Source of the DNA: Clostridia bacterium
GTDB taxonomy: Bacteria > Bacillota > Clostridia > Christensenellales > Aristaeellaceae
DNA length: 36,104 nucleotides
NCBI GenBank assembly: GCA_017459565.1
Contig: JAFUCP010000191.1
Location: 1-36,104, forward strand
Direction: 5' to 3'
In this document: one piece after another, positions 1 to 36,104 of the stretch
Numbering within the stretch: position 1 is the stretch's first letter
Layout: each line of letters starts with the position of its first letter
Notes under the pieces: model-generated
Seen by the model: only the letters and a program-made list of their open reading frames with translations
Databases searched by the model: none
Told to the model about the DNA's origin: nothing
Translations under genes and position numbers: made by a program

Positions 1-2951
1 GGCTTGTTGGGGTCCACCACCGTGACGGCGATGGTCGCCTTCTTCTTGTTGTGCGTCGTGACGGTGATCTTCGCCTTGCCCTCGCCCAGGGGCGCCACCC
101 AGCCGTTCGCGTCCACGCTGGCCACGGCGGCTTTGCTGCTCTTCCAGGTCAGCGTCGCCCGGGCCGTGGCCGGAGCCAGCGCCGCGTACAGCTGCACGGG
201 CTGTCCCACGGTGAGGGTGATGGCCTTGCCCTGGGCGATGCCGATGCCCGTGGGCTTGTAGGGGTCCACCACCTGCACGGTGATGGTGGCCTTGACCTTT
301 TTGTTGTTCGTGGTGACGGTGATCTTCGCCTTGCCCTCGGCGGTGGCGGTGACCAGGCCGTTTGCGTCCACATTGGCCACGGCGGGCTTGGAGGACTTGT
401 AGCCGCTGACCGTCAAGCTCTGGGCATAGGCGAAGGCGGGCACCAGCAGGCGCTGCTCGCCCACGTTTACAGTGATGGTGCCGTTGTTCTTTGCGTTGGG
501 CAGGGCGACCTCAGGCATGGTCAGCGCGGGGATGGTTTCGCAGGGCTTCAGCACCGTGCCGCAAACGTTGCAATAGCTGCCATCGGTGTGACCGGCCACC
601 TGATAGTGCGGCGCCTCGGCGGGCACATACACGATGGTGTGGCCCGGGGCATATATGACCTGCTGGGGCGACAGCACCGCGCCGCAAACCGCGCAGTGAT
701 AGCCGTCGGTCAGGCCGTTCACGATGCAGCTGGGAGCGTAGCCCGCGTCCAGCACGGCGGTGTGGCCGGGGGCGGGAATGGCCTGCTGGGGCACCAGCAC
801 CGCGCCGCAGGTGGCACAATGGCTGCCCTCGGTGAGCCCGCTCACGGTGCAGTTGGGGGCGTAGCCCGCGTCGGTGACGGGATTGTGGCCGGTAGCCGGG
901 ATGGGCTGCTGGGCGACAAACACATGTCCGCAGACGGCGCAGGCATTGCCCTCGGTCCAGCCCTGAGTGGTGCAGCCGGGCGCGACGGCGGGCACGGGCG
1001 CGGGATAATGCCCGGTGGCCGGGATGGGCTGCTGCTCCTTGAGGACCGTGCCGCAGACGGAGCAGTAGCTGCCGTCGGTCACGCCGTCCTCGGTGCAGCG
1101 GGCGGGGGTACCCGCGACGGTCACGACGCTGTGCCCGGTGGCGTAAATGACCTGCTGCGCCACCAGCACCTCGCCGCAGACGGAGCAATAGCTGCCTTCG
1201 GTTGCGCCGTTCTCCGTGCAGGTCGCGGCTGCGCCCGGCACCGTCACCGGCACGTGCGCGTGGGGCAGCGGCTCCCCGATGCGCTTGTGGGGGATGCCTT
1301 TTTTCTCGCAGTATTGATAGGCAAAGCTGCCGTCGTCCACATAGGCGGTGAGGGCCTTGTCGTTGGAAAAGACATAATCTTTTATGACGGTTACGCTGCT
1401 GGGGATGACCGCGTAGATCATGGAGGTACAGTTGTAGAACGCATACGCATATATGGCGGTCACGCTGGAAGGGATCTCGACGCAGCTCAGCGCTGAACAT
1501 CCGTCAAATGCCTCCTGTCCTATTTCGGTGACGCTGTTGGGGATGGCGACGGTTCGAAGGCCCTTACAGGATTCAAAAGCGCAAATGGGAATATATGTCA
1601 GGCTGCCGGGCAGCTCGACGCCGGTTATGCCGGAATTATAAAAAGCACTCTGCCCCATGGAGGTCAGATTGGAGCTGAGCTTGAGGGTGGAGGCGCTGAC
1701 CGTGCCATTAAAGGCGCTCCGTCCGATGCTTGTCACGCTGTCGGGAATGACAATCTCTTTCAGGGACGAGCAGGAACGAAACGCATCTTCGCCGATCGAT
1801 TGGACGCCGCTGCCCAGGTTCAGCTCGGACAGGCCCGTGCAGTTGTAAAACGCACGATAATTAATCGCCGCGACACTGTTTGGAATGGTGACGGCTGTCA
1901 GGCTTTTGCAGGCAAGAAACGCCTCGCGCCCTATGGTGGCGATGCCCTCTTCCAGCGTGAGCTGAGCTAAGAGATCGCAGCTATAAAAGGCGCAATCTGG
2001 AATTGTAGACAGCGAGCCGGGAAACGTGACGGAGGTCAGGCCGCTGTCATAGAACGCGCTTTGTCCCATGCTTGTCAGGCTGCCGCCCAGATTGATCGCG
2101 GAAAGGCTGTATGTATTCTGGAAAGCCTTATTACCTATTGTGGTCACGCTGTCGGGCAGATTGATGGATTCGAGACTGGTGCAGTTATAGAAACATTTTT
2201 CTCCGACGGACACAAGGCCCTCGCCGGAAATCGTAAAGCTTTTCAGCGCCTTGCATCCGTAAAACGCCGAATACCCCAGCGAAACCACGCTTGCGGGCAG
2301 CGCAAACGCTTGCAAGCCCGTACAGCCGCTAAACGCTTCTCTACTTATAGTGGTCAGGGTGTTGGGCAGCTGCACCCTCTGCAGGCCGGTGCAATTCTCA
2401 AACGCGTAGCTGCCAATCTGCGTCACGCCTTCGGGAAGGGTCACGGACTGCAGTGCCGTATTGTTGTAAAACGCGCTTTGGCCGATTTCAGTTATGCCGC
2501 CGGGAATGACGACGTTCGCGTCTTTCCCGTTGTACTTTTTGAGGACGGTTCCCTCGATGGTGAAATCCTCCGCCGCCGCCATGACGGCCTGCCCCTCGGG
2601 GCCCGCTTCCGAGCCGTCCCAGGCGGGGTCGTAGGACAGCGGCGCTTCGGCGGCATACAGCTCCTCAGACGCCCCCAGGCTCACTTCGCCGTAAGCGTCA
2701 AAGGCCATGCTCTCCCCGTCGAGCAGGAACTCCTCCACCTCGGGGACGGCCGCCTCCACCTGCTCCGCAAGCTCCGGCTGCGGCTGTTCCGGCTCAACCG
2801 GCTCCGCGTATTCCGGCAGCGCCTCCTGCGGCGCGACGGGCTCCGCGTATTCCGGCTGCGCCTCCTGCGGCTCAACCGGCTCCGCTGTCGCAACGCCCAG
2901 CGGGGCGCAGAACAGCATACATGTCAGGACAAGTGCCAACAGCTTCTTCAT
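1..2951 (-). CDS. Secreted LRR_5/BspA-like surface protein with Cys-rich repeats and Ig-like (Big_2) domains, 3' end outside window
   Basis: Reads open for about 983 codons from ATG 2951 to the window edge, so the C-terminus is missing. The start is preceded by GGGAGGG at a 7-nt gap. Residues 1-23 are a signal peptide (MKKLLALVLTCMLFCAPLGV...). A Pro/Glu linker follows, with three near-copies of an AEPVxPQEALPEY-like unit. About residues 127-550 hold 17 LRR_5 units of the BspA type, each with a core like SVTxIGxxAFxxC and about 23 residues. About 570-805 hold six repeats with a C...CxVCG...GH pattern. From about 815 on there are at least two bacterial Ig-like Big_2 domains (pattern AVASVDANGxVxxxxEGKAKITVT). 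Known relatives are cell-surface adhesins or wall-linked proteins of gut bacteria; the ligand is unknown. No anchor can be seen because the end is cut off. No clear promoter was found on this strand. Confidence 0.9.
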   Translation of the reverse strand, partial: MKKLLALVLTCMLFCAPLGVATAEPVEPQEAQPEYAEPVAPQEALPEYAEPVEPEQPQPELAEQVEAAVPEVEEFLLDGESMAFDAYGEVSLGASEELYAAEAPLSYDPAWDGSEAGPEGQAVMAAAEDFTIEGTVLKKYNGKDANVVIPGGITEIGQSAFYNNTALQSVTLPEGVTQIGSYAFENCTGLQRVQLPNTLTTISREAFSGCTGLQAFALPASVVSLGYSAFYGCKALKSFTISGEGLVSVGEKCFYNCTSLESINLPDSVTTIGNKAFQNTYSLSAINLGGSLTSMGQSAFYDSGLTSVTFPGSLSTIPDCAFYSCDLLAQLTLEEGIATIGREAFLACKSLTAVTIPNSVAAINYRAFYNCTGLSELNLGSGVQSIGEDAFRSCSSLKEIVIPDSVTSIGRSAFNGTVSASTLKLSSNLTSMGQSAFYNSGITGVELPGSLTYIPICAFESCKGLRTVAIPNSVTEIGQEAFDGCSALSCVEIPSSVTAIYAYAFYNCTSMIYAVIPSSVTVIKDYVFSNDKALTAYVDDGSFAYQYCEKKGIPHKRIGEPLPHAHVPVTVPGAAATCTENGATEGSYCSVCGEVLVAQQVIYATGHSVVTVAGTPARCTEDGVTDGSYCSVCGTVLKEQQPIPATGHYPAPVPAVAPGCTTQGWTEGNACAVCGHVFVAQQPIPATGHNPVTDAGYAPNCTVSGLTEGSHCATCGAVLVPQQAIPAPGHTAVLDAGYAPSCIVNGLTDGYHCAVCGAVLSPQQVIYAPGHTIVYVPAEAPHYQVAGHTDGSYCNVCGTVLKPCETIPALTMPEVALPNAKNNGTITVNVGEQRLLVPAFAYAQSLTVSGYKSSKPAVANVDANGLVTATAEGKAKITVTTNNKKVKATITVQVVDPYKPTGIGIAQGKAITLTVGQPVQLYAALAPATARATLTWKSSKAAVASVDANGWVAPLGEGKAKITVTTHNKKKATIAVTVVDPNK
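521..1229 (-). repeat. Six tandem Cys-rich repeats (C-x10-C-x2-C...GH) inside the surface protein
   Basis: Six consecutive units of about 38 residues. Units 1-5 share the pattern C(T)xxGxTxGxxCxxCGxVxxxQQxIxAxGH: three cysteines and one histidine each, spaced regularly. Unit 6 is degenerate: its first Cys is replaced by Tyr and the terminal GH is lost. The CxxC plus Cys/His pattern would suit metal binding or disulphides outside the cell; this is inference. Similar repeats are common in clostridial surface proteins. Confidence 0.8.
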
Positions 2952-2997
2952 GTTCCATCCCTCCCGTTATTTGCAAACATCGGCTGAACAGGGGCTT

Positions 2998-3021
2998 TAT
3001 CAAAAGGTGTACCTTTTGATA
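2998..3021. repeat. Palindrome, copy 1 (TATCAAAAGGT-GT-ACCTTTTGATA)
   Basis: Arms of 11 bp around a GT centre, 47 bp upstream of the surface-protein start codon. The core TCAAAAGGT/ACCTTTTGA recurs in the palindrome at 3152-3201 with an AC centre, and both copies lie a short way after the word GGCTGAA. It could be an operator for the surface-protein gene, or a hairpin in its leader. Confidence 0.7.
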
Positions 3022-3097
3022 TTTGTCCTCTGCCGCTTGTCGTTTTCCAAAAACGTTAATTTCAAAATGTAAAATTTACACAACTGGCAAAAAATGG

Positions 3098-3126
3098 TTG
3101 CAATACAGGCAAAAACAGTATATAAT
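3098..3126 (+). promoter_or_regulatory. Promoter TTGCAA-17-TATAAT
   Basis: A -35 TTGCAA at 3098-3103 and a perfect -10 TATAAT at 3121-3126, 17 bp apart. The predicted transcript begins about 20 nt before the large hairpin at 3152-3201 and would continue toward the small gene at 3383, which also has a nearer promoter. Confidence 0.6.
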
Positions 3127-3151
3127 AATCGTTACAAAGTAAATATTGGCT

Positions 3152-3201
3152 GAATAAACGGGACTGTCAAAAGGTACACCTTTTGACAGTCCCGATTATT
3201 C
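3152..3201. repeat. 50-bp near-perfect palindrome, copy 2 of the TCAAAAGGT element
   Basis: Arms 3152-3175 and 3178-3201 pair in 23 of 24 positions, the single mismatch being A3158/A3195. The inner part repeats the core of the palindrome at 2998-3021. No run of T follows on the plus strand, so it is a poor intrinsic terminator there. Its outer GGGACTGTC...GACAGTCCC resembles words found at ends of some insertion sequences, so a tiny mobile-element remnant is also possible. Confidence 0.75.
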
Positions 3202-3303
3202 AATAAGATATCCTCTTCTTCATTTCCCCGCTTTTGGGAACAGGGCGAACTTATTTATTTCGTATGTGCGAAAAGATATCGCCCGGCTTTGTCCGTGTTC
3301 TTC

Positions 3304-3332
3304 TTGACGGAATTGTAAATATTATATATAAT
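3304..3332 (+). promoter_or_regulatory. Promoter TTGACG-17-TATAAT of the small repeat protein
   Basis: TTGACG at 3304-3309 and TATAAT at 3327-3332 with a 17-bp spacer, about 50 bp before ATG 3383. Because transcription would begin near 3339, it gives the short gene a leader of about 44 nt. Confidence 0.8.
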
Positions 3333-3382
3333 GAAGGGGAAGAGGCCGTGCTTCGGCGCACCGATTGAAAGGAGAGAGCATC

Positions 3383-3679
3383 ATGAGCGAAGAGCTGAAC
3401 AAGACGGTTGAGGGCATCAAGGGCAAGGTGCAGGAGGTTCTGGACAAGACCGATATCGATGAAAAGATCGTGGAAGGCGCGAAGGGCCTGAAGGAAAAGG
3501 TTCAGGGCGTGCTGGACAAGACCGACATCGACGAAAAGATCGTGGACGCGGTGAAGAGCGTGCCTGGCAAGGTGCAGGGCATCCTGGACAAGACCGATAT
3601 CGACGAGAAGATCGTCGAGGGCGCAAAGAACGTCGCGGGCAAGATCGGCGATCTGTTCAAGGGCAAGGGCGAGGAATAA
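3383..3679 (+). CDS. Small soluble protein of 24-residue tandem repeats, function unknown
   Basis: A 98-residue protein. ATG 3383 follows GGAGAG at a suitable distance; an in-frame TTG at 3365 lies before that site and is not used. The protein consists of three copies of a 24-residue unit with the core VLDKTDIDEKIVEGAK plus a partial fourth (GKIGDLFKGKG). Each unit starts with GKVQ-like residues and is rich in Lys, Asp and Glu; the pattern suggests amphipathic helices. No signal peptide or membrane segment is seen. The very strong promoter and short leader suggest high expression. It somewhat resembles small helical stress proteins (CsbD-like or YtxH-like in general character) but I do not recognise a family. 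It ends in a bidirectional hairpin shared with proA. Confidence 0.8.
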   Translation: MSEELNKTVEGIKGKVQEVLDKTDIDEKIVEGAKGLKEKVQGVLDKTDIDEKIVDAVKSVPGKVQGILDKTDIDEKIVEGAKNVAGKIGDLFKGKGEE

Positions 3680-3703
3680 GCACCGTATCTTAGCATTGCA
3701 AGG

Positions 3704-3733
3704 CGGGGGCGCTTTCGAATGAAAGCGCCCCCG
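3704..3733. terminator. Bidirectional terminator hairpin between the repeat protein and proA
   Basis: A 13-bp GC-rich stem (CGGGGGCGCTTTC with its complement) and a GAAT loop between two convergent genes. The T-tract is poor on both sides, so efficiency is uncertain. Confidence 0.65.
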
Positions 3734-3742
3734 TCGTATCAA

Positions 3743-4999
3743 TTACCGAATCTGTCCGCTGCCCTTGACGATGTATTTATAGGTGGTCAGCTCCTCCAGC
3801 CCCATGGGGCCCCGGGCATGGAGTTTCTGAGTGGAGATGCCCATTTCGCAGCCCAGGCCGAACTCGCCGCCGTCGGTGAAGCGGGTGGAGCAGTTCAGAT
3901 AGACCGCCGCGCTGTCCACGTTCCGGGCAAATTTGTCCAGCACCGCGGCGTCCGCGGAGACACAGGCCTCGCTGTGGCCGGTGGAGTGGGCGCGGATGTG
4001 GGCGATGGCGGCGTCCGCGCTGTCCACGATGCCCACGGCCAGGATATAGTCCAAAAACTCGGTGTCAAAGTCCCGCTCCCCGGCGGGCGTGCCTTCGATG
4101 ATCTTCGCGGCGCGCGCGTCCAGGCGCAGCTCCACCGGCGTCAGCCCCTTTGCGGCGCGCGCATCCACCAGCCGGGCCTTCAGCTTCGGCAGAAACGCCG
4201 CGGCGACGGCCTCGTGGACCAGCAGCACCTCCTCTGCGTTGCACACGGAGGGGCGGCTGGTCTTGGCGTTGTCGATGATGTTCAGCGCCATGTCCTGATC
4301 GGCGGCGGCGTCCACATAGACATGGCAGATGCCGGTGCCGGTCTGTATGCAGGGCACCTTCGCGTTTTCGGTGATCGCGCGGATCAGTCCCGCGCCGCCC
4401 CGGGGGATCAGCAGGTCCACCAGGCCCACCGCGCCCATCAGGTCGCTGGCGCTCTGGCGGGTGGTGTCCTGCACCAGCTGTACCAGCGCTCCCGGCAGCC
4501 CCACGGCCCCGAGCCCCGCCTGCAGCGCCTGAACGATGGCGTTTGCGGAGCGGAAGGCTTCCTTGCCGCCCCGCAGCACGCAGGCGCTCCCGGCCTTGAG
4601 GGCCAGGGCCGCGGCGTCGCTGGTGACGTTGGGACGGCTCTCATAGATGATGGCGATGACGCCCATGGGCACCCGGGTGCGCTCGATCACCAGGCCGTTG
4701 GGACGCTCCACCCGCCGGATGACCGCGCCCACCGGGTCGGGCAGCGCCGCCACCTCGCGGATGCCCTGGGCCATGCCCGCCACGCGTTCGGCGTTCAGCT
4801 TGAGCCTGTCCAGCATGACATCGGAAATATGGCCCTTCGCGGCCTCCATGTCCAGCGCGTTGGCGGAGAGGATATCCGCCTGGTTCGCCAGCAGCGCGTC
4901 CGCCATGGCGTTCAGCGCGGCGTTCTTCAATTCGGTGTCGGCCCCCTGGAGCGCGGGCCATGCCGCGCGGGCGGCCTTGAGCATGTCAAATGTGGTCAT
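3743..4999 (-). CDS. proA: Glutamate-5-semialdehyde dehydrogenase (gamma-glutamyl phosphate reductase)
   Basis: A 418-residue protein, the usual length for ProA. It reduces gamma-glutamyl phosphate to glutamate semialdehyde with NADPH, the second step of proline synthesis from glutamate, in the cytosol. Typical family segments are [20 protein letters not shown] near residue 110-130, [11 protein letters not shown], the catalytic Cys region [11 protein letters not shown], and the C-terminal [16 protein letters not shown] 4999 lies 1 nt after the proB stop codon, and its AAGGAGG ribosome binding site (5008-5014) is inside the end of proB, so the two genes are probably translationally coupled. 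The gene ends at the shared hairpin 3704-3733. Confidence 0.97.
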
Positions 5000-5000
5000 T

Positions 5001-5768
5001 TCAACGCCTCCTTATGAACCGCGTGCCCACGGGCTTGCCGTCCAGTATGTCGTACATCAGCTCCGGCTTTGCGCCGTTGGCAATGATCATGTCGATGCCG
5101 GCTTCCCCGGCGATCCTGGCGGCGCGCAGCTTGGTGACCATGCCGCCGGTGCCCAGCGACGTGCCGTTGCCGCCCGCCAGCGCCTCGATTTCGGGGGTGA
5201 TGGCATCCACCACGTCGATCAGCTTCGCATCGGGGGACGTGCGCGGGTCGGCGGTGTAGAGCCCCTCAATGTCCGAAAACAGCACCAGCAGGTCCGCCTG
5301 CACCGTGGCGGCAACGATGGCGGAGAGCGTGTCGTTGTCGCCGATCACGATCTCATCGGTGGCGATGGTGTCGTTTTCGTTGATGATCGGCAGCGCGTTC
5401 AGCTCCAAAAGCCGGTATAGCGTGTTGTGGAAGTGCAGCCTGCGGCCCTCGTCCTCCACGTCGCTGCCGGTGACCAGCAGCTGCGCCACGGTGTGGTTGT
5501 ACTCGGAAAACAGCCGGTCGTAAGTATACATGAGTTCGCACTGGCCCACGGCGGCGGCGGCCTGCTTGGTGGGAATGTCGGTGGGCCGCTGATTCAGCGA
5601 CAGCTTGCCCACGCCCATGCCTATGGCCCCGGAGGACACCAGTATGACCTCGTGCCCCGCGTTTTTCACATCGGAAAGCACCTTGCACAGCGCCTCCACC
5701 CGACGGATATTCATGCGGCCCGTGGCATGGGCCAGCGTGGATGTGCCCACCTTGACGACGATTCTCAT
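5001..5768 (-). CDS. proB: Glutamate 5-kinase, short form without PUA domain
   Basis: A 255-residue amino-acid kinase that phosphorylates glutamate with ATP, the first and usually proline-inhibited step of proline synthesis. Visible motifs are the N-terminal [21 protein letters not shown] near residue 45, and ENDTIATDE followed by [11 protein letters not shown]. Length and the C-terminal sequence ([10 protein letters not shown]) show that the roughly 100-residue PUA domain of E. coli ProB is absent, as in many Firmicutes. ATG 5768 has GAGGTGA upstream. It lies 20 nt downstream of the DUF3592 gene and directly before proA, forming a three-gene minus-strand unit. Confidence 0.96.
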
Positions 5769-5788
5769 ATGTCAATCACCTCGCGCGG

Positions 5789-6247
5789 TTATTCGATGGG
5801 GACGCTGCCGCCAAAGACCTTCACCAGCAGCGCGACAGCAACCCCGATTGTGACGCAGCCCAGCCCCACGGCCAGAAAGATGCCGCCCATCAGGCGCAGG
5901 GTGTTGTCGCTTTCCAGCCTGAAGCAGGTTGGGTCGTCCGGGTCGTACAGAACCTGGACCTTCTGGCCCTCGTAAAAGCGCTTGCGGCCGCCGCTGGCGG
6001 ATTCCAGTGAGATTTTGTGCCCGTCGGCCATAAATTCGACGATGGGGTACCAGCCGACGCTGTCGCCCCGGGCGCCCTGGTTTACCCGGCGGACCACCTC
6101 CGCCACCGTGCCCTCGGACCGGGCGCGCAGGCGCTCCTCCATCCGAAAAAAGCGTCGGCGAAGGCCGATGCCCACGGCCAGGAACACGACGCCCACCAGG
6201 CACCAGACGCCGGTGAAGATCAGGGTAAATAAGCCGCTGTGGGTCAT
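5789..6247 (-). CDS. DUF3592-like membrane protein
   Basis: A 152-residue protein with two membrane segments (about residues 6-28 and 120-142) bracketing a small extramembrane domain. The pattern TVAEVVRR...YPIVEFMADGHKI...GQKVQVLYDPDDPTCF is that of DUF3592 proteins, whose role is not known. I chose ATG 6247 (MTHSG) because GGGAGG sits just before it; an upstream in-frame ATG at 6289 has no ribosome binding site and would put polar residues before the membrane segment. It is the first gene of the unit with proB and proA, but a functional link to proline is not evident. Confidence 0.8.
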   Translation of the reverse strand: MTHSGLFTLIFTGVWCLVGVVFLAVGIGLRRRFFRMEERLRARSEGTVAEVVRRVNQGARGDSVGWYPIVEFMADGHKISLESASGGRKRFYEGQKVQVLYDPDDPTCFRLESDNTLRLMGGIFLAVGLGCVTIGVAVALLVKVFGGSVPIE

Positions 6248-6406
6248 GGCGCAGGCCTCCCGGAATTCATATTGGAAACAGTATAGCACACAAACGCGGA
6301 TTGCGCCAGCGAAATGACCGGGTTACACGAAATTTTAGCGCGCTGTCGCGCTGACATAAGGCGGCCTTGGAATAAAGATGCTACAGACTCGCCACGAAAT
6401 CTTCCG

Positions 6407-6435
6407 TTGTGCCGGGCGGGGCGCTGTGCTATAAT
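6407..6435 (+). promoter_or_regulatory. Promoter TTGTGC-17-TATAAT with extended -10
   Basis: TTGTGC at 6407-6412 and TATAAT at 6430-6435, 17 bp apart, with TGC directly before the -10 box (extended -10). It lies about 50 bp before the secreted-protein gene. The rest of 6248-6484 is the divergent upstream region of the DUF3592 gene, which shows only a weak TATACT box on the minus strand. Confidence 0.75.
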
Positions 6436-6484
6436 GGGAGCGGGGGAGGATTTCCCCACATCGGTTCACCGGGAGGTGTGGAAT

Positions 6485-6940
6485 ATGATGAAAAGGGCGC
6501 TTTGCCTGGCGCTGGCCATGCTCATGCTGTGGGCGTGCGCGGCCTGCGCGGAGGAAGAGGCGTTTACGCTGCGCTTTGACGAGGGCTTCAGCCTGAGCCT
6601 GCCCGGCGGCTGGGTCAGCTACCCGGTTTCGGACGCGACCATCCGCTATGCGCTGGGGGACGGCGAGGGGACGCGGTATCTGTATATATCCCTCCAGGAG
6701 GCGGACTTTGACGATTTCGACGCCATGCGCGCCGCCATCGACGCCCGGGGCGACTTTGGCAAGACCAGCCCGCTGGATCTGAACGGCCAGCCCTTCGCGG
6801 CCTTCATCGTGCCCGGGCTGAACGCCAGCGGCTGCGCGACGCTCTGGAACGGCGAAATGCTCACCTTCCTGTTTACCCCCCAGGACGATTCGGATTATAT
6901 GCTTACCGTGGCGGAAATCATGGCCAGCTTTCAAAGCTGA
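6485..6940 (+). CDS. Small secreted protein, function unknown
   Basis: A 151-residue protein starting at ATG 6485 (or the next ATG, 6488), after GGGAGGTG. It has a positively charged N-terminus and a hydrophobic stretch ending in CAACA followed by EEE, a typical signal peptide of about 22 residues; the cysteines there do not form a good lipobox. The mature part (FTLRFDEGFSLSLPGGWVSYPV..., YLYISLQEADFDDFDAMRA..., MLTVAEIMASF) looks like a small alpha/beta domain of the kind seen in secreted proteins with a PsbP/DUF1795-like outline, which is only a resemblance. It is monocistronic, with its own promoter and a strong terminator. Confidence 0.75.
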   Translation: MMKRALCLALAMLMLWACAACAEEEAFTLRFDEGFSLSLPGGWVSYPVSDATIRYALGDGEGTRYLYISLQEADFDDFDAMRAAIDARGDFGKTSPLDLNGQPFAAFIVPGLNASGCATLWNGEMLTFLFTPQDDSDYMLTVAEIMASFQS

Positions 6941-6957
6941 TTTACAGAGCAAAACGA

Positions 6958-6998
6958 AACATGACAGCCGGACGGCGTTGCCGTCCGGCTGTCATGTT
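6958..6998. terminator. Strong bidirectional terminator, 19-bp perfect stem
   Basis: Arms 6958-6976 and 6980-6998 are perfectly complementary (AACATGACAGCCGGACGGC with its complement) around a GTT loop, between convergent genes. On the minus strand the stem is followed by a T-rich TCGTTTTG, so it should serve glycyl-tRNA synthetase well. Confidence 0.85.
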
Positions 6999-7009
6999 CA
7001 TACGGGGAA

Positions 7010-8389
7010 TCAGAAGTCGATCTTCTCCTCCAGCCAGGAAACCAGGTCCTTCACGGGCACGATTTCCTGCTGCATGGTGTCGCGGTCGCGCACGGTGACG
7101 TTGCCGGTCTCGGCGGTATCAAAGTCCACGCAGATGCAGTAGGGGATGCCCGCCTCGTCGGCGCGGCGGTAGCGCTTGCCGATGGAGCCGGTCTCGTCAT
7201 AGTCACACATGAACTTCCTGGAAAGCTGCGCGTACAGCTCCCGGGCCTGGTCGCCCAGCTTGTTTTTTTGCAGCGGCATGACGCTCACCTTGTAGGGGGC
7301 CAGCGCCGGGTGCAGGTGCAGCACCACGCGCGTGTCGCCGCCCTCCAGCTCCTCCTCGTCATAGGCGTTGCACAGGAAGGCCAGCACCGCGCGGTCCACG
7401 CCCAGGGACGGCTCCACGCAGTAGGGGATGAACTTTTCGTTCGTGGCGGGGTCCAGATATTCCATGCTCTTGCCGGAATGTTCCTGATGCTGCTTGAGGT
7501 CGTAATCGGTGCGGTCCGCGATGCCCCAAAGCTCGCCCCAGCCGAAGGGGAACAGGAATTCAAAGTCCGTGGTGGCCTTGGAATAGAAGGCCAGCTTCTC
7601 CGGCTCATGGTCCCGCAGGCGCAGGCTCTCCTCCTTGATGCCCAGGGAGAGAAGCCAGTTTTTGCAGAAGGAGCGCCAGTAGTTGAACCACTCCAGATCC
7701 TCGCCGGGCTTGCAGAAGAATTCCAGCTCCATCTGCTCAAATTCGCGCACGCGGAAGATGAAGTTGCCGGGGGTGATCTCATTTCGGAAGGATTTGCCGA
7801 TCTGGGCGATGCCCGCGGGCAGCTTCTTGCGGGTGGTGCGCATGGCGTTCTGGAAGTTCACGAAGATGCCCTGGGCCGTCTCCGGGCGCAGGTAAATTTC
7901 CGCGGCGGAATCCTCGTTGACGCCCTGGAAGGTCTTGAACATCAGGTTGAACTGGCGGATGCCGGTGAACTCCTTCTTGCCGCAGACGGGGCATACGATG
8001 TCATGCTCGGCAATGAAGCTCTCCAACTCCTGGTTGGTCCACCCGTCGCCGGTCTCCTCGCCCTTGGTGAAGTCCTCGATCAGCTTGTCCGCGCGGAAGC
8101 GGGCCTTGCAGGCGCGGCAGTCCATCAGCGGGTCGTTGAAGCCGCCGACGTGGCCGGAGGCCACCCATACCTCGCGGTTCATCAGAATCGCGCAGTCCAG
8201 GCCGGTGTTATAGGGGCTTTCCTGCACGAATTTGCGCCACCAGGCCTTCTTGACGTTGTTCTTGAATTCCACGCCCAGCGGGCCATAGTCCCAGGTATTG
8301 GCGAGGCCGCCGTAGATTTCGGAGCCCGCGAAGATGTAGCCGCGGTTCTTGCACAGCGCTACCAGCTTGTCCATTGTCAGTTTCGCCAT
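7010..8389 (-). CDS. glyQS: Glycine--tRNA ligase, dimeric single-chain type
   Basis: A 459-residue class II synthetase that charges tRNA-Gly. It is the alpha2 type used by many Firmicutes, not the two-subunit GlyQ/GlyS enzyme of E. coli. It opens with the family start [20 protein letters not shown] and [14 protein letters not shown] four-Cys zinc-type site (CRACK near residue 100, CPVCG near 145), the class II motifs ([19 protein letters not shown]; the C-terminal [10 protein letters not shown]) and the anticodon-binding domain (residues about 350-459) are visible. I use ATG 8389, with GAGGG before it; longer in-frame starts up to 8446 lack a ribosome binding site. No T-box was seen in its short leader. 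Confidence 0.96.
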
Positions 8390-8445
8390 TCCGATAACCC
8401 TCTTCATTCTGTATATTTGCGGGATTCGCCGCTCAATTCCCATCA

Positions 8446-8474
8446 AGGTTAGCAGATTTTGGCCGGGTTTTCAA
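8446..8474 (-). promoter_or_regulatory. Candidate promoter TTGAAA-17-TAACCT of glyQS
   Basis: On the minus strand TTGAAA (8474-8469) and TAACCT (8451-8446) with a 17-bp spacer, between ytfJ and glyQS. The -10 is weak, so glyQS might also be read from the upstream genes. Confidence 0.45.
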
Positions 8475-8484
8475 CCTGTCTGTG

Positions 8485-8913
8485 TTAATTATGAGCAGGG
8501 CCGTCGTCCTGCGCGACGGGTTTGCTCTCTTTGAGCAGGTTGCGGATGTCGGTCATGGCCTGGGGGATCAGCTCTATGATCCGGTCGATGGGTTGGCAGC
8601 ACTGGGCGGGCAGCAGGCGCACCTGGTCCGGCCCGGTGACGAGGAACCCCAGCGGCTGCACGGTCACGCCCGCACCGGTGCCGCCCGCGAAGGGGATTTC
8701 GGGATGGGATTCCGCCTCCGCCTTTGAAAGCGCGCCCTTGCAGCGGTATTCGCCGCCCCCGGCCACAAAGCCGAAGCTGACCCGGGAGATGGGGATGACG
8801 GTGGCGCCGTCCGCCGTGGCGATGGGTTCGCCCACGACGGTGTTCACGTCGATCATATCTCGGATGTTTTCCATGGTGGTGGCCATAATGCCTTCAATCG
8901 GGTGTCTGTCCAT
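8485..8913 (-). CDS. ytfJ: GerW/YtfJ family sporulation protein
   Basis: A 142-residue protein with the family pattern: an N-terminal HPIEGIMATTMENIRDMIDV, VVGEPI, the glycine-rich GFVAGGGEY, and a second glycine patch FAGGTGAGVTVQPLGFLV. In Bacillus, YtfJ (GerW) is made in the forespore and is needed for proper spore germination. The sequence tells only that the host belongs to a lineage that kept this gene. ATG 8913 is preceded by a GGGGAAG-like site and lies inside the 3' end of the DUF2953 gene, which is also its neighbour in Bacillus (ytfI-ytfJ). Confidence 0.9.
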   Translation of the reverse strand: MDRHPIEGIMATTMENIRDMIDVNTVVGEPIATADGATVIPISRVSFGFVAGGGEYRCKGALSKAEAESHPEIPFAGGTGAGVTVQPLGFLVTGPDQVRLLPAQCCQPIDRIIELIPQAMTDIRNLLKESKPVAQDDGPAHN

Positions 8914-9398
8914 GCTGAAATCTTCCCCTTTATATTCGTCAATTCGCCGCTTGCGGCGGCAATCATAATCTGCCCGAAGCGCGCGCGGATCATACCCTGA
9001 AGCGCGACCTCCATGGCACTGGATTCAAAGTCCGGCGCCAGCTTTATTTCAAGCCGTGCGGCAGGGGTCCCCAGGGATGCGGTCAGCGCCGTCAGCGCGC
9101 CGCAGGCCATGGCGGTGGCGGCGGCGTCGCCCAGGCACAGCCTGCCCTCGAGGACGACGGCGTCCATACGCAGCCTGCGAAGCGCTCGCCACAGCCGGGG
9201 AAGGCCGATTTTGGGCCCGGATGGCTTTGCGCGCAGGGGCCTTTTGCGCGCCGCGCGCAGGGCGGCGCCGGGTGAAAACAAGCTGATGCCCACGCCCAGG
9301 CACGGCCTGTCCCCAGTGCCCAGGCAAAAGGCCGCGCACACGGGCACCGCGCCCAGATAGACGAGCGCCTCTATGAGCGCCGTGAGATAGACCGGCAT
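8853..9398 (-). CDS. DUF2953 family protein (YtfI-like)
   Basis: A 181-residue protein with an N-terminal hydrophobic helix (about residues 5-27), a basic stretch rich in Arg and Lys (residues 45-80), and a C-terminal part with LEGRLCLGDAAATAMACGALTAL and FGQIMIAAASGEL, typical of DUF2953 proteins. Function is unknown; synteny with ytfJ argues for a sporulation-related role. ATG 9398 has AAGGAGG upstream. It overlaps ytfJ by 61 bp, so the reading frame continues well past the ytfJ start; the terminal 20 residues are not typical and may follow loss of an earlier stop. Confidence 0.8.
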   Translation of the reverse strand: MPVYLTALIEALVYLGAVPVCAAFCLGTGDRPCLGVGISLFSPGAALRAARKRPLRAKPSGPKIGLPRLWRALRRLRMDAVVLEGRLCLGDAAATAMACGALTALTASLGTPAARLEIKLAPDFESSAMEVALQGMIRARFGQIMIAAASGELTNIKGKISAWTDTRLKALWPPPWKTSEI

Positions 9399-9476
9399 GG
9401 CTTCCGTCCTCCTTTTGAAGCGGGATGTGGCCTGTTGCGGCTTTTTCCCGGCAGACTGACGGCTTATCAGAGCTGT

Positions 9477-9505
9477 TCTTTATCCACTTTTCCCGATAAT
9501 GTCAA
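9477..9505 (-). promoter_or_regulatory. Promoter TTGACA-17-TAAAGA of the DUF2953-ytfJ unit
   Basis: On the minus strand a perfect TTGACA (9505-9500) and TAAAGA (9482-9477), spacer 17 bp, about 80 bp before the DUF2953 start. If it is used, it implies housekeeping-type transcription rather than a forespore sigma factor. Confidence 0.5.
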
Positions 9506-9538
9506 TGAATATTCTTTATTCGAATGAAAGCGTTGTGC

Positions 9539-9544
9539 TATAAT
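9539..9544 (+). promoter_or_regulatory. Extended -10 box TGC-TATAAT
   Basis: TATAAT at 9539-9544 with TGC directly before it, the same word as at 6427-6435; the -35 (TTATTC, 9516-9521) is weak. It places the transcript start near 9551 and so rules out the TTG at 9550 as start of the following gene. Confidence 0.6.
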
Positions 9545-9591
9545 ATGAATTGGGAATTCAGGCATACAGCAAAAAACGGGAGGCGCGGCCG

Positions 9592-10164
9592 GTGGCGACG
9601 ATCGTGGCGGAGGTTTTGGGACAGCGGCTTGAACTCGAAACCGAGCCCGGCCTGTTTTCGCCGGAACACGCGGACCGCGGCACGCTGGCCATGCTGTCCT
9701 GCGCACATTTTGAACCGGGCATGAAGGTGCTGGACCTGGGCTGCGGCTGCGGCCTGGTGGGCATACTGGCCGCCCGGCTATGCGGTGAAGGGAATGTCAT
9801 TTTATCCGACGTGGATCCCCTGGCGGTGGAGGTGGCCGCGCGCAACGCGGCGCGAAACGGCGTTGGGGGCGTAAAAACGGCGGTTTCCGACGGGTTTTCG
9901 GCCATAGATGAGACGGGCTTTGACCTGATCTTGTCCAACCCGCCCTATCAGTCGGACTTTTCGGTGGCGAAGGCGTTCATCGAAAAGGGGTTCAACCGGC
10001 TGAAGCTGGGCGGCACGCTCCTGATGGTGACCAAGCGGCGGGAATGGTACCGCAACAAGCTCATTGCCATATTCGGCGGCGTGCGGATCCATGAAATCGA
10101 CGGCTATCATGTGTTTGAGGCGCAGCGTCGCGACACGCGCTATGCCAGCAGTCGCGCAAGGTGA
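9592..10164 (+). CDS. Class I SAM-dependent methyltransferase, RsmC/small-domain family
   Basis: A 190-residue protein starting with GTG 9592 after GGGAGG (9578-9583); the longer frame opens with a TTG that overlaps the promoter. Motif I is VLDLGCGCGLVGILAA near residue 45, an acidic SDVDPLAV follows, and the catalytic NPPY motif (LILSNPPYQSDF) marks it as an N-methyltransferase acting on RNA or protein. The LFSPEHADRGTLAML and the later FIEKGFNRLKLGGTLLMV fit the MTS domain of RsmC, which methylates G1207 of 16S rRNA; the N-terminal pseudo-domain of E. coli RsmC is absent, as in Bacillus YbxB. The exact substrate is uncertain. Confidence 0.85.
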   Translation: MATIVAEVLGQRLELETEPGLFSPEHADRGTLAMLSCAHFEPGMKVLDLGCGCGLVGILAARLCGEGNVILSDVDPLAVEVAARNAARNGVGGVKTAVSDGFSAIDETGFDLILSNPPYQSDFSVAKAFIEKGFNRLKLGGTLLMVTKRREWYRNKLIAIFGGVRIHEIDGYHVFEAQRRDTRYASSRAR

Positions 10165-10206
10165 GGACCGTTTGTTTTCATAAACTGTCGGTAATGATAT
10201 CTTTTC

Positions 10207-10235
10207 TTGACACGACCCATAACTGGGTTTACAAT
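10207..10235 (+). promoter_or_regulatory. Promoter TTGACA-17-TACAAT of rny
   Basis: A perfect TTGACA at 10207-10212 and TACAAT at 10230-10235 with 17 bp between. The resulting leader of about 90 nt before the TTG start of rny shows no obvious structure. Confidence 0.8.
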
Positions 10236-10329
10236 AGCTATGTAGTCATGTAAACTGCAATAAGTATGTGTGCATGAAGGTAGTGATTCAGCCATTTAAT
10301 AATCAGAAGGAAAGGGGAGGTATGTAGTT

Positions 10330-11871
10330 TTGAGTTGGCCAATCGTCGCATTGATTGCGCTGATTGCGTTGGCCATTGGCCTGGCGGCCGGTTATCTGTA
10401 CCGCAAGAACGGCATGGAAAAAAAGATCGGCCAGACGGAGGAATTTGTCGCCAATATGCTGGAGGACGCGACCCACAAGGCTGAGGAGAAGAAAAAGGAA
10501 GCCGTCCTGGAGGCCAAGGAAGAGATCATCCGCTTGAAGTCGGAGCTTGATAAAGAAGTTCGTGACCGCCGCAGTGAAGTATCGCGGCTTGAGCGCAGGG
10601 TGAACCAGCGCGAAGAGGCATTTGACAAGAAACTGGACAACCTGGAGGCCCGCGAGGAGGCGCTGAACGAAAAATACCGCGAAGCCGAGCGCCTGGAAGC
10701 GGAAGCCAACGAGATGCACGACCGACAGAAGCAGGAGCTTGAGCGCGTGGCGGGCATGACCGCAGACGAAGCCAAGCAGATTTTGATCGACCGCATCCAG
10801 AAGGACGCCTACCACGACGCCGCCGTGATGGTGCGCGAGGTGGAGGCCAAGGCCAAGGAGGAGGCGGACAAGCGCGCCCGCGATATCGTTTCCCTGGCCA
10901 TTCAGAAGTGCGCCGCCGACCATGTGGCGGAGACCACCGTCTCCGTGGTGGCGCTGCCCAACGACGACATGAAGGGCCGCATCATCGGCCGCGAGGGCCG
11001 CAACATCCGCACCCTCGAAACCGCTACCGGTGTCGATCTGATCATCGACGATACGCCGGAGGCCGTGATCATCTCCGCCTTTGACCCGGTGCGCCGCGAG
11101 GTGGCCCGGATCGCGCTGGAGAAGCTGATCATGGATGGCCGCATCCATCCCGGCCGCATCGAGGAAATGGTGGAGAAGGCCAAGCGCGAGGTGGACAACC
11201 AGATTCGCGAGGCCGGCGAGCAGGCCGTGTTTGAAACGAACCTGCACGGCATCCATCCCGAGCTGGTGAAGCTGCTGGGCCGTATGCGCTACCGCACGTC
11301 CTACGGCCAGAACGTGCTGCGCCACTCCATCGAGGTCAGCCATCTGGCGGGCGTCATGGCCGCCGAGCTGGGCGCGGATGTGACCCTGGCCAAGCGCGCG
11401 GGCCTGTTGCACGATATCGGCAAGGCCATCGACCACGAGGTGGAGGGCACCCATGTGACCATCGGCGCGGACCTGGCCAAGAAGTTCCGGGAGAACGACT
11501 TGGTGGTCAATGCCATCGCCGCCCATCACGGAGATGTGGAGCCCAAGAGCGTGGAGGCCGTGCTGGTGCAGGCCGCCGACGCCATCTCCGCGGCGCGTCC
11601 CGGCGCGCGGCGGGAGTCGCTTGAAAATTACATCAAGCGCCTGGAGAAGCTGGAGGGCATCGCTTACTCCTTCGACGGCGTGGAAACCTGCTATGCCATA
11701 CAGTCCGGCCGCGAGGTGCGCATCATCGTCAAGCCCGAGGATGTGAACGACGCCGGCACGCTGATCCTCGCCCGCGAGATCGTCAAGCGGATCGAGAAGG
11801 AGATGGAGTACCCCGGACAGATCAAGGTGAACGTCATCCGCGAAACCAGAGCGGTGGAGTTCGCAAAGTAA
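10330..11871 (+). CDS. rny: Ribonuclease Y
   Basis: A 513-residue membrane-anchored endoribonuclease that starts mRNA decay in Firmicutes. In order: one N-terminal membrane helix (about residues 4-22), a long coiled coil rich in Glu, Lys and Arg (25-190), a KH RNA-binding domain with [15 protein letters not shown] (near 218-232), and an HD phosphohydrolase domain with [12 protein letters not shown] (near 358) that coordinates metal. The C-terminal [14 protein letters not shown] is the family signature. It starts with TTG 10330 behind AGGGGAGG at about 10 nt; a rare start like this can limit translation. It is monocistronic: own promoter upstream, strong terminator downstream. Confidence 0.97.
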
Positions 11872-11884
11872 ACGACGCTGTGCA

Positions 11885-11925
11885 AAGCCCCCTGAGCCAT
11901 TCGGCTCAGGAGGCTTGATTTTTTT
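11885..11925 (+). terminator. Intrinsic terminator of rny
   Basis: Stem AAGCCCCCTGAGCC with GGCTCAGGAGGCTT (one mismatch), loop ATTC, then GA and seven T (11919-11925). A classical Rho-independent terminator 14 bp after the stop codon. Confidence 0.9.
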
Positions 11926-12009
11926 GTGGCGCATCACTTCACGGGCTAAACGCTTCTCAATCAAAAACAACACCAATCAAGGGCTGCTTTTTACGCAGCT
12001 GCCGCGTCT

Positions 12010-12047
12010 GGAAAACTTGACTTGCCGCAAGCAAGTCTGTGTTTTCC
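12010..12047. repeat. Two-part inverted repeat between rny and tyrS
   Basis: GGAAAAC (12010-12016) and GACTTGC (12019-12025) pair with GCAAGTC (12031-12037) and GTTTTCC (12041-12047): 14 bp with a 2/3-nt internal loop and a 5-nt apical loop. A smaller hairpin (GCTGC/GCAGC, 11983-11999) lies beside it. No T-run follows on either strand. It may form the 3' end of the tyrS transcript. Nothing else was recognised in 11926-12108. Confidence 0.6.
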
Positions 12048-12108
12048 ATCCTTGCATCAACGAAAAATCATCTCCTTGCTTGATAACATTTTTAGACTGA
12101 GAATAGTA

Positions 12109-13350
12109 TTATCCCTTCCTGACCAGACGGTGATAACTCTTTTTACCCTTCTTGATGAGCAGACCGTCGCCCTCCAGCATTTCTGGGGTGATGCGGTATT
12201 CCACATCGGTGATCTTTTCATCGTTGACGGACAAGCCGCCGGCGGTGATGGTCTGGCGGGCCTCCTTGTTGCTCTTGCACAGGCCGACCTTCGCTACCCA
12301 GGCCAGCAGGCGGTTTTCGTCCGAAAGCTCTTCGGGGTCGATCTGGGTGGTGGGCACGCTTCCGGCGCTGCCCGCGCCGCCGCCGAACAGGCTTTCCGCG
12401 GCCTGTTGGGCCTTTTTGGCCTCCTCCTCGCCGTGGACGTTCTTGGTGACCTCATAGGCCAGCACGCGCTTGGCCTCGTTGATGGCGCTGTCCTTGAGCG
12501 CGCCCAGGCGGCGCACCTCGTCCATGGGCAGGAAGGTGAGCAGGCCCAGGCACTTCTCCACATCCTGGTCGTCCACATTGCGCCAGTACTGGTAGAAGTC
12601 ATAGGGGCTGCACTTGTTGGGATCCAGCCACAGCGCGCCCTTTTCGGTCTTGCCCATCTTGCGGCCGTCGTGGGTCAAAAGCAGCTGGAAGGTGAGGGCG
12701 AAGGCGGGCTTGGCGTCCTTGCGGCGGATCAGATCCGCGCCGGAGAGCATGTTGCTCCACTGGTCGTCGCCGCCGCACTGGAGGCTCACGCCATAGCGGT
12801 GGTTCAGCTCCAGGAAGTCATAGCTCTGCATCAGCATGTAGTTGAACTCCAGGAACGTCAGCCCCCGCTCCAGGCGCTGCTTGTAGCACTCGGCGGTGAG
12901 CATACGGTTCACGGAGAACAGCGCGCCCACGTCCCTCAGGAAGTCGATATAGTTCAAATTGCGCAGCCAATCGGCGTTGTTGACGATCTGCGCGCAGTTG
13001 GGCTTGGATTCGTCGAAGTCCAGGAAGGATTCCATCTGCTTTTTGATGTGGGCGACGTTGTTGTCGATGTCCTCCACGGTCAGCACCTTGCGCAGATCAC
13101 TCTTGCCGCTGGGATCGCCGATCATGCCGGTGCCGCCGCCCATCAGCGCGAAGGGCTTGTGGCCCGCCTTTTGCAGGTGCGCCATGGCCATGATGGGGAT
13201 GTAGTGGCCGATGTGCAGGGAATCCGCGGTGGGATCAAAGCCCACGTAGAAGGAGACCATGCCCGCGTCAAAGGCCTTGTACAGCTCGTCCTCAAAGGTA
13301 ATCTGCTTCACAAAGCCGCGCTCTTTCAATAGATCCAGTGCGTTCATCAT
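12109..13350 (-). CDS. tyrS: Tyrosine--tRNA ligase
   Basis: A 413-residue class I synthetase (TyrRS) that charges tRNA-Tyr. The signature HIGH is in ADSLHIGHY near residue 46, and the KMSKS-type loop appears as GRKMGKT near 230. The C-terminal S4-like RNA-binding domain (residues about 345-413) contains [20 protein letters not shown] 13350 is preceded by AAAGGA at a 6-nt gap; the second ATG, 13347, is also possible. It lies 14 nt after the aminotransferase stop and therefore belongs to the same transcript, which starts with a tyrosine-type T-box leader. Confidence 0.96.
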
Positions 13351-13364
13351 ATCATTCCTTTCTG

Positions 13365-14549
13365 TTACAGCTTCGCAATCACGCCGCCCAGCTTTTCCAT
13401 GCCCTTTTCGATCGTGGGAATATCGCACATGGAGAAGTTTAGGCGCAGGGTATTCAGATGGCCGCCGCCGGGGTAGAAGTGGGTGCCGGGCACGAAGGCC
13501 ACGCCCGCTTCGATGGCCGCGTCAAACGCCTTCAGGCCGTCCACGCCCTCGGGCAGCTCCGCCCACACGAACAGGCCGCCCTGGGGCACGGTGTGCCTGG
13601 CGCCGGCGGGGAAAAATTTGAAGCCCTCCAGCATGGCGTCCAGCTGCTTTTTGTAATCGACGCAGATGCGCTCAAGGTGTCCCGGCATCAGTCCCGCCCG
13701 CAGGTAGGCGTCCACGATGGCCTGGTTGAGCAGGGGGGAGTGAACATCGGCGGACTGCTTGCCGATGACCATCTTCCGCAAAAGCAGCGGGTTGCGCACC
13801 GCCGCCGCGCCCAGGCGCATACCCGGGGCGATGTACTTGGAGAAGCTGGACATGTACACCACCAAGCCCTCCTCGTCGAAGGACTGGATCGGGGGCAGGG
13901 GATCGCCGCTGTAGCGCAGGTCGCGGTAGGGGTCGTCCTCGGCGATGACAACGCCATACTTCGCCGCCAGCGCCGCCAGCGCCTTCCTGCGCTCAAGGCT
14001 CAGGGTGATGCCCGTGGGGTTCTGGAAGGTGGGAATTACATACATCAGCTTGGGACGGTGCTTTTTGATCAGCTCCTCCGCCGCCTCCACGATCACGCCC
14101 TCGTCGTCCGTGGGCATGTCCACCAGCCGGGCGTTGTATTCCCGCATGGCCTGGATCGCGCCCAGGAAGGTGGGGCTTTCGCACAGCACTGCGTCGCCGG
14201 GGTCGATCAACGCCTTGAGCAGCAGGTCAAAGGCCTGGGAGCCGCCCTGCACGGGCAGGATCTCGCCGGCTTCGCATTTGACGCCCTCGGTGTTCAAAAA
14301 CGCCGCCGCGCTCTCCCGGAAGGGCGCAAAGCCGTCCGTCGCGCCGTATTGCAGCAGCGTCGTGCCGTACTTCGCCAGCACCTGGCCGGACAGCTCGGCG
14401 ATGACCTGGGGCTCCAGCGCCGTGTTGGAGGGGTTGCCTCCGGCGAAGGAGATCATGCCCGGGCGGGCCAGCAGCTTGAAGATTTCGCGGATGGCGCTGC
14501 CGTTGATGGGCCGCATGTGCTTTGCAAACATTTCCTCGGTGAATTGCAT
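13365..14549 (-). CDS. PLP-dependent class I/II aminotransferase, probably aromatic
   Basis: A 394-residue fold-type I aminotransferase of the 2-aminoadipate/aromatic (LysN/MocR-like) subfamily without a DNA-binding domain. Visible are [10 protein letters not shown] near residue 36, [21 protein letters not shown], the NPTG motif ([11 protein letters not shown]), [11 protein letters not shown], the PLP lysine in [14 protein letters not shown], and [14 protein letters not shown] 14549 follows AGGGGGAA. Substrate cannot be read from the sequence, but it sits between a tyrosine-specific T-box and tyrS, so tyrosine or its keto acid 4-hydroxyphenylpyruvate is the best guess: induction under tyrosine shortage would make sense for the last step of tyrosine synthesis. 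Confidence 0.88.
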
Positions 14550-14580
14550 GTCGATTCCCCCTGTCAGTATCGTACAAAAT

Positions 14581-14838
14581 AAAACCGCCTTCCCCTTCGG
14601 GAAGGCGAATGAACATCGCGGTACCACTTCCGTTTGCCGCCAAAGCGCACCATCAAAGCGTCTGCGCGGCCTCGAACGCGCTGTCACGGGCGCACCCGGG
14701 CGGCCTACTGCCACTTCAACCGCCTGCTCCGGGATGTATTCGCGCCGCGCGCCTTCCATCCCTTCTCACCGGCCAGGGACTCTCTGAATCGGGCCAACGC
14801 GGGCTACTTATTCCCATCATTGCGAAACTATAAGTTGT
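14581..14838 (-). promoter_or_regulatory. T-box riboswitch, tyrosine specifier UAC
   Basis: An approximately 258-nt leader before the aminotransferase-tyrS operon. The diagnostic T-box sequence GTGGTACCGCG lies at about 14617-14628 (minus strand); its UGGU bulge would pair with the ACCA end of a tRNA with discriminator A, as in tRNA-Tyr. A terminator stem follows (CGCCTTCCC/GGGAAGGCG, 14586-14607, then GTTTTATTTT). Stem I shows the AG-bulge word AGAGAGT (14779-14785) and GGTGAGAAGG. The specifier loop reads GAATACA, putting a UAC (tyrosine) codon at 14736-14738. Uncharged tRNA-Tyr is expected to stabilise the antiterminator and switch on the operon. Specifier and downstream tyrS agree. Confidence 0.92.
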
Positions 14839-14844
14839 AGACTG

Positions 14845-14873
14845 ATGATAGCATGTCGCGCCGAATCTGTCAA
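14845..14873 (-). promoter_or_regulatory. Promoter TTGACA-17-TATCAT of the T-box operon
   Basis: Minus strand: TTGACA at 14873-14868 and TATCAT at 14850-14845, 17-bp spacer. The expected start near 14838 fits the T-box leader. It is back to back with the plus-strand promoter at 14915-14943. Confidence 0.85.
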
Positions 14874-14914
14874 GGCACGGCGGGGTTAAATCCGCCGATG
14901 GCGCGCGCCGGTGA

Positions 14915-14943
14915 TTGTGTTTTTTTCGAACCTATGGTATGAT
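14915..14943 (+). promoter_or_regulatory. Promoter TTGTGT-17-TATGAT of the DnaD/DnaC operon
   Basis: TTGTGT at 14915-14920 and TATGAT at 14938-14943 with 17 bp between, about 55 bp before ATG 14999. It excludes the upstream in-frame start codons because they lie inside the promoter. Confidence 0.65.
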
Positions 14944-14998
14944 ATATCATAGAATAGTCTGTACAATGCGGCGGGATGTCCCGCAAGAGGTAAGCGCT

Positions 14999-16465
14999 AT
15001 GGCCACATTCAGCTTTGCCGAGGGATCGGCGATGTTCGACTCCACCCCCATCGAGAATATGTTCCTGCTGGAACACCTGCCCACTGCGCCGGAGGCCTAT
15101 CTGCGCGTGTACCTGTACGCGCGGATGCTGGCGCTGCACCCCGAGCTTGGGGGCGACGCGGTGGACACGGCCCGGGCGCTGCGCCTGGACGAGGACGCGG
15201 TCTACGCCGCCTTCAAGTACTGGGAGCAACAGGGGCTTGCGCGGCGGCTGACGGACCGCCCGCCCACCTATGAGCTTCTGCCCGTGCGCGGGGGGGACTA
15301 TGCCGCCTCCAACCCCATGGAGGCGAATTACTATGCCTATCGGGATTTCAACGCCTCACTGCAGGCGCTGTTCGGCGCGAAGCTGATCGAGTCCCATGAA
15401 TACCGGGTGGCCAACGACTGGCTGAACGTGCTGGGCTACGACCAGGACGCGGTGCTGCGGATAGTGCAGTACGGCATCGACAAGTCCCGCAGCAAAAACC
15501 CAAGCCCCGCCGGGGTGTTCAAGCGCATGGACAAGCTGGCGACGGTCTGGGCGGATCGGGGCTGCCGCACGGCGGAGGACGTGGCCCGGGCCATCGCCGA
15601 GGACGAGGGCGTGTACGGCGCCGCCTGCGCGGTCCTCAAGCGGTTTGCCCTGCGGCGGCAGCCCACGCTGGACGAGCTGGACTGCGTCAAGCGCTGGATG
15701 GACGAATGGCGCTACAGCGAGGAGCAGATCGTATCCGCCTGTGAGGAGACCACCAAGACCCGCGCCCCCAGCTTCGCCTATCTGGACGCGGTCCTCAAGT
15801 CCCGCCTCAACGACCGGGGCGGCGCGTGGCGGGAGCTTTCCGAGATTCTCAGAGAGCTGGACCCCTACCAGGCGCAGCCCACGCAGGACCAGCTGGAGCG
15901 CTATACACGGCTCAAAGGCGCGGGCTTTGACGCCGCGACGGTCAAGCTGGCGGCCGTTCAGTGCCACCGCAAGAAGCGGACGCGCTTTGAGGATCTGGAA
16001 TGGATGCTGGACCGCTGGGCGGCACTGGGGCTGTACACCCGCGACGCCGCCGAGGCCTATATCCAGGATATGAGCCACAAGGCGGAGCGGGTGCGCGGGA
16101 TACTGGACAGGTGCGGCCTGGACCGCCGCCCCACGATGGACGATCTGCGGCTGTACGAACGCTGGAGGGACGCATACGACGAGGATCTGATCGACTACGC
16201 GGCGGAATGTGCCGCGGGCATGAAGCAGCCCATGACGTATGTGGACAAGCTGCTGAAGCAGTGGAGCGATATCGGCGTGAAATCGGTGGAGGCGGCCCGG
16301 GCGGAACATGCCCTTTGGCGCGGTTCGAAGGGCGGCGAGGCCGCGAAACCGGCGGCGCCCAATCCCGCGCTGGATTACGAACAGCGCAAATATACCGACG
16401 AGGATTTCGGGGACGACTTCTTTATTGACCTGGACAAATACGGTGAGGAGGGCGAAAAGGCATGA
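14999..16465 (+). CDS. DnaD-like primosomal replication protein with repeated DnaB_2 modules
   Basis: A 488-residue protein, about twice the length of Bacillus DnaD. The N-terminal part (residues about 1-110) looks like the winged-helix DnaD_N region (FLLEHLPTAPEAYLRVYLYARML...LRLDEDAVYAAFKYWEQQGLA). After it come repeated helical modules of the DnaB_2 type near 135-190, 220-275, 295-350 and 380-430, each with a tail such as PSFAYLDAVLKSRL, or PMTYVDKLLKQW. The family helps DnaA load the replicative helicase. The C-terminus (YTDEDFGDDFFIDLDKYGEE) is acidic. ATG 14999 follows AGAGGT. Its stop overlaps the start of the DnaC-like gene (ATGA), fitting a shared helicase-loading role. Confidence 0.87.
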   Translation: MATFSFAEGSAMFDSTPIENMFLLEHLPTAPEAYLRVYLYARMLALHPELGGDAVDTARALRLDEDAVYAAFKYWEQQGLARRLTDRPPTYELLPVRGGDYAASNPMEANYYAYRDFNASLQALFGAKLIESHEYRVANDWLNVLGYDQDAVLRIVQYGIDKSRSKNPSPAGVFKRMDKLATVWADRGCRTAEDVARAIAEDEGVYGAACAVLKRFALRRQPTLDELDCVKRWMDEWRYSEEQIVSACEETTKTRAPSFAYLDAVLKSRLNDRGGAWRELSEILRELDPYQAQPTQDQLERYTRLKGAGFDAATVKLAAVQCHRKKRTRFEDLEWMLDRWAALGLYTRDAAEAYIQDMSHKAERVRGILDRCGLDRRPTMDDLRLYERWRDAYDEDLIDYAAECAAGMKQPMTYVDKLLKQWSDIGVKSVEAARAEHALWRGSKGGEAAKPAAPNPALDYEQRKYTDEDFGDDFFIDLDKYGEEGEKA

Positions 16466-17436
16466 CGCGAGCGGAACACATACGCGCGCTGCAGGAGGAG
16501 TACGCCCGGCAGAGGGCCCGGAACGAAGCGGATCTGGAGCGGCGCACCGCCCAGGCCTGTGCGCTGGAGCCGGAAATTGCGCAGCTGCGCCAGGAGAGCG
16601 CCTCGCTGGCCCTGAAGGCCATGCGAAGCATCCTCAATGCGCAGAGCATCGCCGACCGGGCGCAGTTCGCGGAGGACATGAAGCGCCGGGGCCGGGCGAT
16701 CAACGCCGAGATCCGCGCCCTGCTGCGCAAGGCGGGGCTTTCGGAGGACGAGCTGGAAATGCGCTATCGCTGCGATAAGTGCAAGGATACCGGCTATGTG
16801 GGCGACGCCCCGGCGCGGTTCTGCGATTGCTTTGAAATGCGGCTGCGGCTTCGCCAGTATGAGGACGGCACCATGGCGGGCACCCAGGAGCAGAACTTCG
16901 GCACCTTTGACGAAAGCCGCATCCCAGAGGCGGACGGACAGCGTCAACAGCTTATCAAAGCGCGGAACCTGTGCAAGGCCTATGCCGATGCCTTTCCCGA
17001 TACCGACTTCAAAAACCTGCTGCTCACCGGCCCCGGGGGACTGGGCAAGACGTTTTTGCTCAACTGCATCTTTGAACGGGTGACGACGCGGGGCTTTTCC
17101 GCGGTGCGCATCACGGCCTTCCGCATGTTCGAGGCCATGCGCCAGCAGCATGTGGGCAACGATGAAAAATACCAGGGCTTTTCGGAGCTGATCGAAGCGC
17201 CGCTGCTGCTGATCGACGACCTGGGCACGGAACCCATGATGCGCAACATCACCGTGGAATACCTGTTCACGCTGCTCAACGAGCGCATCGCGGCCAAGCG
17301 CCACACCGTCGTCGCCACGAACCTGACCCCGGTGCAGCTCAACGAGCGCTACGGGGAGCGGGTGGCCTCCCGGCTGCTGGACAAGGGCGTGTGCGGCGCG
17401 ATTCAACTCAAGGGAAAGGATTTGAGAAAGCTGTGA
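16462..17436 (+). CDS. DnaC/DnaI-like AAA+ helicase loader
   Basis: A 324-residue protein. The N-terminal 90 residues are predicted helical or coiled coil, then a zinc-type knuckle (CDKCKDTGYVG...FCDCF near residues 104-125), as in Bacillus DnaI. The AAA+ ATPase core has Walker A GPGGLGKTF near 190, Walker B LLLIDDLGTE near 250, sensor-1 VVATNLTP near 290, and an arginine-finger region SRLLDKG near 308. Such proteins deliver the DnaB-type helicase to the origin or to restarted forks with DnaD. It begins in the stop codon of the DnaD-like gene (ATGA) and its stop overlaps the next start (GTGA). Confidence 0.92.
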   Translation: MTRAEHIRALQEEYARQRARNEADLERRTAQACALEPEIAQLRQESASLALKAMRSILNAQSIADRAQFAEDMKRRGRAINAEIRALLRKAGLSEDELEMRYRCDKCKDTGYVGDAPARFCDCFEMRLRLRQYEDGTMAGTQEQNFGTFDESRIPEADGQRQQLIKARNLCKAYADAFPDTDFKNLLLTGPGGLGKTFLLNCIFERVTTRGFSAVRITAFRMFEAMRQQHVGNDEKYQGFSELIEAPLLLIDDLGTEPMMRNITVEYLFTLLNERIAAKRHTVVATNLTPVQLNERYGERVASRLLDKGVCGAIQLKGKDLRKL

Positions 17437-17942
17437 GCGGGGTGGCGGAGGCGGTATTCGCCTGGCTGGACGGCGCGGGGATCGCCTATCGCGCGGTGGA
17501 ACACGCGCCGGCCTTCACCATGGCGGACTGCGCCCAAATTGATGCTATGCTCAATGCGCTGACGGTGAAGAACCTGTTTTTGACCACCAAGAGCAAAAAG
17601 CGCTGCTGGCTCTGCATCGCGCGGCCCGACGCGCGGTTTCACACCTCGGATATCTCCAAACAGGTCGGCTCCCCCCGGCTCAGCTTTGCGCCGGAGGACA
17701 TGCTGTTTGAGCGCCTGCGCTGTCACGGCGGCTCCGCAAGCCCCATGGGGCTGATCTTTCCCGAGGCCGCCGGGGTGGGCCTCATCGTGGATTCGGCGCT
17801 GCGGGACTGTGAGACGCTGGCCTTCCATCCCTGCGACAATACGCGCAGCCTGGCCATGGCGACGCGGGATTTCTTCGGCAAATTCCTGCCCGCGGCGGGC
17901 GTGACGCCGGTGGATGTGCGCTTTGAATTGTCCGCCGAATAA
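17433..17942 (+). CDS. YbaK/ProX-type aminoacyl-tRNA editing protein (prolyl-tRNA deacylase-like)
   Basis: A 169-residue stand-alone INS/YbaK-domain protein. The C-terminal GSASPMGLIFPEAAGVGLIVDSAL and HPCDNTRSLAMATRDFFGKFL, and the KNLFLTTKSKKRCWLCIAR strand with Lys near residue 50, match PrdX/ProXp proteins that hydrolyse mischarged Ala-tRNA-Pro. I start it at GTG 17433, overlapping the stop of the DnaC-like gene (GTGA), with an AAAGGA-like site further upstream; GTG 17442 is an alternative. Coupling with replication genes has no evident functional reason. Confidence 0.87.
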   Translation: MSGVAEAVFAWLDGAGIAYRAVEHAPAFTMADCAQIDAMLNALTVKNLFLTTKSKKRCWLCIARPDARFHTSDISKQVGSPRLSFAPEDMLFERLRCHGGSASPMGLIFPEAAGVGLIVDSALRDCETLAFHPCDNTRSLAMATRDFFGKFLPAAGVTPVDVRFELSAE

Positions 17943-17955
17943 AACGAGCCCGCGC

Positions 17956-17984
17956 TTGCACTCTTTACTTTTCCCGCCTAAACT
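17956..17984 (+). promoter_or_regulatory. Candidate promoter TTGCAC-17-TAAACT
   Basis: TTGCAC at 17956-17961 and TAAACT at 17979-17984, 17-bp spacer, about 110 bp before ATG 18096. The leader contains an inverted repeat GTGTTTCC (18010-18017) with GGAAACAC (18039-18046) around TCCCGGGA, which may be an operator or a leader hairpin. Confidence 0.55.
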
Positions 17985-18095
17985 CTTTTGAAGCGTCGAA
18001 CGCGCAAGAGCGTGTTTCCGAAATCCCGGGATGCAATTATGGAAACACACTCCAAACCGCCGGGCGCAAATCCTGAAAACAGGAGTGTGAGATCC

Positions 18096-20057
18096 ATGTT
18101 TGGAGTAGATGCCTATGCCCGCGCGCGCAAATCGGGCTTAAAGGAATATCATGGGCGCATACAGCGCCATCAAAATCCCTTCCTGCCGGTGCTGGCGGAG
18201 GAGGTCGAACAGCTGAACGCCCTCAGCCACGTGCCGCTGGGGCTGATCCAGGTTCCCCTGAGCAAAATCGTGGGCACGTCCTCCAAGGGCCGCACCAACG
18301 CCTTTGCCGCCAATTTCATGCCCATACTGGACCCCGGCTGCGAATTTGCCGTGAAGTGGGGCACGCTTTACGACGGCATCGTGGAGCAGGGCCTGAACCA
18401 GCCTGTGAAGGTGCTGGAATATATGAACCGGTTCTATCTGGTGGAGGGCAACAAGCGGGTCAGCGTCATGAAGTTCCTGGACTCGATTTCCATCGAGGCC
18501 GAGGTCACCCGGGTGCTGCCCAAGCGCACGGACGATCCGGAAAACATATTGTACTTTGAATTTCTGCCCTTCTATGCCGATACCGGCATCAACTACCTCT
18601 GGTTTTCCAAGCCCGGCAGCTTCGCAAAGCTGTATGAGCTAACCGGCAAGCAGCCCGGTGAGCATTGGACCAGCGAGGAGCGCAGCGACTTCAACGCCGC
18701 CTATATGCGCTTCCGGGCGGAATACAAGGCCCGGGAGGCCGCCAGCGACGCCAGCCGCCTGCCCGCCACCACCGGCGACGCCTTTTTGATCTATCTGGAG
18801 GCCTGCGGCTACGCCGAGGCGCCGAAGAAGTACGACCGGCAGATTCGCGGCGAGCTGAAGGCGCTGTGGGGCGAGTTCGAAAAGGACAAGGCGGGCGAAA
18901 ACGTGGCCCTGATCATGAAGCCTGAGGAGCGCAAGAAGGGCCCGAACCTGATCAATACGCTTTTCGGGCCGTCCAGCGTGAAGGTGGCCTTCCTGTACAA
19001 CCGCAATCCCGGCGAATCGGGCTGGATCTATTGGCACGATCTGGGCCGTGTGAACCTGGAAAACGACATGGGCGACCGGGTCAAAACCACGGTGTGCGTA
19101 TGCGAGGACGCCGCGAATTTCGAAAGTGAAATCGAGCGGCTGATTGAAGAGGGCAACAGCCTGATCTTCACCACCTCCCCGGTCATGCTGTCCGCGTCCA
19201 TGAAGGCATCGGTGAAGTACCCGGAGGCGCGGATCCTGAACTGCTCCCTGCTGGCCTCCTGGCAGCGGGTGCGCTCCTACTATCTGCGCATCTACGAGGT
19301 CAAGTTTTTGATCGGCATGATCGCGGGCGCGCTGACGGAAAACGACCTGGTGGGCTACATCGGCGATTATCCCATCGCGGGCGTGGCGGCCAGCATCAAC
19401 GCATTCGCGCTGGGGGCGCGCATGGTGAACCCCCGGGTGAAGGTGATTCTGGAGTGGTCTACCCGCAAAAGCTTCAACCCCGAAAGGCCCTTTGGGGATA
19501 AAAAGGTGGAGATCATCTCCAGCCGCGATGTGGGCGCGCCCAGCCACCATGCCGTGGAATACGGCCTCTATGCCCAGCGGGGCGAGGACAAGCAGAGCAT
19601 TGCCATCCCCGTGCTGGATTGGAGCAAGATATACGAATCCCTGGCCCACAGCGTGCTGAACGGCAACTGGGACAGCGATGGCGCGGGCCAGACCAAGGCC
19701 ATCAACTACTGGTGGGGGCTTTCCTCAGACGCGGTGGATATCGTCATGTCCCAGCGCATGGATATCGGCCTCAAGCGTTTGGTGGAGCTGGTGAAGGAGC
19801 ATATCCGCGAGGGTGTGTTCTGGCCCTTTGAAAGCATCATACGCGACCAGGCGGGCGAGATCCGCTGCCCGGTGGACAGCAGGCTGACCCCCGCGGATGT
19901 CGTGGCCATGGACTGGTTGGTGGACAACGTGGTGGGCGGCTTCCCGGCCATTGACGAGCTGAAGGACGAGGCCAAGGCGCTGGTGGAGCTGCAGGGCATA
20001 CGCGAGGTGGCGCTGCCCGCGGCGTCCAGCTTCAGCTGGCGGGCCGAAGAAAACTGA
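18096..20057 (+). CDS. Cytosolic protein with ParB-like N-terminus and BMP-type periplasmic-binding fold
   Basis: A 653-residue protein starting at ATG 18096 behind AGGAG; longer in-frame starts lack a site. There is no signal peptide or lipobox, although residues about 300-570 have the features of the BMP (basic membrane protein, Med/PnrA-type) substrate-binding fold: KVAFLYNRNPGESGWIYWHDLGR, SLIFTTSPV, SYYLRIYEVKFLIGMIAGALT, VGYIGDYPIAGVAASINAFALGARMVNP. The N-terminal 45-135 region (VPLSKIVG...YLVEGNKRVSVMKFLD) resembles a ParB/sulfiredoxin-like domain. Normal BMP proteins bind nucleosides outside the cell for ABC uptake; this one would be cytosolic, and no transporter genes are near. I infer a sensor or regulator of a small molecule, perhaps a purine nucleoside. 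Confidence 0.82.
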   Translation: MFGVDAYARARKSGLKEYHGRIQRHQNPFLPVLAEEVEQLNALSHVPLGLIQVPLSKIVGTSSKGRTNAFAANFMPILDPGCEFAVKWGTLYDGIVEQGLNQPVKVLEYMNRFYLVEGNKRVSVMKFLDSISIEAEVTRVLPKRTDDPENILYFEFLPFYADTGINYLWFSKPGSFAKLYELTGKQPGEHWTSEERSDFNAAYMRFRAEYKAREAASDASRLPATTGDAFLIYLEACGYAEAPKKYDRQIRGELKALWGEFEKDKAGENVALIMKPEERKKGPNLINTLFGPSSVKVAFLYNRNPGESGWIYWHDLGRVNLENDMGDRVKTTVCVCEDAANFESEIERLIEEGNSLIFTTSPVMLSASMKASVKYPEARILNCSLLASWQRVRSYYLRIYEVKFLIGMIAGALTENDLVGYIGDYPIAGVAASINAFALGARMVNPRVKVILEWSTRKSFNPERPFGDKKVEIISSRDVGAPSHHAVEYGLYAQRGEDKQSIAIPVLDWSKIYESLAHSVLNGNWDSDGAGQTKAINYWWGLSSDAVDIVMSQRMDIGLKRLVELVKEHIREGVFWPFESIIRDQAGEIRCPVDSRLTPADVVAMDWLVDNVVGGFPAIDELKDEAKALVELQGIREVALPAASSFSWRAEEN

Positions 20058-20112
20058 CCGACTGAATCACTGAAGGCGCGGGACACGACGGGGATACAAA
20101 GGGAGTGCGGTC

Positions 20113-20709
20113 ATGCGGATCATGGTGCTTGCCGACGTTGCGGACAAGGCGTTGTGGGATTATCTGGACCGGCGTCTGCTGGACGGCGTGGAGCTGATTC
20201 TGTCCTGCGGGGACCTGCCCGCCGAATACCTGTCCTTTTTGACCTGCTTTACCAACGCGCCGATCCTGTATGTCCACGGCAACCATGATCGGAACTACGA
20301 TAAAAAGCCCCCGGAGGGCTGCATCTGCGTGGACGACGATATCTATGAGTTCCAGGGCGTGCGCGTGCTGGGGCTGGGCGGCAGTATGCGCTATCGCCCG
20401 GACGAGCCCTACATGAGCAGCCCCAAGGAGATGGCCCGCCGCGTGCGCAAGCTGCGGCGCAAGCTGCGCAAGCACAAGGGCTTCGATATCCTGCTGGCCC
20501 ACGCGCCCGCCGAGGGCATTGGGGATATGGAGGATTTGCCCCACAAGGGCTTCCATGAATTTCTGGATCTTATGGACCGCTATCAGCCCCGGTACCTGGT
20601 TCACGGGCATGTGCATCAGGAATATGGGGCTATGAGCTTTGTCCGGGAGCGCACATACGGACAGACCACGGTGATCAATGCGTACAAGCGATATGTGATT
20701 GAATACTGA
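20113..20709 (+). CDS. Metallophosphoesterase family protein
   Basis: A 198-residue calcineurin-like phosphoesterase. Metal-ligand motifs are SCGDLP near residue 36, HGNHDR near 57, LAHAP near 131 and HGHVH near 172. The usual first motif DxH is replaced by D-V-A-D (LADVADK, residues 7-13), so one histidine ligand is absent; related clostridial proteins appear to share this. The substrate is unknown. ATG 20113 has GGGAG at a 7-nt gap. It stands 55 nt after the BMP-fold gene and may be co-transcribed with it. Confidence 0.86.
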   Translation: MRIMVLADVADKALWDYLDRRLLDGVELILSCGDLPAEYLSFLTCFTNAPILYVHGNHDRNYDKKPPEGCICVDDDIYEFQGVRVLGLGGSMRYRPDEPYMSSPKEMARRVRKLRRKLRKHKGFDILLAHAPAEGIGDMEDLPHKGFHEFLDLMDRYQPRYLVHGHVHQEYGAMSFVRERTYGQTTVINAYKRYVIEY

Positions 20710-20749
20710 TTTGCGCTCAGCGACAGATCAGCCTTGTCGGAGGTGTTCC

Positions 20750-21397
20750 ATGCCCCTGAAGCCCTACAAGACGCTGCTCAAGGCGGCGGAGGACGAATTT
20801 ATCGTGAACAAATCCCGCTTTATCGGGCATGGCCGCCCCTGCGAAACGGAGGCGGAGGCGCTGGCCTTTTTGGGGCAGATGCGCGCCAAATACCGGGACG
20901 CCACCCACAATTGCTATGCCTATATCATCGGGCCCAACATGGGCGTGATGCGCTATTCCGACGATGGCGAGCCGGGCGGCACCGCGGGGATGCCCATCAT
21001 TGAGGTGATGAAGGCCCGGGGCGTCACCAACGCCGCCGTGGTGGTGACACGGTATTTCGGCGGGGTGCTGCTGGGCGCGGGCGGGCTGGTGCGGGCCTAT
21101 ACCCAGGGGGCGGTTGCCGCGCTGAACGCCTGCGGCGTAGGCGTGATGTATCCCACGGCGCGGTACCTGATGGAGATTGGCTATCCGATGCTCAGCCGCA
21201 TGGATTTCTTTCTGAAGGACATGCCGGTGCAGGTGGAGGACAAGACCTTTACCGATGTGATCACCTATACCCTGACGGTGCGCTGTGCGGACGAGGCGGA
21301 CTTTATCTCAAAGCTGACGAACATGTCCGAGGGCACGGTTTCGCCGCTGCGCTTTGAAGAGGTTTACCTGGCGTGGCCGGAGGAGGCCGGTACATGA
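20750..21397 (+). CDS. YigZ/IMPACT (UPF0029) family protein
   Basis: A 215-residue protein with the family signatures SRFIGHGRPCETEAEALAFL, RDATHNCYAYIIG, RYSDDGEPGGTAGMPI and VVVTRYFGGVLLGAGGLVRAY. The N-terminal UPF0029 domain is followed by a C-terminal EF-G domain IV-like part (MEIGYPMLSRMDFFL...). Family members are linked to ribosome- or translation-related regulation; the molecular role is not settled. ATG 20750 follows GGAGGTG at 5 nt. The stop overlaps the next start (ATGA). Confidence 0.93.
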   Translation: MPLKPYKTLLKAAEDEFIVNKSRFIGHGRPCETEAEALAFLGQMRAKYRDATHNCYAYIIGPNMGVMRYSDDGEPGGTAGMPIIEVMKARGVTNAAVVVTRYFGGVLLGAGGLVRAYTQGAVAALNACGVGVMYPTARYLMEIGYPMLSRMDFFLKDMPVQVEDKTFTDVITYTLTVRCADEADFISKLTNMSEGTVSPLRFEEVYLAWPEEAGT

Positions 21398-22272
21398 CGC
21401 GGCATGGCGTCCCAGAGGGCGTATCGCCCATGCCGCTTGAGCGCTATCTGCGTCGGGCCTGGCCGCTTGTGCCGCAGGCGGTGCTGCGACGTGCGCTCAG
21501 GCAGCGCGACGTGCGCGTAAACGGTGCGCGCTGCGGCGCGGAGGCCGTCATCCGGGGCGGAGATGAGCTGGCGCTGTACATCGACGCCAAATGGCTGGAG
21601 CCCGAGGCGCAGGTGCTTTGGACGGACGACCGGCTCATCGTGGCGGTGAAGCCCCAGGGCCTGCCCGTGGACGCGGACCGGGACGGCGTGGGGGCGGATA
21701 CGTTGCTCACCCGGCTTGAACGGCGCTGGCCCGGGGCGCGGCTGTGCCACAGGCTGGACGCGCAGACCGGCGGCATCGTGCTGGCCGCGGCGGATGGGGA
21801 TGTCTGGGAGCGGGCCTTTGAGGCCTTCCGGGACCACGGCGTGCAGAAGCGCTACCACGCGCTGGCCCTGGGGCGGTTTGACCGGCAGGCCGGCACGCTG
21901 CGGGCGTGGCTGGTGAAGGACGCGAGGCGCGCCGCCGTGAGGGTGCTGCACCGAAATGCGCCGGGGGCCAAGCCCATTGAGACCCGCTATTGCGTGGGCG
22001 AAGCCTGCGCGCCGGGGCTGTACCATGTGGCTTTGGAGCCCGTGACCGGGCGCACGCATCAGCTGAGGGCCCACATGGCGGACTTCGGACACCCGCTGCT
22101 GGGGGACGACCAGTACGGGGACCGGGAGGCCAACCGGCGCTTCCCTGGCGTCAGACTGTGCCTGTGGCACGAGCGGATTGAAATCCTGCCGGACAGTCCG
22201 CTTTCGGACTACGCGGGGCGGGCGTTCGAAGCGCCGGCTCCGATATGGATCGACCCGCGGGAAAACGACTGA
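21394..22272 (+). CDS. RluA-family RNA pseudouridine synthase
   Basis: A 292-residue protein that starts at ATG 21394 overlapping the yigZ stop (ATGA), with GGAGGAGG upstream. An S4-like N-terminus (LERYLRRAWPLVPQAVLRRALRQRDVRVNG, residues 10-40) is followed by the catalytic domain. The catalytic Asp lies in LCHRLDAQTGGIVLAA near residue 121, and the RTHQLRAHMADFGHPLLGDDQYG motif near 220 is also typical. Members convert uridine to pseudouridine in rRNA or tRNA; which position is modified cannot be told. Confidence 0.93.
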   Translation: MTRHGVPEGVSPMPLERYLRRAWPLVPQAVLRRALRQRDVRVNGARCGAEAVIRGGDELALYIDAKWLEPEAQVLWTDDRLIVAVKPQGLPVDADRDGVGADTLLTRLERRWPGARLCHRLDAQTGGIVLAAADGDVWERAFEAFRDHGVQKRYHALALGRFDRQAGTLRAWLVKDARRAAVRVLHRNAPGAKPIETRYCVGEACAPGLYHVALEPVTGRTHQLRAHMADFGHPLLGDDQYGDREANRRFPGVRLCLWHERIEILPDSPLSDYAGRAFEAPAPIWIDPREND

Positions 22273-22287
22273 GAGGCTGGCAAGAAA

Positions 22288-22806
22288 ATGCTTCACATTG
22301 TGCTGGTAAACCCTGAAATTCCCCAGAACACGGGCAACATCGCCCGCACCTGCGCCGCCACGGGGGCGAAGCTGCACCTGATCAAGCCCCTGGGGTTTGA
22401 GCTGAGCGACAAATATCTCAAGCGCGCGGGGCTGGATTACTGGAATCTGATGACCTATGAGGTCCACGAAAGCTGGGAGGACTTCCTTGCGAGCTGCCCC
22501 GGGGCGCGGATGCACTATGCCACCACGAAGGCCCCGCGGGACTACTGCGCCGTCAGCTATGCGCCGGAGGATTATCTGGTCTTTGGGCGGGAGACGAAGG
22601 GACTGGACGAGGCGCTGCTTTATGCCCATTACGATCAGTGCGTGCGGGTGCCCATGCGCCCCGAGGCGCGTTCCCTGAACCTGTCCAATTCCGTGGCCAT
22701 CGTGCTGTACGAGGCCCTGCGGCAGCTTGGCTTTCCTGGGCTATCTGGGCAGGGACGGCTTCACAGCGCGCAGCCGGAGGGCGGCGAATGGCGGGATTAT
22801 GTGTGA
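22288..22806 (+). CDS. trmL: tRNA (cytidine(34)-2'-O)-methyltransferase
   Basis: A 172-residue SPOUT-class enzyme of TrmL (CspR) type, which 2'-O-methylates the wobble base of tRNA-Leu. The sequence shows VLVNPEIPQNTGNIARTCAATGA at the start, LIKPLGFEL, YWNLMTYEVHESWEDF, the knot motif YLVFGRETKGLDE near residue 95, and IPMRP-like VPMRPEARSLNLSNSVAIVLYEAL. ATG 22288 follows a weak GAGAGG, 16 nt after the pseudouridine synthase. The C-terminus is a little longer than usual. Confidence 0.95.
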   Translation: MLHIVLVNPEIPQNTGNIARTCAATGAKLHLIKPLGFELSDKYLKRAGLDYWNLMTYEVHESWEDFLASCPGARMHYATTKAPRDYCAVSYAPEDYLVFGRETKGLDEALLYAHYDQCVRVPMRPEARSLNLSNSVAIVLYEALRQLGFPGLSGQGRLHSAQPEGGEWRDYV

Positions 22807-22837
22807 AATACGGACCTGAAATCGACGGAGGATGGAC

Positions 22838-23563
22838 ATGCGGGAGAGATATACCAGGCAGATCACCATACTGCCAAGCCAGATCGACGCCTTCGGCAAG
22901 CTGAGTGTGCCGGAGACCTTCGACCTGTTCATGGACGTGGCCACAGAGGCCGCGGAGGAAATCGGCGTGGGCATGGGCTTTTTGCAGAAAAAGGGCATGT
23001 TTTGGATCACGGTCAAGACCCGCGTGCGCTTTTTGAAGCGCCCCGGCATCCTGGATACCGTGGAGCTGGCCACCTGGCCGGAGCGCCCCGTGGGAAAGCG
23101 CTGCAACCGATATTACGAGATCAGTAGCGGCGGCGAGCCGCTGGTGCAGGGCAAGACGGAGTGGGCCATCGTGAGCGTGCTGACCCGGCGCACCCAGAAC
23201 CTGGAAAAGCTGATGCCCGTGGAGCTGGCCTATCCGGACGGGCCCATCTGCGAGGAGCCCTTCCCGATGATCGACGAGGCGTTTGAGGGCGCATCCTTCG
23301 CTGAGCATATTGTCAAAGCCGTGGATATCGACCTGGCACGGCATATGAACAACGTGGCCTATGTCCGCGCCATCGTCAACGCTTTTTCCATAAAGGAATG
23401 GAAGAAGCTGGACGTGCAGCAAATGGATGTCATATTCCGCTCCTCCGCCCACGAGGGGGACGTGCTGCGCTTCAGAAAGCGCCGGCAGGGGAATGTAATG
23501 GACATCTGCGGCAGTCTGCCGGACGGCACCACGAGCGTGCTGGCGCGACTCACCCTGGGGTGA
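22838..23563 (+). CDS. Acyl-ACP thioesterase
   Basis: A 241-residue tandem hot-dog protein of the bacterial FatA/FatB-like family, hydrolysing acyl-ACP to free fatty acids. YTRQITILPSQIDAFGKLSVPETFDLFMDVATEAAEEIGVG, FWITVKTRVRFLKRPG, and in the second half the VDIDLARHMNNVAYVRAIVNAF segment with the His/Asn active-site residues are seen. I start at ATG 22838, 6 nt after GGAGG; an ATG at 22832 would directly touch that site. It ends the run of plus-strand genes; a weak hairpin (CCACA/TGTGG, 23601-23617, then GTTTTT) follows. Confidence 0.9.
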   Translation: MRERYTRQITILPSQIDAFGKLSVPETFDLFMDVATEAAEEIGVGMGFLQKKGMFWITVKTRVRFLKRPGILDTVELATWPERPVGKRCNRYYEISSGGEPLVQGKTEWAIVSVLTRRTQNLEKLMPVELAYPDGPICEEPFPMIDEAFEGASFAEHIVKAVDIDLARHMNNVAYVRAIVNAFSIKEWKKLDVQQMDVIFRSSAHEGDVLRFRKRRQGNVMDICGSLPDGTTSVLARLTLG

Positions 23564-23646
23564 AGGGCAAATGCGGCATTTCGGCTTAAAGGAATTTCAA
23601 CCACAGCACCCTTGTGGACTGTTTTTGATTGATGGAGGTATGTATC

Positions 23647-23967
23647 ATGAAGCGTGTCAAGAGAATACTTGTCGTGCTTCTGGCGCTGCTGCTGGCGCTG
23701 CCCGCGATTGCTCAGGGTGAGGATGACACACAGACTGCGGTCGTTTTTGATACAGAAACGGAGATTGAGACCGGAGTCGGCCTTGACGCGGCGGATATAT
23801 ATGCGTATGCCGCGGATGGAGATGAGGCGCCCGAGGAGATGGATGAGTTTATCATCGGCGAACCGGGCGACGAACTGCCCGACGAGGCGCCTTTCGGACA
23901 GCCGGAAGCGGCAGAAGACGGACTGGTGCGGGTTTGTTTTATCGCGCTTGACGCTTCTCGTGGCTGA
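23647..23967 (+). CDS. Small acidic secreted protein, possibly a truncated surface-protein head
   Basis: A 106-residue protein starting at ATG 23647, 7 nt after GGAGGT; an upstream in-frame ATG lies ahead of that site. A clear signal peptide (KRVKRILVVLLALLLALPA, cleaved after IAQG) is followed by an unusually acidic mature part (many Glu and Asp, e.g. DGDEAPEEMDEFIIGEPGDELPDE, given here in part) and a short end, LVRVCFIALDASRG. The end looks like the first strand of a folded domain that stops abruptly, so the gene may be the surviving head of a larger surface protein. No matching frame continues clearly downstream. No promoter was identified. Confidence 0.6.
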   Translation: MKRVKRILVVLLALLLALPAIAQGEDDTQTAVVFDTETEIETGVGLDAADIYAYAADGDEAPEEMDEFIIGEPGDELPDEAPFGQPEAAEDGLVRVCFIALDASRG

Positions 23968-24020
23968 ACAGGCGGCGCGGCGGCTTTTAAACGGTATTTT
24001 GCTGTGTTGCCCGCCGGGCA

Positions 24021-26195
24021 TTATGCCTTGCCGGGGCCGATATACTTCAGGCAGAGCATGGTGATGTCGTCGAACTGCTCGGCATCGGCGACAAAGGCGT
24101 TGATGCCGTCCATCACGTTCTTCAACACGGCCTCGGGCGCCGCGTCGGGGTCCCGGTTCAGGGCGGAGAGCATACGGTCCGTGCCGAAAAGCTCGTTTTG
24201 GGCGTTGGTGGCCTCGGCCACGCCGTCGGTATACACGAACAGGCTGTCGCCGGGGCGCAGTTCAAAGCTGTGTTCCTTGTAGGGGATGCCCTCCAGGGTG
24301 GCGACGGCGGGGGAATGTCGATAGGTGACCAGCTCATATTGCCCGTCGGCGCGGCGCAGTGTGGGATGCTCGTGGCCCGCGTTGGCCGCGATGCCCTTGC
24401 CCGTGGAGATCTCCAGCACGGCCAGCCAGACGGTGACGAACAGCTCCGCGTCGTTGCCCTCGCACAGCTGGTCATTCACGTTCTCCAGCGCCTCGCCGGG
24501 GGTCTCGCCGTTTTGCAGGTGGGACTTGATCAGCACCCGGGAGATCATCATGAACAGCGCCGCGGGCACGCCCTTGCCGGAAACGTCGGCCATGACCAGG
24601 CCGATGTGGTCGTCGTCCACCAGGAAGAAATCGTAGAAGTCGCCGCCGACCTCCTTGGCCGGGGTCATGCTGGCATAGATATCAAATTCGGGGCGGTTGG
24701 GGAAGGCGGGGAACAGCCGGGGCAGCTGGCTGGCCTGTATGTCTGTGGCCATGTTCAGCTCCGCGCCGATGCGCTCCTTTTCCGCGGTGACGCGCTGCAC
24801 CTGGTCCACGTATTGCAGCGTCCGTGCGGACAGCGTGGCGAAGGAATCCGCCAGCACCTCGATCTCGTCGCCGGTGCGGTAGGCGTCCTCCATGAAGAAT
24901 TGCAGGTTCTTGCCGCCCAGGGATTGCACCCGCTCGGTCATGATGCCCAGGGGCTTGACGATGCGCTTGGACAGCACCAGCGCCCCGGTAATGCCCATCA
25001 CCAGAATCACGCCCAGCAGCACAAAGATGGTGTTTTTGGCATGACCGATGCCGTCGTTCAGGGCGGATTCGGCATCCAGGAGGATGCTGTCATACTGCTT
25101 TTCCAGCATGTCGGTGGGCTGCTGGGCCAATTCGCTGTTCACGGCGGAGAGGACCGTCCAGCCCACGCTTTCGATGGGCGCGCCGGCCATGTAGTAATTC
25201 TGACCGTCGAATGAAACCTCGGTCACGTCCATGACGCCCTTCAGGGCGCCGGACACAAACGCCGCGAGCGCCTCCTCGCCGGATTCGCGCAGATCCTCCG
25301 CCTCCGAGGGCTGGCGCACGCGCAGCGCGCCCTGGGTCATAGGGGAGAATACCACGTGGCCGTACTGGTTGACGATGACGGTGACCGCGCTGTTTTCGCC
25401 GGTGGCGGAGACGGCGTCGGCCATGTTGTTCAAAAACAGGTCCGCGCCCACCACGCAGGCCAGCTTGTTGCCCTGATAGACGGGCAGCGCGCACATGATG
25501 CCGATTTGCCCGGTGAACACGTCCTGCACCACGTCGGTATAGTACAGCTGGCCGGTCTTGCTTGCGCCGATGTACCAGTCGCGCTCATGGATGGGAATGG
25601 GCATCAGCGTGCCGTCCTCGGAATACTTTTCCGCGGAGTGGTCGTCCGCCAGCAGCATCGCCCCCTCCGGCAGCGCGACATAGCAGGAGTTGACGTTGCC
25701 GTTGGCGTACAGCGCCTTCATCATATCGGACATGTTGGCCACGAGGCCCAGGCGCTCCGCCAGCGCGGCGTTTGTAAGGTCCAGCCCCTCCTCCGTCAGC
25801 AGCTGCACGGTGATTTCGCCGTCCTTCGCCGCGTCGGGCAGTGCGTAGGGCTGGGGCAGATAGGCGTCGGGGCTGTGGAAAATGTTGCCCGCGTAGTCGC
25901 CCAGCATGTTGACCGTGTCCGCCAGATCCTCAAACAGATCGTTGGCGATATAGGCCTCCATCAGGGTACTTTGGCCCATGCTCTGGCTGATCACGGCGTC
26001 CATGGTCTGGTGCGAGATTTCCGAAATGGACTGCTTCTGCCTTTCGTTGGTGTCTGCGACCAGGCTGCCGATCCTGCCGGCCTGGTGGATGATGACCACC
26101 GTATAGGCCGCCATCATCAGCAGGATCACGAACAGCACCAGGTTGAAAACCTTCTGCTGGATGCCGCCGAGAACGATGTTTTTGATCTTTTTCAT
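24021..26195 (-). CDS. Cache-HAMP-PP2C membrane phosphatase (RsbU/SpoIIE-like)
   Basis: A 724-residue protein. It has a membrane helix at about 16-36, a large extracellular sensor of the dCache type (40-385, with ERDWYIGASKTGQLYYTD near 204-220), a second membrane helix at 388-410, a HAMP linker (411-470), and a PP2C-like SpoIIE domain (500-720). The metal-binding aspartates are in GGDFYDFF (517-524), VMADVSGKG (534-542), YTDGVAEA (655-662) and FDDIT (708-712). Such phosphatases dephosphorylate an anti-anti-sigma (STAS) protein in partner-switching stress pathways. No kinase or STAS gene lies in the window. ATG 26195 has GGAGGT at a 6-nt gap. A strong promoter lies upstream, so it is regulated at least partly separately from the TIR gene. 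Confidence 0.93.
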   Translation of the reverse strand: MKKIKNIVLGGIQQKVFNLVLFVILLMMAAYTVVIIHQAGRIGSLVADTNERQKQSISEISHQTMDAVISQSMGQSTLMEAYIANDLFEDLADTVNMLGDYAGNIFHSPDAYLPQPYALPDAAKDGEITVQLLTEEGLDLTNAALAERLGLVANMSDMMKALYANGNVNSCYVALPEGAMLLADDHSAEKYSEDGTLMPIPIHERDWYIGASKTGQLYYTDVVQDVFTGQIGIMCALPVYQGNKLACVVGADLFLNNMADAVSATGENSAVTVIVNQYGHVVFSPMTQGALRVRQPSEAEDLRESGEEALAAFVSGALKGVMDVTEVSFDGQNYYMAGAPIESVGWTVLSAVNSELAQQPTDMLEKQYDSILLDAESALNDGIGHAKNTIFVLLGVILVMGITGALVLSKRIVKPLGIMTERVQSLGGKNLQFFMEDAYRTGDEIEVLADSFATLSARTLQYVDQVQRVTAEKERIGAELNMATDIQASQLPRLFPAFPNRPEFDIYASMTPAKEVGGDFYDFFLVDDDHIGLVMADVSGKGVPAALFMMISRVLIKSHLQNGETPGEALENVNDQLCEGNDAELFVTVWLAVLEISTGKGIAANAGHEHPTLRRADGQYELVTYRHSPAVATLEGIPYKEHSFELRPGDSLFVYTDGVAEATNAQNELFGTDRMLSALNRDPDAAPEAVLKNVMDGINAFVADAEQFDDITMLCLKYIGPGKA

Positions 26196-26238
26196 GAATG
26201 ACCTCCGATTTGCTGTGCCGATTGCGCAAACAAACAGT

Positions 26239-26277
26239 TCCTTTCCTTATCATATTGGAAAGGAGCTGTGTTTTCAA
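26239..26277 (-). promoter_or_regulatory. Promoter TTGAAA-17-TATGAT with inverted repeat across the -10
   Basis: Minus strand: TTGAAA at 26277-26272 and TATGAT at 26254-26249, 17-bp spacer. A perfect inverted repeat TCCTTTCC (26239-26246) / GGAAAGGA (26257-26264), 10-bp gap, brackets the -10 hexamer, as expected of a repressor operator. Confidence 0.65.
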
Positions 26278-26286
26278 GTCTCTTTC

Positions 26287-26328
26287 GAAAAAAGATTTAC
26301 GGGCACTTTTGAAAAAAGATTTACGGGC
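26287..26328. repeat. 24-bp tandem duplication at the end of the TIR gene
   Basis: GAAAAAAGATTTACGGGC occurs at 26287-26304 and again at 26311-26328, a period of 24 bp. The second copy contains the stop codon (26321-26323, minus strand) of the TIR protein, so one copy lies in the gene end and the other just behind it. It looks like a recent slippage duplication. Confidence 0.9.
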
Positions 26329-29300
26329 CGTCCATGAATGGGTCGGCGTCGGCATTTACCAGCTGCCTGCCCGACTGGATCAGCGCATCCAGGTCCGGGA
26401 TGTGGCGGATCTGCAAGCCGTCGCCGTAGCTGAAGGTGTACAGCTCGTCCCTTTCGGAGTCAAAGCCGCAGATGTCCTCCAGCTGGGCCAGCAGCTCCCA
26501 CTGGCGCATGTTTACCACCAGGCACTTTCTCGAACTGCGGTCGATGAAATAGGCGCGTTGGGCGGCGCTGTCCTGGTAAATGACGGTATCGGCGGTGTAG
26601 TCCATCTCCAGGAGCCCGTGGAACACGGCCTCGCCCGTCTCGAGGTCGAACAGCGCCAGCTGCCCGTCCTCCATGTGCAGCATCAGGTAACGGTCGCCAA
26701 AGGCGAACTGGAGCTGCTCGACGTATTCGATGGGCATATCGATGGGCAGCAGCGCTGTGAGCGCGCCCTGGGCCAGGTCGTAAACGCGCAGGCTCCTGTC
26801 CGCGTCCAGAACGGCGATCAGCGGCCTTTCCCGCCCGACAGCCATCATGCGCGCGGCGCTGCCGTGGGCCTCGTCCGCGACGGCGAGCCATTCGCCCGTG
26901 CGGGTATCGTAGGCGATAAAGTTCTCCATGCCCTGATCCGCGGTGTTTTTGCCGTAATCGCTCAGCACGATCAGGCCGTTGCCGCCTGCCAGCACCTGGT
27001 TTACGATCCCCGCGGAGGTCAAAACGTACCAGTTCGCCGCCTCGGGCAGGGAAACGGAGGACTGTTCTTCGCCGTCGAGCCACCAGCGCAGCGCCTTGCC
27101 GTCGCACCAGGCCGTCAGAAGACGTCCGTCGCCCGTCAGGTAATCCGCGTGGCTGCTTGAGACGGAGAGGATGAGGATGTGGTCCTCGGTGGGCTCAAGC
27201 GTCATTTCCTGCCTTTCGGCCAGCACGGTGTCCGCGCCGCTTTCAAAGTCGATCAGATGCATCGCGCCGTCGTATTCCATCCAGATCAGCCCGGAGCCGT
27301 CGGAAAGGAGCAGGCTTTTGGCCAGCTCGCTGTAGAGATAGTCCGTCTGCGACACGATTTCGTGGGTCTGCGTGTCCAGCCGCGCGCAGTGGCGCACGGT
27401 GCCGTTTTCGCCGTAATGCCGGGCATTGAGCAGCGCGCCGCCCTTCACAAACAGCACCGCCGGCAAATCGTTGCTCTCCAGATAGGCGTCCTCCTGGGGG
27501 AAGGGCAGCGTCAGCTGACCTTCGATGCTGTCCGCGCCCAGCGCGCGCTTGACGCGCAGGCTGTGGTCGTCGTCCTGGGGAACCAGCACAATATAGCCGA
27601 AGCCCTGCCGGTAATCCCCGGCTTCGAAGCGGGTCAGCTTGCCTTCCTCTATTACGGGGCGGATGAAGCCCAGTCCAAAGGAGGAGGCCAGGTTCAGTTC
27701 GCCAAGACGGAAGGAATAGTTGAACAAGGACCGGGAATCGAAAAAGCCGTTGTCGTTCAGCCAGCCCACGGCATAATAGCCGTCGTTCAGCACGAAGCCG
27801 AACAGCAGCTCCCCGTCGATGGAAAACATGTGGGCCATCGAGGCCTGGAGCTTTACGGAGGCGACGGTTTCGCCCGTTTCCATGTCCAGGGCGTAGAGCC
27901 GGTCCTTTGCGCTGAACAGCAGCTTGCTGGGCGCCATCAGCAGGCAACATTCGATCTGGCTGTCGTTGAAGCAATAGCTGCCCTCGTCGGGCGTCTGCGC
28001 GCGCCACAGCTCCTTGCCGCTTTCAAGGTCAAATTTGACGCAGGTGGCCGCGACATTGCTGCCCTTGCAGCGCTGGAACAGATACAGGCTTTTTTCGGAG
28101 GGGTCCGCGCACATGCCGATCACCGGCTCCTGATAGCTGTCCATCGGCCAGGACGCCAGCGTCCGGCAGGTCTGCGCCTCCAGGTCCGCCTCGTAGACAA
28201 CAAGGGTGCCGCCGTCATCATAGGTTGAGATAAAGCGCTTCCCGCCGTTTGTGAACAGGCCGGCCTGAAGCTCGCCGTGGGCCGTCTTGTAGACGGGCGT
28301 CCTGAAGCCGACGGTACGGTCTTCATCCACGGTGGCCAGCGGCACGGTGCATATCTTTTTTCCGCTCTGCGCGTCCAGTGCGTCGATGCGGTACTCCTTG
28401 CAGTACCCCCAGGAGTCCTCATCGACCACGAGTTCATCACAGACCAGCGCCAGATGCTGTCCGTCCAGGGACGATACAAAGACATCCAGGGTCGACTCCA
28501 CGGGCGAATACTGCCACTGCTCCTCGCCCGTGACCTGGTCCAGCCGGGCGACGGCGGAGCCGCAGACCTGGATGAGGCCGCCCTGGGCAGTCAGCAGGCG
28601 GGTGTTGCTCTTCGCGTAGACGCTGTCGAGGGACGCGCCCTTGGACGTGCGCCACAGCTGTGCGCCGGATAAGGGATCAAAGGCCGTGACGCCGCCATAT
28701 TCGTCCGCGACATACAGCGCCTCGCCCGCTTCATCCACGGCAAAGTCGCCCACGGGGGAGGCGATGGAAACCTCCGTCTCCGCCACCAGGGTGACGGGCA
28801 GGGAGCTGAACTCAAACACATGCAGCGCCGACAGCAGCGCGCGCTCCGCGGGGGCGTAGAAGGGGCGGTCATCCTCGGGGCCGTCCGGCAGCGCGCTCAG
28901 GGCGCTGCGAATCGCCCCGGCGTCGTTTCCGGTGGCCAGGGCCTCCTCGGCGTTTTTCGTCAGGAGCGTCGATTCGCTGAGCTGTATGCGCTGCTTTTGC
29001 TCGATGAGCTGTTGGTTCCGAGCGGTGATCTGGCGGTTTTTGACCAGCAGCATACCGATGAACGTCGAAGCCGCCAGAAGCAGCACCGTGGAGGCGACGG
29101 CCAGCTGCCGGAAGCGGTAGCGCCGCTCCCGCTGGTACAGGGAATCGTAGGAGCAGCCGATGAGCGCGGCGAACAGGCGCAGCTTTTCGCTGTCCAGCCT
29201 GCGCAGCACCTGATGGGTGCCGCCGCCGGCGATGTTCGCCGCCAGGGGCTCGGTATCCCCGATCAGGTTGCCGTCCGCGTCGTAGATGTGGACCAGCTGG

Positions 29301-29659
29301 TCCGCGAAGGACTCCTCCGGGCGACCGGCGGCCAGCACCACCAGCACATTGTCGCGGCTGTGATGCTCCAGAAAATAGCTGATTTCCCGCTGCACCCATA
29401 CGGATTTCGGGGTATCCGGCGTGCAGACGACAATCAAAAACCGGGTGTGGTCCAGCGCTTCGCGGATGCTGGCGGACAGGTCGCTGGAGACCGGCAGCTC
29501 GTCCTGGTCCCGAAACACCCGCCCCAGGCGGCGATTCTGCCTTCCGGCGGCCAGCTTTGCCGGAACGCGATAGCGTTCGATCAGCCGGTGCAGCCGCCGG
29601 GCCACGGCGGTGTCCAGCGGCATGTGGCGATAGCTGATAAAGGCGATGTATTCATTCAT
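26321..29659 (-). CDS. TIR-domain / transmembrane / beta-propeller protein
   Basis: A 1112-residue protein. The N-terminal TIR domain (about 1-135) has AFISYRHMPLD, RVFRDQDELP near 47-56, FLIVVCTP, and W88VQRE92I, where the glutamate sits where NADase-type TIR domains have their catalytic Glu. Then come a basic stretch, one membrane helix (about 186-206) and a short helical region (208-245). Residues 270-1112 are a long series of beta-rich repeats of WD40/PQQ type (LYVADEYGGVTAFDPLSGAQLW; LYALDMETGETVAS; LALFDLETGEAVF). The Arg-rich N-terminal flank of the helix suggests the TIR domain is inside the cell and the propeller outside. ATG 29659 has AAGGAG upstream; the 180-residue gene ends 21 bp before. 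TIR proteins can be signalling adaptors or NAD-cleaving effectors; which applies is open. Confidence 0.88.
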   Translation of the reverse strand: MNEYIAFISYRHMPLDTAVARRLHRLIERYRVPAKLAAGRQNRRLGRVFRDQDELPVSSDLSASIREALDHTRFLIVVCTPDTPKSVWVQREISYFLEHHSRDNVLVVLAAGRPEESFADQLVHIYDADGNLIGDTEPLAANIAGGGTHQVLRRLDSEKLRLFAALIGCSYDSLYQRERRYRFRQLAVASTVLLLAASTFIGMLLVKNRQITARNQQLIEQKQRIQLSESTLLTKNAEEALATGNDAGAIRSALSALPDGPEDDRPFYAPAERALLSALHVFEFSSLPVTLVAETEVSIASPVGDFAVDEAGEALYVADEYGGVTAFDPLSGAQLWRTSKGASLDSVYAKSNTRLLTAQGGLIQVCGSAVARLDQVTGEEQWQYSPVESTLDVFVSSLDGQHLALVCDELVVDEDSWGYCKEYRIDALDAQSGKKICTVPLATVDEDRTVGFRTPVYKTAHGELQAGLFTNGGKRFISTYDDGGTLVVYEADLEAQTCRTLASWPMDSYQEPVIGMCADPSEKSLYLFQRCKGSNVAATCVKFDLESGKELWRAQTPDEGSYCFNDSQIECCLLMAPSKLLFSAKDRLYALDMETGETVASVKLQASMAHMFSIDGELLFGFVLNDGYYAVGWLNDNGFFDSRSLFNYSFRLGELNLASSFGLGFIRPVIEEGKLTRFEAGDYRQGFGYIVLVPQDDDHSLRVKRALGADSIEGQLTLPFPQEDAYLESNDLPAVLFVKGGALLNARHYGENGTVRHCARLDTQTHEIVSQTDYLYSELAKSLLLSDGSGLIWMEYDGAMHLIDFESGADTVLAERQEMTLEPTEDHILILSVSSSHADYLTGDGRLLTAWCDGKALRWWLDGEEQSSVSLPEAANWYVLTSAGIVNQVLAGGNGLIVLSDYGKNTADQGMENFIAYDTRTGEWLAVADEAHGSAARMMAVGRERPLIAVLDADRSLRVYDLAQGALTALLPIDMPIEYVEQLQFAFGDRYLMLHMEDGQLALFDLETGEAVFHGLLEMDYTADTVIYQDSAAQRAYFIDRSSRKCLVVNMRQWELLAQLEDICGFDSERDELYTFSYGDGLQIRHIPDLDALIQSGRQLVNADADPFMDGP

Positions 29660-29680
29660 AGGCCCGTCTCCTTGCGCAGC

Positions 29681-30223
29681 TCACGGCTTAATGATGTCAT
29701 AGGTCTTTTGAAATTCGTCCCCGGCCACAAGGCCGAACTGCGCGTCCTCGATGGTTCCCGCCGGGCCGCGCCTGACCTCGTAAAACACGATCACGGCGTT
29801 GCGGTCCGCGGACAGCACCGTGCCCCAGAGCCGGGCGGAATACCGCCGCAGGGGGTCCTGCCGGTCGATGCGCAGCCTGCCGCTGTCCAGCAAAAAGCGA
29901 ACCGCGCCGCTCACGGGCTGGCCCTCGCGCCAGGCCTCCAGGGGCCTGGCGCGCTGCACATAGCCGTCCGCCGTGGCGTCGTGGTTGCTCAAAAAATATT
30001 CCGCGGAGTTGGGATAGGGAAAGCCCTCGCCGTCCAGCTTGACGAAGCAGCCGGCCCGGGCCAGCTCTCCCGCGCCGTTTTGCGCCTCCCGGGAGAACAC
30101 CTCGTAGCGACCGCCGCCGAGATCGCGCAGCGCGCCGGAGGCGATGAGCCGCCTCTCCAGCGCAGTGCCGTCGCCCAGGCGGCAGGCGGTCACGGGAAGA
30201 TTCTGCCTTTTCATGACGATCAT
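29681..30223 (-). CDS. Hypothetical 180-residue protein between the TIR and RyR-like genes
   Basis: I do not recognise a family with certainty. It is a soluble protein with no signal peptide or membrane segment. Notable parts are FVKLDGEGFPYPNSAEYFLSN (near residue 60-80), ADGYVQRARPLEAW, SARLWGTVLSADRNAVIVFYEV, and a C-terminus GLVAGDEFQKTYDIIKP, which loosely resembles the ends of PGDYG-type proteins. Start ATG 30223 lies 13 nt after the stop of the RyR-like gene, with GTGAGG near it; ATG 30214 is an alternative. Its position between two membrane signalling genes, with short gaps, implies that it works with one of them. Confidence 0.75.
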   Translation of the reverse strand: MIVMKRQNLPVTACRLGDGTALERRLIASGALRDLGGGRYEVFSREAQNGAGELARAGCFVKLDGEGFPYPNSAEYFLSNHDATADGYVQRARPLEAWREGQPVSGAVRFLLDSGRLRIDRQDPLRRYSARLWGTVLSADRNAVIVFYEVRRGPAGTIEDAQFGLVAGDEFQKTYDIIKP

Positions 30224-30236
30224 GCCGCGTACATCC

Positions 30237-32378
30237 TCACTTCATGCTGTTCAGCAGCGCTTCCGAAACATCGCGGTCGTAGCACTTGATATCCCGCACG
30301 CGGCCCTCGATGCGCGTGCGGGCCATGGAGATGACATCCAGGGCGTCCAGCCCATCCAGGCTTTCGGGCATCCCCGCCACGCAGTCGCCCAGCCGCTCCG
30401 CCGCGCGGGTGTCCACGTCGGCACATTCCACCAGGCAGGGATGCAGCCTGCCGGACACGTTCTTGTAGGCGTAGCTCCTGGGCGGCGCGCCGTCGCGCAG
30501 GGCGGAAACCACATCGTCGATATCGGCGAAGGGTCGCGTGAAGCCCTGCATCCTCAAAAAGGCGTTCCAGCGCCGATGCTCCAGCCAGGTCAGCCGGCTG
30601 ACGAGCGCCTCGCGGGCGGCTGCGCCGGAAAGGTCCGCCGGGGTTACGCAATAGCGCTTGTAGGACAGGTGGAAGCAGCGGCCCACCTCGGACCAGGTAT
30701 CGTAAATGCTGTCGCTGGACAGGTTGATATCGGCAAAGCCGTGTCCATCCTCCGGGGCGGCCGCGGCTTCATCGGCGGCCAGAAAGGCCTCGTCGAGGAA
30801 GATGTTCTCCCAGCTGTAGCGCTCCCTGTAGCTGCCGAAGGACACGATTTCCGGCGCGCAGTCCCGGCCGCTGCCGCCGGAATTCCGGAAGCGGTCGTTC
30901 AGCAGCTGCTGAAGCTCCGCGCTGCGGATCTCGACGGACAGCAGGGGCGCGGCCTTGTCCGGGCGGCGCCGGGTCGCGGCGCCGTAGATGAGCGCGCCGC
31001 GGATGCCTGCCGCCAGCGCCAGGTTTTCCCGGTCGTCGCCGCCCATGACGATGAAGTAATCGCAGTCGCAGAGACGGTAGGTATCCGGGCAGCCGTACAG
31101 GCAGCCCCGTTCGGCGGTCATCAGTTCGCGCAGGTTCGCGCGCGCGGGGTCCTGGTCGATAAAGGAGAGCGCGCAGTAGGGCTGCGCCCAGACCTGCTTT
31201 CCGCTGTTTTGGGCCGACAGCCTCAGGCACTTTGGGTCCGCGCCGTTTCCGGGCCAGGTGCAGCTTTCAATGATCTCCGGGCTCAGGCGGTTCAGCCAGG
31301 CTTCATACCCGTGGACGTCGCCCTCGCCGTCCGAGGGGCACACCACGCTGATGCCCAGCTCGATTCCCGCCAGCTGTCCGCACCAGAACACGGTCTTGAA
31401 CATCTCCCGGGCGAAGGGGCTGTCCCCGAAGATGGCGACGCGCAGCCGCTTGCCGGGGGCATAGCCGCCCAGGGGACGGTACAGCGGCGCGCGCTTGAGC
31501 TGGGCGCAGGCGGCCTGGGCGTGGGGGCGTATGACGTTGATGGAGACGCTGCCGCCCCGGCTGTCCTTGTCGTAACGGGTCTTGATATCCCGCACGCACT
31601 CGATCATTTCGGGGTCGTTGGAGAAGAAGAACACGTCGGCGCCGCTCTCCTGGTTCCAGAAAAAGCCGTCCTCCCCACGGAGGATGGCGTACAGATCCGT
31701 CAGGTTCTTTTCTTCATCAAAGTCGTCCTGCCCGCGCATGTGCATCAAAAACAGGGAGCATTTCCTGGCGTGGCGATAGCTGCCCTGGCGCACGTCCTGG
31801 GACAGCCGGATGCCGCCCATATCGCTTATGCGCATGAGCAGGTCGTCCGGCGCGTCCTCGCCGTCGGAGAACACGATGACGGCAGGGTCCTTCGCGGTGT
31901 GGCGGGCCGCGATGTTTTCGGCCAGGGTGACGGAGGCCTCGTTGATTTCGGAGAAAACGTAAGCGGGTCTGCGCCGCCGGAACCACAGTCGGATCGACGG
32001 GGAAACGCCCGCCAGCACGTCGTAGACGATGGCCCCGCCCACGATGGGCGCGGTGCTGTACAGCAGGGCCAGATAGATGAGCAGCACCAGCGCAGGAAAC
32101 CCTCCGCCCATGGCCGGGTACAGCTCGTCCAGCAGCCCGTAATCGGCATCCAGGCTGAAGGCCTGCATGATCTCCACCAGCAGCGAGGGGGACAGCCGGT
32201 TCACCCCGCAGAGGGACAGACCGAACCGCGCGAGCAGTATGGCGATGATGACGGCGACGGTGAGCGTCAACAGCCGCTGGGTGAGCTTCTGGGTGTGGCG
32301 GGCGACGATGAAGCGCGCGATGCCTGCCGCAAAGACGGCAAAGGAGGCGAGAAAAAACAGGATACCCGCAAGATTCAT
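30237..32378 (-). CDS. Membrane protein with two RCK/TrkA-N-like Rossmann modules and a RyR-like C-terminus
   Basis: A 713-residue protein. I use ATG 32378, with AAAGGA at a 9-nt gap; the GTG at 32384 is too close to that site. Three membrane helices are predicted (about 3-24, 36-58, 94-124). A first Rossmann-like module follows (PAYVFSEINEASVTLAEN at 138-155, AVIVFSDGEDAP). A second (310-470) has RLRVAIFGDSPFAREMF and CDYFIVMGGDDRENLALAAGIR, the pattern of RCK/TrkA-N domains. The C-terminus has LEHRRWNAFLRMQGF (599-613), GRLHPCLVECADVD (643-656) and CYDRD, as in RyR repeat domains. This layout resembles ligand-gated ion-channel regulators (CASTOR/TrkA types), but no selectivity filter is evident. 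The ligand is unknown. Confidence 0.75.
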   Translation of the reverse strand: MNLAGILFFLASFAVFAAGIARFIVARHTQKLTQRLLTLTVAVIIAILLARFGLSLCGVNRLSPSLLVEIMQAFSLDADYGLLDELYPAMGGGFPALVLLIYLALLYSTAPIVGGAIVYDVLAGVSPSIRLWFRRRRPAYVFSEINEASVTLAENIAARHTAKDPAVIVFSDGEDAPDDLLMRISDMGGIRLSQDVRQGSYRHARKCSLFLMHMRGQDDFDEEKNLTDLYAILRGEDGFFWNQESGADVFFFSNDPEMIECVRDIKTRYDKDSRGGSVSINVIRPHAQAACAQLKRAPLYRPLGGYAPGKRLRVAIFGDSPFAREMFKTVFWCGQLAGIELGISVVCPSDGEGDVHGYEAWLNRLSPEIIESCTWPGNGADPKCLRLSAQNSGKQVWAQPYCALSFIDQDPARANLRELMTAERGCLYGCPDTYRLCDCDYFIVMGGDDRENLALAAGIRGALIYGAATRRRPDKAAPLLSVEIRSAELQQLLNDRFRNSGGSGRDCAPEIVSFGSYRERYSWENIFLDEAFLAADEAAAAPEDGHGFADINLSSDSIYDTWSEVGRCFHLSYKRYCVTPADLSGAAAREALVSRLTWLEHRRWNAFLRMQGFTRPFADIDDVVSALRDGAPPRSYAYKNVSGRLHPCLVECADVDTRAAERLGDCVAGMPESLDGLDALDVISMARTRIEGRVRDIKCYDRDVSEALLNSMK

Positions 32379-32412
32379 AGGCACTAATCCTTTCAGAAGG
32401 GGATCGGGCGAA

Positions 32413-34956
32413 TCATTTCGCCGCGCTCGGGGCGGCGCTCTCCCTGCGCATGGACAGGATGCACTTGACGTCGCTCATGGGATCGTCCACATAGTCCGCG
32501 TCCACCACCAGGTCCAGGATGGAGCCGTCCGCGCCGGTCATCCTGAACTGCCGGGAGGCGCTTTGCTTCAGCTCGACGCACTTCAGTGCGATCTTCCACA
32601 GTACGCTTTCGTTTTTCGGAATCAGGCGCTTGTAGAAGCGGCCCGTGTTCAGCTCCTCCTCCATGGCCTGGCGGCTGAGCCCCGTCGCCTTCTCCAGACC
32701 GTGGGCCACGACCTCGAACATGTAGTTGTCCTGATGGGCGACGAGAAACAGCACGGTTCTGGAAACGAAGCGGGACAGCAGCTGCATCTGCTGCTGGAGG
32801 TGGGCGATGCCGGTGATATCCCGGGCCGCCCCGTAAAAGCGCCGGTTCTCGCCGTCGCTGTTCAGAAAATAGAAGTGGATGAGAAAGCGGGAACGGCTCC
32901 CGTCCGTCCTGTTGAAGCTGAGGACCTCGCTGGCGCCGTTCAGCCGGTCGTCACAGGCCCGCTGGAGGACGCCCGTCAGCAGCGCGCTTTCGTTCTTGGG
33001 TATGAACCGATGGATGTTGTTCAGCCGCTCGGTGAGGTCCGGAAGGTGGATGGCCTGGTAGAATTGCTGGTTAAAGCGCACGATATCCACCTCGTCGCCG
33101 TGCCAGGCGTAAATGGCCGCCGGTCCGATGATCTGGTTGAGCATGGAATCGGAATACACATCGTCGTTCAGGAATTCCCGGATGTGGAATTCCTCGTTGA
33201 ACTTGAAGGTGAAGCCCTGGGAATCGATCTTCGCGGGGTCCGCGATCAGCGCCTCAAAGTCCTCCTTCGGCATGGGCTTGTAGAAGTAATAGCCCTGGAT
33301 GTATCGGCAGCCCAGACTCATGAGATAGGCGCACTGCTCCGTCGTCTCCACACCCTCGACGATGATGGGCATGGACATAGTCTTGGCCATGTTGACCACG
33401 GATTCCAGAATGTGCATCCCTTTTTTCTCCGTGGCCTCGTCCATGCGCAGGAAGTAGGCGTCCAGCTTGATCATGTCCACGTTGAGTTCGCGCAGCATGT
33501 TCAGCGACGAAAAGCCGCTGCCGAAGTCGTCCATCAGTACCATGAAGCCCATCTCGCGGAAACGTTGCACGGTGGCGCGCACCTTTTCGGAATCCTCTCC
33601 GTAGGCGGACTCGGTGATCTCCACCTTGACGGCGGCTTTGGGCAGGCTGTACTTTGAAATCAGATCATCGAAATACCTGGGCACGTCCAGGGTGAAAATA
33701 TCCACGGGGCTGATATTGACGGAAACGGGGATCAGAGGATTGCCCCTGTCCAGCGAGGCACGGCTCCACCGGCAGACGGCCTCCCAGATGTACCGGTCCA
33801 GGTCCGGGATGAAGCCGTAGCGCTCCAGGGTGGGGATGAATTGGAACGGGGGAATCATGCTCCCGTCCGGCTTGATCCACCGCGCCAGCGCCTCCGCGCC
33901 CACGATCTGGCCGTTGACCGCCCGGCACTGGGGCTGCAAAAAGAAGGTGATTTCCCCGTTGGCCAGGGCGTCCTTGAAGGCGGAAAGGGTCTTGTAGTCC
34001 TCTGCCGTCTGCTCAACCAGGGAGGTGGAATAGAAGATCACCCGGTTGCGGTAATCCTTCTTGGCCTCCTGACAGGCCAGGGATGCCTCGTCGTGCAGCG
34101 TGTAAACGGATGCCGAGCCGTTGGAGCGGCAGGCCCCGATGGCGGGCAGAAAGCCGACGGAAACGCCGTGGCCCTTGATGATGTTTTGCAGCTTTTCATA
34201 GAGCTGATCGACGCTGAACTGCTCCGCGGGCACCAGCAGCGCGAAATCATCGCCGCCGATATAGCCGGCTACGCCGTTATACAGGGCGGCGGTTCGCACC
34301 AGCTCCTGGCCCACGTCCGCAAGCACATGGTCGCCCAGCTCACGCCCATACCATTCGTTGAACAGCTTGAAGTGCTGCAAATCGATGGCGATGAGCAGCC
34401 ACTGGGTGTCCGCATTGGAGAGCATGTTTTCCGCCTGGACGTAAAAGTCCTTTTCCCGGGGCAGCCCGGTGAGCTGGTCCAGCGGCATATCCCGGCCATA
34501 GGAAACCCGGGTCTTGCCCTCCTCGCGGTCCTTCCGGCTCTGCACATCGAAGATATAGCAGTAAGCCAGCCCCTCCGGCACGCCCCGGGCCGTGCCGCTG
34601 ACGACGTATTGCTCGCACCAGTGCCAGTCGCCGAGGGCGTTTTTGACGCGGAACTCAAAATCCAGCACGCCGTCGGCGGATTCCATGTGAATGGGCAGCG
34701 CCTTCGGATCCATCATGTCCAGATACAGCTGTCGGTCCTCAGGATGTACCATGCGCGTGCCCACATAGGTGTGAAAGGCGCTGTAGGCGCCCTCCATGGA
34801 TGGGGACAAGTATTTTTGGGCCACGTTGAATATGAATTGATAGGTGTCCTTTGCAAGGTCAATGGAAATCAGATCGTCAAACGCCGAATGATCGAGAAAT
34901 TCCACCAGGGGAAATTCCGGGTGTTCCTTTGAAAACCGCGCGATCGTGCCAGCCAT
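32413..34956 (-). CDS. PAS-GGDEF(degenerate)-EAL-PAS cyclic-di-GMP protein
   Basis: An 847-residue soluble protein. An N-terminal PAS-like region (about 15-145) precedes a GGDEF domain whose signature reads GGDDF (234-238) with no RxxD site before it, so cyclase activity is doubtful. The EAL domain is intact: E355-A-L, N414 in NISP, E447 in EITES, D476-D477 in MDDFGSG, K497 in KLD, E534 in VEGVET and Q554 in QGYYF. It should therefore break down c-di-GMP. Two further PAS-like parts fill 600-830 (e.g. FYGAARDITG). ATG 34956 has AAGGAAG upstream and a strong promoter at 35006-35034. It heads the minus-strand run that continues into the RyR-like, unknown and TIR genes. Confidence 0.93.
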   Translation of the reverse strand: MAGTIARFSKEHPEFPLVEFLDHSAFDDLISIDLAKDTYQFIFNVAQKYLSPSMEGAYSAFHTYVGTRMVHPEDRQLYLDMMDPKALPIHMESADGVLDFEFRVKNALGDWHWCEQYVVSGTARGVPEGLAYCYIFDVQSRKDREEGKTRVSYGRDMPLDQLTGLPREKDFYVQAENMLSNADTQWLLIAIDLQHFKLFNEWYGRELGDHVLADVGQELVRTAALYNGVAGYIGGDDFALLVPAEQFSVDQLYEKLQNIIKGHGVSVGFLPAIGACRSNGSASVYTLHDEASLACQEAKKDYRNRVIFYSTSLVEQTAEDYKTLSAFKDALANGEITFFLQPQCRAVNGQIVGAEALARWIKPDGSMIPPFQFIPTLERYGFIPDLDRYIWEAVCRWSRASLDRGNPLIPVSVNISPVDIFTLDVPRYFDDLISKYSLPKAAVKVEITESAYGEDSEKVRATVQRFREMGFMVLMDDFGSGFSSLNMLRELNVDMIKLDAYFLRMDEATEKKGMHILESVVNMAKTMSMPIIVEGVETTEQCAYLMSLGCRYIQGYYFYKPMPKEDFEALIADPAKIDSQGFTFKFNEEFHIREFLNDDVYSDSMLNQIIGPAAIYAWHGDEVDIVRFNQQFYQAIHLPDLTERLNNIHRFIPKNESALLTGVLQRACDDRLNGASEVLSFNRTDGSRSRFLIHFYFLNSDGENRRFYGAARDITGIAHLQQQMQLLSRFVSRTVLFLVAHQDNYMFEVVAHGLEKATGLSRQAMEEELNTGRFYKRLIPKNESVLWKIALKCVELKQSASRQFRMTGADGSILDLVVDADYVDDPMSDVKCILSMRRESAAPSAAK

Positions 34957-35005
34957 TTCGGATGCTTCCTTTGCATTAAGAATTGGAAACGTTTGTAATA
35001 TTTAT

Positions 35006-35034
35006 ATTATAGGACAATTGAGGCTTTTCGTCAA
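35006..35034 (-). promoter_or_regulatory. Promoter TTGACG-17-TATAAT of the EAL/RyR/TIR operon
   Basis: Minus strand: TTGACG at 35034-35029 and TATAAT at 35011-35006, 17-bp spacer, giving a leader of about 45 nt. With gaps of 34, 13 and 21 nt between the next genes I expect one transcript through the TIR gene. Confidence 0.8.
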
Positions 35035-35104
35035 TGGGGGAATGGGGAATGTCGGGGCACGTCCGTCAAAATATGCGCTGCCCACCGTGCGCTTAAAAGG
35101 CAAA

Positions 35105-35121
35105 ACGGGCAAAAAGCCCGC
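35105..35121 (-). terminator. Second terminator-like hairpin behind tRNA-Pro
   Basis: CGGGC/GCCCG with an AAAAA loop (TTTTT on the minus strand), followed on the minus strand by TTTTG. Short, but it stands behind the stronger terminator at 35209-35250. Confidence 0.5.
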
Positions 35122-35208
35122 TGTCCTGTGCCGGGACGGCGGTGGGCTATCATTATTATTGACAAAAAGCCGAAAACACAGCAAGGCCGCCACAAAGAAA
35201 ACAAAGAA

Positions 35209-35250
35209 GAAGCCCGCCGTTTGTGGCTTTTCACCATAACGACGGGCTTC
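35209..35250 (-). terminator. Terminator of tRNA-Pro
   Basis: Minus strand: GAAGCCCGTCG (35250-35240) pairs with CGGCGGGCTTC (35219-35209), 11 bp with one wobble. A 20-nt loop includes a small GTG/CAC stem. The T-rich TTCTTTGTTTTCTTTG follows. It begins 8 nt after the tRNA end. Confidence 0.8.
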
Positions 35251-35257
35251 CATTTGG

Positions 35258-35334
35258 TGGTCTGGGTGAGAGGATTCGAACCTCCGGCCTCTTGAACCCC
35301 ATTCAAGCACGCTACCAAACTGCGCTACACCCAG
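35258..35334 (-). tRNA. tRNA-Pro(GGG)
   Basis: 77 nt including an encoded CCA (35258-35260). Acceptor CTGGGTG/CACCCAG pairs fully; D-arm GCGC...GCGT; anticodon stem CTTGA/TCAAG with the 7-nt loop ATGGGGT, anticodon GGG at 35298-35300 (reads CCC and, by wobble, CCU). T-arm GGAGG-TTCGAAT-CCTCT is standard. A consensus promoter lies upstream and a terminator downstream, so it is a single-gene unit. Confidence 0.95.
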
Positions 35335-35368
35335 ATATTCAATTGTCGTCGCCTTGACAACGTAAGAT

Positions 35369-35397
35369 ATTATACAGCCAATCGGGCGGTTTGTCAA
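35369..35397 (-). promoter_or_regulatory. Consensus promoter TTGACA-17-TATAAT of tRNA-Pro
   Basis: Minus strand: TTGACA at 35397-35392 and TATAAT at 35374-35369, exactly 17 bp apart, a full match to both consensus hexamers, starting transcription about 30 nt before the tRNA. Confidence 0.9.
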
Positions 35398-35400
35398 GCT

Positions 35401-35588
35401 GAAATTTCGGTCAAAGAAATATAGAATTGTTAAGAAATTATGAACCGACCTCCGAGGGAGGACTTTTGGACACCATACCTGATAATATAGTGTTAAGGAT
35501 ATTACAATACACAATACGGGGAAGAAAGGCCGACCATGGGGCCTTTGCAGGGATCGGAAAGCGGTGCGGCTCCTTTTTTTCGCATTGC
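35401..35588. other. Gap between tRNA-Pro and the XRE gene
   Basis: No gene recognised. It holds a hairpin AAAGGCC (35525-35531) / GGCCTTT (35540-35546), which could end the XRE transcript on the minus strand (followed by CTTCC, weak), and a small CCTCC/GGAGG hairpin near 35450-35462. A plus-strand frame from about 35427 runs antisense into the XRE gene and is not convincing. Confidence 0.5.
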
Positions 35589-35900
35589 TCAATGGTTTGG
35601 GCCTGCGCTGTTTATCTGCCGCAATTCGTCCGCGATTCGCAGTAGCGCCTGGATCTGCAAATCGGTCAGGCCCTCGGTTGAGATGGACGGCGTGCCTGCC
35701 ACCCCCAGAAGATAGTCGCATGACACGCCGAAGATGCCGGAAATGTGGACCAGTATGTCATAAGGCGGAAGGTGGATGCCGTTTTCATAGGCGCTGATGA
35801 CAGACTTGGATACGCCGAGCATGTTGGCCAGCTCGGTCTGCGTCATATGCCGCTGAATACGCAGCTCCCGTATGTGTTCGCAGACGACAGAATAAATCAT
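35589..35900 (-). CDS. XRE-family transcriptional regulator
   Basis: A 103-residue protein. The N-terminal helix-turn-helix of Cro/CI type (about residues 5-62) contains IRELRIQRHMTQTELANMLGVSKSVISAYENG, here cited in part, followed by PPYDILVHISGIFGVSCDYLLG, typical of small XRE repressors. The C-terminus (residues 75-103) is helical (LTDLQIQALLRIADEL). I start at ATG 35900, with GGAGGT just upstream; an in-frame GTG at 35906 lies inside that site. A perfect palindrome in its promoter suggests it represses itself and the divergent gene. Confidence 0.92.
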   Translation of the reverse strand: MIYSVVCEHIRELRIQRHMTQTELANMLGVSKSVISAYENGIHLPPYDILVHISGIFGVSCDYLLGVAGTPSISTEGLTDLQIQALLRIADELRQINSAGPNH

Positions 35901-35940
35901 ATGCACCTCCAGCTATGGAAATCATATGTCAAGGAGGTAC

Positions 35941-35969
35941 ATTATAAATGGAATTAATTCCATAAATAA
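35941..35969 (-). promoter_or_regulatory. XRE gene promoter with operator palindrome
   Basis: Minus strand: TATAAT at 35946-35941 and a weak TTATTT at 35969-35964, 17 bp apart. The perfect 16-bp palindrome ATGGAATTAATTCCAT (35948-35963) fills the spacer. CATATG occurs three times nearby (35898, 35923, 35985), a second possible recognition word. Confidence 0.65.
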
Positions 35970-35998
35970 TTGACATTTGTGTTTGCATATGGTAAAAT
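35970..35998 (+). promoter_or_regulatory. Divergent promoter TTGACA-17-TAAAAT
   Basis: A perfect TTGACA at 35970-35975 and TAAAAT at 35993-35998, 17 bp apart, pointing out of the window. Its -35 starts 6 bp from the operator palindrome, and a CATATG lies in its spacer. Confidence 0.75.
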
Positions 35999-36029
35999 TC
36001 TGTTGTTGATAAATTGAAACGAGGGGTGA

Positions 36030-36104
36030 GTGGAATGGGAGAGTGAACCAGGCGCCGATGGCGCGACAAATATTGGTACCGATGACGGGCCTGCTGGAGA
36101 GGGA
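36030..36104 (+). other. Probable start of the gene controlled by the XRE regulator, frame undecided
   Basis: A GAGGGGTGAG site at 36021 suggests a gene starts here and leaves the window. Two frames stay open. One begins at GTG 36030 but is too close to the site and has poor codon use. The other, at GTG 36043 (VNQAPMARQILVPMTGLLER) or ATG 36058, has third positions rich in G/C like the rest of the window and is preferred. No product can be named. Confidence 0.3.

Follow-up and report, generated by a model that had tools for sequence, protein, structure and literature searches.

As judged by comparison with relatives, it is only the genes for an RCK/RyR-like membrane protein, a 180-aa protein (p180) and a TIR-propeller protein that recur as a group, and not all five genes of the run in which they were noticed. 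We consider the best reading of this trio to be a three-gene NAD-derived signalling system with the RyR/RCK membrane protein as receiver, and give this about an even chance of being right. The analysed stretch of DNA, 36,104 nt in length, probably from an uncultured gut bacterium and hereafter called the window, is one entire contig of a 249-contig assembly, and the genomes behind all counts below are mostly MAGs.

The sequence-only reading described five consecutive minus-strand genes, and the ORF list has all of them at the positions given: a PAS-GGDEF-EAL gene (34956-32413, 847 aa), the RCK/RyR-like membrane protein gene (30237..32384, 715 aa), the p180 gene (29681..30223), the TIR-TM-beta-propeller gene (26321..29659, 1112 aa) and a PP2C gene (26195-24021, 724 aa). 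The close spacing it reported (34, 13 and 21 nt) is borne out. The EAL gene and the RCK/RyR gene are 28 nt apart, or 34 nt if translation of the latter begins two codons further, at an ATG, followed by gaps of 13 nt to p180 and 21 nt to the TIR gene, and the PP2C gene comes after another 125 nt. Pfam agrees with the labels given to the first gene (EAL 5.6e-62, GGDEF 6.3e-16, PAS_3 7.3e-8), the PP2C gene (dCache_1 1.6e-12, SpoIIE/PP2C 1.9e-47) and the TIR-propeller gene (TIR_2, ThsB_TIR and PQQ_2), while the RCK and RyR labels have no direct match in Pfam, NCBIfam or PADLOC, RyR being recognised via relatives. The 180-aa protein was rightly called unrecognised, as it has no match in these three collections at the thresholds used. 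A single strong promoter was also proposed. A promoter-like pattern does stand ahead of the EAL gene (11/12, 35034-35006), but another precedes the PP2C gene (10/12, 26277-26249), hence the latter gene is probably separate. Further upstream of the EAL gene lie a tRNA-Pro (window 35258-35334) and an XRE-type regulator (window 35589-35906).

To see which genes belong together we searched 41 genomes, 25 of them of the genus including the window's own. Besides the window, an RCK-RyR orthologue with 74-76% identity was found in G002, G015 and G019, and G007 and G009 gave distant matches only. The p180 gene is present in the same four genomes (4/41, or 4/28 genus genomes), and the order RCK-RyR, p180 and then TIR-propeller gene is conserved in these relatives. 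The TIR copy contains a stop in G019 and is split over two frames in G015, which points to decay or assembly error. Orthologues of the EAL gene (at least 80%; G791, G789, G008 and G007) and of the PP2C gene (at least 78%; G002, G789, G019, G791, G010 and G007) do not share a contig with one another, nor with the trio in G002 and G019; it should be noted that the contig end is near in some cases (G789:C95) and that in G015 the contig is not long enough to show neighbours. When the window was compared by BLASTN with nine loci (L014, L015 and L210-L216), three blocks emerged whose limits fall close to gene boundaries, EAL at 32434-34979, the trio at 26359-32368 and PP2C at 24034-26211, and these were never joined. 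As the blocks are separate in relatives, the run of EAL gene, trio and PP2C gene seems particular to this genome or its assembly. Membership of the EAL and PP2C genes in the module first proposed is hence not supported; of the four close-spaced genes expected to co-occur, RCK/RyR, p180 and TIR do so and EAL does not.

The TIR domain (29324..29653, minus strand; Pfam and alignment) scores above the curated cut-offs of both TIR_2 (PF13676; 2e-8, 35.2 bits vs 28) and ThsB_TIR (2e-7, 31.8 bits vs 21.2), while the PADLOC ThsB model reaches only E 0.024. It has a catalytic-type glutamate, Glu92 (WVQRE), in a column that is Glu in 44/44 aligned TIR rows, four rows being loci fetched twice. By its score and this active-site residue the window TIR is predicted to be of the catalytic type. 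A TM segment (residues 185-207; 29039..29107, minus strand) is predicted from hydropathy and flanking charge, and the propeller matches PQQ_2 at 2.1e-18 in Pfam. Of 40 rows, the window and 14 others have a single TM segment following the TIR domain. All 15 carry more positive charge on the flank facing the TIR, by a small margin in the window (+3 vs +2). From this charge pattern the TIR is likely to be inside and the sensor outside. The sensor end itself differs between loci: it is a propeller in the window, L085, L094 and L099, TPR in L097, L117 and L118, LRR in L020 and L107, MORN in L069, FtsK-like in L019, NACHT-like in L076 and a nitroreductase in L071. We infer that such a fixed core with swappable sensors has the look of defence or alarm systems. 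The nitroreductase-TIR fusion (L071:12464-13588) overlaps the RCK-RyR gene.

At the thresholds applied, the 715-aa protein matched no entry of Pfam (including PF02026, TrkA_N and Ion_trans_2), NCBIfam or PADLOC. Hydropathy predicts three TM segments in its N-terminal membrane region (residues 1-29, 33-64 and 88-121; 32022..32384, minus strand), and the family alignment places two Rossmann-type modules thereafter; TrkA_N is found below threshold in the relatives L019 (E 0.07) and L020 (E 0.024). RCK (TrkA-N) gated K+ channels likewise have a TM region and then two Rossmann modules, but the window protein has no TVGYGD K+ filter.

The C-terminal domain of this protein (30240..30602, minus strand; H603, W606, H648 and D703) appears RyR (R12)-like from alignment, conservation and a weak profile match. 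Pfam RyR (PF02026) passes the gathering score in the relative L020 (2.1e-7) and gives E 0.019 in L019, and full-length alignment with L019, L020 and L021, where the RyR is on a neighbouring channel protein, puts the domain at the C-terminus of the window protein. A profile made from the RyR domains of Pfam-positive proteins hits the window at i-E 0.0017 and 55/81 relatives below 1e-3, vs 0/405 shuffled sequences; hhalign of the window-family and RyR alignments gave 14%. The window domain thus looks diverged, with weak direct homology to RyR. Over the 81 relatives H603 is conserved in 81, W606 in 81, H648 in 79 and D703 in 79, the first two partly by construction as both belong to one search pattern. 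The profile-found set keeps H603 and W606 in 50/50 each and H648 in 46/50, while its D703 column has D in 11 of 50 rows, a gap in 24 and another residue in 15, the rows being cut short after the match. According to PMC13232231, RyDEP contacts 2'/3'cADPR through H75, W78, H100 and D117. By motif and spacing, H603, W606, H648 and D703 would correspond to these four residues; the His-Trp spacing is that of RyDEP, and the His-Asp spacing is that of RyDEP in L020 and longer in the window.

RyR domains were also found near RCK-RyR loci in other forms. Standalone RyR proteins of about 93 aa lie near RCK-RyR in 19 of the best 80 loci described below, and a profile of 16 such proteins strongly matches RyR repeats and bacterial 3nrt. 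A TVGYGD K+ pore is joined to a RyR domain in four proteins, from the loci L021:113-3444, L097:5419-10988, L105:1-3932 and L107:2680-8384, with PF02026 scoring above the cut-off in L107 and L021, right on it in L097 and just below it in L105. Three of the four (L097, L105 and L107) are beside both TIR and RCK-RyR, the TIR of L105 being on the opposite strand and cut by the contig end; the channel-RyR protein of L021 is beside a diverged RCK-RyR only.

The linkage of TIR to RCK-RyR was investigated with a six-row RCK-RyR profile against 395 genomes of the order (E up to 1e-3), at most two candidates per genome being scored among the matches listed. Matches were found in 82/395 genomes, many weak ones probably being unrelated. 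For the linkage count we used a strong set of 35 loci in 33 genomes, made up of 32 loci with E < 1e-17 and the three same-genus loci, excluding every weaker match and the G009 contig, which is truncated; PF13676 was sought in 40 genomes, and the expected value was derived from the TIR number and rounded size of each genome. A TIR is found no more than 6 kb from RCK-RyR in 16/35 strong loci vs 0.72 expected, about 20 times chance, where the linked loci are not independent by descent and the computed tail probability is hence a guide only. Without the three same-genus copies the count is 13/32. The strand is the same as that of RCK-RyR in 11 linked loci and opposite in 5. One of the 16 (G130) is under the Pfam cut-off, and a TIR-NACHT beside the G172 locus (TIR_2 E 2.1e-4) is uncounted. 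Also outside the count are 12 weaker loci, 7 with a nearby TIR match by a profile of our own, at least one of which (G033) was picked since its TIR had already been seen.

A GTDB contig scan gave 187 RCK-RyR relatives, and the best 80 of these were used. Their titles are mostly Clostridia-type, largely MAGs and many of gut or rumen origin; one Cloacimonadota and one Erysipelotrichaceae are among them. The fetched flanks contain a TIR match in 18 of the best 80 loci (three being the same-genus contigs again and one the G035 locus again) and none in the other 62. In the class search an adjoining TIR was found in 2/14 loci fetched, L205, whose RCK-RyR is spread over two frames, and L207, both from other families of the class. 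Scattered homologues, which the sequence-only reading named as evidence against a module, do occur: 19/35 strong RCK-RyR loci are without a Pfam TIR within 6 kb, and G022 has TIR-propeller-type paralogues (L193 and L194) in a genome where our search found neither RCK-RyR nor p180. Against this stands the co-occurrence at about 20 times chance.

The p180 gene adjoins or is fused to RCK-RyR in 10/11 closest loci (three being same-genus contigs), with a C-terminal fusion in L113, and its profile finds none in the other 69 of the best 80, i.e. 10/80 overall. In 390 genomes of the order p180 occurs at five places in four genomes, one being the window and 4/5 of them away from RCK-RyR. It stands without TIR, RyR or RCK match nearby in L189 and L191, and in L192 it follows a protein that matches the Card1 endonuclease below threshold (E 0.009). 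In L190:6911-8605 it forms the N-terminal part of a fusion with a CAP12-type TIR and a prokaryotic STING domain. The gene after this fusion has a sub-threshold DUF4062 match (E 0.029), and DUF4062 proteins are reportedly TIR-like NADases.

A TIR with a probably outward sensor, an ADP-ribose-type pocket and p180 joined to TIR-STING elsewhere together point to NAD-derived nucleotide signalling. In the mechanism we propose, the TIR protein would be a membrane sensor with a cytoplasmic TIR, one TM helix and a beta-propeller probably outside. The propeller would sense a cue, upon which the TIR would turn NAD+ into an ADP-ribose-type signal, and this signal would be bound by the RyR-like C-terminal domain, coupled via the two Rossmann modules to the three-TM part. 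The receptor may then alter membrane permeability or recruit an effector, by which the cell would be slowed or killed, possibly in defence against phage, and p180 would act as a partner of the receptor. This suggests a bacterial alarm with a signal that acts directly on the membrane. The nucleotide-signal circuit first imagined is thereby retained in part, with the RCK/RyR protein as receptor in a recurring trio, and with the EAL and PP2C proteins removed from it. More tentatively, we speculate about a bacterial cADPR-to-ryanodine-receptor logic, in which a TIR signal would gate a membrane protein or K+ channel via RyR in an immune or stress response, the TIR receptor facing outward like a Toll-like receptor; this wider idea we hold to be possible and rather doubtful.

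The RCK/RyR protein might instead be a general stress or ion-homeostasis sensor of NAD(H), ADP-ribose or adenine nucleotides, with the TIR as scaffold or one client and no role in defence. The many RCK-RyR loci without TIR are in accordance with this, along with the housekeeping settings of L197, L198, L200 and L202, where RCK-RyR relatives of 481-499 aa share a common setting, no TIR match is found, and the neighbours resemble what we take to be NAD(P)HX-repair and alanine racemase genes. There is also no clear defence-island signal around the loci: PADLOC on 97 of the 163 listed neighbour proteins gave mad3 in 4 and eleven other models once each, with no background control, and the defence-island setting suggested from sequence is not upheld. 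However, the TIR linkage is far over chance, the TIR Glu is conserved and the sensor ends are swapped, and the associations with Can2/Card1-like and TIR-STING proteins further speak against this sensor, which we find unlikely. A Can2/Card1-like CARF nuclease family is near RCK-RyR in 14 loci, e.g. L112, L120, L131 and L164, the Can2 label being based on a PDB profile match of a representative (5.4e-7). Other neighbours, labelled from representatives, are a double-AAA and M41 peptidase protein of about 1150 aa in 18 RCK-RyR loci and a YbjN-like protein in 8.

A further possibility is that the RyR-like protein serves as a brake, which cleaves or sequesters the TIR product until a trigger arrives, the TIR acting by NAD+ depletion. 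RyDEP cleaves 2'/3'cADPR and 6/8 selected phage homologues bound these signals, while none of the selected homologues besides RyDEP cleaved, as reported in PMC13232231. The counterparts of the catalytic H75 and D117 in the alignment are conserved, but the domain sits on TM and Rossmann modules, and in relatives on a K+ pore, for which gating fits better than hydrolysis, and we regard a brake as quite improbable. We find it very hard to believe in a c-di-GMP and phosphatase circuit that includes EAL and PP2C and so spans all five genes, to which the short EAL-to-trio gap in the window lends itself, as in the compared relatives the EAL and PP2C orthologues are neither together nor with the trio, and the PP2C gene has its own promoter-like site.

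Returning to the three-gene signalling system, we compared it with known systems. The trio has no SIR2, SLOG or macro match in Pfam or NCBIfam and no PADLOC ThsA match; Thoeris was rejected as its identity since the defining effectors are absent, though a ThsB-like TIR match is present. In TM-macro Thoeris a TIR-made NAD-derived nucleotide is bound by a membrane-anchored sensor, membrane perturbation is proposed, and SLOG and macro domains are known readers of TIR-made ADP-ribose signals, according to PMC11204291. The trio is alike in pairing a TIR enzyme with a membrane-anchored reader domain, the latter as proposed here, and unlike in that its reader is RyR-like with Rossmann modules and not macro, that p180 is added, and that its TIR is membrane-bound with a large sensor. 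With phage RyDEP and its homologues (PF02026) it shares a RyR/R12-type domain with His, Trp, His and Asp, but in PMC13232231 RyDEP is a phage counter-defence enzyme and the homologues are sponges, whereas in the trio a host membrane protein carries the domain and its gene is linked to one for a TIR. The same paper has cADPR implicated in ryanodine receptor modulation. Animal ryanodine receptors also have a RyR domain on a membrane protein; unlike these, the trio is without a Ca2+-channel pore and has one diverged RyR-like unit, K+-channel fusions being found in relatives only. Relatives of p180 are fused to or beside TIR-STING and Can2/Card1 proteins, while STING and CARF are absent from the trio.

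If the proposed reading is true, TIR signals would have a new class of reader in a host membrane receptor with a RyR domain, a novelty we state with reserve. It would help explain why phage RyR proteins bind these signals, and would offer a simple bacterial model of the proposed link between cADPR and the ryanodine receptor. The K+-channel-RyR proteins beside TIR genes make the idea directly testable.

An AlphaFold2 model of p180 from nine sequences has a mean pLDDT of 94.8, and its order of strands and helices appears twice. Profiles of the N-half and C-half score 23.4 against each other vs at most 22.9 in 60 column shuffles, a bare margin, and p180 is possibly a tandem duplication of a domain of about 90 residues. 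No PDB relative of the model stood out among 999 chains compared. Proteins starting with MRKLTIKRTK were seen both beside RCK-RyR (L019:10957-11832) and beside p180 (L191:8613-9059), the one in L191 having no Pfam match. The first repeat of the p180 relative at L189:7153-7773 weakly matches phrog_4502 (E 0.0014), hinting at phage relatives of the p180 fold.
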